Below, in pieces: positions 1-64,000 of a stretch of DNA of 64,000 nucleotides. Both the position numbers and the translations under genes were made by a program. The notes below the pieces were generated by a model. The model was given only the letters and a program-made list of their open reading frames with translations. It ran no database searches and was not told the origin of the DNA. Numbering within the stretch: the stretch's first letter is position 1; each line of letters begins with the position of its first letter. Source of the stretch: Rhodocollybia butyracea (lineage: Eukaryota; Basidiomycota; Agaricomycetes; Agaricales; Omphalotaceae); NCBI GenBank assembly GCA_015501585.1, contig JADNRY010000318.1:1-64000 (forward strand), read 5' to 3'.

Positions 1-1
1 A

Positions 2-450
2 CCGTCCTCGCGTCATTCGGACCTGCAAAGAGTTGAGATTCTCATTGTCCAAGAAGATAAACAATTCCGTGGTAAGATGGAACCATATCCTCAACTCGTT
101 GCCTTCCAGGCTATGAATGCTCAAAGAAGATCAAGAGGATTTGAAATATTAGCTAGTAAAGTATGTCTTGAATTTGTGCCTTCGCACATTCATCTGAATC
201 ATCTCGTACTCAGGTCATTCCTGGGATAATCATGGACGGGACGTCCCCCGCTTTCTTCAAAATCCCCGTCACGCAGGAATTGCAATATGGTGTCATGACT
301 GGGACATTCCCAGACACTCCTACCATTGTCACTGGGCATGTCCCCATGATTCCACGTCCCAACCGCAGCTCCAATGAGGGCATGAAACCTCTTGATAATC
401 GACGGGCCATTCTTCAATGTTATGAAGCTTTCAAACAATATATTGTTTGA
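2..450 (+). CDS. 3' end of an unknown gene (two exons, partial)
   Basis: The window opens inside a gene read on the plus strand. Exon 2..160 is followed by a 53-bp intron at 161..213 (GTATGT donor, CAG acceptor), and the last exon 214..450 ends in TGA. The joined frame gives about 132 residues, ending EAFKQYIV. It contains a hydrophobic stretch around VIPGIIMDG and a Pro/Thr-rich middle. The same frame runs cleanly across the splice junction, which supports a real gene. I do not recognise a domain. The 5' part lies outside the window, and nothing downstream suggests a role. Confidence 0.6.
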
Positions 451-742
451 TTAATTACTAGCATTGGTGATCTTATCTCATCCATGCCTATCCCTCCTCG
501 CTTGCTTCCGTATTTCCCTTTTTCATCCCTTATTTCTATCATTTTTTGTACCTAAATTTATCCTCCTGGGATTGAGTACCAGCGTCTTCAAGGTCGGCAA
601 CCTCTACTGAGGTTCTTGAACGCAGAGGTAGCGATTCTGAGATTCATCGTCTATCAGGATCGTCTACAACAGAGGTTCCTCTGGTTTTAGGGATAGTATC
701 ATGACCAGAAGAGCGCTAATTGTGGGAGCCCGGAGCGCCTCA
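451..742. other. intergenic stretch
   Basis: Between the first gene and the left end of the CACTA-like element. A pyrimidine-rich stretch follows the stop codon. I see no open frame of note. Bases 740-742 (TCA) are the left copy of the element's target-site duplication. Confidence 0.6.
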
Positions 743-2025
743 CACCGGGGGCAAGGACCGGCGCAGTTGATTTCCCACTGCCATCAATGCAGGTGCCAAC
801 GCAGTTGACTTTTTGATGATGTCATTCCATTGAAACGGCGTCCCGGCATTGCTGCTTCCAGTTTCTTTGCCTTATTGATATGATCTTTCCCACCGTTATA
901 AGTGATCGTCCACTAGTACTTTTAAGTTCCCACTTATTTTTTACTCCAAACGATAGCAACATGTTTGCATCTAGTGTAGAACCAAGTAATTTGGCACGCA
1001 ATGTTAATCAACCAGGTTGTTGAGCCTGCTGCTGCAACACAGAATTTAGAATGTCTGAGTCAACAGAAAGCAAACAAGTTTTTTGCAAGGTTTTTGAGCT
1101 GGTAGTGGACAGAAGGCCCGGCCTTCCATGCCAAAGTCTCAGACGCCCTTGTGCTTCCTTTATTGCACACTACTTAATTATTTGACAGCTTGCTGCCATT
1201 GACTTGGATCGTTACACTTACACCACTGATTGTTAGCTTATTTGGCTCAATCTTATACAGTGTCAGTCAACATGCTGGACTGCAGACAGTATGCTGAAAG
1301 ATGTGCAGCTCATCCTTATAAGCGTGTGGCAGTGGCCCAACACAAAGGCTTGAGGGCACTTGAATGGTAAACACTTTGTAAACACTAGCCCATACTATTG
1401 GACTTGCTGTGAGACTGATACTAGATTTTGCATATTTGAGACCCTAGAGATTACTACACCATTACTATCTGGCACTTTTTTATTAGCCATCAAGCCCAAA
1501 TCAAGCCCTTGGTTCCATGTCCTCTTGAATGATTAAATGGCAGAAATAACCATCTACTGACATTTATCCCGAGAAAAATTCTCAAAAGAATTAATGTATG
1601 GCTACATATAGTATTGATAAATGTTTTGTTCACCAAAAGATAGAGGATACACTTTTCTTATTCATGTGGTATGAAGAGGAACATTGAAGATCAGGTATTT
1701 GGTGGTGGGAAAGAATTAGGCGCCATATGCTCAATGGCTGCATTTAACCGTCTATCTGCCCGATTCTGGTGTATCTCTGATGCTGCTGGGTTTAGCACTA
1801 GATGTAAACACATATTGCCATGTCCTGAAGCACAACTTCGCATTACTACAATGGAGTGGGAAAAATCCATCAGGTATCAATTCGGCATCAATTAGAGTTC
1901 ATTCACTGGCCGGCACTCCAATTCAATGGAGTGACATCATCAAAAAATCAACTGCGTTGCCCCCTGCGTTGACCACTGCGTTAATGGCAGTGGGAAATCA
2001 ACTGCGCCGGTCCTTGCCCCCGGTG
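743..2025. mobile_element. CACTA-like non-autonomous DNA transposon
   Basis: The left end (743 to about 835) starts CACCGGGGGCAAGGACC. The right end (about 1930 to 2025) is its imperfect inverted copy, so the terminal inverted repeats are about 95 bp. The element is flanked by TCA at 740-742 and TCA at 2026-2028, a 3-bp target-site duplication. CAC-starting ends with 3-bp duplications are the hallmark of the CACTA (EnSpm) superfamily. Inside each end the motif GCAGTTGA recurs, like the subterminal repeats of that group. The 1.1-kb core has only short frames (for example 1671..1895) and no recognisable transposase, so it is probably an internally deleted copy mobilised in trans. Confidence 0.75.
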
Positions 2026-2028
2026 TCA

Positions 2029-3477
2029 TTATAAATCATTCTTTGGTTTGCGCGTCCAACTGCATCCAAGTTCTGTAATCAAACTGTTCTTCATCACTAG
2101 TTGCCAACTCAAATGAAGGCCAGAATAAAGAATTGACCAGCAAAAGCAAATCCGACAATTGGAACAAAGGCCGTTTCTCCTATCACGAGTCCATTCCTGC
2201 ATTGAAGCTGAAGCTGAGAACGGGAAGGCCGCTGAACGAGTGAGGAGATGTAACATTTTGAAGGGATCTCAGCCTCTGGATTGGTATCCTACCTCTACCT
2301 GAGGCCTAGTGAGGATTTGAACGCAGATCTTGATCCAACCTTTGCTCACGAGACTTACAAGACGGACAATGTATCGCGCTTTTTTCTCGTTGGCTTTTTC
2401 ACTCCAATCGACTTTGCCGCTACGGGTCTCAGCATTGGAAGGACATGTTCATGCTGCGCCAACTTGGCATTTGCTTCCAACTCTAACGCTCTCAAAGATT
2501 CTATCCCAGTCTCCTTGCTCTTTCCTCCAGGCCTTGTTCGCTCCGCCTTCCACATCCCAATCTTTACTAATTCCACCTCCGTCATCCTCTATCCTTCCTT
2601 CCTGCTTCATAACCTTCCTCTGTCCCTTTGGAACAACCTCAAACAACCCCATTACCAGAATCTCCCTCGCAACGAAGAAAGCGGCATTGTCCGAAAATCT
2701 GGGCTCTCGAAAGTCATTCTTGGGATCAGAGTACCAACTTTCTCATTTGTTCGTTTCATCTAGCTGACAAGAATTCAGCAGGCATCCTCTCCTCTCAATG
2801 CACTATTATTCACATACCTACATCACTTATTACTTTCATCCGACGCGGTTCACGCACAAGTCACTGCAAAGGTCAACCTCGTAGCGCGTTCATTAGCTAG
2901 AGTGTTTATTCTGAACACACTTTTTCCTTGAGAAACATCTTTGTAGAGCAGCATCCCTCCACCATGTGACAGAATCAGCATCAGCTCACAGAATACCAAG
3001 ACGAAACTCACGAAAACACATTCAGTCCTTGCAAAAGGACTTTTTCACCGGTGACCAAACTTTTAAACGGTCGGAGACTTAAACAGAACGGTACCTCATC
3101 ATTTCTTTTGGTAGGTTCCCGAGATGGCCGTACTATTGGTAGTTGTGAATTGGCTTGAAATAACCTCGACGAAAACTCAAGTTATCAGCGATCAGAGCCA
3201 AAGCTCAGCCATAGCCAGACCATCCGTCCGGAGCGTTAAAGGGCCTACAATACTTCATTGTCCGCATTGTAGATTGGTAGCCGACACTACTTTCAACTTC
3301 GGTATTTGAGCCAATCAAGCCTCGTCCTTCACTTTCTCGGGCTCCGACATCAGCGAAATGTGAGTGGAAGCTGCCGTTGTCTCCCGAAGGCAAACCCCAA
3401 AAATCTCTTGGCAATATGAGTCCAGGTATGGTTAGAGCTGTACAGTCCCTTTGGCTCCTGCTCGCACATGTTTTTCC
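2029..3477. other. gene-poor stretch with unassigned ORFs
   Basis: Two overlapping plus-strand frames at 2281..2763 and 2330..2767 read 145-160 residues, but they are compositionally plain and match nothing I know, so I do not call them genes. A motif at about 2049-2090 (ATCCAAGTTCTGTAATCAAA) recurs in altered form at about 7872-7900, pointing to a dispersed repeat. From 3360 onward the sequence leads into the tandem duplication. No RNA gene was seen. Confidence 0.5.
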
Positions 3478-3642
3478 GATGCCTCTCGAACTTCGAACTT
3501 CTAGTATACCTATGTATAGAGCGATCATGAATCATTAATCATGGATCGTAGTACAAGATAAACAAGTCGTCTCGGAGTTGCCTAATTATGCATAACCTTA
3601 GGTTGCGATACTTAAGGGACAAGTGGAGCCTCTGGCAACCCC

Positions 3643-5105
3643 ATGTTTCTTATCAACGCTATTTTCATTGGTACATTCCTAGAGGTTCTGGTTTACGGTG
3701 TGTTTGTCATCGTGCACCAAGCGACTCTCATATTTTTCCCTTGTTTGTCTAGGTATTTACGTGGCAACTTTCATCAAGCATGTCCGGATTCTAGCACTGC
3801 GCCGGAAAAAGCTGCCCCCAAAAACGTTCATCTATCTTTCAACAGCAAGTTTACTGCTCTTTGTGATTGTGACTGTAGTATGCAATTAGTAGGGCATTTC
3901 GAAAAATGACAACTGATGTAGTTTTTGTGCAGACTATGGTGGCGGATCTCATTTTCGCCACACATATCATACAGCCCACTGGGCCCAATGATTACTCTGG
4001 GTATGGAAAAAGGCGCAACATCAAGATTATATGTGGTACATTCGCTATAGTGGTTTCAGATACAGTTTTGGTGCGCTGAGTACTACTTCCTTGACTGTGT
4101 CGTATACATACTCAATCCCATGCAGCTTTATCGTTCATATATCCTCTACAACTCTCGTCTTCGCTTTATCGCCCTCCCTTTATTGGTGTTTGTGGTCCAA
4201 TGCGGTGTGCCTGTTTGCCACCATGTTTTACGCTCTAGTATTCAAGTTTGATCAAAGGTATCGGAATATGGAGCTTAATTTCCCTCTTTCAAGAAAAAAC
4301 TGTTGATCCCTGGAGTGATCGTCCACAAAAATCGACTCTTGCTCAAAACATCTTTGGCTTCCTTTCAGGCGGCCTGAATGTAATGTGTACCAGTAATTAC
4401 ATATTCCTAGACCTTTGAGGAACACGATGACTTACTAGAAAGGTCAAAAGGTCTTATTGTTACATGTATGTGGCGCTCTCACCGTCGACTGTTGGCCGCA
4501 GGAGTGCCCAAGCTGCAATCATCAAGTGCATATGTTCGGGCTGGTGCTATCATGATTAATTCCGGTGTGTCCTAGAACATTTTGACCATGGTCTCTTGGT
4601 TTAAGTTGGCATTCATAGCTGCACTCAATATTGTTTGGTGGCTCAGCATCTTTGTGACTTGGATTATCTCATCAGTTGCATACCAGGTGGTTGTTGCTTC
4701 AGTAAGTCTCAACGTTGGACCAAGCTATTACCTTAGTGAATGGCTACCATTCTAGTATGTTTGTGTCACTGTACGTTAAGTTATATTCCAGGTTCATCGA
4801 AGCTAATCTGCGATACCTTGGCTTTTAGGGCTTGATAGTAAGTAAGAAGTCCCTTGAGTTAACAATTTCAAAACATGATTCTCACTTTAAGCCAGTTTTC
4901 CGCAATTATTGTCAGCGCTTCGAGGCCACCTTCCAAGTTGGAGTCATTTGCCACCGTTTCTTTGCTACCCCAAGGCTTTCCCCAAGATTCCATGATATCG
5001 ACTGACTCATCAGCAAACGATATACTGGAGGCTAGTATCCAGCCGACGAAATCATCTTCCCTGGAGAGATCAAATAATGGAGCGTCACCCGAAGAGACAG
5101 TGTAG
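3643..5105 (+). pseudogene. multi-pass membrane protein gene, copy 1 (decayed)
   Basis: The start ATG opens MFLINAIFIGTFLEVLVY. After an intron (GTGTGT...GTCTAG) the frame continues IYVATFIKHVRIL, then a hydrophobic segment LSTASLLLFVIVT, a second intron, and MVADLIFATHIIQPTGPNDY. A third intron precedes LYRSYILYNSRLRF and LPLLVFVVQC. The far end encodes an Ala/Ser-rich tail ending SPEETV. The layout of spaced hydrophobic helices resembles the uncharacterised 7-TM-type proteins abundant in Agaricomycetes. After the fourth helix the frame collapses: 5 bp present in copy 2 are missing, and in-frame stops follow (for example TGA and TAA around 4378-4384). I judge it a pseudogene and cannot assign a function. 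Confidence 0.65.
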
Positions 5106-5241
5106 CAGGTAGGCTCCGAGCTCATTCTGCTCTGCAAAGTTGTCAAGCACTTATAAATATGATAGATGGAGTTAGAGACACGAAGAGTCCCGAAGCTTGG
5201 TTGTTCGAGATCATTCCCAGTACTGGTTCATTATTGTGGCC

Positions 5242-5774
5242 TGCTTTAGTCTTGATTCCACGAGCAGCTATTTGACAGATATTTTTCTGTCTTCTCTGAA
5301 TCCTGTATATTTGCATCTGTAAGTATTACTGTAGTGCTATGTAAAGGCTCCACTGGTCCACCACTTGAGACCTTCTATGAGGACTTGGAGTATGGTGGCG
5401 CCCTTGCTACCACACCAGGTAACATGTTGGGGTATAATCTCGTACTGGACAGTGGGCCTGGTGATACCCAAGTTGACGGTTGACCTCATGAAGCAAGTTG
5501 CTGATGAGTCTCTTGCTCGATTCGAGACCAAGTATAGTGATTGGGAGGATTGGCAAAGTACCCATGAGTCATTTGATTGGTAGTTCAATTGTAACTGTAA
5601 TTATATGTAGTAGGTTAAACAATATTTGGTGCTTGTATGTACCTGTCACAGTGTTACAAGATAACGAGTAAAAGTGGAGCCAGGAGTGGGCGGGATGGGA
5701 TCAGGATCCCGAAACCTTCAAAGTAAACTTACGTTCACTTTTACTACTACTACTTGGGTCATCACCCGAGTCGG
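5242..5774. other. spacer between tandem copies
   Basis: Present only between the two copies of the membrane-protein gene. A plus-strand frame at 5365..5583 ends DWEDWQSTHESFDW and looks protein-like in composition, but its start lies in low-quality sequence and I do not recognise it. It may be the remnant of the gene that stood here before the duplication. Confidence 0.35.
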
Positions 5775-5921
5775 GAGATGCCTCTTGAACTTCTGATATA
5801 CCTATGTATAGAGCGCATTAATCATGGATCACAGTACAAGATAAACAAGTCGCCTCGGAGTTGCATAGCCTCCGAGTCAGGCCGCAATACTTAAGGGACA
5901 AGTGGAGCCTCTGGCAACCCC

Positions 5922-7403
5922 ATGTTTCTTATCAACGCTATTTTTGTCGGTACATTCCTGGAGGTTCTGGTTTACGGTGTGTCTCCCATCAATGTATGCG
6001 CACCTAGCAACTCTCATATTTTTCCCTTGATTGTCTAGGCGTTTATGTAGCAACTTTCATCAGACATGGCCGGATTCTAGTACTACGCCGGAAAAAGCTT
6101 CCCCCAAAAATATTCATCTATCTTTCAACAGCAAGTTTATTGCTCTTTGTGATTGTGACTGTAGTATGTAATTAGGATGGCATTTTGAAAAATGACAACT
6201 GATGCAGTCTCTGTGTAGACCATGGTGGCGGATCTCATTTTCGCCACACATATCATACAGCCCACTGGGCCCAATGATTACTCTGGGTATGGAAAAAAGC
6301 GCAAGATCAAAATTGTGTGCAGTGAATTTGCTATAGTAATTTCAGATACAGTTTTAGTGCGCTGAGTACTAGTTCCTTGACTGTGTTACATATATGCTCA
6401 ATCCCACGTAGCTCTATCGTTTGTATATCCTCTATAACTCTCGTCTTCGCATTGTTGCCCTCCCTTTATTGGTGTTTGTGGTCCAATGCGGTACGGTGTG
6501 CCTGTTTGCTATCATGATTTACTCTAGTATTAAAGTTAATTGGAAGGTTTTGGAATATGGAACTTCATTTCCATCTCTCAGGAAAATAATGTCAACCCCT
6601 GGAGTGATCATCCACAAAAATTGACTCTTGCCAGTCTATCCATCTTTGGCTTCGTTTCAGGTGGCCTGAATGTGATGTGTACCAGTAATTATATATTCCT
6701 ACTCCTTTGAGAAACATGATGACTTACTGGAAAGGTCAAAAGGTCTTATTGTTACTTGTATGTGGCGCTCCCACCGTCAACTGTTGGCCGCAGGAGTACC
6801 CAAGCTGCAGTCACCGAGTGCGTATGTTCGGGTCGGTGCAATCATGATTAATTCTGGTGTGTACCAGAACATTTTTCCCCTGGTCTCTTGGTTTAAATTG
6901 GCATTCATAGCTGCAATCAATATTGTTTGGTGGCTCAGTGTCTTTGTGACTTGGAACATCTCATCAGTTGCATACCAGGTGGTTGTCGCTTCAGTAAATC
7001 TCAATGTGCGACCAAGCTATTACCTTAGTGACTGACTACCATCCTAGTATGTTTGTGTCACTGTACGTTAAGTTATATGCCAGGTTCATTGAAGCTAATC
7101 TGCGATACGGTATACCTTGGCTTTTAGGGCTTGATAGTAAGAAGTTCCTTGAGTTAACAATTTCAAAATATGATTCTCACTTCAAGCCAGTTTTCCGCAA
7201 TTATTGTCAGCGCTTCGAGGCCACCTTCCAACTTGGAATCATTTGCCACCGTTTCTTTGCTACCCCAAGGCTTTCCCCAAGAGTCCATGCTATTGATTGA
7301 CTCATCAGCGAACGATATACTGGAGGCTAGTGTCCAGCCGACGGCCCAATCATCTTCCCTGGAGAGACCAAATAACGGAGGGTCACCCGAAGAGACAGTG
7401 TAG
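5922..7403 (+). pseudogene. multi-pass membrane protein gene, copy 2 (decayed)
   Basis: This is a near-identical paralogue of the gene 2.3 kb upstream, with the same exon order and splice sites (MFLINAIFVGTFLEVLVY, then VYVATFIRHGRIL, then MVADLIFATHIIQPTG). Here the fourth helix and its cytoplasmic tail read on to EYGTSFPSLRK and VIIHKN, where a TGA at 6622-6624 stops the frame; copy 1 has CGA at that codon. Further downstream WFKLAFIAAINIVWWLSVF and the Ser-rich C-terminus are still readable in separate frames. The shared gene structure means both copies descend from a once functional gene. The separate lesions show they decayed independently after duplication. Confidence 0.65.
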
Positions 7404-7625
7404 CAGCTTGTAGCAGGTAGGCTCCGAGCTCATTCTGCTCTGCAAAGTTGCGAAGTACTTATAGATATGATAGATGGAGTTAGAGACATGAAGAGTCCCG
7501 AAGCTCGAGATCATTCCCAGTACTGGTTCATTATCGTGGCCTGTTGAAATATACATACCCATCGAAAAGTGTTAAGGAAGGTCTGAGGCCAAAAAGCAAC
7601 AATTAAACAATGATGGTCCTGAACA

Positions 7626-7698
7626 TGACCAACGTGGGGATCCAACGTATGATGGGGCAATATTAGCAAGACGCCCTGACCAGTTGAGCTAGTCGGCC
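7626..7698 (-). repeat. tRNA-Ile-like sequence (tRNA pseudogene or SINE head)
   Basis: Read on the minus strand, the 73 nt can form a 7-bp acceptor stem (GGCCGAC with GTTGGTC, wobbles allowed), a D-arm GCTC/GGGC with an A-box-like TAGCTCAACTGG, and a seven-base anticodon loop CTAATAT (AAU, Ile). The B-box-like GTTGGATCC is imperfect, and the anticodon and T stems barely pair, so this is not a functional tRNA. It may be a dead tRNA-Ile gene or the head of a tRNA-derived SINE. Confidence 0.45.
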
Positions 7699-7829
7699 AT
7701 GGCAAACAGACAGTGGTATCAACTTCGGTAGCGCCGACAAGAGGCAAAGCCCGCTACGGGCCTTTGTATCGGTATCGGTATCACAGGAGTGGTCACTGTG
7801 GGCGATGCTGGTGGAAGATAGTCACCTCA

Positions 7830-7925
7830 TCTACAAATCAAATACACTGTGAGGTGGGATTCAAAGACGCGTCCATTGCGCGCCCAAGTTCTGTAGTCGA
7901 ACTGTGATCACAACTAACTTTGATG
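7830..7925 (-). repeat. second tRNA-like/SINE-like segment
   Basis: The minus strand reads CAGTTCGACTACAGAACT, which folds as a D-arm-like hairpin (AGTTC/GAACT), followed about 25 nt later by TTTGAATCCCACC, a B-box-like motif. A relative of the first part lies at about 2049-2095. Two dispersed copies plus promoter-like boxes suggest a tRNA-derived short interspersed repeat. The evidence is thin. Confidence 0.3.
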
Positions 7926-7929
7926 AAGT

Positions 7930-8351
7930 CTACCAGGATTGGGACATGCCCAGAAAAAGCTAAGGGAGGTTTACACAAATCTCAGTCATCCGATCTTGTT
8001 CATCCACATCAGAATTGGTCGAAATGAATTCTCGTATTGCTTTATTCAATCGTCATTGCAGCAACATCCGATTCAGTTGTCTAGATATGTATATCATACA
8101 ACCTTGTGGTCCGTGGATATCAATATGCTATCCCCTGCGTCGGTAGTCCATTAGGGAAGAACTCTTTGAAAAGTACGGGGTAGTGCCGTTGAGCAACATC
8201 TGGATGACTCCTAAATGGAATATTTGGGCTAGTACATATATCAAATCAGAGACCGTACCCAACTCACCTTACACGACCCAGAAGTTGCACCATTCCTGAG
8301 GGCTGACTCTCAAATTCGGAGTAGTTTATAGCTGAGAACATAAGTTCACGA
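7930..8351. other. intergenic stretch
   Basis: Downstream flank of the dioxygenase gene. Only a 71-codon frame (7939..8154) is open, with no recognisable content. No repeat or RNA gene seen. Confidence 0.5.
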
Positions 8352-9616
8352 TTAACCCGGAAAAAAATTCGACGTACAGTCAGTCTGAGAAAGGTTCCCT
8401 CGCTCATCACGAAGCTTCAAGATCTCGGGCGGGACTACGAAACAGATCGATAGGTAATTGAACAGTAAACTCCCCAAAACCAACTTACATTCCAACTCGT
8501 ACTTTGGATCTCTTACCCTGACATCCAACGCGATATTATGGAAAAGAGGCACGCTGTATCTGGGGCTGGGAGAACCGATAGGCGGAGAAAGCACACGGTG
8601 AGAGGTCGCTCGTGCAATTCCCTTAGTGACAAATTCCAGTGCTATGTGGAATAAGAGCAGCGTTTTATTAATAAAAGGCACAAATGCGCAATGGAAAACG
8701 GAATCAAACTCACCTCTTCCAAAGTTGATCTAGTATCCGTGATGTTAGTTTGGAGGAGGAATAAAGGCGTAGCTGAACAACTCACTACGAATGTTCCAGG
8801 CACAGGTGAAGCATCTATCCAGTCGCCGGATAGATTTTGGACTTGCAGTCCAGGATGTGACGAAGCTTGAAGAAGCTACGAAATGAAGAGCAGCTCGCAG
8901 ATATGAATTGGCTTTGAGACTCACGATCGTCAAAAATCCAGCATCGTAGTGCGGTCCAACACCTTGATCGGATTCACTGCGTTCATTTGGAACAGGATAC
9001 TGCACGATTTTCCCTCGATGTTGCATCCTATCCGGTGTGTCGTAGAAGCGCGATAAACCATCGGGAGGAAGTCCGAGTGCCTCCGCAATGAGAGCTATAA
9101 TTCGAGTTCCCAGTGAAGTAACTTGGGAGAGATAGGTTTGCATCGTGTGTTGGAAACCGGGAATCAGTGCCTCGTCAGGATACTATCATCATCGTTAGTA
9201 TCGCTCAAAACTTGAGATTGTACGCTCACCTGAGAGGGACCCCAAACATTCAAATAATCCGGATCTCCAGGCTTCCATCTCGACACATGCTCTGTGGCAA
9301 TGTCAAACTGCTCTCTGTAGTCTGTCTTACCCTTTGTTAGCTCTGCTCCCAGTCTTGAATACCCGAGAAAATGAGGAGAATTCGCCATCCGAACTTTGTC
9401 CTTCTCCTCCTGCGGGAGTGCAAACAGCTTCGGGATGTAGCCTTTCAAACTCTCGACAAGCTGTTCGTCGACTACAGAGCTCGTATTAGACAGATAGAGG
9501 AAGCCAACATGCATGAGAGCATGCCGGAGCTCCAGGATGAATTGAGGTTTGGTTTCACTATCGAGCACAAGGGAATAGTCAAGCTGAGGAATTTTTGAGA
9601 AGTTGGACTCTGTCAT
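8352..9616 (-). CDS. 2-oxoglutarate/Fe(II)-dependent dioxygenase (isopenicillin N synthase-like)
   Basis: Six exons (9230..9616, 8925..9182, 8786..8875, 8714..8729, 8489..8641, 8352..8434) join in frame to 328 residues, the usual size for the family. The N-terminal DIOX_N-like part starts MTESNFSKIPQLDYS. The jelly-roll core carries the iron ligands HYDAGF (HxD) and a distal His in ATSHRV, and the 2-oxoglutarate-binding Arg-x-Ser in SPRYSVPLF. The tail has the typical FPPEILKLRDERG. All introns are GT-AG and 47-72 bp; exon 4 is only 16 nt. Members oxidise small molecules in secondary metabolism or hormone-like pathways, and the substrate here cannot be inferred. The gene is intact, probably cytosolic, and not obviously clustered with biosynthetic partners. 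Confidence 0.9.
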
Positions 9617-10218
9617 AGCTAGTTATCCCGTAGGATCCGGTGTCAAAAACTGGGGACAAGAGAATAAGTGTTGATAAAGACTCCAAGGAGTAGAAGCGTC
9701 CACGTTCAGCTCATCTACCAATTGTGTGATATGACGCGATGTCGTGGAACTTTCACACTGAGTTTACCGAGTTGATAAACTGCTTGTAGACCGATGGTTG
9801 GCAAAGAGCGTAGAGATTTGGATTCTAATGTATATGGCCGCGTAAGTACCGCGTACTACAAGTTCAAGTTGAGATGTAAGTACTGTGGGCGCTTAATGTG
9901 AGTTTATTTTCTTCGGCTCTTCATCGAGCGATGTATCAGCCAAAGGCAAATATCTTGGAAAGAAGATCACTATAGTATAGCCTAATCGATGCGTTTCGGT
10001 GAAGAGATACACTGATAAACGAGGAGTGAATTGTGGGCAACTTTGAACCTATGTCAGTATGCCTCTAAGTGGACGCTCTAAAACTAAAATGACGACCAAT
10101 CTAATCGCATTGGTCCAAGCCGGACTCCTCTTTCAGGCTCCATCGTCCCAGGCGATTGAAAGAAATCTTCCTTTTGCTCATCAAAATATCGAAAAAGCCA
10201 CGACCACTACCGTCTGCA
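9617..10218. other. intergenic region
   Basis: Promoter side of the dioxygenase gene and 3' side of the Utp7 gene, both on the minus strand. No ORF, tRNA or repeat that I can support. Confidence 0.5.
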
Positions 10219-10429
10219 CTAATTCGATGTCCGTTTGAACCGATCCAACGCCGAACTCTTCTCCTGCGATTCATCTCCATATTTGACTCTTCGAATCTCC
10301 GCTTTGCGTTCAGCTTTTTGTTTTTCGAGTTTCGCGCGAATAGCGACCTGTTGGAAAGGTGTGTGAGCAAAATGAGCAAAATAAGCAATGGAATAGCGAT
10401 ATAGAGTACGCGAGTAAGGGAAATGGAAG

Positions 10430-10467
<38 letters not shown>

Positions 10468-12379
10468 CAGAGGCCAAAGACGTGTATGCAGCAGAAACAT
10501 TACTTACCGCTGTAGGATCAATAACATTTTTCCTCTGCTTCCGCAAGTACCTCTTCACGCTCTTGCCCTTCCCCCGCATCTTCCTCTTCTCCCGTTCTTC
10601 CCTGTCGATCTTACCCTTACCATCCGCATTTTGCTCATCAGCGTCAGAAACAACCTCCTCCGTCACATCGGCTTTGCCCGACACCTGTAACCGTTCCGCA
10701 CGCGACAGACGACTGTAAGGGACTTCATTGGCGCGCGAGGAACCAGAACCACCTATGATTTAAATTTTTTTCAGTATGATATCGTACGGGTAAGAATTAC
10801 GAGTATGGATAAGTAGTCACCTGTGGTTGGGAGTTTCGTGGTCAGCTTTGAAGGCGGAGCCAAGGCTCCGACAAACTCTGGGTCAAGAGTGATCAGATCT
10901 GGTTGAACCTACGCGCCGGCAAAAAAAAAGAATCAGTAAGACAGCGACAACCAGCGATGTAACACCACGAACCTTGTCGAGCAAAGCTCGAACCTCCCTC
11001 TCCCTACGTCCCTTCACACCTTCATATAAGTCCAACCCCTCGCCGGTATCCATACCGCCTTCACCAGCTCCCGGAACAAGGATACTACTAGTTCCCTGTG
11101 CATGCCCGATAGCGAGAATATCCTGCAACGGCGCGAACCGCAGGGACGTGATCGGTCGATGCGATGCAGACGGCAGAGGATGGGTCATATACAGAGGCGG
11201 CTGCGACGGCGCGTTATGAACCGTTTTTATCGAGGGCGACGTATACATATTGACGCTGCCGCCGCTCGCAACAGCAAGCACGCCTTTCTGGCTCCACTCC
11301 ACTTCCGCATCTCCTTTGCCGCCGCTCCGCAGGCTCCATTCGCGCACGGCGCCTTTCCAGTTCCGACAGTCCCATACCTTAACGTGGCCGTCTTTTCCAG
11401 CGGTGGCCATGTACCGGCCGCCCTCGCTCGGGTCGACGGAAACACTCGCGACGGGCCCGAGGTGCGCGAGGACTTTGACAGCTGGATGCGGAAGATTCGG
11501 CGTCCACAGTGTGACACAGCCGTTCTGGTGTCCCAGATAAAGAACTGCGTTCTGCGGATTCTGTGCCAGGACTGAGCATGCGCCGAGCGCGGTACGATGC
11601 TCTGCGACGAGCTGGCCAGTAGACGTGTCTTGGTATTTCAGGTATCCGGCCGAGCCGACACTAGCAAGAAGCCAGTGATACGGTAAAAACTCCAGCCGTG
11701 TCGGACTAATGTGATCTTTAAGCTTGTGGATTTCAACGCCATCTCGATCGTAGATAAAAGTATATTTTTGCTGTGCGACGGCGTAGAATGAATGGTCCTG
11801 GAGAAAAACGATGTCCCTGCACGTTTCGCCTAGCTGCAGCTCGTTGTGTATAGCGCCTGTAAGGGTATCGAAAGAGGCAACATGGCCTGTTTTCCCTGCG
11901 ATGGCCATATGCCGTCCGTTCTTCGTGTATCGGATTCTGTAAGGCCCTCCATCGAGCTTCATTTCAACCCGCCCTCGCGCAGCCTCCGCTCCCGTCTCTC
12001 TACCAATTTCGCTCTGCGTGAGGCGCCATGTTCGTTCTAATGGGCCGTCAGTTTGTATAAACCCTGATTCCTCCGAAGGAAGCAAGTCTACTGCGTCCGA
12101 AAGCAGAGCTTGAGATTGGGCGATATGCGTTGCGGTTTTTACGAGAGAACGACGGAGGTTTTTGTTGGCGATGTGCTTATACGGTGAGGATTCTGTTGTT
12201 TCATTGGGCTGGGTTCGTAGAGATTTAGGAAGAGTCGTGTTTTTTACAATCGAGGCAGAGGTTTTGTCGGTTTTGACTGTTTTTGTGGAGGGCCCAGCTT
12301 TAGGTTGAGATGGCGCGGTCCTTTTTCGTTTTCCGGATAGTGGCTGGATCGCATCGGCTTTTGCTATGAGGGCGTCCAT
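10219..12379 (-). CDS. UTP7: U3 snoRNA-associated protein Utp7 (WDR46/BING4), SSU processome
   Basis: Four exons (10973..12379, 10821..10908, 10508..10752, 10219..10347) join in frame to 622 residues. The protein has a basic N-terminal region, a helical segment NLRRSLVKTATHIAQ, and a WD40 propeller (GRHMAIAGKTGHVASFD, ATAGKDGHVKVWD). It ends in the BING4CT region with LVPGAGE, LYEGVKGRREREVRALLDK and VQPDLITLDPEFVG, followed by a highly basic tail. These features identify Utp7, a nucleolar protein of the 90S pre-ribosome needed for 18S rRNA maturation. Length fits the human homologue. The frame is intact. The third intron contains a long AG/CT microsatellite. Confidence 0.95.
10433..10464. 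repeat. (AG)16 microsatellite in Utp7 intron 3
   Basis: Sixteen uninterrupted AG dinucleotides (CT on the coding strand), about 40 bp from the 5' splice site of the 160-bp intron 10348..10507. This intron is about three times longer than its neighbours. Confidence 0.95.
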
Positions 12380-12627
12380 GATGGAACGAAAAAAGCAGGC
12401 GTGAGAACGGGAGATCGGACCGCCAGAGGGATCAATTTGAAGTCGCTCTGGCTCAACTCTGGCTCTATCTCACAGGTACCTAGTTAGGTAGGTAACTACG
12501 GGATGCAACAGAAACGAGACGGCCTTGAAGCTTTGAAGCTTGAAGTGCAAGTACAAGATAGCCAAAGAAAGGTTTTGACTGAACGTACTTATCTTCATCG
12601 GGGCTCAATTGCGTATAGTTAAATAAT

Positions 12628-13452
12628 CACTACGCCAGCGTCAAAAAATATCGGGCGAAATTTTTTGCGAAATTATCCTTGTAATTACTTACCTTTTTCG
12701 GTATAAATGTCGCTCGAAATTCTCCGATAATTTCCTCTGAAAAATAGATTGTAATTCATTGTCTTTTTCAATACAAATTTCGTCTGTAATCTATTGTCTT
12801 TTTCGAGCGAAAAAGATAAGGAGATTGCTTATCTTTTTCGCCCGTGATTAATTGAAAATTTCGAGCGATATTTTTACAAGGTAATAATTGGACAATGATT
12901 GGGCAAGAATTGGGCAGCGCGATCATGTGATGTAGCTGTCGTAGCCTTTTGGCATAAATCTAACGTGTAAATACGGTAAACCAAGCAAATAGCCACACTG
13001 TAATGACATAAAGCTAAATAAGATATCGGTACAATCTCAAACTATCTTAGAAAGAGAATCCAAGACCGTTGATTGCGGCATGGTATATAACTTTCATGCC
13101 TCAGATAAGCCACATTTGGCAATGCTTGTCATATCTACATCACATGATGGAGCTACCAATTCTTGCCCAGTTCTTGCCCAATCATTGTCCAATTATTACC
13201 TTGTAAAAATATCGCTCGAAATTTTCAATTAATCACGGGCGAAAAAGATAAGCAATCTGCTTATCTTTTTCGCTCGAAAAAGACAATAGATTACAGACGA
13301 AATTTGTATTGAAAAAGACAATGAATTACAATCTATTTTTCAGAGGGAATTATTGGAGAATTTCGAGCGCCATTTATACCGAAAAAGGTAAGTAATTACA
13401 AGGATACTTTCGCAGAAAATTTCGCCCGATATTTTTTGACGCTGGCATAGTG
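12628..13452. mobile_element. CACTA-type MITE with long terminal inverted repeats
   Basis: The left end starts CACTACGCCAGCGTC and the right end, read inward, CACTATGCCAGCGTC. The inverted repeats extend about 310-320 bp on each side (12628 to about 12937; about 13133 to 13452), leaving a core of under 200 bp. The element is bounded by AAT at 12625-12627 and AAT at 13453-13455, a 3-bp target duplication. CACTA ends plus a 3-bp duplication define the superfamily. Each arm also contains smaller palindromes around the motif TTTTTCG. The element has no coding capacity. It sits between the Utp7 start and the NAD(P)-binding gene, so it may carry or disturb their promoters. Confidence 0.85.
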
Positions 13453-13557
13453 AATCGCATTCATGATGAGTATACAGTTGGACTCTGCAACCGACTCAGT
13501 TATGGCTCGATGGAAGATAAAGATGATATACCTGCTTCAGTAAAGTAGATCCATAGC

Positions 13558-14367
13558 TTACTCCTTTGATGAAACACGCTCGGAAACAACCCTATCAACT
13601 GCAGCTGCAATAGGCTCAGAACCACCGATTAAATCAATCCACAGCCCACCACCATTCTCCTTCTCCAGAAGCTCAACCGCAACAGCCGCGACATCCTGCC
13701 TCGTTATATTCCCCGCCAGCTTCGCTCTCCCAAGATCAACTTTCCCCATCCCAGGGCTATCCGAAAGCGCCCCAGGGCGTAAACAGATATCCACCCATCC
13801 TGACTTCGTACTCTTCCTACTTTCTTCGAATAGATACTCATCCGCAACAGTCTTAGCTTCACAGTACACTCCGATCATCTCCCAAGCGCGTTTGAATGTG
13901 GCTTTGTCGTCTTCTTCCCAGTATGAAGCTGGCGCGCGTCGACTGCTGCTGGCAGAGACCATAAGAAATTTCTTCACGGATGGAGCATCGAGGGACGCTT
14001 TTATGAAACGTTTAGCTGCGATCTCATCAACAGCTTTGGTACGCTCAGGGCCACCTTTGCCTCCTGCGCCTGAAAGCATCGTGAGATTAAGATTTATTCT
14101 TCAAGACTAGTCTCTGTACTTACCTGCGGACCAGACAACCCAATCGATTCCGTCCATAAGCTTCTTTGCACCTTCTTCATCTGTGTCTTCAATAGACGAA
14201 ACTACTAGGTTAATCGACGATGGATTTTCAGGATACTGGTCGCGAATCTCTTGTGCGTGATCTGGGTTGCGGATAATGGAAGTAATCTTGTGGTTGTGGG
14301 TAGCGAGGAGTCTGGTCATACGCAGAGCGACCTTGCCGTGTCCACCTAGGAGGAGTACTTGGACCAT
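13558..14367 (-). CDS. NAD(P)-binding Rossmann-fold protein (NmrA/atypical SDR type)
   Basis: Two exons (14124..14367 and 13558..14069, intron 54 bp) give 251 residues. The N-terminus MVQVLLLGGHGKVALRM carries the glycine-rich dinucleotide loop GGHGKVA. DWVVWSAGAGGKGG follows strand 4, and KFLMVSASSSRR and the C-terminal LRPGALSD match single-domain atypical short-chain dehydrogenases of the YwnB/NmrA kind. The active-site Tyr-x3-Lys of classical SDRs is replaced by YCEAK (Tyr-x3-Lys spacing retained), so reductase activity is possible but unproven. The frame and splice sites are intact. Substrate is unknown. Confidence 0.85.
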
Positions 14368-14518
14368 TGCTTTGAGAGAGTTGCTACTGTAAAGAAGCGC
14401 TCAAATACGTCATTTGTTAAGCAGATTCATTATGTAATCGGATTTAATCTTGGATTACTAGCTAGAGTCTAATCATCAAGTAAGTCAGTAGCGCTAGCCT
14501 CTGCAGCGGCAGCTTCAC

Positions 14519-14606
14519 ACTCACCTGAACATTTCCACCTCGTAAGGTCGCAAGTGAAATGTACTGACTTGACCCACCTCAAGTGGTCAAGTCATTTCAG
14601 GTGAGT
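14519..14606. repeat. three-way-junction palindrome
   Basis: An 11-bp perfect outer stem (ACTCACCTGAA 14519-14529 with TTCAGGTGAGT 14596-14606) encloses two inner hairpins: ACATTTC/GAAATGT (14529-14535 with 14556-14562) and TGACTTGACC/GGTCAAGTCA (14565-14574 with 14585-14594). The 88-bp unit would fold as a T or cloverleaf in single strands. No coding frame crosses it. It lies between the promoter of the Rossmann-fold gene and the end of the kinase pseudogene; function unknown. Confidence 0.7.
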
Positions 14607-14724
14607 CATTGTGTCTCAGCTGACTCGCGCTCACAGTATCGTGCAGTTACCTGGTATGATGGTTTAGTATATGCATTTTCTTAGCTATCATTTATCATTC
14701 TATACTCTGCCTCTTCTCTACCCT

Positions 14725-16125
14725 TCAAGAACACGGCATGTCGCAGAGGATCAAGCACGTCTCATGAAAGTTGTCCCAGTCCCGCCATTCCTCAACGTCT
14801 AATCCAGTCATCAAATCATCCAAAAGCTTGGCAATCTCCTGTGCACTCCCTCTGATCTCGGGTTCATACTAGAAAATTTGCCACAGTATCTTATCAGCCT
14901 TATCTCTATCAGCCTTTGCTGCTTCATCCAAATCAGGAAAAAGTCCCTATGGCCCAGGCAACCATAGATTGGCCCAAGATGGCCTTAGTGGCACAATCCC
15001 CATGTCAGAAAGCCACTTTGCATTCTCGTCGCGCTCTGGCGCTTTCCAATGCTGGAATGGATTGTCTGGATCCATGAGTAACAGCCACTTTTCATGCCAT
15101 TGCAAAGGCAGTGGACCAACCCAGTAGATCATTTTTGCGACCTGCTTTCCTTTGAAGGGAAAGAAACCGCCAGTCAGAAGGAAAAATACGATGACACCCA
15201 TTGCCCAAATGTCCGATGCAGGACTGGCAGCATGATCAAATAGGATTTCAGGAGCGGCATAAGCGCTAGGACAACATGAATTGTGTATTTTGGAATGGTC
15301 AGGAGACCATAGAAAGGCTTTGCCGAAGTCAGTGATTTTGACTTGGAGAGAGCTATGATTGGAGAAGCAGTGGGCCAAAGCGAATCGGAATCAGGATCTC
15401 CGGCCAAGTATTGAGGGATATGAGGATCCAACGAGTCTAAAGGATTGAGAGCAGTATCGCAGGTTTGGAGTTTTATCTTCTTGAGCTTGCCAAGGTATCA
15501 TTTTACATCTTCTTGGGACGCCCACAAAGATATGGCGTCGGTACAAAGAAGAATGTTCTTTAGATAGAGATCTATGGAAATTGAGGATTGAGTCAGGATA
15601 TTTGTGAAGAAACCGACCTCCATGGACAACACAATGCTTATGCAAATACCTAAGACCACGAGAGATCTGAGCTGCTACATGTTTAGCGAATCTAGTTCGG
15701 ATAGACCCATTGAAATGTTCCTCGACTAGACAGTCATCTAGACCTAAACACGGACCTAGCACTTCTGTTACAATGCACTGATGCATCCCATTTGGACCGT
15801 GGTGCTTAAATTTGTCTAGCAGATAAACAACAAAGTCTTTATTCCCATTATCGATATCCAAATTACTCAACTGCTGTAGATGATGGAAAACAGCTATCTC
15901 CGAAGCTACCTTGGTTGATTCCAAGACGACAATCTTGAGAGCTGCGAAACGATCCGTGAGAGAGTCCTTGATGAGCCACATGGTGGAATATGAGCCATGT
16001 CCAAGCTTATACACAACAGTGTACCGGTTGTTGTGAAATGTATCACCAAGATGAACTGGATGAAATCCACCTGGTTGGTAGCGTTTGACATTCTCGACTT
16101 CAAAAAAACGGTCAGCGACGAACAT
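14725..16125 (-). pseudogene. SRPK-like protein kinase pseudogene
   Basis: Read on the minus strand, the first 190 residues are an intact kinase N-lobe: LGHGSYSTMWL (glycine loop), FAALKIV (ATP-binding Lys) and the catalytic loop split by an intron, VVHG|DLYLKNIL. Downstream VKITDFGKAFL (DFG) and YAAPEILF with DIWAMGVIVFFLLTGG follow, as in fungal SRPK-like kinases. The frame is broken by a TGA at 15498-15500, a frame change near 15370, a TAG at 14947-14949 and another TAG at 14869-14871. The original stop is at about 14725. Four independent lesions make this a pseudogene. A 45-bp fragment of a related kinase gene reappears at 60676-60720 beside a copia LTR. Confidence 0.85.
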
Positions 16126-16228
16126 TATTGTGATGGTATTATAGGTAGATATTTATGACGAGAGCAGAACGAGAGCGTGTACTAAATAGGCGCACGCGCG
16201 AAACAATTCCGCACAAATTTGAAAAGTG

Positions 16229-16470
16229 CTAAAAGTTAAAAGGTTGTGCTTTACTCGAAATGTTCGATAATTGGTTCAGTAATACAACAACTCCTCCTCC
16301 TAATGTTATAGAAAACGAGCACGGTTGTATAAAGCACCTTATCAGATTTGATCCCGACGTTGTAGATACCGGGCTCGCGGAACTGGAATTGGTACTGGAA
16401 ATAGAGCGCTCAGAGCCACTACCGTCGGTGCCATTGATCGATTTCAAGCCACTACGCTAAAAATAAAAAG
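16229..16470 (-). pseudogene. partial copy of the 3' end of the Ser/Thr-rich gene
   Basis: This block resembles the sequence at about 17345-17560 (shared phrases GATAATTGGTTCAGTAATAC and CGAACGAGCACGG-like). It represents the last codons and 3' flank of the adjacent secreted Ser/Thr-rich gene. It is a truncated duplicate without a start. Confidence 0.6.
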
Positions 16471-17388
16471 TGCGGAGTTGCCTGTCAAGCTTCAAGGTAG
16501 AACTGGAAGTGTCGGTGCCATCTGTCGAGTTGCCACCTCTTCCAATGCCTCTTCCTGGTCATCTTCTTCCTCCCCAACCCACGAAAGTGGGAGTCGATAC
16601 CACATAAAAGTCTGTTCGAGTTTTGAATCCTTGTCAACGCCCATGACCTTTCGTGCCTGTTCTACTATGTCCTCTCTCGTCATTCCAGGGTGAGGAGGTG
16701 TGTTCCATACAGCTACCAGATAGAATTTGCCATTTTGCGCATATATGCCGCGTGGTGTGAGACTATAGATGATTAGTTTATATCATGATATATGATTTTT
16801 TTTAAAAGAAAAGGAGCGTACGCGTGAGGACCGTTCCAGCGAATCATTATTTCTTCGCTGTACCTGCCCCCAAGGGTGGTTTACGCCACCTAGATTACAA
16901 CTAAGCTGCTGTGGCGAACACACCCATCCAAGTCCATACAATGGAGTTTTTTTCCCATCAACTAAGGTGCCCCATAGCAATGGAGGATGGCGGGCACAGG
17001 GGAACCTGAAAAATCTGTTCAATTTAGTGTATTAGGCTGTTGAATTCTGGTGGCAGACTTTTCACCAGTGGAGGACATTTCAGTATTCACCTTGGTTGTA
17101 GTCATTGTGGTCGTAGACCCCTAACCCCTAACCCAATGATTTAAACAGGCAAGCTTGGTCATGGTCGCTCTCCGAGATCGGCAACGAGCGCCGCCTTTCG
17201 ACTTTTGAGTCCCCAGACGGTGTGGTGGACTTTGAGAGTAGGAGAGTTAGAGGTTCTGTGAGAACTGGATTGTTAGAGGAGATCATACTATGAGATGTAA
17301 TTCGTTAAGCAAATGCCATCGGCAAAATGTTAAGTATGTACTCTACTCGAAATGTTCAATAATTGGTTCAGTAATACAATCCCTCCTC
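16471..17388. other. remnants of unknown coding sequence; short telomere-like motif
   Basis: Minus-strand pieces read VAVWNTPPHPGMTREDIV continuing into an acidic Glu-rich segment (16492..16690), and, further upstream in the reading direction, LVDGKKTPLYGLGWVC (16783..17022). They are in different frames with stops between, so they look like a decayed gene that I do not recognise. At 17118-17134 the motif CCCCTAACCCCTAACCC resembles two and a half telomeric repeats. Nothing else is evident. Confidence 0.4.
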
Positions 17389-18697
17389 CTAGTATTCTAG
17401 CAAACGAGCACGGTTAAAGCGCCTTGTCGGATTTAATCCCGACGTCGTAGATGCCGGGCTCGCGAGAGAAGTGGAACTGGAATTTGCACTGGAAGTAGAG
17501 TTACTACCGTCGGTGCCGTTGGTCGATCCCGAAGCGCTGTTGCTGGAAGTGGAAGTAGAAAGTGGAGAGTTACCTGTCAATGTAGAACTGGAAGTTTCGG
17601 TGCCACTTGTCGTGTTGCTACTGGCAGTAAAAAGCGTGGAGTTGCCTGTCAAGGTAGAGCCGGAAGTTGTGCCATTTGTCGTGTTGCTACTGGAAGTACT
17701 ACCGATCAACGTAGAATTCCCTGTACCAGAATCGCATTGGTGCAATTGCAGTTATCGCCAGTCAAAGTGGTGTTATTCCCGCTGTTGCCCGAATCGCAGG
17801 AGCAATCACCTGTGGTCGTGGTATTCCCACTCGTGAAACAATTGCCACAAGAGTCGGTGGAATTTGTGTCTGAGCATGTATCACAAGAGCTAATCGTCGC
17901 GGTGGAATTCGTGTCGGTCGTTCCATCAGTAACGTTTGCCGTACTATTGGAGAGATTAACTCCCGAAGTTCCAGAGCATGAACAAGTGCTTATATCCGCA
18001 GTGGAACCATACGGACAAGTTCCATCTACACATCCGAGTCATTCAGTATTATATTCTCGTTCCAAAGAAAATATATTTTACTTGCGCCGAACGGTACCAC
18101 AGATCCATTCAAATTCGAGTAAAGCCCAGGAGATACACCCGAAGGTTGCGCATTGACAACCCCGTTCAACTCTGAATTCGCCGGAGAAGTGTGCAGTACA
18201 AGTTGGAAGGAACAACGCCCGTGATGGCTGCAGCTGCGTTTCGAGGAACCTGTCGGTATGCGACAGCATATGAGATCATACTGGCAGAGTTAGCAATACC
18301 AGAACTTTTGGCATAAAATATCATGTCGTCGGCGACATTCTGCTGCACGCAAGGGTCGGTTTTTGCGGAGAGGGCGTAGCCCCATCCTGACTGGCCTAGT
18401 CCGTAACAGACGTAGCTGGTGGCGACACTGACCCACTATCAGCGCATAGATTGCTCCAATCGCTGGCGTTGATGGAAGGCGCTGGGGAGATACGGGCGCC
18501 CCGGCGGTGGAGCAAGCAGAGGGAGGCAACACTTGACTTTGGGCATCGATTAGTGTAAGTTAAGCCAGTAGCAATACGAAGGACTAAGCCTACCTTTGCC
18601 TGGACGATATAGCCGAGGGGTGGACACCGCTCATTGGCATGGCTTCAACCATGTAGACGATGCCGAGAAGAAACAGAAGACGAGTGAAACTCTGCAT
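17389..18697 (-). pseudogene. secreted Ser/Thr/Asn-rich protein gene, frame-broken
   Basis: The start at 18697 begins MQSFTRLLFLLGIVYMVEA, a clear signal peptide. An intron (donor after ISSRQ) leads to a Cys-containing domain with VCYGLGQSGWGYALSAK, DPCVQQNVADDMIFYAK and AYRQVPRNAAAAITGVVPS. The C-terminal half is a low-complexity Ser/Thr/Asn tract (SNTTNGTTSGST-like repeats, Cys-Asn-Cys knots) typical of fungal cell-wall or GPI-anchored proteins. The pieces lie in three frames. At least three single-base shifts (near 18470, 18430 and 17750) separate them, besides a stop near 18166. It is either a young pseudogene or an indel-rich sequence stretch. A partial duplicate lies at 16229. Confidence 0.6.
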
Positions 18698-19265
18698 ACT
18701 GAAATTACAACAAAGAAAAAATGAAGAGTCCTTCAAGGATATAGTGCCACAGGCAAAATGAAAGGAAGAAAGAGGGCTAAGACGAAGAAAGGGAAAGAAA
18801 GAGAGATGATGATATTTGGTAGGCAAGAGCTCACGTCTTTATATTTGCCAGATTCTTGAGATATCGATAGCACCAGTGGAATGGTACCAGCGCTGCATAG
18901 GATGTACACTTTGGCAGTTCGCTGTCCGTTCTCATTCCAACAGCATGTCATACTTATTTTTATTCCAAGTTGAACTGGGTGTCTCCTGAGTGTCGATAGT
19001 CATGTCGGGTCATTTGAGGGGTTCGGAAGAGTGTGTGCTCCGTCCAGTGCCCGAACTGATGAAGTATGTCAGTAGGCAACGCTCTGAGCGCAGAGCGAAA
19101 CCCTGGCCCATTTTTAGATGAAGCACAGTCGATATACAGTTAGCGTACAAGTGTCAATCGTCGTCGATCCAACAACTACCTGGGCCGGTCCGGATCACGT
19201 GCTGATATGACGCGAGCAAAAATTTGAAAAATCAATCGCTTGGATTGCCATACCTTCAAGTCGAA
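18698..19265. other. intergenic region between divergent genes
   Basis: Shared 5' region of the secreted-protein gene (minus) and Utp21 (plus). A pyrimidine-rich stretch lies near 18760-18815 on the minus strand. No gene or repeat seen. Confidence 0.5.
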
Positions 19266-22200
19266 ATGTCCGTCGAAGACCCACCGTCCCCTCCGAGGAA
19301 ACGACAAAAGCAAGTCCAAAAGAAACTATCCAAACAAAAACATGAACCTCGTCTTTTCGTTCCTTTTCGAGCCCTGGGGCTAGTAACAAACCACATCCCA
19401 TTCGTTGTTCAAACTCGCTCCCATAAAGGCGCCACGATGGACCTCGGATACACATACTCACATGCCTAGGCAAGTCATGGGCACTTTGGAACGGGTCTAA
19501 AATGGATTTACTTTTCGTTGGTGCGTTACACCAAGATATCAATAACGAGCAGAATGTAATATGTGGAGTTTAGGTCCTGAAGTTGAAGAACAGATATCCA
19601 GCATGGTAATGGATGGAGATGCTGTATGGATAGCAACTGGGCCAAATATAATCAAGTATCTTCGAGGCAAAGAGGTTTGATTTAGCATCCCTTCGGGACG
19701 CGCATGTTTTGACGTTCCGTGGTAGGTTTCGCGACTAATTAATCCCCTTGGCGTCGTCTTGTCTTTCATAACCATATTTGGAACGCAGCTGCTTGCCTTG
19801 ACCGAAGATGGACGAAAAATGTTCTGCTGGGATGTAGCAGAGGGAGGTAGGCGCATCCTCATTCGTTCGCATGGTCTGGCAACTCACTCTATTCACAGCG
19901 CTGGAAGCAACCATCGAATTCGACAATGATTTTACTGCTACATATATCCTACATCCCGCCACCTATCTAAACAAGGTTCTTGTGTCCAGTAGTCAAGGTG
20001 CCATCCAGCTATGGAATATCCGATCCGAGTAGGTACATCTCTCGAACGTATAGACCTGGAATAACTAAGCATTTACTTTTTAGGACATGCATACACAAAT
20101 TCCCCTCTTCTTCCCTCTTATCTTCACCCAGCGATGCTTCAGGATCCGCTATCACTACTCTGACGCAGTCTTCCGCCATAGATGTAGTCGGAATCGGGTT
20201 TGCGTCGGGCGAAATATCCGTTTATGATGTACGGATGGACGAGCGGTTGATGAGAATGTTCATGGAAGGAGGCGGGGTTCGTGCTCTGGGTTTCCGAAGT
20301 GGTGTGTGGATTTACCTTTTTTTTCAGTTATCATGAATAACGACTTTTGTCGTTCTTTAGACGGACAGCCGATCATGGCTTCTGCCTCATCTCTAGGCCA
20401 TATCGCAATCTGGGACCTCAACGAAGGTGGCCGTCTGTTACATATGGTACGAGGTGCCCATGACGGTGCATCAGTGCTCTTGAATGGGTTCCTGGTCAAC
20501 CGGTTTTGATTACTTCTGGCGAAGACAACAGCGTCAAGGTCACAACTTTCTACTCGTTTCGTTATTTCGACTTATCCTGAATATAGCAATGGCTGTTTGA
20601 CTCACCTACAGCTGCTCCTCGGCTACTAAAATTCCGCTCTGGACATCATGCCCCTCCACATCTCATTCGGTATTACGGAGAAGATGGTAAACAACTTCTT
20701 ACTGCTTCCAGGGATCGCAGCCTGCGCTGTACCTCCGTTGTTCGTGATTCAAGATCGTTTGAGCTATCTCAGGGTAAGCCTTAAAGTCTGGCTATCATGT
20801 TAAGTTAATCTCTGCGTGTAGGATCACTTGCCAAAAAGGCTAGCAACTTGTCGATACCCGTCGCTAACCTGAAATTTCCACCAATTGCATCCATCTCTCA
20901 TTCTTCCTCGCGTACAAAAGATTGGGATGATATCCTTACGGCTCATTCCGACGAGACTTTTGCACGGACGTGGACAATGCAGAATAAGAAGTTGGGAAAA
21001 CACACCTTTGGATTCTCTGATAGTTCAAAGGGAAAAGGGAAGGAGCGTGCTCAGCCACTCGGCTCTGCGAAGGTTTTGAGTTTCGATTTCGCGCTATCTC
21101 CACCCACTCATCGTCGTTCACAGTCAGTTTGCGTTACTGCCTGCGGAAACTTCGGCTCGTGAGCTCTTCTACGGGGGACATACATATGTGGAATATGCAG
21201 TCAGGGATACGTCGGAGAACATTCCGTGTTGGACCATGCCCGCCTGAGGTTGCAGAACGCTCACCAACGACAGTAAAAACAAAAGATCGATCTGTCACTG
21301 GGATAGCAAGCGGATCCATTGAATACGGTGGTCATCGCAAGCACGCTGGATGGTACTATAAACGTATGTGTTGTTCAACTTATACTCTATCATTTTTTTT
21401 TCTAAAATCGCCATAGTTTTTTCGATTTCCACACCGCTCAGCTTGACCAAACCGTTGTGTTGCCCTCAGCTGCTGTATCCATATTACTCCAGCGAGACAG
21501 TGGGCTACTGGCCGTCGTATGTGACGACATGGTAGTGCGATTGGTGGATATAGAAACCAGAACAATTGTCAGGGAGTTTGGAGGTTTCCGAGGACGTGTG
21601 TTGGACATTGTACCGCTAATTGCTTCCCTTATCATTACTATAGCTAATGGCCCTCTTTCCAGACGTTTTCTCCCGACTCAAGGTGGATCATCACGACATC
21701 CTTGGACTCAATCATACGGACTTTCGATATACCGACTGGACGTTTAATCGATGCCTTCAAAACCTCTAGCGTAGCGACCAGTGTATCATTTTCGCCTACG
21801 AACGATTTCCTGGCGTCCTCTCACGTTGACAGCGTTGGTGTCTACCTCTGGTGAGCACGGTCTTCTCTAATTTTCCCTATGTGTATACCCACATTGTAAT
21901 AGGGCAAATCGGGCACAGTATAGCGAAGTCGCGTTCCAGACTATCATCGAGGATGAGATTGCGAATGTTGATCTTCCGTCAATGCAAGGCGTTGCTGAGG
22001 ATGAAGGTAATGTATACATCCGTTTGTTTGTGCTCCATGTCGCTGATAGCATACATAACAGCACTAGACTCCCTTTCTCCACTAGAAACACAAGCCGTAC
22101 AGGCCGATGTGTTTTCGACACCTCCCAAATTGGATGGCGATCTCATTACGCTGACGCTACTCCCGCGTACAAAATGGCAAACGCTACTCAATTTCGTGGT

Positions 22201-22838
22201 TATCCAGGTACATACAATATCTAAACTGTACACTTCCCATTACTGACTCTGTATCCGTCCAGCAACGCAACAAGCCTAAGGAGCCACCAAAAGCCCGGAA
22301 CAGGCACCCTTCTTTCTTCCTACTCTACCGGGCGTTGAAACCAGATTCGCTACAGACGCCAAACAGGATACGTCACAAAAGCCTTCACGACGAATAGAGC
22401 AGGCCGCTGCAAACACTGAGAGCATCTTTTTACAGCGGCTCCAAGGAGATGATATAAATGGGGATTGTGAGATCTAACTAAACCATCTTCAGGAAATAGC
22501 CTCTCATTACCCATTTAGATGAATCCCTGTTCTCGTTCGCGAAAACGTTGTCACCTGCAGCTCTTGACCTTGAGCTCCAGTCTTTGGTTACCCTTGATCA
22601 CCTTCAAACCTTTATCAATGCCCTGAGGCAGAGGCTATTATCGCATCAAGACTTTGAAGCTGTTCAGGCATTTCTGAACGTGTTTATCCGAATGCACGCC
22701 GATAGCATCATCTCGAACTCTGAACTGCACAGCGATATGGAGAGACTGATGACGGTGCAACGTTCGGAAAGCCAGAGGATCCTCGAGTTGATCGCTTCGT
22801 CTCTCGGGGCTCTTGGGTTTGTCAGAGATACATCGTAG
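19266..22838 (+). CDS. UTP21: Utp21 (WDR36), SSU processome WD40 protein; frame-broken as read
   Basis: Fourteen exons with intact GT-AG sites (first 19266..19520, then 19574..19674, 19726..19846, 19899..20028, 20084..20301, 20361..20538, 20587..20773, 20822..21363, 21417..21609, 21663..21850, 21903..22006, 22062..22207, 22263..22466, last 22519..22838). Diagnostic segments are LFVPFRALGLVTNHIPF, CLGKSWALWNGSK, SSQGAIQLWNIRS, ITSGEDNSVKQWLF, SFSPTNDFLASSHVD and the Utp21 C-terminal domain SPAALDLELQSLVTL. Utp21 is an essential nucleolar factor for 18S rRNA maturation. As given, the frame shifts by one base at about 19435, 20468, 21158, 21314, 21417 (a T6 run) and 22300 (a C run). There are no other stops. 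This is either recent inactivation or sequencing indels. Confidence 0.9.
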
Positions 22839-23457
22839 ACACGTACAGAGTCATATTTGTGCCTCAGTCAATCAGATGCATAGAAATACCTATTTCGATG
22901 CGTTACTAAAACCTGCAACGCTCCCTGCGAAGTGTCCAGTACGTTGTTTTCAGTCGTACTAAAATTTCTCTAGTATTTCTCTTCCCAGTCACTGATATGC
23001 GACACCAAAACAAATTCGAAGTACCATTTGAATGGTCACTGTATTACTTTGCATACTCGAATCAGAACTTGAGTCACAAAAGTTGGACCAAGTTCCAACG
23101 CCGACTGTTACCTTCACGCCTCCGTCGGCTCACTGGATTCCTTATGAATCCATCGAATTGATGCTGGTTGAAGCCATAGATAAGTTACACCGAATGCTAT
23201 CAAGGTCTAGCCAGAGTTCAAATCAATCAAGTGTACACGCACGAAGTATGTGGAGTTTCTGAAATGTATCTCCGTTAAGAGCACAATACATCGGAAGGTA
23301 ATCATCACAAATGGGCTAGGCTGATTGGGTCTTGAAGCCTTGAGGGTTCAATTGCCGTGAAAAATAGAATAAGAATTCACAAAGTGATCGATTTCCAAAC
23401 TCAATCATCCCTCAGGGAGTTACTAAAATGATCAATAAAAAAGATTCATGAAGAGAT
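22839..23457. other. 3' flank of Utp21 and HRI1-like remnant
   Basis: Around 23090-23190 the minus strand is related to the 5' part of the HRI1-like gene at 31283 (shared GCTTCAACCA, CGATGGATTC and CGAGCCGACGG-like motifs), but with stops. Related scraps lie at 25540-25650 and 29950-30000. The remainder is A/T-rich and has no gene that I can support. Confidence 0.45.
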
Positions 23458-25204
23458 TTACAGAGGAATTTGTTTATAGTTATGAGTACGGAGAATAGGA
23501 ACCAGACCCGTGTCATGCAGATCGGGCTCAGGCTCAAATATGTTCTTGTCGTGTGGAGTACGGACCAGACCCGATACGTTCTTGTCGTGGGGATTATCCG
23601 GATATGAGAAGCGAAGATTCAACCCTTTCCCTTTCAGCCTCCGTAGAATATCCAGCTCCATTTTCGAAAAAGATGGTTGGTTTGGGAAAGTTATATGACA
23701 AAATTTTAACGGTGACTGGGCCCGACTGTCCAGAAAACTTGTCAAGGCTGCAGGTGTAAAAAAATTATTGCACGCCTTCAATTGGGCAATTGATCTGCCC
23801 GTAGTGTTGACACTAAAGATCTGGATGCTTTCGAGTCGAGGCCAACATGGAATGGGGTTACTGGGCGAAGAGGCGAGACTCACAAGATGAGAGTCTTGTA
23901 AAGGGTGAGGACAAAGTGGCAACAGAGGTATGGGGTCCGTGAATTTGAAGCTGGTGAGATTTGGAATTAACGACAGGCATTCCGTAAACACCTCTGGTGT
24001 TGTTGTCATTTCCAACTCTAATTCCTCCAGTATATCCAATAGGAGTGACACAAATAATAGTTTGGACACTATAATTGCGACATGGAAGAAACAGCTGAGT
24101 GATTGCAAAGCTGGACAGCGAATGCAACCAAACATGGAAAGAATATTTGCTTGGGGGTCACCTTCACCTATTCGCCCTAGTATAAAGGACAGCCGCAGTT
24201 TTCTCAGATTGTTTAGATACACAGTCACCCTGTCCTTCCAGTGAGGATAATCTCGGGACATATCAAGCAGCAAGTCTAATGTGCGAATTTGTGGAACAGT
24301 TAGAGTATCCAGAGCCTCGTAAACATGCATTGCAGTTGAAATAGTAAGGTTGGTTAGGTGCTTCCAATTACAAGATAACAAAGAATACTTCTTTTGCGGG
24401 AGTAACTGTAGGCTAATTCTGTGCAAACTAGGCGTTCGGGAAACAAGAATGCTAAGAGCAAGCTGGGCTGCGGGGGCGGAGTTTGCGTCAGCTCTACAAT
24501 AAAGGGGAAATCTTGTTCGAACTAGCGAATCCCGCAAGCACAAAGATGCAAGGATGGGAAAAGTAGGTGGTGCGAGTTCCCCCAAAATGGCTAGGATGGG
24601 TGAAGGCAGTGATAGGTACACATTTTCGAATCTGCGGCTGAATTTCATGACAGAACGAAGTAAGTTCTCCTGAATTGGAGCTGTCCCAGAATTTACGGGC
24701 ACAGCTCCATGCAAGGAGATGGACAGTGGGAGGGAACCAGACCTCTCCAACCAGGCGACAACGCCTTTAACTCGCTTTGCACAAGCCTCAGCGCTCAAAT
24801 GGACTGGAAGATGAACGTGTAACGAGTTCCACAACCTGGGAGTAGCGAGGGCGATATGCCTCCAGTCCTTACAGATGGTGGTCAGAAGGAGCGGAGCTTG
24901 GGTGAGATCCCGGAGCCCATACAGAGGGTCAGATGGAAGACATTGCACAAATATCTCTGCAAGTGTTTCTGGAGGGATTTGGCGCACTGGAGAGAGCAAT
25001 GCTCCATGAGCATCGTAGCTCTTGACTTTTTGCTTTTCGTGCAAAAGCGCGTCCAGAGTAGCTTGTGCATGATCGATATGCAATTCCAACGAAGCGAGGA
25101 TGAACAAGCATAGCTTCGAGCCTGTTCAGTTCAGCTGCAGTGGGAATATAATTTGCTCCAATCATCGGGGAGAATGGTGAGCGGTTTGTATCTCAGTCAG
25201 ATAT
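23458..25204 (-). pseudogene. F-box protein, array copy 1 (5' end damaged)
   Basis: A single open frame of 549 codons (23458..25107) encodes the F-box core SPVRQIPPETLAEIFVQCLP, ICKDWRHIALATPRLWNSLHV and a long LRR-like C-terminal part ending NYKQIPL. The true start of the family (MSDWDTN) has decayed. At 25202-25204 ATG reads ATA, the fourth codon TGG reads TGA, and 11 bp between CATCCT and CGCTTCG are missing. An internal Met (25107) could still give a protein with an intact F-box, so it may be expressed as a truncated form. Members are expected to bind Skp1 and recruit substrates to an SCF ubiquitin ligase. Confidence 0.75.
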
Positions 25205-26861
25205 GGTCGTGGAAGTACAGTGACAAGAGCCTGCAGCCGAAAGTTGTCATTTGATCGATCATACACTCATATGATTCATGCGTCATGCATCATGACAATT
25301 ACAGGCAGCATCGATTCCAAAGTTTTTTTCGACACCAGGCTTACACAACGGACGTTGCTATCTGTAATTGAGCAAGATATTCGTGTCGAAACGTAGGTTC
25401 GTGATTTTCGTTCACCTTCGGGAAAAATTGGCAAAAATTTGCGGAGCGAGAAAGAGTGTTAGAGAGCGATGGTATGGCGCCTCTTCTTATATTTGAAACA
25501 GAGCTTGACTTGCCACACCCTACCTCTCAAAAGTCGGACAAAGTTCCAACGTCCATTGTTGCCTTCATGTCTTTATTGGCTCACTGGTTTCCTCCTGAGG
25601 AATCCAGCGAATTGATTCTCGAATGGATATGGTTGAAGCCATGTGACCGAATACTATCAACATCCAAATCAATCGAATGTACACACGCAGGGTTTCCTTG
25701 TAAACTTATAAGGTCTACACATCTGAGAGTATCAGTCTTAGTAATTCAAAAGAGAGGATCACACCTAGCTCTTGAGCCAATATTGATTAACGACACTTCG
25801 CCTCCAATGACAGCTGCTCGACTATGTTCAGCCTGTCCCAAACAGATTCCTATCGATGGTACACCTTGGTTAGATTAGAGAGACCCTGTGCTTGAGCTTG
25901 TACTACGAAGCACAATTTGCTGGCAGTCGACGGAAAATAGCTGCGCTTGTTTGCTGGATGCCGCAATTCTGGCCTATGATTCGTGTAGTAGTAGAGGCCG
26001 CAAAATAATTTGCATGTACTGGTCCAAGTCTCGAGAGCTGACATGTCAGAAATGCATCGTCAGCAATCACCACTTCGATTTTCGATTTTGATATTGATGT
26101 TCGAGGAATAGAAACAAGGTGCTCAAACGCTTCTTGTCAGTGAGGTCCTTACACTTGATGAACAAGGTAGACAAGCTCGGGTATAAGTGAAGGTGGCAAA
26201 GAGAATTGTACGGAATGTAGCAACACCAACATGATCGGACTTTTATAATGAAACAAACTTAGAGTTCGCGCTGGAGAAATAAAGGGCTAAGTGACAAAGG
26301 AAGATAGATAAGGATTTGGGGAAGAGTGTCGAGAAGGAAGGTCGGAAAAGGAATGAAAGATTGACCCAACTAAATTTCGGCCTGGGCGTCACATTGGAGG
26401 CCTTTAGGAGTTTAATAATTTCTGTGAGAGATCGATTTCCAAACTCAATCATCCCTGGAGCGACCAAAATTAATGAAAAAATTCATGAAAAAATTCATGA
26501 AAAAATTCATGAAAAAAAGATTGCAGCGAAATTTGCTTAGGAGTCAGATTACAGTGAGCTAAAACCAAGCACACATACTGTACAATTATTAGAGGTGAAG
26601 TGAAAAGATTACATCAGTGGATTACTTCGATACAGGTGAAAAAAAGCAGAACTCAAGGAGATGGAGTGTATGGAGGGGAGGGGCAAGGGGAGAGTGAGAA
26701 GGAGAAGGAGAAGGGGACGATGAGGTGAGGCTGATGCATGGCGGCAGAGTTTGTTTGCATTTCAAACATACACTCAAAATAGGGGAAGACATGTTGGGGC
26801 TCCTCGGTGAGGAGGGAGTCTGTGTATTATGAGAAAAGGGTTGCACAGCGCGGGCACTTTC
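25205..26861. other. array spacer: HRI1-like remnant, 12-bp tandem repeat, purine tract
   Basis: Bases 25540-25650 (minus) resemble the start of the HRI1-like gene (ATATCCATTCGAGAATC shared). At about 26469-26517 the 12-bp unit AAAAAATTCATG occurs three to four times. A plus-strand purine-rich run (GGAGAAGGAGAAGG) spans about 26639-26735. An open frame at 25456..25878 (plus) is antisense to the HRI1 remnant and is unlikely to be real. No intact gene. Confidence 0.5.
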
Positions 26862-27013
26862 TGTAAGAGCCCTGACTCTTAATGCCTCAGACCATGAGCA
26901 AGATCTTGTTCTATTAGAGAAATAGACCAAAACGAGTATGTGGTACGAGGATAAGAGTAGACTAATTATGTAATAACGGCGCTAACGGCAATGAACGTGC
27001 CGTAGGCGTTACA
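26862..27013 (-). mobile_element. solo LTR of the small 1.48-kb LTR element
   Basis: A 152-bp sequence with ends TGTAACGCC...GGGCTCTTACA when read on the minus strand. It matches the LTRs of the complete element at 61209-62690. CTTTC at 26857-26861 and CTTTC at 27014-27018 form the expected 5-bp target duplication. It marks an insertion followed by LTR-LTR recombination. Confidence 0.9.
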
Positions 27014-27718
27014 CTTTCTGAAATATAGGGGACATTTGGTGTCCACGTATCATTGGCAGGGGCGTCCCAACGATGGGGAATGCCTGCGATGAATCCAACA
27101 GCACGGCCACGAGCAATCGTTACTGACGGTGTGCCAGGAGGAAAAGTAATGGGACGACCGTTTCGTTCCAAGGGTGGAAAGTAATGGTACCATCTGTGCG
27201 CGCAAGTTCCATTGAAAAGTTGTAGCTTTGTCCTTGTCCTGACCTAGCAGTAGACGCGCCGACGAAAACGTCTCATGGGCACTTTTGAATTGCTACTGTA
27301 TGATGAGTCAATCAAAAAATCATATTGAAAGAAAGGGGATACCGTTGTGGATGCCCTGAGACGAGAGAACTTGTTACAGAACAATCTATAGTTGGGTAGC
27401 AAGTATCGAGGGATGAAGGGGAAAATTTTGGAAATTTTGCGAAGCGTTCGAACGGTTTTCTCAAAACTGATAACATATTATAGTTTACTCTGGTGTTTAG
27501 GAGACCGATATCACTCACTCTCTTAAAGCAAGTTCAAGGTCTTGCGTCGCAGGACTGTTCAAACATTCAGTCTCCAGTTGGCACGGTTCACCATGCGTTC
27601 TTTCATGATTCTACTTGCGTTGCAGTGTCCCTTTGGGTTTGGATGTATCTATGGCATGCGCATCACCAACTGAGTCGTCTACTTAACTCAAAATCAATGA
27701 AATGATTCATGAAGAAAT
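27014..27718. other. array spacer (3' flank of F-box copy 2)
   Basis: A minus-strand frame 26962..27171 continues out of the solo LTR and is not a gene. Bases about 27540-27640 are similar, in inverted orientation, to the 3' flank of the sixth F-box gene at about 51115-51200, so this flank was copied together with the gene. Nothing else is recognisable. Confidence 0.5.
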
Positions 27719-29437
27719 TTACAGAGAAATTTGTTTACAAGTCATAGATTGGGAGATGACGGGGAACAGACCTAGGTCAGGTGGATCGGGCTCATGGTCC
27801 GTAGAAGGAATGTCCATATAAGAAAAGCGAAGGTCCAACCCATTCTTTCCCAGGCTCCGCAAGATATCCAGCTCCATTTTTGAAAAAGATGGTTGGTTTT
27901 GGAAAAGTATATGACACGTTTTCAATGGCGACTGGGCCCGACTGTCCAGAAATTCTGTCAAGGCTGCAGATGTTAAAAGATCGCTGCATGCCTCTTGGGC
28001 ACTGATACTCGAGATCTGGATGCTTTCAAGTCGAGGCCAACACGGAGTGGGGTTACTAGGTGAAGAGGTAAGACTCACAATATGAGAGTCTTGTAGAGGG
28101 GTATCTTCGCCGGTTTGATATGTGGAGTCGGTGAATTTAAAGCTGGTTAAATTCGGAATTAACGACAAGCATTCCGTCAACATCTCTGACGTTGTCGCCA
28201 TGTCTAGCTCTAATTCCTCCAGCATATCTAATGGGAGTGATGTGAACATTAGTTTGGATACTACTGTAATCATTGGAGGGCAGGAAACGCTGAGTGATTG
28301 CAAAACTGGACAGTGGATGCGACCAAACATGGACAGAAAGTCAGATTTAAGGACGTTTTGCCCCAGCATCATTCGCGGTGCCAAGGACAATTGCAGTTTG
28401 CTCAGATTATTTAGATGCACAGTCGCCTGGTCCTTACAGTCATGACATATCTCAATTGTCAAGGCTAGTGTGCGCATTTGCGGAACTTGAGCCAAAACAT
28501 TTCGAGCTTGGTCAGGATGCATTGGGCTCGAAAGATCGAGGCTGGTTAGATGCTTCCAATTGCAAGGTAACATCAAATACTTGATAGCCTCGACGGATAG
28601 CTGTAGGCTAACAGCATGCAAACCAGGCATTCGGGGGAAAAGGAGACGAAGAAGAGCAAAGTTGGCTGCCGCAGCGGTATCTTTACTCGCTTCGGACAAA
28701 GTAAGGGAACATCTTCCTCGCATTGGATTGTCAACACCCAGATCCCGCAGCCGTAAAGAGGCAAGGATGGGAAAAGTAGGTGGTGCGAGCTCACCAAAAA
28801 TGGATAAGATGGATGAGGACAGTGATAGGTACACGTTTTCAAATCTGTGGCTGAATTTCATAACAGAGCGAAGCAAGTTTTCCTGATTTGGAGCTGTGTT
28901 GGAGTCCGACTTTCCATGCAAGGACCTATGTATGGAGATGGACAATGGGAGGGAACCAGACCGTTCCAACCAGGCAATAACGCCTTGGACGCGCTTTGCA
29001 CAAGCCCCGGCGGTCATACTGATCGGAAGATAAACATGTAACGATTTCCACAGTCTGGGAGTAGTGAGGGCGACATGCCTCCAATCCTTGCAGATGGTAG
29101 TCAGAAGGAGCGGAGCTTTGGTGAGATCCCGGAGCCCATACGGAGGGTCAGATGGAAGACACTGCACGAATATCTCTGCAAGCGTTTCTGCAGGAATCTG
29201 GCGCACTGGAGAGAGCAGTGCTCTATGAGCGTCAACGTAGCTCTTGACTATTTGCCTTTCACGCAGAAGTGCGTCCAGGGTAGCCTGTGTGTGATCGATA
29301 TCCAATTCCAACGAAGCGAGTTTGTTCACAGGATGAACTAGTATAGCTTTGAGCCTGTTCAGCTCAGCTGCAGTGGGGATATAATTTGTCCCAATTATCG
29401 GGGCAAATGGTGAGTGGTTTGTATCCCAGTCGGACAT
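27719..29437 (-). CDS. F-box protein, array copy 2 (intact)
   Basis: An uninterrupted intronless frame of 572 residues starts MSDWDTNHSPFAPIIG. Residues about 15-60 are a Leu/Lys/Glu-rich coiled-coil-like stretch. Residues about 70-120 hold the F-box (LLSPVRQIPAETLAEIFV, CKDWRHVALTTPRLW). The remainder contains irregular leucine-rich segments (PQMRTLALTIEICHD, LEELELDMATTSEMLTEC). F-box proteins are substrate receptors of SCF E3 ligases and bind Skp1 through the F-box; the LRR-like part would contact targets. No target can be inferred. Together with the inverted copy at 49315 it is the only fully intact member in the window. Confidence 0.85.
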   Translation of the reverse strand: MSDWDTNHSPFAPIIGTNYIPTAAELNRLKAILVHPVNKLASLELDIDHTQATLDALLRERQIVKSYVDAHRALLSPVRQIPAETLAEIFVQCLPSDPPYGLRDLTKAPLLLTTICKDWRHVALTTPRLWKSLHVYLPISMTAGACAKRVQGVIAWLERSGSLPLSISIHRSLHGKSDSNTAPNQENLLRSVMKFSHRFENVYLSLSSSILSIFGELAPPTFPILASLRLRDLGVDNPMRGRCSLTLSEASKDTAAAANFALLRLLFPRMPGLHAVSLQLSVEAIKYLMLPCNWKHLTSLDLSSPMHPDQARNVLAQVPQMRTLALTIEICHDCKDQATVHLNNLSKLQLSLAPRMMLGQNVLKSDFLSMFGRIHCPVLQSLSVSCPPMITVVSKLMFTSLPLDMLEELELDMATTSEMLTECLSLIPNLTSFKFTDSTYQTGEDTPLQDSHIVSLTSSPSNPTPCWPRLESIQISSISAQEACSDLLTSAALTEFLDSRAQSPLKTCHILFQNQPSFSKMELDILRSLGKNGLDLRFSYMDIPSTDHEPDPPDLGLFPVISQSMTCKQISL

Positions 29438-30535
29438 GGTAGTGGCTTAGTGGCCTACAGGTAACGTGGATGCTATGTCAAAAGTTGATCACGTACACAT
29501 GACCGACTTCACCCTCAGCCCTCATCATCCTAATAATTACAGCGCTTTTATTCGACGTCACCAGGCTTACACAACAGGCATTAAGATCTTAGTACAGGAA
29601 GCGGAAATAATGCTAATAAAACATGGAATTCAGCGGTAAGTGAATGAAGTTCTCATCTATATACCATTCCTAAAGAAAAAAAGGACAATACGGACATTCA
29701 AAACAGAATAAAGTACAAGTTCTTGATCTGTACTCTTCCCTTTCCCAGTCCAACCTAGTTCACACTGTTCTCTCATGGTTCATCTCGCATCTACCGCATG
29801 CACATCACGCCCCATCCTTCATTTCTTTTATTCCTCAAACAGATACACAACAATGCCTCTCCCTGTCATTTACCTAGGTTCCGTTCAACAAGCTCGTTCT
29901 TTGGATGATCGTGGCCATGGAGTTGCTTGATGACAGAGTGTGGCTCGCTCACCTTTTGAAAGGCGGACAAAGTGCCAACGAGCATTGTTACCTTCACATT
30001 TATTCGTGGAAACGAAAAATCTGCAGAGTACTTACTAGGTCTGGAGGGGCGTTTGCAAGGTCTTACCACGGATTCCCTTCCTACAGCATTCACACACTGA
30101 CTGCAGTAGTTGACAAAGCTCGAAGTCTTGTGAGATTGACAGAAACGAGGGGATCCCGGTAGTGGCAGATACGGCGACGGCCAATCCAGATGTTAACGTA
30201 TCACAAACTGACGTGGTGTGTTGGTGTACGTCGTGCTACAGTATGGTTTATCCATGTCCTTTGACCAATATTGTTGGACCGAGAGTTTTAAGTTGGCAGA
30301 CTCTTTCCGAGTTGTTATACGTTGTTCGACATCAGCGGCCGTACCCCTGTACGGAGACTAGGACTAGTGCGTCAATGGCGCATTGACGACCAAAATTATG
30401 TTCAGAAATTATGTGCCGAATCATTTTATGAACCACTGACAATACGGATGCTCAAAACGTACAAGTCCTTGATCTGAACAGCATAGTGACATTTGAAAAT
30501 TGTGTGTCGAATCATTTTATGAACTACTTGTTCCT
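29438..30535. other. array spacer with decayed SKP1 tail and HRI1-like scrap
   Basis: The F-box promoter side is followed at 29649-29730 by sequence related to the 3' end of SKP1 (TTCTCATCTAT...CCATTCCT and AATAAAGTA...TTCTTGAT). At about 29950-30000 a minus-strand fragment resembles the HRI1-like remnants (GTGAAGGTAACAATG). The rest has only short frames. Confidence 0.5.
29649..29730 (-). pseudogene. SKP1 3'-end remnant (unit of F-box copy 2)
   Basis: The most decayed of three copies of the last SKP1 exons found upstream of array F-box genes. It keeps the TCTCATCTAT and ATTCC blocks of the SKP1 terminal exon and the TTCTTGAT block of the penultimate exon, with several small deletions. Identity is low, so this assignment rests on its position and on comparison with the clearer copies at 33650 and 36053. 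Confidence 0.5.
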
Positions 30536-31283
30536 TTACTGGTTCTTTTCCAGAACAAGCCACTGGTCGCCATTCCACTCCACTTCACTTCCCTCAACCC
30601 ACTTTGATGTATCTTCTGGTAACAGCGTGACACCACTCCTAGTGGCATGTATTACTTCCCATTTACGGTCGACCATGCGGGCTTGAATCGCCCAAAAGAC
30701 ACCCCTCGAATCCCTTCCAAGCGCAAGCTGCCAACCTCCTACGTGTCCATACCAGCTAGTCTGGGCTAGGTTTCGCAATAGGAGGGTTTTGTTATCGGTG
30801 GGATGCTCATCTCTCCATACCTCCTCGTAAGCAGTCATTTTTCCCGTCGCTGGATTCACCATCTCACCCTTTTCTAGGATGGTGCCGTCAGGTAGCTCGG
30901 TGTTGTAACCATAGTCCACAACTTCCTCGGACGAATCCTTGTATACGTATACAAATCGGTACAATGCAGATGCTGAAGCTGAGAAATCGTACTTGCCTCA
31001 ACACGAGAGTCAATCGAATGCGTGAATTTTGTTACATTTTTGTCTTCTATCACAACTGAAAAATCTTCTCAGTACCATGTCCAAGTGATAAAGCTTTGAA
31101 TATAGCACTACCGTTTGATCGATAGCCCGCAATACCCCAGTCGAGCACGTTTGACTCTTTCAAGAATCGAACATCGAGGAAGATGCTTGATATCCCTCCA
31201 ATCAATACCACTGTATCCGTCGGCTCGCCGCCTTCCTCGGGAATCCATCGAATCGATTCTCGAATGGATATAGTTGAAGTCAT
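30536..31283 (-). pseudogene. HRI1-like protein gene, frame-interrupted
   Basis: The minus strand begins MTSTISIRESIRWIPEEGG and continues with PTDTVVLIGG, FLDVRFLKE and LDWGIAGYRS. A second block (30536..30964) reads DGTILEKGEMVNPATGKMTAYEEVWRD-type sequence and ends WLVLEKNQ. The order and motifs match the fungal HRI1 family, small beta-barrel proteins of uncertain function that associate with Sec72/Hrr25 in yeast. Between the blocks the frame shifts at about 31060 and 30985 (FSVVIEDKNVTKFTHSIDS is readable in a third frame), with no convincing intron. I therefore treat it as inactivated or affected by indels. Fragments of the same gene recur throughout the F-box array. Confidence 0.6.
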
Positions 31284-31754
31284 CGATAAGTGATAGTGGA
31301 TAAAGGTCGTTCTGTCCGAAATCTAACCAAAGATCTAATCAATTGAGCATACACGTACAGGTGCAGTGTAAGGGGTTTCTTCCTAAACCTTCCTTTAGTA
31401 AGCCTACTAAGTATGAGATCTGTATCATGAGAGTATCAGTCTTAATCAAAGGATGATCACATGTGATGTTTCTCCCGTGGATAATGAGCAATCTGGGGCA
31501 TCGTCCTCGCAAGACCGTAAATTAATAAAAAATGTTGAGGCATTCCAGAAATTCGTGCAGATTCACTGAAGTACTTCAGGGTTCACGTAATAGTCGAACC
31601 AAAGATCTCCAACGAGAACCTTAGTGATGGTGGAGGAACCTTCACACTCGGTAGATAAGGCGCGTACAGCCCGGCTTACATTTATTTGGGGTTCCCCAGG
31701 TGTGTAGTGTTTCGAAGCACTGGTATCAGTACTTGATTTGATTATGAAAACAGG
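31284..31754. other. array spacer
   Basis: Promoter side of the HRI1-like gene and 3' flank of F-box copy 3. The end (about 31610-31740) resembles the 3' flanks of copies 4 and 5 (GTGATGTACC/AGCACTGGTATC-like region). No gene. Confidence 0.5.
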
Positions 31755-33442
31755 TTACAGGGAAATTTGTTTATAGTTTGGAGGATGCATTGAGACCAGA
31801 CCTATCTCAGGTAGATCAGGCTCAGGTTCAGGCGACTTACTGTCCAGATATAAGAAATGAAGGTTCAACCCATTCCTTTCCAAGCTCCGTAAGATATCCA
31901 GCTCCATTTTTGTAAAAGATGGTTGGGCTCGGAAAAGTATATGACAAGTTTTTAATGATGACTGGGTCCGACTGTCCAGAAATCTCATCAAGGCTCCAAG
32001 CGTTAAAAAATTACTGGTTGACTGTCGGGTGTCATGCGTGCTGATGCTCAAGATCTAATGGTTTCGAGTCGAGGCCAACATGGAGTGGGGTTACTGGGTG
32101 AGGAGGTGAGACTCATAATATGAGAGTCTTGTAAAGGACTAGTTTGGGGTAGAGTCGGATATGTGGAGTCCGTGAATTTGAAGTTGGTCAGATTTGGAGT
32201 TAACGACAGGCATTCTGTCAACACCTCTGGTGTTGTTGTCATTTCCAGCTCTAATTCCTCCAGCACATGTAATGGGAGTGACACAAATATTAGTTTGGAT
32301 ACCACAATCATTTTAGGGCAGGAAAGGCTGAACGATTGCAGAGCTGGACAGTGTATGCAATGAAACATTGGAGAGGATATTTGTTTGGAAGTCACTTTGA
32401 GCTGGCACTCGTCGAGCTGGTATAAGGGACAATCGCAGTATGCTCAGATTGTTTAGATAGATAGTCACCTGTCCTTCCAGTCAGCAATGTAGTATTGAAA
32501 TATATCAATCACCAAGTCTAGCGCGCGCATTTGCGGAACTTGAGCCAGAGCATTTAGAGCTTGGTCAACAAGTACCGGGCTCGAAATAGTAAGGCCGGTT
32601 AAATGTTTCCAATCAAAAGGTGACAAATTGCCCCTGAAGACTAACTGTAAGCTAATTCTGTGCAAACTAGGTGCTCGGGAGAAAAGGCGACTAAGAAGAG
32701 CATAGTTGGCTGCAGTGTTATGTTGTTGAGCTCGAGCTAGATTAGCGTAATCCGAGTCCTGCAGCCGTAAGGATGCAAGGAGGGGAAAAGTAGGTGGTGC
32801 AAGCTGGCCAAAAATGGATAAGATGGATGAGGGCAGTGATAGATACACATTTTCAAATCTTTGACTGAATTTCATAACAGAGCGAAGAAATTTCTCCTGA
32901 TTTGGAGCTGCTCTGGGAAATCCCAACCCTCCATGTAAGGAGATGGATAACGGGAGGGAACCAGACCGTTCCAACCACGCGACAACGCCTCGAATGCGCC
33001 TTGCACAAGCCTCAGCACTTAAACGGACCGGAAGATAGACGTGTAACGAGTTCCACAGTCTGGGAGTAGTGAGGGCAATATGCCTCCAATCTTTACAGAT
33101 GGTGGTCAGAAGGAGCGGAGCTTTGGTAAGATCCCGGAGCCCATACGGAGGGTCAGATGGAAGACACTGCACGAATATCTCTGCAAGCGTTTCTGCAGGA
33201 ATCTGGCGCACTGGAGAGAGCAGTGCTTTATGAGCATCAACGTAGCTCATGACTCTTTGCCTTTCGTGCAAAAGTGCGTCCAGAGTAGCCTGTGCGTGAT
33301 CGATATCCAAATCCAACAAAGCGAGTTTATTCACAGGATGAACAAGCATAGATTTAAGCCTGTTCAACTCGGCTGCAGTGGGAATATAATTTGTCCCAAT
33401 CATCGGGGCGAATGGTGAGTGGTTTGTATCCCAGTCGGACAT
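31755..33442 (-). pseudogene. F-box protein, array copy 3 (frameshifted)
   Basis: The start MSDWDTNHSPFAPMIG and the F-box (IPAETLAEIFVQCLPSD, CKDWRHIALTTPRLW) are intact in the first 325 codons (32465..33442). A one-base loss at about 32467, a one-base gain at about 32361 (CCAATG against CCATG in copy 4) and a one-base loss at about 32053 split the C-terminal LRR-like part into 32048..32395 and 31755..32051. A truncated product with a full F-box but no LRR-like domain could in theory be made. It aligns with copies 4 and 2 along its whole length. Confidence 0.8.
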
Positions 33443-34079
33443 GGTGGTACAGTGGATGATATTGTTAAGCTGTCATTTGATCAATCGTGCAATCATGACG
33501 AGTAAAAGTCTATAATTACAGCAACCCAAGTTACGTTTTCATCGGTGTTATTCGACAGTAATTCACAGGAACATTGAACAACAAATCAGGTGCAGGGAAG
33601 AAACAAAAAACCAATAGAACATGGCATCCGGCAGTATGTGAATGGAGCGCCTCGTCTACTCTAGTATCCATCTCCAGCCCATCTTGGCTATGAAGGAAAG
33701 ACAAAAAGCAGAATAAAGTAATCAACTCACGTTTTCTCCAAGTTCTTGCTCTGTACTCCGATTCACTTTCCATCCTAGGCCAATCTCCGGGGTCATGATT
33801 CGCTAACTTGCGTTGCGATGTCCATTCAGTGGGTCTGAGTACTGAACCGTATGCGAATCATGTCTAAATCTTCATTTCCTCAAACGGATACACCTTCCCT
33901 TGTAATCTACTGTTGGTGGAGGGATCTTTACACTCAGGCTCGGCGGATAAGGCATTAGCGTTTCTAATTCAAGTGGCAGCCCGGTAAGTAGATTTGAAGC
34001 TTCCCAGCCTTCCAGGCGTTGGAGTGCTTCAAAGCACTACTTAGTAGGTGATGTACCATGCTTGCATTATGAGAGTAGT
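33443..34079. other. array spacer with SKP1 tail
   Basis: Contains the 5' flank of F-box copy 3, the SKP1-like block at 33650-33745, and the 3' flank of copy 4. The spacer 33750-34080 aligns with 36160-36490, showing that they are tandem units. Confidence 0.6.
33650..33745 (-). pseudogene. SKP1 3'-end remnant (unit of F-box copy 3)
   Basis: The plus-strand text TCTCCAGCCCATCTTGGCTA and the downstream AATAAAGTAATCAACTCACG align with the SKP1 terminal exon and last intron (TCTTCAGCCCATTCCTACGA and AATAAACAACTTACG at 38485-38550). It is a decayed copy of the end of SKP1 carried in the F-box duplication unit. Confidence 0.65.
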
Positions 34080-35779
34080 TTATAGGAAAATTTGTTTATA
34101 ATTCGAAGTACGCATTGAAACCAGACCTATCTCAGGTAGGTCGGTCTCGGGTTCAGGCAAATTGTCCACATATAAAAAGCGAAGATTCAACCCATTCCTT
34201 TCCAAGTTCCGTAAAATATCCAGCTCCATTGTTGTAAAAGATGGTTGGGTTCGGAAAAGTATGTGACAAGTTTTTAATGATGACTGGGCCCGACTGTGCA
34301 GAAATTTCGTCAAGGTTGATAGTGTTAACAGATTAATGGGTGTTAGAAAACTACTGGTTGTCTCTTGGGTACCATGCATACACGTACTGATGCTCAAGAT
34401 CTGGATGCTTTCGAGGCGAGGCCAACATGGAGTGGGGTTACTGGGTGAGGAGGTGAGACTCATGATATGCGAGTCTTGTAGAGGGTGACTAGCTTGGGGT
34501 CGATATGTGGAGTCCGTGAATTTGAAGCTGGTCAGATTTGGAATTAACGACAGGCATTCTGTCAACACCTCCGGTGTTGTTGTCATTTCCAGCTCTAATT
34601 CCTCCAGCATATCTAATGGGAGTGACACAAATATGAGTTTGGATATTAGAATCATTTTAGGGCAGGAGAAGCTGAACGATTGCAGAGCTGGACATCGAAT
34701 GCAATGAAACATGGAGAGGATATTTGTTTCAAAGTCAATTTGACCTGGCACTCGTCGCGCTGGTACAAGGGACAATCGCAGTATGCTTAGATTGTTTAGG
34801 TACACAGTCGCCCTGTCCTTCCAGGGAGGAACGTCTTGAAATATATTAATCATCAAGTCTAGTGCGCGCATTGCGGAACTTGAGCCAGAGCATTTAGAGT
34901 TAGGTCAGCAAGCATTGGGCTCGAAACAGTAAGGCTGGTTAAGTGTTTCCAATTGCAAGGTAACATATTGTCCCCGAAGACTAACTGTAAACTAATTCTG
35001 TGCAAACTAGGCGCTCGGGGAAAAAGGAGACCAAGAAGAGCAAAGTTGGCTGCGGCGTTACGTTGAGCTCGTGCTAGATTAGCATCATCCGAGTCCCGCA
35101 GCTGTAACGATGCAAGGATGGGAAACATAGGCGGTGCGAGCTGGCCAAAAATGGATAAGACGGATGAGGGCAGTGATAGATACACATTTTTGAATCTGTG
35201 ACTGAATTTCATAACAGAGCGAAGCAAACTCTCCTGATTTGGAACTGCTACGAAATATGCTGATATTCCATGTAAAGAGATGGACAATGGGAGGAAACCA
35301 GACCGTTCCAACCAGGCGATAACGCCTTCAGCGCGCTTTGCACAAGCCTCGGCGCTCAAGTGGACCGGAAGATGAATGTGTAACGAGTTCCACAGTCTGG
35401 GAGTAGTGAGGGCGATATGCCTCCAATCCTTGCAGATGGTGGTCAGAAGGAGCGGAGCTTTAGTGAGATCCCGGAGCCCATACGGAGGGTCAGATGGAAG
35501 ACATTGCACAAATATCTCTGCAAGCGTTTCTGGAGGGATCTGGCGCACTGGAGAGAGGATTGCTCTATGAGCATCAACATAGCTCATGACTCTTTGCTTT
35601 TCGTGCAAAAGTGCGTCCAGAGTAGCCTGTGCGTGATCGATATCCAATTCCAACAAAGCAAGTTTGTTCACAGGATGAATAAGCATAGCTTTGAGCCTGT
35701 TCAGCTCAGCTGAAGTGGGAATATAATTTGTTCCCATCATCGAAGCGAATGGCGAGTGGTTTGTATCCCAGTCGGACAT
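34080..35779 (-). pseudogene. F-box protein, array copy 4 (single frameshift)
   Basis: MSDWDTNHSPFASMMG begins a 306-codon frame (34859..35779) with an intact F-box (PETLAEIFVQCLPSD). The frame then ends abruptly at VPQ|CAH, where GCAAATG in the paralogues reads GCAATG, a one-base loss at about 34871. The remaining 263 codons (34080..34871) continue the same protein in the next frame to NYKQIFL. Apart from this single base the gene is complete, so inactivation would be very recent or the base is a sequencing error. Confidence 0.8.
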
Positions 35780-36495
35780 GATAGTGGCCTACAGACTACA
35801 GGTATAGTGGATGATATTGGACAAGAGTATCAGGCTGTTGTTTGATCAATCATACAATCATGACAAGTCGTCGCTAAGCAGCGCTAAGCGCTTCTCGGTC
35901 TATAACAGTATACCAACCCAAGTTATCGGTTTTATTCCACAGCAATTTACAGGAACACGGACGTTAAAAGACAATGGTAAATCAAGTAAAACCTGAAAGA
36001 AACAGCTAATAAAACATGGCATCCGGCGGCATGTGAATGAAGTTGGGTGAAATTCTCGTCTATCCGTCTTCAGCCCATCTTGGCTACGAAAGAAAGACAA
36101 AAAAAATGGACACCTTGGCAAAGCAGAATAAAGTAAACAACTCCCGCTTTTCTCCAATTTCTTGCTCTGTACTCCGATTCACTTTCCATCCTAGGCTACT
36201 CTCCAGGGTCACGATTCGCCACTGGCCGCTGTATTCTCTCATGATTCCATAACTTGCGTTGCGATGTCCGTTTCGGTCTGAGTCTGAGTCTCGCATGCGA
36301 ATCAACGTCCAATTCTCCATTTCTTTTTTTTCTCAAACGGATACACAACAGTGCCTTTCCTTGTACTCTATTGGTGGAGGAGTCGTTACACTCGATGGAT
36401 AAGGCGCAGATGGGAGCCCGTATTAGATTTGAAGTTTCCCAAGTTCTTCGAAGCACTAGTAGGTGATGTACCAGTGCTTTGATTATGAAAATAGT
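35780..36495. other. array spacer with SKP1 tail
   Basis: The 5' flank of F-box copy 4, the SKP1-like block 36053-36155 and the 3' flank of copy 5. Aligns with 33443-34079 as a tandem unit. A pyrimidine tract lies near 36320-36335. No gene. Confidence 0.6.
36053..36155 (-). pseudogene. SKP1 3'-end remnant (unit of F-box copy 4)
   Basis: The clearest of the SKP1 tail copies. GTCTTCAGCCCAT, GGCTACGAA and GTAAACAACT occur in the same order and spacing as in the SKP1 last exon, last intron and penultimate exon (38478-38568), though the coding sense is lost. Confidence 0.7.
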
Positions 36496-38237
36496 TTACA
36501 GGGTAACTTGTATATAATTCGGAGTACGGTGCATTGGAACCAGACCTATGTCAGGTAGATCGGGCTCGACATGGACCGTTGAAGGAGTGTCCATATAAGA
36601 GAAGTAAAGATTCAACCCGCTCCTTTCCAGGCTCCGTAAAACCTCTAGGTCTATTTCCGAAAAAGATGGCTGAGTTCGGAAAAGTATGTGACAAATCTTT
36701 AAGGCCCGACTGTCTAGAAATCTTGTCAAGGCTGCAGGTGTAAAAAAATCACTGCACGCCTCCTGGGTGGCATGCGCGCGCGCAATGTGGCTTCGGATCC
36801 GGATGTTTTTGAGGCGAGGCCAACACGGAGTGGGGTTACTGGGTGACGAGGTGAGACTCAAAAAGATGCGAGTCTCGCAGAGGGTGGGGACGAATTTGGT
36901 GCGTGCGGTATGCGGGGTCCATGAGCGAGAAGCTAATCAGATTTGGGATTGTAGAAAGACATTCCGTCAACACCTCTGCGGTTGTCAACATATCTAACTC
37001 TAATTCCTCCAGCACGTCTAATGGGAGCGACCCGAATAATAGTTTGGATATTACAAGCATTTTAGGCAGCAAAAGCTGAATGACTGTAAAGTTGGACATT
37101 GAATGCAACCAAACAAAGAGGAATCTTTGCTTCAAAGGCACTTTCCCCTGACTCTATCGCATAGACTGTACCCTCTGATCGCCCTGGTAAAAAGGACAGT
37201 CGCAGTTTACTCAGATTGTTTAAATATACAGCCTCCCTGTCCTTCCAGTGAAGAACATCTCGAGATGTATCAATCGTCAAGTTTAGTGAGCGCATTTGTG
37301 GAACTTGAGTTAGCGTATCCAGCGCTTGGTCAGCGTACATTGGGCTCGAAACCGTAAGGCTGGTTAAATGTTCCCAGTTGAAAGGCAACAACGAACATTT
37401 GTGGTCCCCGAAGAATAACTGTAGGCCAACCGCGTACAAACCAGGCATTCGGGGAATAAGGGAACTCAGCAGAGCAAAATTGTCTGCAGCGGCATGTATT
37501 CGTTCCTTGTTAAAGCTAGTTCCCAAACGAACTAGATTGCCGTCATCCACATCCCGAAGCCGCAAAGATGCAAGTACGGGAAAAGTGGGCGGTGCGAGCT
37601 GGCCGAAGATAGATAAGATGGATGAGGACAGTGATAGATATACATCTTCGAATCTGTGGCTGTATTTCATGACAGAGCGAAGCAGATTCTCTTGATTTGG
37701 GGCTGTGCCCGGTTGATCCAACATTCCATGTAAGGAGATGGACAACGGGAGGGAACCAGACCGTTCTAACCACGCGATAACGCCTTGGACGCGCTTTGCA
37801 CAAGCCTCAGCGGTCAAACGGACTGGAAGATGAATGTGTAACGAGTTCCACAGTCTGGGAGTAGTGAGAGCGATATGCCTCCAATCCTTGCAGATGGTGG
37901 TCAGAAGGAGCGGAGCTTTAGTGAGATCCCGGAGCCCATACGGCGGGTCAGGTGGAAGACATTGCACAAATATCTCTGCTAAGGTTTCTGGAGGAATCTG
38001 GCGCACTGGAGAGAGCAATGTTCTATGAGCATCAACGTAGCTCTTGACTCTTTGCTTTTCGTGTAAAAGCGCGTCCAGACTGGCCTGCGCATGATCGATA
38101 TCCAATTCCAATGAAGACAGTTTGTTCACAGGATGAACAAGCATAGCTTTGAGTCTGTCCAGCTCAGCTGCAGTGGGGATATAATTTGTGCCAATCATCG
38201 GGGCGAATGGTGAGCGGTTTGTATCCCAGTCGGACAT
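36496..38237 (-). pseudogene. F-box protein, array copy 5 (frameshifted), next to SKP1
   Basis: The family start MSDWDTNRSPFAPMIG is at 38237, and the F-box reads PPETLAEIFVQCLPPDP. The frame runs to about 37062, where it leaves the family sequence. The rest is found in two other frames, 36836..37141 (L-PKMLVISKLLFGSLPLDV) and 36496..36861 (SNPTPCWPRLKNIRI to NYIQVTL). At least two single-base shifts are needed, so this is a pseudogene. It lies 240 bp downstream of the SKP1 stop codon on the same strand and is the copy nearest the proposed origin of the array. The frame also extends 42 codons upstream of the conserved Met, which I do not consider coding. Confidence 0.8.
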
Positions 38238-38477
38238 GGTAGTGGAAGTACAGTGAATGCTGTGGACAAGAGCCTGCGGCTCAAAAGTTGTCAATTGAAC
38301 TTTCATTATTCGTCGTTTCAAACCGCAGCACTTATCAATATCAACGGTTTTATTCGACATCAACTTACACGAACATGGACGTTAAGCGACAAAGATGAAA
38401 TTAAGTACAAGAAGTAGCAGAAATAATGCTAATAAGACATGACGTTCAGCGGCAAGTGCAGTAGTTGTTATTCTCAT

Positions 38478-39245
38478 CTATCGGTCTTCAGCCCATTCCT
38501 ACGAAGGACAGTAAGAAAACGGATCCTCAATAAAATAAACAACTTACGTTCTCCTTCTTGATTTGAGCCTGAAAAGAAAAAGCTTCAGTAAAAAAGTAAA
38601 TAGGGGTCAAGAGAACCACGCACCTCCTCCTCGGGCGTAAAGTCGTTCACGATGTTAAACAGTTTACGGATCTCCTCTGGGGTCTTTCCTTTGATCATGT
38701 TTGCCACAGTTTTACAGCCCACGTCACTATGGACAAGTCAGCGATAGGAGTCAAAGACGCAACAGCCAACGATAACACACAGAAGAGATTTGATATCAAG
38801 ATAATTTGCAGCAAGGATAATCTCAAACAGCATTTCCTGGTCGACAGTGATGAACTTCTGATCCCATTCACTGATATCAGTGGTACGCTTGCGGGTGTCG
38901 TCTTGGCTCGTGTCGGCATCAGGTGCCGGTAGAGGCTCACCCCGATGGTGCTCGCAGTACTCCAAAACCTGATTGATTACGACGAGAAAAGTCAATGTCT
39001 CTGAAAGTGGCCGAGCGTTGTACATTTACCTTCTTCAGGACGCTCGATGATACATTGGGAAGAGGAATAGGTTGGTCAGACTCGCCGACATCTAAAATTC
39101 ACGAAAAAGGAGTCGCAACGACAGACTTGTATCAGTGCCACTGGAAAGACAAACCTTCAAGCATGTTTTTGATCAGCACGCTGCGCTCGACGACTTCTTT
39201 TTCAGCATTGAACTTTTCGTTGTCAGAGGTAACAAGAGTAACCAT
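38478..39245 (-). CDS. SKP1: Skp1, SCF ubiquitin ligase adaptor
   Basis: Six exons (39155..39245, 39030..39091, 38781..38968, 38624..38726, 38548..38568, 38478..38498) give 161 residues, the normal length. The N-terminus [19 protein letters not shown] forms the BTB/POZ-like Cul1-binding fold. [19 protein letters not shown] and [20 protein letters not shown] are typical. The F-box-binding C-terminus reads [17 protein letters not shown]...EEEAQIKKENEWAEDR. Skp1 bridges Cul1 and F-box proteins in the cytosol and nucleus. All exons are in frame and splice sites canonical. The last two coding exons are only 21 nt each. The next genes downstream are five F-box genes on the same strand. Confidence 0.97.
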
Positions 39246-39388
39246 TTTGAGAAAAATCTGGAGTGGTAAAGGTAAGAGTAAGAAAGAAAGCGCAAGACGA
39301 CGTTTTGATTGTCCGCTCACGTGAACTGATTGACTCGGCCCCCCCATCTCCATCGACAAATTGAAATTTGGATCTTTATCGCCACATT
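39246..39388. promoter_or_regulatory. bidirectional promoter region, SKP1/bL27m
   Basis: Only 143 bp separate the divergent start codons of SKP1 and the mitochondrial bL27 gene, so both promoters must lie here. The region has a C-run with CATCTCC (about 39340-39353) and an A/T-rich stretch toward the bL27m start. No TATA box is obvious. Confidence 0.6.
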
Positions 39389-39993
39389 ATGGCCTTTGTA
39401 GGTCACTGCTTTGACGCAATAATAAAAAGCCCTTTCGCAGCTTTTGGTTGGTCTTTTTCGATTCGAAAACAGAGTACAGCTCACCCTTTGTTTTTCTTGG
39501 CTAGGTCTCGGCGCTGTTCGTACCGCCACAAAACGAGCTGGTGGCACAGTCGCTAACCACGGTGGCTCTGCCGGACGACGGCTTGGTGTAAAAAAGTTTT
39601 CTGGTACGTCCAGCGATGCCCTCTGAAGCTGCGCACAACTTATAGTCGGACAGACCAATATGTGATACCTGGAAATATCATCGTCCGGCAGCGTGGTTCT
39701 GTCTTTCATCCCTGTCAAAATGTACGTTTACTTTTTGGTCTTATTCCTTCTTCTTTCTTACTCTTTCTTTCTCTTCCTAGGTCGCAATGGGCAAGGACCA
39801 CACAATATACGCCCTTACTCCCGGATACGTTCGATTCTACAAGCAAAAATACATGCGCGGAGAAAGGAAATATGTCGGCGTCGTTCTAAATCGTGGTGAA
39901 AAGCTTCCCCGCAATGAGGCTGAGCACGGACGGAGTCGGTACTTTGGCTTGGTGAACGTGAACACACCCAAAACCGAAACGGCAACAGCATAG
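39389..39993 (+). CDS. mitochondrial large-subunit ribosomal protein bL27m
   Basis: Exons 39389..39446, 39505..39603, about 39646..39721 and 39781..39993. The start MAFVGHCFDAIIKSPFAAF is an amphipathic mitochondrial targeting type. LGAVRTATKRAGG, SAGRRLGVKKFSG, DQYVIPGNIIVRQRG and MGKDHTIYALTPGYVRFYK are the bL27 signature. The protein sits near the peptidyl-transferase centre of the mitoribosome. At the second intron the exon phases do not fit by one base: the donor after FSG and the TATAG acceptor leave the downstream frame offset. I could not resolve this with another splice site, and a one-base indel is likely. The gene is divergent from SKP1. Confidence 0.9.
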
Positions 39994-40098
39994 TGCACCT
40001 CTAGTCATATCTTATATCGCATAATTCGTAGGAAACAACAATTACACATCCAGAGCAAATTCACAAAGGAGTGCGAAACGAAAACGAGAAAAAGTTCT

Positions 40099-41083
40099 TT
40101 ATCCTTCCGTTGGTGTCTCTGTCTTGGGCAGACCGTGAAGCCATTTCATGAAATGCGGCACATCCTGGGCATCCTTTCAGCGAAACTATTTGAATCAACT
40201 CAAACACACGTACCTCGGAAATCTTGCTCGCCATGGAACTTTCCGCCAGAAAAGTAGGAATAGACCCTCCTGGCGTGCTGCTAGTCGCCATCCTCCATTC
40301 GGTCGACCCGTCTTCGAGTTCCACAATACGTTCGATACTGACATATCGTCCCTTGACGCCCTTCTCTTCTATCTTGGCCAATTCGGCATCCTCTGGAGAC
40401 GACAGGTCAATCGGGAGAGAGATGACGAATCTACAGGCAAATGATGAGCGTTTGAGTTGGACATTCCCAGTAAACAACATATCCTCACCCAGTACGAGGA
40501 GATTCGCTGCTCAAACGCGTTATCTGCAGCTCTGTAAAGACACGGGGAGACACCGGTGGTGGAAACTTGTAGTACAATGACCAGATATTTTGACTTGAGG
40601 AGATTTCTTTCACTTTCGTGACTTTGCGTATTTCGTGGATGAACCTAGATTTCGGTTAATCATGACTTGAATTAGCACCTTAAGAGACTTACTGCATCTC
40701 GTTCGTAGGCTTGTCCGTCCCAAGCTTCTCCCACATCTGGTCAAAAGTGGCCTCGTCTTGTTTGTGCACGCTGACCCTGCAGTGCCATGGAGCACCATCG
40801 TTTGGTCCTTTCGATTTACTAAAGGTTTTGACGACTTTGAAATAAGTTTTGCCTGGGGCGTGTCAGTTATCTGATCCCGAACCATTAATATTCGTCTTCA
40901 CCTGGTTTCCAAGAGGTGCAAGAGTCAATGAGGGCCTCGGATGCTTGGAAAATAAGCTCCTCCTCAGGAATCTCTGCGAGTAATGTTAAGACGCTGATGT
41001 CATGGACTTGAACTCAATGCACTCTCACCAGAAGGCTTGAGAGGCGTTATGGTCAACTTTGCTTCGCTGTAGTCAGTGGCCAT
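40099..41083 (-). CDS. DUF3074-type START-like protein
   Basis: Six exons (41029..41083, 40902..40973, 40693..40852, 40489..40644, 40214..40430, 40099..40164) join in frame to 241 residues. After MATDYSEAKLTITPLKPS come FQASEALIDSCTSWKPG, WHCRVSVHKQDEATFDQMW and FIHEIRKVTKVKEIS, then FVISLPIDLSS and an acidic segment. This arrangement matches the fungal DUF3074 family, predicted to adopt the helix-grip (START/SRPBCC) fold that binds hydrophobic ligands. No ligand or process is known. All introns are 48-58 bp with canonical ends. It lies tail-to-tail with bL27m (105 bp apart). Confidence 0.8.
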
Positions 41084-41316
41084 AGTCACGATGGTAGTTG
41101 AAGAACAAGCGGTTGTTGAGGACAAGGGATGCTAAATATACCATGCTGATATACCATGCTGAGGGAACATGTCAAACTTCGTGATGGTTACAAAAGAAGC
41201 AGGATAATCTCATCAATGCGGAAGTTGAGATGATTTACACTCAAGTTGTATCAAAATTACATCAATATTACAGTACAAGCAAGACGCCTCTTATTGTCCA
41301 AATCCTCGGGGTTCTA
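41084..41316. other. intergenic region
   Basis: Promoter side of the DUF3074 gene and 3' side of the glutamine-synthetase-like gene. A short duplicated phrase, ATATACCATGCTGA, occurs twice around 41137-41165. No gene. Confidence 0.5.
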
Positions 41317-43522
41317 CTACGCCAGTTCGACATAACGTTCCACTAATGTGAAGACCGTCAACCGATCGCTCAACAAGATCAACGTAAGAAACTTGCCTTC
41401 CCAATTCGTGACTGCCTCATTCCACAATTTGACTTCGTGTTCTCTAGTTCCTCCGAAATGCTCTACGAAAACATTACCGAACATACCCTGTTCCCTCGCA
41501 ATGCTTTCTGGTCTCATCATCCGCTCCGTCGCTGCTTCCAGAGATGTCGGAAGCATCTTGACCTATCCAACGCCAACGGCCATGAGCAAACCAAAACCCC
41601 AACGCGAAGCACAGCCAATACTTACAGTTCCATTTCGCTTATCTTCGGCCGTCAGCTGGCTCATAGGAGGCGCAGATAGCTTGAGTTTCTTCTCAATACC
41701 ACGAAGGCCTAGTAAAAAGATAGCGCTGATCGCGAAATAAGGGTTCATATCTGCGCCAGGAATTCGGATTTCTAAGCGAGTAGCTGCTGGAGGGACAGAG
41801 GGAGGTGATATGATTCTTATTGAAGCCGCACGGGAATCATAGCCGTATGTGATAGCATTGGGGGCCCAAAAGGCTTCACCGCTGATCAAACGTTTGTAGC
41901 CGTTGATTGTAGGCACGAGCTGGGGTTCATCGGTCGATCGGTATTCGATGAAAAGTGGGGTAGTGACCTACCATAGGTACGACTGTAAACATAATAAGTA
42001 AATCATTGGGTGTAGGTTTTGTCGTACAAGTGCTTACCATCTGCGATTCCCTCTAGGATACCAGCAAGGAATTGTTCGGCTTCTAGACTGAGAAATTTAA
42101 CATCGTCGTTAGCTGCTCCGGATCTCCCAGAAGAGAGTTCAGCATCGGAAACAGCGAAGACGTTCCTGCCTGAATCATCGCGCAGAGAAACATGAGTGTG
42201 TCTATGACTTTTTAGCATATGAGTACTGGGGTCAGTTATGCAGACATACCCGCTGCATCCAGGGAGCTGTTCGACAATTGAGTTCAGCTAGGTTATGTTA
42301 CAATAAACGGAGGAGCTTACGTTTCCCCAAGGCTTGGCCATAAACGTAGGAACCACACCATGCTTCATACCGACACTTTTGGTCAGGTACTTGAAGAGGA
42401 TAGCGTTATCTGCCATTCGAAGCGCGTCTGTATATGCCAAAGCAGTCTCCAAAACTCCAGGCCCGGTTTCAGTATCTGAGAAACAGTCAACCTGTGCTTG
42501 CCACGATATGAAGGCACGCGTGTACTTACGATGACCTTCGATAGGCACCCCAAAGCGAGCGGCTCCATCGAAGATCTCATGGAAGTAGTCATTGTTGAGT
42601 TGGGTACGCAGGAGTGAATATCCATGCACTGTTCGACAAATGAACCATGAGAATATTATTCTGACCCCAAAAAAGCGTACTGCCGGGAGTGAGGGGTGTG
42701 AGATTCTGGAACTTTTTGGCTGCGAGCGATTCAGGTGTTTCTATAAGGCGAGGATCAGATTACATCGAAAATCTGGGCGATGGAGACCCGTACCCTTGAA
42801 GTTGAAATACTGCAAAGAGCTCAGTCAAGCGAGAGGTAGGGTACCAGGGATGCTCACTTCGTATTCAACTCCAGCATAACAACTTCTATGCAAGCTTGCA
42901 GCTCTATCCGAAGTTATCTTCAGAATTCCACGTGGATCAACGACCAACGGTTCCTTCGTATCGGGATCTAGGAAAGACACCAAGAAGAAAGGAACATCGT
43001 TTTCCCAAGGAATCCTACGAAATGTAGATAGATCGATTGAGGCGAGGATATCCCGGTAGCCGTTTTGCTTGTTGGCGATCAGGAGCTCGCGCGAGTAGAC
43101 AGTGTCGTGCATGTCCCAACCGCTAATCTGTTTAATCAGGGGTTTGTACTTGGATGGAAGAATGACTGGGATACGCACAAAATGACACTGCAGAATCCAA
43201 AACCATCTGATGAGGCGGCACTTAGAAACTTGTCCTTGGACTAGACAGCGGTAAGGAATGGCGTAGTGGGTGTACTTGACACTTTCTTACCATGAACTTT
43301 CCCCTAAGAATACCATCCACTGAGGGACCATTAGTATTTGATGCACTGTACACAAAACACGCGTTGAACATAACATACCATCGATACCTGATGTAGAGTA
43401 ATTATTAGCCTAGAACGATTGAAGAATTTTGCAAACATACCAGCAACCTTGATCTTGTTATCATTCCGAAGAAAAGTTTTGAGTTCCTCGAAAGTCTTTG
43501 GGGCACCGGTGGTGGAAGACAT
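41317..43522 (-). CDS. glutamine synthetase family protein (FluG C-domain/GS type)
   Basis: Fifteen exons join exactly in frame to 484 residues: 43441..43522, 43379..43387, 43291..43319, 43179..43240, 42858..43122, 42794..42809, 42681..42740, 42530..42628, 42321..42475, 42250..42266, 42038..42201, 41972..41982, 41636..41919, 41397..41572, 41317..41342. Signature parts are GWDMHDTVY, VDPRGILK, AGVEYEYFNFK, FMAKPWGNLPGCSGHTHVSL (catalytic GS core), PTINGYKRL, SIRIISPPSVPPAATRLEIR and ADMNPYFAISA. Such stand-alone GS-like enzymes in fungi resemble the C-terminal domain of FluG and may ligate ammonia or amines to glutamate-like acceptors. Exons of 9 and 11 nt and a final GC-AG intron (41343..41396) are unusual. 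Confidence 0.92.
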
Positions 43523-43575
43523 GGAAGAACTTCAGAAGAGAATCACCGCAATGACGTAATGTTTCTTTCTCTATC

Positions 43576-44971
43576 ATGGACCAAAATGTCGAGCCATATT
43601 CCGTTGTTAAATCTCTGGTCACTCCGACACACATCTCGTCTCTAGATTTCGGCCATGCAGCTCATCTTTTTGCAGGATCAGGTAGGCTAAACTCTTCGCA
43701 CTTTTGAACTCGTTTTTACTATCCAAACAGCTGATGGAATACTACGCGTCTACGACCTATCTTCATTCAAAGTCCTCAAAGCCATTCGCGGACTCGGCGA
43801 CGAAATATCATCCATCGCTTGTGTCAAAAGACCTGGGTCAGAACTTTGCGATACCTGGATCGCGTGCGGCAACAGTGTACAAGTCCTTTGTTTATGTTTT
43901 GCGTAACGCCATTTGACGCTTCAGGCATCAAGATTTCTCTTTTCAAAATGGATAATCCTGCTATGATAATGGCTGCTCAAGACACACTAAGATCTATCAA
44001 GTTGACTGAGGACGACGATGATGTTTTGAACGAGGTAAAAGTTTTTCGTTATCTGTATTCCGGACGTGTTACTTACTCGGATCAGTAAGATCTCGTTGAA
44101 CTCGAGCAATAAACATCTCGCATTCTCTACAGATCTCGGTGTGGTCGGTGTAGTTGACCTTTCCAACATGTTAATCGTCAGGATGAAGCAAAAACACGCA
44201 AGTGTGAGTGCAAGGCTGCTCGTTCTCACCGAGATTTGACGGCGCCCCCAGATATGTGGCTGCGTCAAATTTGTACCAGATAGACCCAGAGAATTGGTCA
44301 GTGCTGGATACGACGAGACCTTTCTACACTTCGATTTCCTCGAGGGCACATGTATATCCAAATATAAGATCAGTGTGTAATCTGCACCTCTGTAAAACGA
44401 TCAAGGGCTTCTCGCCAACATCTACTTAGGTTCCACACAAACCAACGAAGGGGTTTCCCTTTCCCCGCCTTTTATCATGTCAACAGCGATGTCTTCAACC
44501 GGCGTGCTCGCGGCTGGAACGGCGGATGGGCATCTGTGGCTCGGAATCGGAGGCCAAAAAGGACTTGGAAAGGACAAAATGAAAAGATCAAAAAAATGGA
44601 ATGGGCTGTCAGATGAAGAAAAGCAAGTGTATGTCAAGGTCGCAGATGGGCCTATTGTGGCAATGTACGTTGGTTAAATCTCCGAAACTCTCTCGTTTTT
44701 TACTTTTGTACACAGGTCATTCTCAACCCCTACGATTCTTACTGCGTCCACTCTCATGGGTTCCATAATACAGTGGGAGATCAATAACGAATCGAGCACT
44801 GAAGATACCGTGAAAGAGGTGTGGCGAAAAAAAGCACTTGGGTTGGATAAAGTGAATGCGTTGGTTTCGAACGACACAAAGATCGCAATCGCGGGTCTCA
44901 CAAAGGATGGAAAAGGGATTATCGAGATATGGGATAAAAGTGTACCAGCACATACGTCTACGTCCGTATAG
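43576..44971 (+). CDS. WD40-repeat protein (WDR53-like)
   Basis: Seven exons (43576..43681, 43731..43874, 43925..44034, 44090..44203, 44252..44372, 44430..44664, 44716..44971) give 361 residues in frame. WD-type blades are visible: THISSLDFGHAAHLFAGSADGILRVYD-like strands, ACGNSIKISLFK, LAFSTDLGVVGVVDLS, LVSAGYDETFLHFD, LAAGTADGHLWLG, and TASTLMGSIIQWE. An acidic insert TEDDDD lies between blades 2 and 3. Size and blade spacing resemble WDR53, a DCAF-type protein in animals, but the assignment is loose. It starts 53 bp from the GS-like gene (divergent) and ends 17 bp from the stop codon of the next, convergent gene. Confidence 0.8.
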
Positions 44972-44988
44972 GCCATTTCATCTATGTA

Positions 44989-45826
44989 CTACTTTTCCCG
45001 TTTGATCTCGTCCTCCAATTCCGCAATGCGTTTCAAATGGGTCTCCCTCTGTTTTTTGAGCGAGGCGAGATACTCCGCATCAGACAGTGACTTGATTCCT
45101 ATCGCTTGAAGGAGCCGCTCTGCCCATTTTGGTGCTTCATTTTGAGGTGTGTTCGAAGTTGTCGAAGGCTTGGGTTCGGGGTTATTCTTTTGGTGAACGA
45201 GGTATTCCAGTCGGAGAATTCGTGACTCGTTAAACATATATTGAAGCAAGGTGCACAGTACACCACCTGACACTGCGCCTGGAGCAATAGTTCGAATACC
45301 TCCTGTTGAAATATAAGTACAGAAAAAGCAGCTTTGATAAAAGGTATTACGCACCAGTAAAGCCCCGTAGAATTCCACCTGTGATTAACCCACTGACACC
45401 AGAATCTAATAGTCGGTCCGAACGAATCTCCGAAAGCTTCAAATCCTCCAGAGAACTACCACTTGATCCTTCTTTCCTCCTGCGTTCATACTGTGCAAAC
45501 GGAGCCGTCGACACTAGCAGCGGACTGACCGCAAATTCGCGTATGGCTTGAATAACAATCGGTTAGCGGCGCGTCCTCTTCAATATATATATTTTTACAA
45601 AAAAAAAACACACTAAAGAAAGTAGCACCAGAAACGCCTCCATTAATCCCAGCTGAAAGCGTACGGAGCCCTGTGTTTGGCTGTGCGGTTATGATTCCAT
45701 GAATCCCAGTTCCAAAGACAGAAGCAGCAGCTGATGGGTAGGCGAATTAAGCGGGTGAGAAGAGAAACAGCGAAAAGTGAACTTGCATGTAGCGATTGTA
45801 CCCTGCAGCACTGAACGAGAGCTCAT
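44989..45826 (-). CDS. Tim17/Tim22/Tim23-family-like membrane protein
   Basis: Four exons (45787..45826, 45614..45730, 45355..45546, 44989..45302) give 220 residues in frame. Glycine-rich hydrophobic segments GTGIHGIITAQPNTGLRTL, SAGINGGVSGATFF, SGVSGLITGGILRGFTGGI and APGAVSGGVLCTLLQYMF carry the small-residue packing typical of Tim17/22/23-like proteins. The C-terminus is a charged coiled coil ending ELEDEIKREK. It is probably an inner-membrane or peroxisomal protein; its role is unknown. The first intron starts with GC (donor T|GCAAGT, 45731..45786) and ends CAG; only this splice gives the correct frame. The 3' end converges on the WD40 gene with a 17-bp gap. A damaged duplicate lies 1.2 kb away at 46960-47619. 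Confidence 0.7.
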
Positions 45827-46959
45827 GAAAAACGTGAGAAAGAACGACCACGTGCATAGCTTTGACGTTTCCTTGGACCCTTTGGGCCTTTATACTACTT
45901 TAGAGTCTGTCTGCAAGGTGACGAGAAAAGTACAGCGTTCGCTGCATCAAAATAAGGAGGTGGGTAAAAGGCTGTAAGTTAACAGGCTCTACTCCAAGTG
46001 TCAAGCGCGCGGCCCAAAAAGCGCTAAGCCTTTTTTGCCTGCCTCAGCCTTTTTCTTTGCTGAGCTTGAGTCGATCGCAAGTCGATATTCGATAGATAGA
46101 TAGTAGATCACTTCTGGTGTTCTCGATGTTCTTATTTGACTCGGATCTATATAGTTGTTGCTTTCTTAGAGTTCTTTTTCCGCAAGTATTTGACTGAGGA
46201 AGTTTGAAGCAACTTTGATTGCGGAGTGTGCCTCCAAATAACTGCATGGAATATTCAATGTACGTGCTATAGCCCGATGACCCCCCACTTTCCTGATAGG
46301 ATTGCTGCCTCCGAACACCCCCAAAAACATCATCCTCTTTCTAGACCAACTGTAACGAAATCTCTCTGGTTTACTCTGACTATCTACCACTCGATTGCGG
46401 GTTTGAGGCTTTGAGGAGCGAGGAAGACAAGGGAGTGAAGGCACCGATTGGAGACCCAGCGGGCCACCGTAGTGCCACTGTACAGATTATCTTCCGTGAT
46501 CACCAGTTCAGCATAGCGTAGTCTGTCCGATTTGGAATTTTGGATTGATTGTTGTGGCCCTTCGAGTAATGCCAGACTTACCCTGGCTCGGAATTCCCGA
46601 CTGCTATAACGAAAAATGCATTACCACCAATCCTCTTGAGCCTAACTCTGCACCAATAGGAAGGAAAAGCAAACACGCTGCTGGCCGACAATCTGTTTTC
46701 ACCCTCACTACTTCTCACAGAAAGAATCGAACGTGGCTCGATTCTCTTCCGTCTCCCCAGTGCCAAAGCTATGCAGTCTTTCAAATTCTCTGAAAACATC
46801 GATGAGTTGTTCGTTCGATCACAGAATGAAGACAGGTTTTGCTTGCAGTATTCGCATTTTCCACGAGCGACTTGGAAAAGGAGACGATTCTTTGACCGGG
46901 TTGAGGTTCTTGACGTTGGGTCCTACTTTAAATGCCCCGACCATACTTTCCTGTTTGAT
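45827..46959. other. region without a recognisable gene
   Basis: A minus-strand frame 46166..46444 (FLGVFGGSNPIRKVGGHRA, then LEAHSAIKVASNFL) and frames near 46578..46984 on both strands are open, but I cannot assign them and they are not spliced convincingly. The region separates the intact and the damaged Tim-like genes and may be what was inserted or left after that duplication. Confidence 0.4.
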
Positions 46960-47619
46960 CTTGTCCTCCAATTCTGCGTTCTGAATGGATGGCCCTCTGT
47001 TTTTTGAGCGAGGCAAGATACACCGCATCGGACAGAGGCTTGATTCCTATCGCTTGAAGGAGCCGCTCTGCCCATTCTGATGCTTCGGTTTGAGGTGCGT
47101 TTGGAGTCTGGGTTGGGGGTTATTCTTTTGGTGAACACCATCTGAAACCGCGCTTGGAGAAATAGATCGAATACCTCCTGTCAGATTATAAGCACAGGAT
47201 AAGCAGCTTCGATAGAAGGTAATTGCATACCAGTGAAGCCCCGTAGAGTTCCACCTGTGATTAGCCCACTGACGCCAGAATCTAATAGTCGGTCTGAACG
47301 AATCTCTGAAAGCTTCAAGTTCTCCAGAGAACTACCACTCGATCCTTCTTTCCTTGCGTTCATACTGTGCAAATAGAGCTGTCGACACTAACAGCGGACT
47401 GACCGAAAATTCGCGTATGGCTTGAATTGGTTAGCGGCGCGTCCTCCTCCATTAATTCCAGCTGAAAGCGTATGAAGCCCTGTATTTAACTTTGCGGTTA
47501 TGGCAAAGACAGAAGCACCAGCTAATAGGTATGCGAATAAGCGGGCGAGAATGGAAACAGCGAAGAGTGAAGTTGCATGTAGCGATTGTACGTTGCAGGC
47601 AGGCAGCGAGAGAGCTCAT
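46960..47619 (-). pseudogene. damaged duplicate of the Tim-like gene
   Basis: From an ATG at 47617-47619 the minus strand resembles exon 1 of the intact gene (CGTACAATCGCTACAT), with the GC donor motif changed to GCAACT. The exon encoding EGSSGSSLENLKLSEIRS and LDSGVSGLITGGTLRGFTG survives (47181..47372). The last exon has lost its central part: AVSDGVHQKNN replaces the hydrophobic SGGVLCTLLQYMF segment, and frames then diverge. It is a non-functional direct duplicate. Confidence 0.8.
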
Positions 47620-48871
47620 GAAAAAAGAACGGCCACGTGCCATTGTAGCTTTGGCGTGTTCGTCAAAGTGTAATTCTGATCTCATCCAGTTGTCCAGGCC
47701 CTTTTCGACCAGTGGAGACAGGTAGAAGCTCTCTTTACAAACATCGACCATGACCAAAATATCCTCGCAGTTTGCTACTGAGTTCAGCTCTGAATCTAAA
47801 CCACCAGTACTACCAGACTTTGACCAGACTATCTCTCTTCTAATCTTACTCTATTGAACTTCAGGGAACGTAAACCCAGTGAACATCCCCAATTTCGTGC
47901 AAGATCCGATCCACCAGCCGCTGCCCACGTCCACAGTACAAACCTGTACAAACTTTCTACTACTTTGGCTGGTCTCGCAGATACGAGGGTTTTTGACCCT
48001 TGGAAGAACGTACTCGTCGTATGATTGGTCGAATACCTAGGCTCTGGAGTTGGACGAGAAGCATCAGCATGAATTCAAGCGTGTCCCAGTTGCTGCCAAC
48101 TCGGTTACCTCATTGACTTGCTAGTGGTTATGCTTCCAAACCATTCGTATGGCCCGGTCCTGGTAAACGTATCTATTGTTTTATAGGGCACAGCACCTCA
48201 CAGCACAGAGGATACGCTTGAGCTAATTACCGTCAATGATGAGGCGAAGAAAAAAGGATTGGGTTTACAACAAGCTTACAAAAGGGAAATAAGGCTATGT
48301 GAATATGTATGGATTACTACAAATTCTCCCGCAAACGCACCTTCTCTGTCACTACTCTTGTCGCTCTCATCCTTTCTCACTTCTCGGTACGACGCCGAGA
48401 CTGTGCGGCGCGAAGGGATAGGCCACTGCCACATCATGACGAAAACGAGTCTCGTCGGTACTAGTAGGCTATGAGTGCGGTTGCTCAACCAACTTGCCCT
48501 TGAGCTCCTTAATGCTCCTCCTTCTCAGCCATATCCCTGTCAGCCTTGGTTTTCAACCTTTGACTGTCCTCCAAGTCTTCCACTGAGTCCCTGGGTACAG
48601 CTTATCAATATGTACAATCTGAATAGCGTTGGTCGGAAGGTGTTGAGATGCGCTCCCTTCCATCTTCTGACTTGAAATTTCGCTCTGTTGCTAATTATCA
48701 TGGTCGGGCCAACTTGAGCCGAACTGGAACGCGAGAGTTGACATTTAATTTCAAGTGTACTTAGGCCTGCCACCCATGAGAGCTTGAATGGCGCAAAACT
48801 TCCCTAACTTCTCAGAATGCTGCTTGTTCGTTCTATCTGTCGATTCCATTTGGACTTCTCGACAGATGCTG
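47620..48871. other. unassigned remnants
   Basis: On the plus strand at 47750-48050, short peptide-like stretches such as LADTRVFDPWKNVLVV are readable but interrupted. On the minus strand at 48480-48560, a charged stretch KADRDMAEKEEH hints at a coiled-coil gene remnant. I recognise none of them. No RNA gene or clear repeat. Confidence 0.35.
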
Positions 48872-48972
48872 GATTGTTACCGGACGATACATCAGGGTGG
48901 GTTGAGGGAAGTGGAGTGGAGTGGGATCTAGTGGGATCATGACGAGTGGTTTGTTCTGGAAATGAACCAGTA
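48872..48972 (+). pseudogene. HRI1-like 3' fragment
   Basis: Matches, in the opposite orientation, the last 100 bp of the HRI1-like gene at 30536-30620 (GTGGGTTGAGGGAAGTG, TTTGTTCTGGAAATGAACCA-like end). It lies upstream of the inverted F-box gene just as the HRI1-like gene lies upstream of F-box copy 2, so the two blocks share order and orientation. Confidence 0.75.
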
Positions 48973-49314
48973 AAGGAACGGGTCACATCCATAAAATAAT
49001 TCGACACATACTTTCCGAATATTACTGGACTTACATGATAATCACCATCTTGATTGCTGGAATCGATAAGGGGTGCGGCAACTATTAGGAGGCCAAGGTA
49101 GACCTAAAGCACCTCTAAGAGACCACGGCTTAACAGAGAAACCTTGTTAGTTAGTCACCTTGTTTAACAACGACAACCTCTTAAGGACTTGGTTACCAGG
49201 CTAAGGATGGAACTGTTGTGAAACCACGGGTCATGAATCATGATTGTTGATCAAATGACAGCTTTTGGCACTCTTGTTCAATAACACCCACTGTACCTGC
49301 AGTAGGCCACTACC
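48973..49314. other. 5' flank of the inverted F-box gene
   Basis: Contains a dispersed repeat at about 49160-49212 (ACGACAACCTCTTAAGGAC) that recurs at about 53840-53885 near the P450 gene. The last about 60 bp (ATGACAGCTTTTGGC, CTGTACCTGCAGTAGGCC) resembles promoter flanks of the array F-box genes. Confidence 0.5.
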
Positions 49315-51054
49315 ATGTCTGACTGGGATACAAACCGCTCACCATTTGCCCCGATGATTGGAACCAATTATATTCCCACCGCAGCTGAGCTGAACAGGCT
49401 CAAAGCTATGCTTGTTTATTCTGTGAACAAGCTCTCTTCATTGGAATTGGATATCGATCACGCAAAGGCTACTCTAGACGTGCTTTTGCGCGAAAAGCAA
49501 AGAGTCAAGAGCTACGTTGATGCCCATAGAGCATTGCTCTCTCCAGTGCGCCAGATTCCTGCAGAAACGCTTGCAGAGATATTTGTGCAGTGTCTTCCAT
49601 CTGACCCTCCGTATGGCCTCCGGGATCTCACCAAAGCTCCGCTCCTTCTGACCACCATCTGTAAGGATTGGAGGCATATCGCCCTCACTACTCCCAGGCT
49701 GTGGAACTCGTTACACGTCCATCTTCCAGTCCGTTTGACTGTCGAGGCTTGTGAAAAGCGCGTTCAGGGCGTTATCGCCTGGTTAGAACGGTCTGGTTCC
49801 CTCCCGTTGTACATCTCCTTGCATGGGTCTTTGTACGGAATGTCACATTATCCCGACACAGCTCCAAACCAGGAGAACTTGCTTCGGTCTGTTATGAAAT
49901 TCAGCCACAGATTTGGAAACGTGTATCTATCACTGCCCTCGTACATCTTAACCATTTTTGGCGAGCTTGCACCACCTAATTTTCCCAAACTTGCATCTTT
50001 ACGGATGCGGGATCCGGGTGTTGGCAATCTGGTTCGGGGAGAAAATTCCCTTGTAACTAAACTACATACCGCCGCAGAGAACTTTGCTCTTCTAAGTTCC
50101 ATTATTCCCCGAATGCCTGGTTTGCACGCACTTAGCCTGCAGCTATTCTTCGGGGGCAACAAGTATTCTCTGTTGCCTTGCAATTGGGAACATTTAACCA
50201 GCCTTACTGTTTCGTGCCCAATGTATGCCGACCAAGCGCTGGATACTCTAATTCAGGTTCCGCAGATGCGCTCACTAGACGTGATGATTGATTTATCTCG
50301 AAAAATTCCTCACTGGAAGGACAAGGCAACTGTGTATCTAAACAATCTGAGCAAACTGCGATTATCCTTTTTGCCAGCTCGATCATTGCATATGGTCTTT
50401 GAAGCAGATATTCTCTCCATGTTTCGTTGCATCCGCTGTCCAGCTTTGCAATCATTCGGCTTTTCCTGCCCTATGTTTGTTGTAATAACCAAACTATTAT
50501 TCACGTCACTCCCATTAGATATGCTGGAGGAATTAGAGCTGGAAGCGAGGACAACGCCAAAGGTGTTGGCGGAATGCCTGTCATTAATTCCAAATCTGAC
50601 CAGCTTCAAATACAAGGACCCCTCATATCGTCCTTACCTTCGACAGCCCCGAGTTAGTTCTCACATTCTACAAGACTCGCATCTCGTGAGTCTCACCTCT
50701 TCACCCAGTAACCCCACTCCGTGTTGGCCTCGACTCGAAAGCATCGAGATCTTTGGCATCGATACACGCACGCATGCCTCCCAAGAGGCATTCACTAATC
50801 TTTTAACACCTGCAGCATTGACAGAATTTTTGGGCAGTCGGGCCCAGTCACCATTGAAAACTTGTCATATACTTTTCCAAAACCAACCATCTTTTTCAAA
50901 AATAGAGCTGGATATTCTACAGAGCCTGGAAAGGAATGGGTTGAACCTTCGCTTCCTATACCTTGACAGTTCAGCTGAGTTTGAGCATGATCTACCCGAC
51001 ACGGGTCTGGTCCCCTTTTCTCATTCTATGATTTGTAAACAAATTTCCCTGTAA
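49315..51054 (+). CDS. F-box protein, sixth family member (intact, inverted)
   Basis: An uninterrupted, intronless frame of 579 residues starts MSDWDTNRSPFAPMIG and ends MICKQISL. It has the same layout as array copy 2: a coiled-coil-like stretch (residues about 20-65), the F-box (LLSPVRQIPAETLAEIFV, then CKDWRHIALTTPRLWNSL at about 70-125) and an irregular leucine-rich C-terminal part (LDMLEELELEARTTPK, WPRLESIEIFGIDT). It is predicted to bind Skp1 and present substrates to an SCF complex. The gene, its 3' flank and the HRI1-like fragment in front match the copy-2 unit in inverted orientation, so it was probably moved 20 kb as a block. Confidence 0.88.
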   Translation: MSDWDTNRSPFAPMIGTNYIPTAAELNRLKAMLVYSVNKLSSLELDIDHAKATLDVLLREKQRVKSYVDAHRALLSPVRQIPAETLAEIFVQCLPSDPPYGLRDLTKAPLLLTTICKDWRHIALTTPRLWNSLHVHLPVRLTVEACEKRVQGVIAWLERSGSLPLYISLHGSLYGMSHYPDTAPNQENLLRSVMKFSHRFGNVYLSLPSYILTIFGELAPPNFPKLASLRMRDPGVGNLVRGENSLVTKLHTAAENFALLSSIIPRMPGLHALSLQLFFGGNKYSLLPCNWEHLTSLTVSCPMYADQALDTLIQVPQMRSLDVMIDLSRKIPHWKDKATVYLNNLSKLRLSFLPARSLHMVFEADILSMFRCIRCPALQSFGFSCPMFVVITKLLFTSLPLDMLEELELEARTTPKVLAECLSLIPNLTSFKYKDPSYRPYLRQPRVSSHILQDSHLVSLTSSPSNPTPCWPRLESIEIFGIDTRTHASQEAFTNLLTPAALTEFLGSRAQSPLKTCHILFQNQPSFSKIELDILQSLERNGLNLRFLYLDSSAEFEHDLPDTGLVPFSHSMICKQISL

Positions 51055-51622
51055 ATTTCTTCGTGAATCTTTTTCATTAATTCTAAATTGGTGATACGCG
51101 TGGTACAAGACTCAACCTTAAACGGGCACTGCAACGCAGGTCTACGGATTAAGTTACGAAGGAACGCATGGCGAACCATGACACTGGAGATTGAACTGGG
51201 AAGAACTCTCGACCAGTTCCTGGATTCAGCCTCGATATTGTTTTTCAGTTGTAAGTAAGTAATGCTAGGCGCTTGAGCACCTTCTTAGCCTCTTTGTCGG
51301 CGTCACAAAATCGATCCTGTGATATAAACGAAACCAGGACCAGCCTGAGGATTAATGGTACAGGGTAGTTGCTTCGTAAAACTTGCGTAAAACAAACAAA
51401 TGCACAAGTTGATTCAAACTGCTCCAGTGAGTTCATTTGTTTCGTATACTACCCAAGGGCTACACGAATGACTTTCCTTCGCTAACAAGAATCAAGACTA
51501 GACTAGCTGACCGTCTTTTTCCAAGAGAATACTCGTTCGTATATTCGATTCTCGACATCAACAGATCGCCCTTCCTTTTACATGTTGGCAGTGTCCTTTG
51601 AATTTCACAAACAAGATCGTGA
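51055..51622. other. 3' flanks of the F-box and P450 genes
   Basis: Bases about 51115-51200 are homologous to 27540-27640 in inverted orientation, that is, the 3' flank of F-box copy 2. The rest is unremarkable and ends at the P450 stop codon. Confidence 0.6.
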
Positions 51623-53553
51623 CTAGCTCTTTACAAACACCTGATATTCTTTCTCCCATCGTGGAACAAAGTAATCTCGACAATTGTTCGCAAAATGGTC
51701 AATCCTGGCGGAAATACAAAGGCATATCAGTGAGGTCAAACTTGTTGAGAAGACAGCCACACTTACGTATCTTCCGTAATAAAGAGTTTGAGGTTGAGTC
51801 TTCGAAAAATATTTCCGAAAATGAGGTATAGTTCACACCATGCTAGACTACAAGATATCCAATTAATCAAGTACCAATCTACCCGAGAAGTGATGTATAC
51901 TTCAATCCTAGACTACAAGAAGGAACGGAATGAGTTTAGGTGCCTGATGGGGCCGGAGACAATACTCACCATATACGAGGCCCTTTGCAGAAAGGTGCCA
52001 GGTCGAGCATCATTTGATTGGTATCTTCGGCTAGCCATCGATCCGGATTAAACGTATACGGGTCTGTAAATACATCGGGATTCATGTGGAGAAATATTGT
52101 ACCCATTTCGACGACAGTCTGCAGTGCAACATCAATTGGCAGAACATTTAGTTGGATTAGAGAATCACTGACGCCTGAGGGGATCTTTAATCCACCTACC
52201 TTGGGAGTTGATGGGCCTACGACACGAGGGAGAGGATGGGAAGCTCCCATTGAAAATCGGAGGACTTCTTTAATAAATGCTGTCTGTGAATAAAATAAGA
52301 ACTGTTCAAGTCAGGTCAAAGTGGCATATCACATACCAAGTAAGGCAGCTTTTCAAGTGCGGTATAGCTAATCGGACGATCTTTATCAACCCAGACTTCC
52401 TCAAGCTCTTCCTCGAGTTTCTGGCGAATAGAGGGGTACTTCAGCGCATAGAAGGTCCCTATATTGCAAGCATTCCCAACGGTGTCGCTACCAGCACTAA
52501 CAAGAACGAATGCTTCATCCACGAGTGATGATCGGGATGGACGCTCTTGACCTTTTGGTTCCAGCAGATGGTGGAAAACTGTCTCATGCTCTGCCATTGT
52601 CAGTGTCTCAGGATCGTTGATAAAGGACTCGATTTGGCGTTCCCATCCGAGTTTCATCTTCAAGTATCCCTCAAAGTCGGGTAAAAGCCACAGGACAAGC
52701 GTTTCCGGAACGCTTAAGATGAAAGTTACGCAGAAAGGAAAGTGGCGCTGCAACCAGAACTTCTTTACAGTTTCCCGTACGCCTCGTAAGATTGGATGAG
52801 AGAGACCAGGGCTTTCGAGAATATCAGATGATTTAGCAAAGCAGTAGGAAGTTATAATGTCGGTAGTAAGTGCGCAATATGCAACAGCCATCGACACGGT
52901 TGTGCTTGATGAGTTGTAGTTGTTTTCAAGTGTCTCTAGAAACTTATCAATCTTGTAGGTTCTTTAGGAAGTCAGGAGCTTTATGTATATGAAGTGACAC
53001 GCACCTTTTGCTGGATCGTGTACTCAAGGGACATCACTGCTTTCCGGGAGAACAGTGGCTGTAGTAATCCCCTCCGCTGCTTCGCAACTTCTGGGTCGCA
53101 CATGAGAAGGGAGCCTTGAGGAGCATGGACACCGACGGCAGAGTAAAATTCCCGGTCCTTCACCAGGGTTGAACCATAAGTATAGATATCATGGTAAGCT
53201 TGCCTGTCATTGAAATGAAGCTGCGGAGCCATGGTTCAAATTTAAAAACTCTTTTCGGACGTTGTGGACTACTGACAGTGTTGGGACCGATTCTGATCAC
53301 TGGACCTGTTGGTCTAAAGTTTGATATTTAATCATTGCCAGGTTCGTTTGGCTTACCGTGTAATTTATGCAGTCGTTCAATTTCAACAAGGAGGCCACCT
53401 CGTTTGACAATGTTATGATACGCTTCATACCAATGGGTGAGAGCTGCTAAGATTGGCCCTGGATAATTACAAAGAGGGTGGAAAAAACAGCCTGTAAATG
53501 GCTAAGACAAAAAGGGAGGAAAGCGCAGTATAGAGAAAGAGCAGATAGTACAT
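51623..53553 (-). CDS. cytochrome P450 monooxygenase
   Basis: Seven exons (53357..53553, 53277..53305, 53005..53220, 52337..52951, 51970..52283, 51767..51847, 51623..51704) encode about 510 residues. The N-terminal anchor is MYYLLFLYTALSSLFVLA, then YPGPILAALTHWYEA and GPVIRIGPNT|LHFND. The I-helix has SAGSDTVGN, the K-helix KEVLRFS (ExxR), the PERF region FNPDRWL, and the heme loop APFCKGPRI|CLAWCELYL with the Cys codon split by an intron. This is a class II, ER-bound monooxygenase; the substrate is unknown. In exon 1 a T6 run puts the anchor one base out of frame with the rest, probably an indel. Intron 5 (51848..51969) contains two nearly identical acceptor sites. Confidence 0.9.
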
Positions 53554-54093
53554 GGCGAGGGAAAGACAACAATCTACCACTGTTGCTCCAATTTAACTCA
53601 AAAGGAATGGAAGTCCCACGAGGAAATCTCATGGTCTGACTTCTCAGAACCACGAAATCTCAGGCCTGACAATATTAATGTCAGAAACATTCTATGGATG
53701 CTTAGGACAAAGCACTTACGGAACGAGGCCTTAAAAGGAACCATCCTGTACCTGGTGACGTGATAATGAAGATGGTAAGACTAAAACAGTTCCCTCGTAA
53801 GGCTGTAGCTTAAGGGAGAGAATAACAAGGTTCGTGTTTAACCACGACAACCTCTTAAAGGCTTGGCTACCGGATGAAGATGGAATTAAGAGAAGAAAAA
53901 ACGTAAGGTTGAGGTAAATAATTATACATATTTTGTAACGTGATAAACATGTGATCGTATGGGCCCACAAGTATGCTTTTACATCTGCGATGCTCGCTCA
54001 AAACTCAAGAACACACCCCTCGGCCTTCGAAATCATCCAACTCTTAAGTTACATGAGTCAACTAGCACTCCACTCATCAACTCGACTAGTTCT
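53554..54093. other. region between P450 and the copia element
   Basis: The 5' flank of the P450 gene. A repeat at about 53840-53885 (ACGACAACCTCTTAAAGGC) is shared with 49160-49212. No gene seen. Confidence 0.5.
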
Positions 54094-54296
54094 TGTTAGA
54101 GATTGACTTAGCGCCTTAACCCGAAAAGGGTTGATTACTTATTCAGGCGATTTATCATCCTGGTCCAGAGAGGAGCCCCTATCGACTCTCTCTCTGTACC
54201 AGGTATGTTGACTTATGATACATTATTCATTTGTACTACATATTAACTATCGACTCTCTCTCTGTACCAGAATTAAATCCTATTTTAACCTTGATA
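54094..54296 (+). repeat. copia 5' LTR
   Basis: Starts TGTTAGAGATTGAC. The same start is preceded by a polypurine tract in the inverted copy at 60854-60862, which confirms the LTR boundary. It contains two copies of CGACTCTCTCTCTGTACCAG (about 54183 and 54249). It ends just before the primer-binding site. Confidence 0.75.
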
Positions 54297-54309
54297 GGTT
54301 ATGGGCCCC
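54297..54309 (+). promoter_or_regulatory. half-tRNA-type primer-binding site
   Basis: GGTTATGGGCCCC directly follows the LTR. It complements the anticodon-arm region of initiator tRNA-Met (one G-U pair) rather than the tRNA 3' end. This is the primer type known from Drosophila copia, in which a 5' tRNA-iMet half primes reverse transcription. Confidence 0.7.
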
Positions 54310-54368
54310 GTTGCACTCTAAATTCCTTGTGAAACACTGCTAAACTATCCTGATCCAACCTACTCATA

Positions 54369-55436
54369 ATGAATGTCAAAGACAAAGACCAGGATATGGA
54401 TGATTCTACCAGAGAGAGGAATGAATGGAAACAATTCACCCTCACTCCTATAAAAGTTAACAGCGACGGCACAAACAACTACAGTGAGTTCAAACAAAAA
54501 TCTAGGTTTGAACTTATCGCAGCAGATTACTGGTGCCATATTGAAGGAGACGACTATGATCCTCCAAACATTCCTAAACTCATTCATTCGCAAATTGTCG
54601 ATGGAATAGACCAGAACAATGGATCTCAGCGTCGTATTGGTATTCATGGAAATGAAGCCATTGTCACTGCTGCAAAGAAAGCGGCAAAGCCTTGGTTAGA
54701 CAGGGACAGGAAGATCCTTGCCATCATAGCAAAAGCTATTCCTCTTGACAAAGGGCACATTGTGGGTGACTGTACATCTGCTCGAGATGCTTGGATGGCC
54801 TTGAAGAACGAATTTGAACCTAGTAACTCTGTCATAGCGACAAACATCAAGCACCAGATCATCGGGAATAGGTGTGCTGAAGACAATGATGTTGTCAACT
54901 GGCGGGAGATCATGGTCCAACTCTATAACAAACTCCGAGATGCTAATCCCAATATCATGTCCGATACTGAATTTGCCAGCCATCTCGTTACCCTGATGAC
55001 TACTGAACAGAAGTGGACAAATTGTCGTGATTTTCTCCTCAAGAAACTTAGGATTGGCGAGATTACTGGTCACCCCATCACTTCAAAATTTGTTATCCAG
55101 CACTTGAAGATTGAAGAAGTTAATCGAGGCATTTCTTCCTCTTTTGTTCAGATAAATACTATCGTGAATGGAAAGAAAAAGGCTAAACCTACCACATCCA
55201 CATCCAATGCTGCCATTCCTAGCGCCTATGCTACTGTTTCTGCCAGTGCTGTTCCCCTTGAGCAGCACATTGGACCGGGTCCTTCCAACCGAAAACAACA
55301 GCAAGACAGTCGGCGTCCCACACCTTATCACCCTAACCATGCCAACGTCGCTCAAGTCTCTTCTGCAATAACCCATATTGCGAGACACCTATCGGTCATC
55401 TCCAAAAGGGGGGAGGGTTGGCAGATATCCTTCTAA
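54369..55436 (+). CDS. copia Gag polyprotein part
   Basis: A 355-codon intact frame begins MNVKDKDQDMDDSTRERNEW. It contains the copia-type Gag (UBN2-like) region with YWCHIEGDD, KPWLDRDRKILAIIAKAIP, ARDAWMALKNEFEP, NIKHQIIGNR and FLLKKLRIGEITG. The C-terminal part is Ser/Thr/Pro-rich with no visible CCHC zinc knuckle before the stop at 55434-55436. Gag forms the virus-like particle of the element. The frame may originally have continued into pol; the sequence after the stop (GGEGWQISF then out-of-frame text) suggests a frameshift ended it early. Confidence 0.85.
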   Translation: MNVKDKDQDMDDSTRERNEWKQFTLTPIKVNSDGTNNYSEFKQKSRFELIAADYWCHIEGDDYDPPNIPKLIHSQIVDGIDQNNGSQRRIGIHGNEAIVTAAKKAAKPWLDRDRKILAIIAKAIPLDKGHIVGDCTSARDAWMALKNEFEPSNSVIATNIKHQIIGNRCAEDNDVVNWREIMVQLYNKLRDANPNIMSDTEFASHLVTLMTTEQKWTNCRDFLLKKLRIGEITGHPITSKFVIQHLKIEEVNRGISSSFVQINTIVNGKKKAKPTTSTSNAAIPSAYATVSASAVPLEQHIGPGPSNRKQQQDSRRPTPYHPNHANVAQVSSAITHIARHLSVISKRGEGWQISF

Positions 55437-57571
55437 TTATCATGGAAGGAGAGATGTACATTTATCTCCAGATGCCCGTATCTTGGAACATTGAAAGGAG
55501 TTAAAGGAAGACTCTTCTAACCGTTTCGTTGGTTCCGCCCAATTCTCCAATGACACTGATGATGAAGTTCACAATAATCTCGACCCCTTGGCTTACATGC
55601 TAGAATCTTTCCAGATAGCCGACGACAATGACAAAATCCATATTGATGAGGAGATTGTGGTCAATGTCATAGCCTTGAACAATGCCGTTGTCAGTGACAA
55701 CAGCGTCAACCACGACACTGGAGCTTCCTGACACATCTTTCATGAGTGTTCACTCTTCCATGATTATGTTCCTTTTAATCCACCACTCACTGTCTCGGGT
55801 TTTGGATCCAATTTGACAGCAGCAGCTGTTGGTAAAGGAAAAATTGTCCTCAATGCAACTCACAACAATTCTTCTCGTGTCTTCTCTCTTTCAAATGTCT
55901 TGCATATTCCTACTGCAAGATGCAATCTCATCTCTGGGTCAAGATTAGACAGAAAAGGTGTACGCACCACTACCAGAGACAACAACATTGTCTACTTCAC
56001 TTCCGCTGGTGAGGCTTTTGCTGGCGGAAGTATCTCCAATTAAACCGTCTCCAGATCACAACCCAACCTCCTCGCAATCAGATCTGATGGTATCTATGGT
56101 ACCATCAACTGCCGTGCTCTTCGGCCCAGGTACCGAGTCTGAAGAATTGAGGAAGGTGGGTTTTACCACCATCTAATGGGCCACATAGACGTTAAAGGCC
56201 TGAGGAGCGCGACAACTGGACTTCCTCCGGACGTCAACAGCATCAGAGTCGAGCACTGTCGAATCTGCGCCCTCGCCAACATTAAACGGCTGAAATTCCC
56301 AAAAAAAATCCTTCAACCGCGCTACTTGCCCTCTCTTCTGCATTCATTCCAACATCTGTGGCCCCTTTCCAGCTGGATACAGGGGTTTTTGCTACTTCAT
56401 CACCTTCATAGACAACTGTAGTCGTTTCATTGTTGTCTTCTTCTTAAAACAAAAATCTGAAGCTCTTAAATCATTTATTCTATTTTGCACTGCTGCCAAG
56501 AAACAACTTGGGTACAAAATTATCTTCCTGCATGTTGACAACACCAGCGAGCTTGTTGAGGGTCAATTCAAACAATACTGCGAAACTGAAGGAATTACCT
56601 ACAAAAAAACAGTCCTGGATGCTTCCCCACAGAACAGTGTTGCAGAATGAACAAACCAAATCTTAGAACGAATGTCGCAAGCTATGCTCATTGATTCACA
56701 GATGATGGCTTGGTTCTGGCCATTCACAACACAAACTAGTGCTCATATTAAAAACAGAGTACCTCACACCTCCTTATCCCATATCACACCTTTTCAAGGC
56801 TGGTTCAAAAAACAACCAGACCTCTCTCATCTTAGACCCTTTGGTGCTCTCGTAACTGCACGGAAGTCTAACTCAGATGAAATTGGAAAGATGGAACCTC
56901 GAGGGGAAGAAGGTTGATTTGTCGGATACGCAAAAGACCCCAAGGGTTACCTCATATGGTTTCCCACTTCAAAGTCAGTCTGACCTCGACGTGACATAGA
57001 CTTTCATGGCTTCCCGAGTCATCTACCATCTCCGCCTCTATCAGACATCCTCTGGGATGATCTGACTATAGACACTATCTCAAAACAAGTACGTGTTTCT
57101 TCAGTGGTTGATATACACAATGTTAACCTGTATCACAGGCTTTATCACGACACTGCTGCCTTGGATGATTTGTTCAAAAGCAATTGTTTTAATCTCAAGT
57201 GCATAGTTATCCATTACTAAGGGACTAATTCTAACCTGTTTACAGGCCGTCCCTGGACTCTAACACCTCTGATACGTCAATAACTGACCAAACTCACAAG
57301 TGTGTATTGATCCTAACTTTGAAACTTATGCCCTAACACCATCACAGTGCTGAAATTGAAATGTCTGATGGTACTACCCATGTCAAACCTCATCACAGTA
57401 CTCAACCAAGACATCTACCTGCTCAATACCATGTTGACCTCCTCACAGAATCCACCATCAAGGGGGGCACAACACTATCTTACTTGACCTCCTGAATTCT
57501 ACTCATGACAAAGAAATAGAAGTTGAGTGCACCACCGATGACCTCTCTCCATTGACAAAAGCGTTCATAGC
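55437..57571 (+). pseudogene. copia protease and integrase region (decayed)
   Basis: The protease motif NHDTGAS (D-T-G) lies near 55710 and is followed immediately by a TGA. VLHIPTARCNLISGSRLDR, the GAG-pre-integrase zinc motif (HxxMGHIDV...CRICALANIKRLKFPK, about 56170-56310) and integrase-core pieces (HVDNTSELVEGQFKQYC, VLDASPQNSVAE then TGA, LERMSQAMLI, PFGALVTARKS) follow in order. Frame changes and stops occur every few hundred bases. From 57240 to 57571 only scraps remain up to the solo LTR. Confidence 0.8.
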
Positions 57572-57764
57572 TGTTATGACCCAGATCTAAATCCTTTACA
57601 CCCAATCTTTTTTCTTCTGTAACCAACTATGAACACTATCATTAATACTTCTACTTAACATTTTACATTCATTAGTTATTCAACACCATTTGGGTTAATG
57701 CTGCACACATTCTTCCAGAACACCAGAATGATCTTTAACAGTCACTGCGCAGTCTGCACAGTCA

Positions 57765-58089
57765 TGACATCATTCTAGCTCCACAACTATGATGTCATCT
57801 TGCTACTCCACAATCATGATGTCATTCCATTGCTCCGCAGTTATGATATCACATCACTGCTCCACAGCTATGACATCATTGCATAGCCTCTTTACACCAA
57901 TGACTCAATATCAGTCATTGCACAGCCAGATATCTGAGTCAACTACGGTTCCGCATACATGACTCAATATTAGTCATTGCGCAGCATTACATAGTCAGAC
58001 TGACTCATCCGCAGTATTTCCGCAGTTATGACTCAAATCTAGTCATTCCGCAGCATTTCTTAACTAGTACACATTGCACAGTATATAAG
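57765..58089 (+). promoter_or_regulatory. LTR enhancer-promoter: CRE-like and AP-1/Gcn4-type sites with TATA box
   Basis: TGACATCAT or its complement occurs about four times (57765, 57790, 57817, 57871). The perfect Gcn4/AP-1 site TGACTCA/TGAGTCA occurs five times (57901, 57935, 57960, 58001, 58029), in degenerate tandem units with GCTCCACAG or CGCAGC linkers. TATATAAG follows at 58082-58089. Site clustering ahead of a TATA box is what a stress-responsive LTR promoter would look like. Binding by bZIP factors is inferred. Confidence 0.65.
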
Positions 58090-58189
58090 TAGTCTAGATT
58101 TACCAATGTACGTTACATGTATTATTTTTCTTAAATCCAAACCCCCACTTGTTTGCTGTTATCACTTGTGTGAATCACCAGACCAACTC

Positions 58190-58503
58190 ATTGTATCTTG
58201 TTGAGCTATCTCCAAGCTACAATACACATTTATACATCTTGTTGAGCTAACTCCAAGTTGTATCCACTAACATTCACCTGTTGAGCTATCTCCTAGTGAA
58301 TACTTCTTCAATTGCCACTTGTTGAGCTATCTCCGAGTTGCAACTTCCTATTACTTGTTGAGCTATCTCCGAGTATTAGACACCACACTCACTACTACTT
58401 GTTGAGCCATCTCCGAGTATTAGTTCTGATTCATATTACTGCTTGTTGAGCCATCTCTGAGGGTAATCTTATTATTATTTGTCGAGCTATCTCCAAATAA
58501 TAA
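58190..58503 (+). repeat. array of eight hairpins with a conserved loop and covarying stems
   Basis: Eight units each have the 12-nt segment TTGAGC(T/C)ATCTC (one A and one C variant) flanked by about 10-nt arms that pair with each other. Loop starts are about 58201, 58242, 58281, 58322, 58358, 58402, 58446 and 58482. Arms differ between units but stay complementary: ATTGTATCTTG/CAAGCTACAAT in unit 1, ATACATCTTG/CAAGTTGTAT in unit 2, ATTCAC/GTGAAT in unit 3, CTATTACTTG/CGAGTATTAG in unit 5, TTATTATTTG/CAAATAATAA (perfect) in unit 8. Spacers between units are short and unrelated. The array lies about 100 bp downstream of the LTR TATA box, so it would be transcribed. Confidence 0.85.
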
Positions 58504-58697
58504 CTTCTGTGAGTTTCGTATTACAAACTAGTTACTAACTTTACTTGAGCCTAGTTGTTTGAGTATATATTTTTTGCCTAGCGGTTTCATCAAACGGAAA
58601 GGCTTGCTCTATAATCTCCATTAATTTCTCTTATCATTGTTACCACCGAGTTACGTACTGTGAAGGTTTGGACGAGACTATTGATCGAGTCATAACA

Positions 58698-58870
58698 ATA
58701 GCTACTGAATCCACTTTTGTGGGAAGCACTTTGGAACATTCCATAGACGACATCCACGAAAAGGATCCTGAAACCATTGAACATGCAAAATCTTCCATAT
58801 ATTGGTCACACTGGTTGTCTGCCATCTATGAAGAGTTAGAGTCTCTTAATGCGAAAGGCATTATTAGGCC
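58698..58870 (+). pseudogene. copia reverse transcriptase, N-terminal start
   Basis: The frame reads ATESTFVGSTLEHSIDDIH, EKDPETIEHAKSSIYW and SHWLSAIYEELESLNAKG, the usual sequence before the catalytic part of copia RT. It stops matching at about 58861, where the composite insertion begins. The RT resumes at 62791, with about 30 residues missing. Confidence 0.8.
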
Positions 58871-60675
58871 TAAAATCGGCCTAAGGCGTGTAACCATACA
58901 TTTTGACATTTTGTATGTGTTATACAATGCAATAAGAGAGTTATATGGAGCCCGAGCGTGATAGCTGTTGCCGAGGCAAAGAACTTAACAATAATACTCA
59001 GCGAGCCATGAAGGTACACCCACAAGCATAGCCTAGAGCCAAGCTAGCGAGGATACCTGGGCTGCCCGGAGATGTAACACTAGATTGCCAATCTAGTTAT
59101 ACCCAAGAGTGTATACTCTCTAAACTACAGGACATCTCAAAGTGGGATAAGTACTAAGCCAATGTGTTACTCAAGGGAAGGAATTATGAGGGAAGGCATC
59201 CCTTGCACTAAGACCCCCAACGAGCTATGTTAAGATGTGGACTTTACAGTCCGTAACAATGGACCAGAACAAACCCAAGGAAACCGTAGAGGTCTATTCA
59301 TGGCACCGGTCGTAACCGTGAGGACAGTAGAAACATGCTTAGCAGTCCTACAGAAAGCTACGCGCCGGGATAGCCTTGGCAAATTGAAACCTTTGATCTT
59401 AGAAATCATACATGGGAGGTCTTATCCGTTAAAGCCGACTATCGGGAATCACTTGTACGTACTCAGTGCAGTTGCTCAAGGCTATCATAAGTGGTGTCAT
59501 TGGAAAGCTAGACAACAGGCCTTCTCAAGAGAATGTTAATCACACTCAGGATGGACAGAACTATCCGAGGAATAGAATGAAACTCCCCCAAGGGGAACCG
59601 GGCAGTGAGTGATCATGAAGCATAAAGGTACTCCTGAAACCTTGCTCGGATCAAACCACTTTAAAAACTATGTTAATCCTCACGAAATCATATCTTACCT
59701 CTGATATATACCCAAGAATGGACTATTTCTTTATCATGTGTACCATATATAGGCTGGAGTTTCCTTTACAAGCCAGATTCCTCTGTTCCACTCTCTTTCC
59801 ATCTCTCTCCGTATCTGTTTCATCTATTTTTCGTATTAAACTCTCTCCACTCAGTATATAAGCCAGACATATTTATTCAATAAGACAAGTTTCTTGCCCT
59901 CGACTTGACTGCTAAGACCAGTGCTCCGTAGAATGTCCCCACGGGATCAGTAGCATGACACCTCCTGACTTGGTTATCTTAAGAAAGTAATAAACTTCAT
60001 GCGCTTCGCAAAGCCCATTTATATCTTGATCAAATTTAAGTGTCTAGAGTTCTCTCGAACTCCAGATCAACTCAAATCTAGTTGCTTCCTTAGAGGGGAT
60101 GGCTTCTAGTAAGGGATTATTTGGCTCCAGAGTGAGGGTTCCTTAGTTGACTTCTTCACGAAGTTAGACGAGCCACTAAGATTGTGGTACGGGTTCCTAG
60201 TGATTAAGTTCACTCACAATATCGTAGCTTGGCCCAGAGTTTGGTCAAGGACTTTACGGCGTCACAGCAGCTAGTGCCAGAGTTTGCCTAGGGTTGTTGA
60301 CAAACCTCAAGATTACTATTCTAGCTAGAGCCAGAGTTTGCCTAGGAGAATCTTAGTTTCATTGTATTGGTTTTGGTTTTGGTTAATTGATTTGGACATA
60401 CACACCTGGTTCCCCTATACACTCGTACACCCCAACTAGGCTTCTCTTGACTTAGTTCTAAGAGTTGTCTAAGCTTAGTTACCCACGTTAGCGCTACAGT
60501 CTTGAACCTGGAGCAGTCGCGCACATACATCCGATATTACAAGACTTTCCCTCGGGGAATCTCTGACAACCCACCCTCGCTCCCTTACATATCAATAGTC
60601 TGGTTAGGTGTGGTAGTGTTTTTGTTAGGTTGTTTTATAGCACCTTTCGCATACCTACACATAAATACCCAAATA
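58871..60675. other. LTR-like insertion, unresolved
   Basis: TGTAACCATAC at 58889 could be the left end of an LTR. A TATA box (TATATAAGCC, about 59855) followed by AATAAGACAAG at about 59880 supports promoter-type LTR sequence. TGACTTGGTTATC and repeated GAGTTTGCCTAGG (about 60281 and 60333) mark the later part. GGTTTT repeats lie at about 60365-60383. A 100-codon frame (59237..59539) is unassigned. I could not find matching right ends or a target duplication. Confidence 0.45.
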
Positions 60676-60720
60676 TTGAGTCAGGATATTTGCGAAGAAA
60701 CTGACCTCCATGGACAAATG
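60676..60720 (-). pseudogene. 45-bp fragment of the SRPK-like kinase gene
   Basis: TGAGTCAGGATATTTG, then GAAGAAAC and GACCTCCATGGACAA, match 15590-15634 of the kinase pseudogene (exon end plus intron start around the VVHG|DLYLKN splice) with two or three differences. It directly abuts the truncated copia LTR. Confidence 0.8.
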
Positions 60721-61208
60721 AATAATGTATCATAAGTCAACATACCTGGTACAGAGAGAGAGTCAATAGGGGCTCCTCTCTGGACCAGGATGATAAATCA
60801 CCTGAATAAGTAATCAACCCTTTCGGGTTAAGGCGCTTAGTCAATCTCTAACACCCCCCCTTGACTAGTGTTGAGGCCAAGAAGTTTTACCCATTGTTTA
60901 TGCAGAGTCTGATGTAGTGGCTTGGTAAATATATCTGCGACATTTTCTTTGTTTGAAACGTACACAACATCAACAAGACGTTTGGGGATGCAATCTCGAA
61001 TGGAGATGTGCTTCATCTTGCTGTGAGCATGGGGGTCGTGAGTGCACGCGATTGTTCCTTGATTGTTGCAGAATATGGTTGTCAGTAGAGATTGAGGGAA
61101 TCCGAGTTTGGTGAATAAATTTCGGAACCATAGAATGTCTCTGGTGCAGTGTGTCATAGCTAGACATTCTGCTTCACATGAAGATAGAGCAATGACTGAT
61201 TGTTGTTT
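60718..61208 (-). mobile_element. inverted copia 3' end: truncated LTR, polypurine tract, RNase H
   Basis: On the minus strand, RNase H (SVIALSSCEAECLAMTHC, IFCNNQGTIACTHDPHAH, HISIRDCIPKRLVDVVYVSN, FTKPLHQTLHKQWVKLLG) leads to the polypurine tract AAGGGGGGG (60854-60862) and then the LTR start TGTTAGAGATTGAC at 60853. The LTR is cut off at about 60718. The rest of its RNase H lies at 62691-62790, beyond the nested LTR element. The coding part is almost identical to the plus-strand copy at 63670-64000. Confidence 0.88.
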
Positions 61209-62690
61209 TGTAACGCCTACGGCACGTTCATTGCCATTAGCGCCAATATTACATAATTAGTCTACTCTTATCCTCGTACCACATACTCGTTTCGGTCTAT
61301 TTCTCTAATAGAATGAGATCTTGCTCATGGTCTGAGGCATTAAGAGTCAGGGCTCTTACACTTTTTTGAGCAACCTTGTCCTGAATAGGACTATTACAGC
61401 AATATGACCACACAACAGCACAACTCAAGCCATGACTCTGTCATGGCTCTGGCTTACTCTTTTCTTTCTCAAATCCTTTCTATGTTCCCTCATGATCCTC
61501 TCTCACACATCTCTGGGATCCTGGACTTCTCCTCCCAGGGAATTCAACAGCTGCTAGTCAACTTTAAGCAGCTCTGGGAACATCATGGTCTTTCAGTGGC
61601 TGGTAGGAATTTGGCAGAGGCAGTGGTGCAGGATTCAACATTAAGATGTTGCTGGGCAGTGAAGGAAGAAGGTTTCCAGGCAGAGGTCTGTTTTCAGATG
61701 ATAGAGTCTATTAAGAGACTGGGAGAAGAGTTTGGGATGGAACTGTCCAAATCTCACACACCACCTCCTGCTCTGAGTTCTCCATCACCTTTGACCGCTC
61801 CTACTGCCTCATCACCAACTCCCACACTCGCTTCGAATGCGTCAGACACGTCGAAATCATCTCCACATGCTCTGACATTGGTTTCACCATCCAAACCCAC
61901 TCCCCCTTCACTTCAACTCCAACCAACCTCAGAGTTTGCACGGGAGGTGGCTGAACTGCGGAAAGCAGGCCGGAAACTCGAAGTATTCATGGATAAACAT
62001 GTCACGGGGCTTGAACACACAGCTGGAGCACCGCCAGCTCATGTTCATCTCTCAAACACTCCAACCGAGTGTACACCTGTGCCTTATGTTGCCCCTGTGA
62101 CTGCCGTTCCACCAACAGGCCTTCGTAAACGTGTCAAACACAACATGTATGGTGCGTTTGGTTCGCTCTTGCTTCGTTCAAGTTGTTGCCCATCCCAATC
62201 TTGTACACTCATGCCATCACCTTCACCCACTGAAACTCCCCATCACCATATTTGTGCTCCAATCAATGCTCCCATTCATGGCGCTGGAGATCTACTGTCT
62301 CCAATGTGCCACCACCATCTCAATCTGGACTTAGTGTCAGCATCCAGAGAATCCGGCGATTTTCACAGGACACTTTCTCTTCTTCTGCACTTATGGAAAT
62401 TGCCAGCGTACTACATCGTACGTTACCTATTAGATGACTGTATGTTTCTCTTTGTTATGTTTTCCCTTTTCCATCTTTCTCTTTTGTTTTTTTTTTTTTT
62501 GGGTAAGATGGACCTGTGGGGTCAATCTAGGGGGCATGTGTAACGCCTACGGCATGTTCATTGCCATTAGCGCCGATATTACATAATTAGTCTACTCTTC
62601 TCCTCGTACCACATACTTGTTTCGGTCTATTTCTCTAATAGAACGAGATCTTGCTCATGGTCTGAGGCATTAAGAGTCAGGGCTCTTACA
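61209..62690 (+). mobile_element. complete small LTR element (1482 bp) with its own ORF
   Basis: Two 152-bp LTRs (61209-61360 and 62539-62690; TGTAACGCC...GGGCTCTTACA) differ at about five positions. TGTTT at 61204-61208 and 62691-62695 is the 5-bp target duplication. The purine-rich AGGGGGCATG precedes the 3' LTR. The internal region encodes one ORF but no protease, RT or integrase, so the element must be mobilised in trans, like TRIM elements. It interrupts the RNase H gene of the inverted copia fragment. A solo LTR of the same family lies at 26862-27013. Confidence 0.92.
61404..62543 (+). CDS. ORF of the small LTR element (unknown, Gag-like position)
   Basis: A 379-codon frame starts MTTQQHNSSHDSVMALAYSF and fills nearly the whole internal region, ending 5 bp inside the 3' LTR. 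The first about 110 residues are predicted helical (FSSQGIQQLLVNFKQLWEHH, FQMIESIKRLGEEFGMEL). The middle is a long Pro/Ser/Thr-rich stretch, and a hydrophobic segment near the end (FVMFSLFHLSLLFFFFLG) derives partly from a T-run. I recognise no domain. Its position suggests a structural (Gag-like) protein, but that is inference. Confidence 0.6.
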   Translation: MTTQQHNSSHDSVMALAYSFLSQILSMFPHDPLSHISGILDFSSQGIQQLLVNFKQLWEHHGLSVAGRNLAEAVVQDSTLRCCWAVKEEGFQAEVCFQMIESIKRLGEEFGMELSKSHTPPPALSSPSPLTAPTASSPTPTLASNASDTSKSSPHALTLVSPSKPTPPSLQLQPTSEFAREVAELRKAGRKLEVFMDKHVTGLEHTAGAPPAHVHLSNTPTECTPVPYVAPVTAVPPTGLRKRVKHNMYGAFGSLLLRSSCCPSQSCTLMPSPSPTETPHHHICAPINAPIHGAGDLLSPMCHHHLNLDLVSASRESGDFHRTLSLLLHLWKLPAYYIVRYLLDDCMFLFVMFSLFHLSLLFFFFLGKMDLWGQSRGHV

Positions 62691-62790
62691 TGTTTGGAAC
62701 TCCATGAGATTGGGGAACCGTTCATAATGATAACAGATCCAGAAACTGATTTCCGTTCATTGCCCATTCCCCAATCTGAATCTGACAGCT
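62691..62790 (-). mobile_element. remaining part of the inverted copia RNase H fragment
   Basis: The minus strand reads SDSDWGMGNERKSVSGSVII and MNGSPISWSSKQ, continuing directly into the piece at 61208 once the nested LTR element is removed. At about 62790 it abuts plus-strand RT sequence head to head, a clean inversion breakpoint. Confidence 0.88.
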
Positions 62791-64000
62791 TGCCTCGTTG
62801 CCAAAGGCTTCACCCAAATACCGGGTCAAGACTTTAATCACACATTTGCTCCCGTTGCTCAATGGGAATCTATCAGAATGGTCCTCGCTCTTGTCGCAGA
62901 ACAAGACTGGGTTATGACAAATAGATGTTAAAACAGCTTATCTTAATGGTCCTCTGGATGAGGAAATCTACCTCCGCAAACCATCCATTGTTGGTTCTGG
63001 CTACTGGAGACTGAGAAAAGGCCTATACAGTTTGAAACAATCCAGTCATCAATGGTATCTTGAACTGCACAAGAAGTTAACATCTATTGGCTTCATTAGA
63101 ACTGAATCCGATTGGAGCATTTATTACCGAAACTGTGGAACTGACAAATCTGTCTTGGCTACTAGCTTTGACGATATGCTGATTGGATCGAACTCCACTA
63201 GAGAATCAGATTCAGTCATAGACGAGCTTGCCTCACTTTTTGATATCACTGACAACGGTGAACCCAACTTCCATCTCGGCTGCAGAATCATGTGCGACAG
63301 GGAAAACTGCACAATTCATCTTGACCAAAGCATGTACACTCAATCTATTCTTCAGGAATTCAACTTCAAAAACTGTAACTCAGTAGCAATGCCTATGGAT
63401 CCAGGCTGTTGCCTCTTCCCAGACACAAAAGAGCTCACTCCAGAGGAAACTGCTAAAGTTAACTCTTTCCCTTACACTGCCATCGTCGGAAAATCAATGT
63501 ATCTGTCCACTTGCTCTCATCCGGATATCTCATACACTGTCTGCGAGTTAGCATGTTTCATGTCCAATTACGGACTCTCACACATCACCGCTGCTAAACA
63601 TTTACTGCATCACCTCAAAGGCACTATTACATATGGTATCTGGCTTGGAAGAAAGAATCCTACTTATCCCCTCATTCGAGCACTGTCAGATTCAGATTGG
63701 GGAATGGGCAATGAACGGAAATCAGTTTCTGGATCTGTTATCATTATGAACGGTTCCCCAATCTCATGGAGTTCCAAACAACAATCAGTCATTGCTCTAT
63801 CTTCATGTGAAGCAGAATGTCTAGCTATGACACACTGCACCAGAGACGTTCTATGGTTCCGAAATTTATTCACCAAACTCGGATTCCCTCAATCTCTACT
63901 GACAACCATATTCTGCAACAATCAAGGAACAATCGCGTGCACTCACGACCCCCATGCTCACAGCAAGATGAAGCACATCTCCATTCGAGATTGCATCCCC
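62791..64000 (+). pseudogene. copia reverse transcriptase and RNase H (partial)
   Basis: Starting at LVAKGFTQIPGQDFNHTFAP the frame continues VAQWESIRMVLALVAEQDW. It shifts by one base at about 62922, then reads DVKTAYLNGPLDEEIYLRKP, GLYSLKQSSHQWY and SFDDMLIGSNS, where other copia elements have YVDD. IVGKSMYLSTCSHPDISY and the RNase H region DSDWGMGNERKSVSGS to HISIRDCIP follow. The second frame stays open to the window end. Apart from the early shift and the altered YVDD motif it is well preserved. Confidence 0.85.

Follow-up and report, generated by a model that had tools for sequence, protein, structure and literature searches.

A tandem array of hairpins with a nearly fixed loop in the predicted 5' leader of a Ty3-type LTR retrotransposon of Rhodocollybia butyracea

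The stretch of Rhodocollybia butyracea DNA analyzed here (the window) comprises 64,000 nucleotides of contig C626 in a 95.6-Mb genome assembly, and all array copies discussed below come from this one genome. The window contains a BING4/Utp7-like host ORF on the minus strand (10886-12379), whose product matches a Rhodocollybia butyracea protein at 98% identity over 80% of its length, and a solo long terminal repeat (LTR) of 1126 bp, upstream of which lies the Copia-type gag (Retrotran_gag_2) of an older element (54369-55436 and downstream). The Copia-type remnant and the solo LTR lie together between inverted repeats at 54094-54270 and 60714-60853 (110 nt at 98% plus neighbours), which are spaced about 6.5 kb apart. 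Inside the solo LTR, positions 58190-58503 form eight tandem hairpin units that share a 12-nt core and carry arms that pair within each unit. The features of the LTR are as follows.

57567-57571, + strand: target-site duplication ATAGC, left copy
57572-58697, + strand: solo LTR (TGTTATGAC...GTCATAACA), 1126 bp, recognized by its ends and flanks, with identical ends in element loci
57765-58035, + strand: U3 repeats with TGACTCA/TGAGTCA and TGACATCA/TGATGTCA sites, upstream of the TATA box
58082-58088, + strand: TATA box TATATAA (70 cases lying 52-56 nt before the leader motif among 72 distinct leaders)
58120-58697, + strand: predicted AUG-free transcribed leader, its start placed after the last upstream ATGs at 58106 and 58117
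58137-58158, + strand: conserved leader motif CCAAACCCCCACTTGTTTGCTG, used for counting LTR leaders
58191-58222, + strand: hairpin unit 1, core 58201-58212, by pairing and folding
58232-58263, + strand: hairpin unit 2, core 58242-58253 (TTGAGCTAACTC), by pairing and folding
58271-58302, + strand: hairpin unit 3, core 58281-58292, by pairing and folding
58312-58343, + strand: hairpin unit 4, core 58322-58333, with one stem pair that is G-C, G-U or A-U between copies
58348-58379, + strand: hairpin unit 5, core 58358-58369, by pairing and folding
58392-58423, + strand: hairpin unit 6, core 58402-58413, by pairing and folding
58435-58467, + strand: hairpin unit 7, bulged and weakest, core 58446-58457, mean pair probability 0.13
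58472-58503, + strand: hairpin unit 8, perfect 10-bp stem, core 58482-58493 (TCGAGCTATCTC), by pairing and folding
58698-58702, + strand: target-site duplication ATAGC, right copy

The U3 repeats are tandem 27-bp units bearing TGACTCA/TGAGTCA and TGACATCA/TGATGTCA palindromes, which we take to resemble bZIP (Gcn4/CREB-like) sites; placed upstream of the TATA box, they are likely an enhancer.

A preliminary description of this DNA reported eight units with an invariant loop. The eight units are present, while strict invariance did not hold: the core TTGAGCYATCTC is exact in six of the eight, unit 2 reading TTGAGCTAACTC and unit 8 TCGAGCTATCTC. The array itself was confirmed. The arms pair within each unit, with units 1-6 and 8 paired, when counted ungapped, at 7-10 of the 11 loop-proximal arm positions; unit 8 is indeed perfect, being paired at all of its first 10 arm positions; and the array lies about 100 bp past the TATA box, its first stem following the TATATAA at 58082 by 109 bp. 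Ungapped, unit 7 has 6 of its 11 arm positions paired, and its stem requires a bulge.

We permuted the arms among the units, folding the 12-nt arms of units i and j around a fixed core, and found that the real pairing was the best of 40,320 arrangements (1/40,320), with a summed folding energy of −67.5 kcal/mol versus a permutation mean of −39.8 kcal/mol. By ungapped pair count, 12 of the 40,320 arm permutations reached the real arrangement. The energy permutation gave the same rank on the antisense strand, and thus it cannot tell the strand, nor RNA from DNA. The fold of the whole array had a z-score of −2.26 in the sense direction, with none of 100 shuffles as good, and of −1.51 in the antisense direction (6/100). 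When the 573-nt leader was folded, seven of the eight stems had mean pair probabilities of 0.84-0.96, as opposed to 0.13 for unit 7. Within the loop, the inner GAG/CTC helix takes either of two registers on folding, of which unit 2 fits one and the TTAAGCTATTTC variant the other.

Divergence between paralogous units was assessed in an alignment of 22 units with 13 pairs, made up of all eight window units, 7 of the 10 units in one LTR of an element on contig C1 (L031) and 7 units of L039. In this alignment 86.0% of cells were paired versus 77.3% in shuffled alignments, 28 cells carried double changes versus 9.8, and the covariation score was 0.310 versus 0.166, values that none of 500 shuffles reached. 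The number of pairs with a double change was hardly above the shuffles (7 versus 4.6, 25/500 reaching it), and the number of further pair types was not above them (16 versus 15.0, 175/500). Structures slid along the alignment were paired in 35.0-50.3% of cells.

The array recurs throughout the genome. The exact core TTGAGCYATCTC has 1,203 + 1,015 = 2,218 matches, compared with 3 + 7 = 10 for a reversed-pattern control, and the leader motif CCAAACCCCCACTTGTTTGCTG, allowing up to 3 mismatches, occurs at 185 + 157 = 342 places (control 2 + 0), so that about 342 LTR leaders hold on average about 6.5 exact cores each. Cores substituted at position 8, the three other letters pooled, gave 115 matches versus 107 for the control and 2,218 for the intact core. 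Two isolated exact-core matches were read (L032 and L040), and neither had pairing arms by eye. The number of detected units per array was 5-12 in 84 of 85 arrays, a pattern-based count that degenerate units may escape; the array of L098 is truncated after two units and does not enter the ATG and column-variation counts described below.

Unit number changes in recognizable ways. Most of the extra units repeat the unit 5/6 type at a length of 44 bp, and one subfamily has a degenerate unit 7. Hybrid units combine the 5' arm of a unit with the 3' arm of the unit that follows, joined inside the core, and have weaker stems (1|2 in 22 units, 4|5 in 12, and three other mixed units besides). Both the hybrids and the extra units fit an origin in unequal recombination, or in template jumps, between identical cores. 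That every stem should be needed is not supported, given the 34 hybrid units of the 1|2 and 4|5 types: such weak-stem units are common and show single hairpins to be dispensable, and one or two poor hairpins are evidently tolerated in an array.

Changes between copies were counted by column in 74 distinct arrays with at least 4 units, drawn from 95, after dropping 31 units unlike any type (indel variants among them). Because the copies share descent, these counts do not represent independent events, and the sampled arrays lean to the window's own subfamily and to that of L039. Any variant was seen in 29 of 126 stem columns, 31 of 70 unpaired flank columns and 22 of 84 core columns (stem versus flank p=0.0034, core versus flank p=0.026). 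In the unit-8 type, no paired stem column varied among 68 units, although some indel variants are among the dropped or hybrid rows. Stem changes present in at least 2 arrays kept pairing in 10 of 13 cases, where base changes in the unpaired columns give an expectation of 0.274 (p=3e-4). Stem changes seen once kept it in 7 of 19 (p=0.44), and are neutral, as expected for the neutral decay of dead copies. Shared and rare changes differed at p=0.036; counting once two changes that recur in units 4, 5 and 7 left 6 of 9 shared changes keeping pairing (p=0.016) and made the difference between shared and rare changes no longer significant (p=0.23). The preliminary description would have been undercut by arm changes in homologous LTRs breaking pairing as often as they keep it, which the shared changes do not do (10 keep, 3 break) and the once-seen changes do (7 keep, 12 break). 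Scored by consensus partner, sense pairing was kept in 9 of 13 shared stem changes and antisense pairing in 6 of 13, with 3 in both, a weak strand signal.

Individual stems provide examples. One pair in unit 4 runs through G-C, G-U and A-U, with A-U in three copies of an otherwise G-U subfamily, and unit 7 of one copy shows a double change from T-A to A-T. Taken alone, unit 4 did not exceed its shuffles (113/500 reaching it) in what is a small set. Paired stem changes are strong between units and modest between copies. Together, the arm permutation, the covariation between paralogous units and the shared stem changes favor selection for structure over plain tandem duplication, as the preliminary description had argued, and we consider it very probable that the array is a selected RNA structure.

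By the features tested, the element that bears the array is a Ty3-type (Metaviridae) LTR retrotransposon. An 11.6-kb element at C481:9324-20958, with the duplication GGCAG on both sides, has a match to RT_RNaseH_2 (15786-16085) followed by one to Integrase_H2C2, a zinc finger (16500-16670), both within a single 963-aa open frame between the LTRs. Each of its LTRs carries nine hairpin units, and the leader stretches read (569 and 494 nt) contain zero ATG; its arrays are part of none of the array counts given here. Its internal part starts nearly as that of L031 does. In L031 the two LTRs show no difference over 1252 bp, the duplication ACAGG flanks the element, and a purine tract precedes the 3' LTR. 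The internal part encodes gag-like ORFs (PF03732 at E 1.5e-6), the frame being split over two overlapping ORFs; inspection of the translation by eye places a CCHC knuckle at the end of the second. We did not find an RT or integrase domain in the ORFs of L031 that were scanned. With RT and integrase in Ty3 order in the C481 element and only gag in L031, one leader type serves both, and arrays are present in shorter gag-bearing elements as well as in the 11.6-kb one.

Further copies were read in part. LTR pairs on C1038, C488 and C750, where the element ends were read, have matching 5-bp flanks and a gag-like start inside, and the pair on C1360 has no matching flanks at the ends read. On these four contigs and on C477, the 1.4 kb before the 3' LTR holds no sense-strand frame of 100 aa, and judged from their ends, with the middles unread, these pairs may also lack pol. 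Solo LTRs whose flanks were read have 5-bp duplications in 9 of 9 cases (L059, L062, L063, L064, L067, L071, L073, L075 and L076). A protein search with the L031 gag-like ORF returned 8 proteins, six from Dendrothele bispora, one from Paramarasmius palmivorus and one unnamed, and a search with the L058 ORF found nothing.

The distribution of start codons bears on the strand of the array. Counting in the 66 of 85 arrays in which both leader ends were found by pattern, with identical copies kept, we observed 15 ATG in the 38,981 nt from the leader motif to the LTR end, 52 of the 66 leaders having none at all, compared with 694 CAT; the sequence upstream of the motif had 727 ATG in 28,874 nt. Within the array segments of the 74 distinct arrays there were 7 ATG versus 459 CAT in 24,869 nt. 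ATGs remain frequent in the bases leading up to the motif (over 72 leaders, 74 lie between −40 and −21 and 24 between −20 and −1), a distribution that probably puts the cap near the motif, some 35-55 nt past TATATAA. Past the motif, the first ATG comes 586-680 nt on, at or beside the gag start, in all 6 elements examined: in four it stands at the gag-start place (in one of these, L066, without a following 100-aa frame), and in L051 and L052 it is in another frame and precedes the gag start by 4 nt.

A leader that is nearly ATG-free, yet not CAT-free, until gag begins argues that the sense strand is the array's strand. Such a pattern is predicted by a scanned sense-strand 5' leader and not by a DNA-only, antisense or intronic array, and in this respect the sense-strand AUG depletion agrees with the transcribed LTR leader proposed earlier. 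A role in transcription termination, also proposed earlier, is unlikely, as the depletion runs through the array and beyond it to the gag start. Directly past the array, at 58522-58552, TACTAAC is followed by CCTAG, a pair that resembles the branch-point and 3' splice-site consensus of fungi; we rejected an intronic array, for the depletion spans the array itself. The linkers between hairpins are poor in G, as expected for unstructured spacers, with 1.6% G in 4,647 nt across the 74 arrays and G at 1 of 57 linker positions in the window (p=8e-4 versus the rest of the leader).

We compared the array with known RNA elements. Rfam gave 0 matches in the window and a single leader match far below the gathering score (E 0.29), and a pattern scan of IMG/VR returned 16 stretches with one match each and no array. 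The earlier remark that no element of such build has been described is in keeping with this, as none was found in Rfam or in the open-licence literature searched (weak evidence of absence), where an architecture of arrayed identical-loop hairpins was not found for LTR retrotransposons.

The selection of their own RNA by fungal LTR retrotransposons is known mainly from yeast Ty elements. Ty3 NC has one CCHC finger and is required for RNA packaging, and the portion of that account available to us does not describe a tandem identical-loop array in the Ty1 or Ty3 leader (PMC4974528). For the elements described here we favor, with a probability of roughly 40%, a multivalent array of RNA hairpins in a scanned 5' leader, whose loop is read by Gag and which acts as a packaging signal or translation switch. 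From the features above we infer a transcription start, a recognized loop, Gag as its partner and a packaging or switch function, arranged as follows. The sense transcript would begin shortly past the TATA box, and ribosomes would reach the gag start by scanning about 600-700 nt of AUG-poor leader. On the way, 5-12 short hairpins on G-poor linkers would each display nearly the same loop, with the stem sequence mattering mainly for pairing and the loop sequence serving as the recognition site for a partner. The most likely reader would be the Gag protein of the element itself, with its CCHC zinc knuckle; a tandem arrangement would increase avidity and mark the element RNA for particle assembly, and accumulating Gag could switch that RNA from translation to packaging. 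Several results weigh against this reading: weak-stem hybrids have spread, unit 7 folds badly, the sense preference of shared stem changes is slight, the energy permutation ranks alike on the antisense strand, two of five covariation measures hardly or do not exceed their shuffles, as is true of unit 4 taken alone, and collapsing recurrent changes removes the significance of the contrast between shared and rare ones.

Gag is our leading guess for the partner, with a host RNA-binding protein next. The RT-less L031 keeps its gag-like ORFs and leader and has identical LTRs, which suggests Gag first, as do two groups of known viral RNAs. The packaging stem-loops of STNV and MS2 are spread over the genome, unlike a tandem leader array. 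These viruses likewise use several coat-protein-binding stem-loops at multiple sites, AXXA being the favored loop motif in STNV, and assembly with coat protein is more efficient for RNAs that carry several preferred stem-loops; there the coat protein is the known partner, whereas Gag is a candidate here (PMC3593212). The type-C leaders of MuLV and RD-114 likewise carry hairpins with a shared conserved loop in a retroelement 5' leader (SL-C and SL-D, with a GACG tetraloop) that act in RNA dimerization, a process tied to packaging; they differ in having two hairpins instead of 5-12, another loop, and loop-loop contacts in the RNA dimer (PMC5874298). We offer a broader proposal more tentatively: a tandem, self-expanding array of 5-12 identical-loop hairpins per leader could act through modular avidity, as a packaging signal or as a translation switch; its unit number would be tunable and evolving, and it would let RT-less gag-bearing elements be mobilized by an RT-coding relative. 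With hundreds of array copies, several sites in each, a near-fixed loop and interchangeable stems, the question of RNA selection would be testable by counting or mutating sites, and the array could supply a new RNA-protein tethering pair.

The same RNA hairpin array might instead be read by a host RNA-binding protein acting in export, stability, translation or localization, either hijacked by the element or restraining it. All the structural evidence fits such a protein equally, and many copies of one loop would suit an RNA-binding protein of modest affinity; we nevertheless find it somewhat doubtful, because no host regulon is seen: the 2,218 cores, counting exact ones only, are about what 342 LTRs supply, and the isolated matches in L032 and L040 lack pairing arms by eye.

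A second alternative moves the function to DNA, with the cores as an array of protein sites that forms an enhancer or insulator within the leader and hairpins that are incidental. The insulator of the Drosophila gypsy element, a set of DNA sites for the Su(Hw) protein located in the 5' untranslated region, is the relevant precedent, and we know of no paired arms at its Su(Hw) sites. It too is a clustered protein site, with 12 copies, of retroelement origin, and a tandem 12-bp core near a retroelement 5' end resembles that cluster (PMC9917439). Sirevirus LTRs of plants similarly hold many copies of a palindromic motif, likened to sites for DNA-binding factors; they differ in lying upstream of the TATA box and in having a CGG-CCG core that is itself palindromic (PMC2829016). 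Strong core conservation and a pairing test that is just as strong on the antisense strand would also fit DNA sites. However, such sites need no arms of about 10 nt that differ between units and yet pair, and the constrained stem columns, the shared changes that favor pairing (G-U included) and the G-poor linkers also count against them, leaving a DNA-level function improbable.

It is likewise improbable, in our view, that the array is principally a platform for loop-loop (kissing) dimerization or strand transfer, in which identical loops and repeats in R would aid RNA dimers or template jumps. The commoner loop does contain the self-complementary AGCU, unit number varies, and the hybrids join neighbours inside the core as template jumps would. 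Against this, the loop has AGCC, which is not self-complementary, in 105 of 533 same-type units, and the best matches to the complement of the loop or core in L031's own RNA were at the shuffled level. A search within the window for a tRNA that could pair with the loop found none.

Least probable of all is a functionless by-product of tandem duplication and hairpin correction by template switching, which would account for the unstable unit number, the hybrids and the neutrality of once-seen changes but not for unit-specific mismatches that persist between copies rather than being corrected, and which leaves the AUG-poor leader, the G-poor linkers, the core conservation and the lower stem variability unexplained.

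The window contains other repeats as well. Positions 60984-64000 form a repeat structure of two inverted repeats, 225 and 98 nt long and both at 100%, together with a 157-nt direct repeat at 96%. At 17550-17698 there is a tandem repeat with a 72-bp unit and about two copies, which has no relation to the hairpin array.
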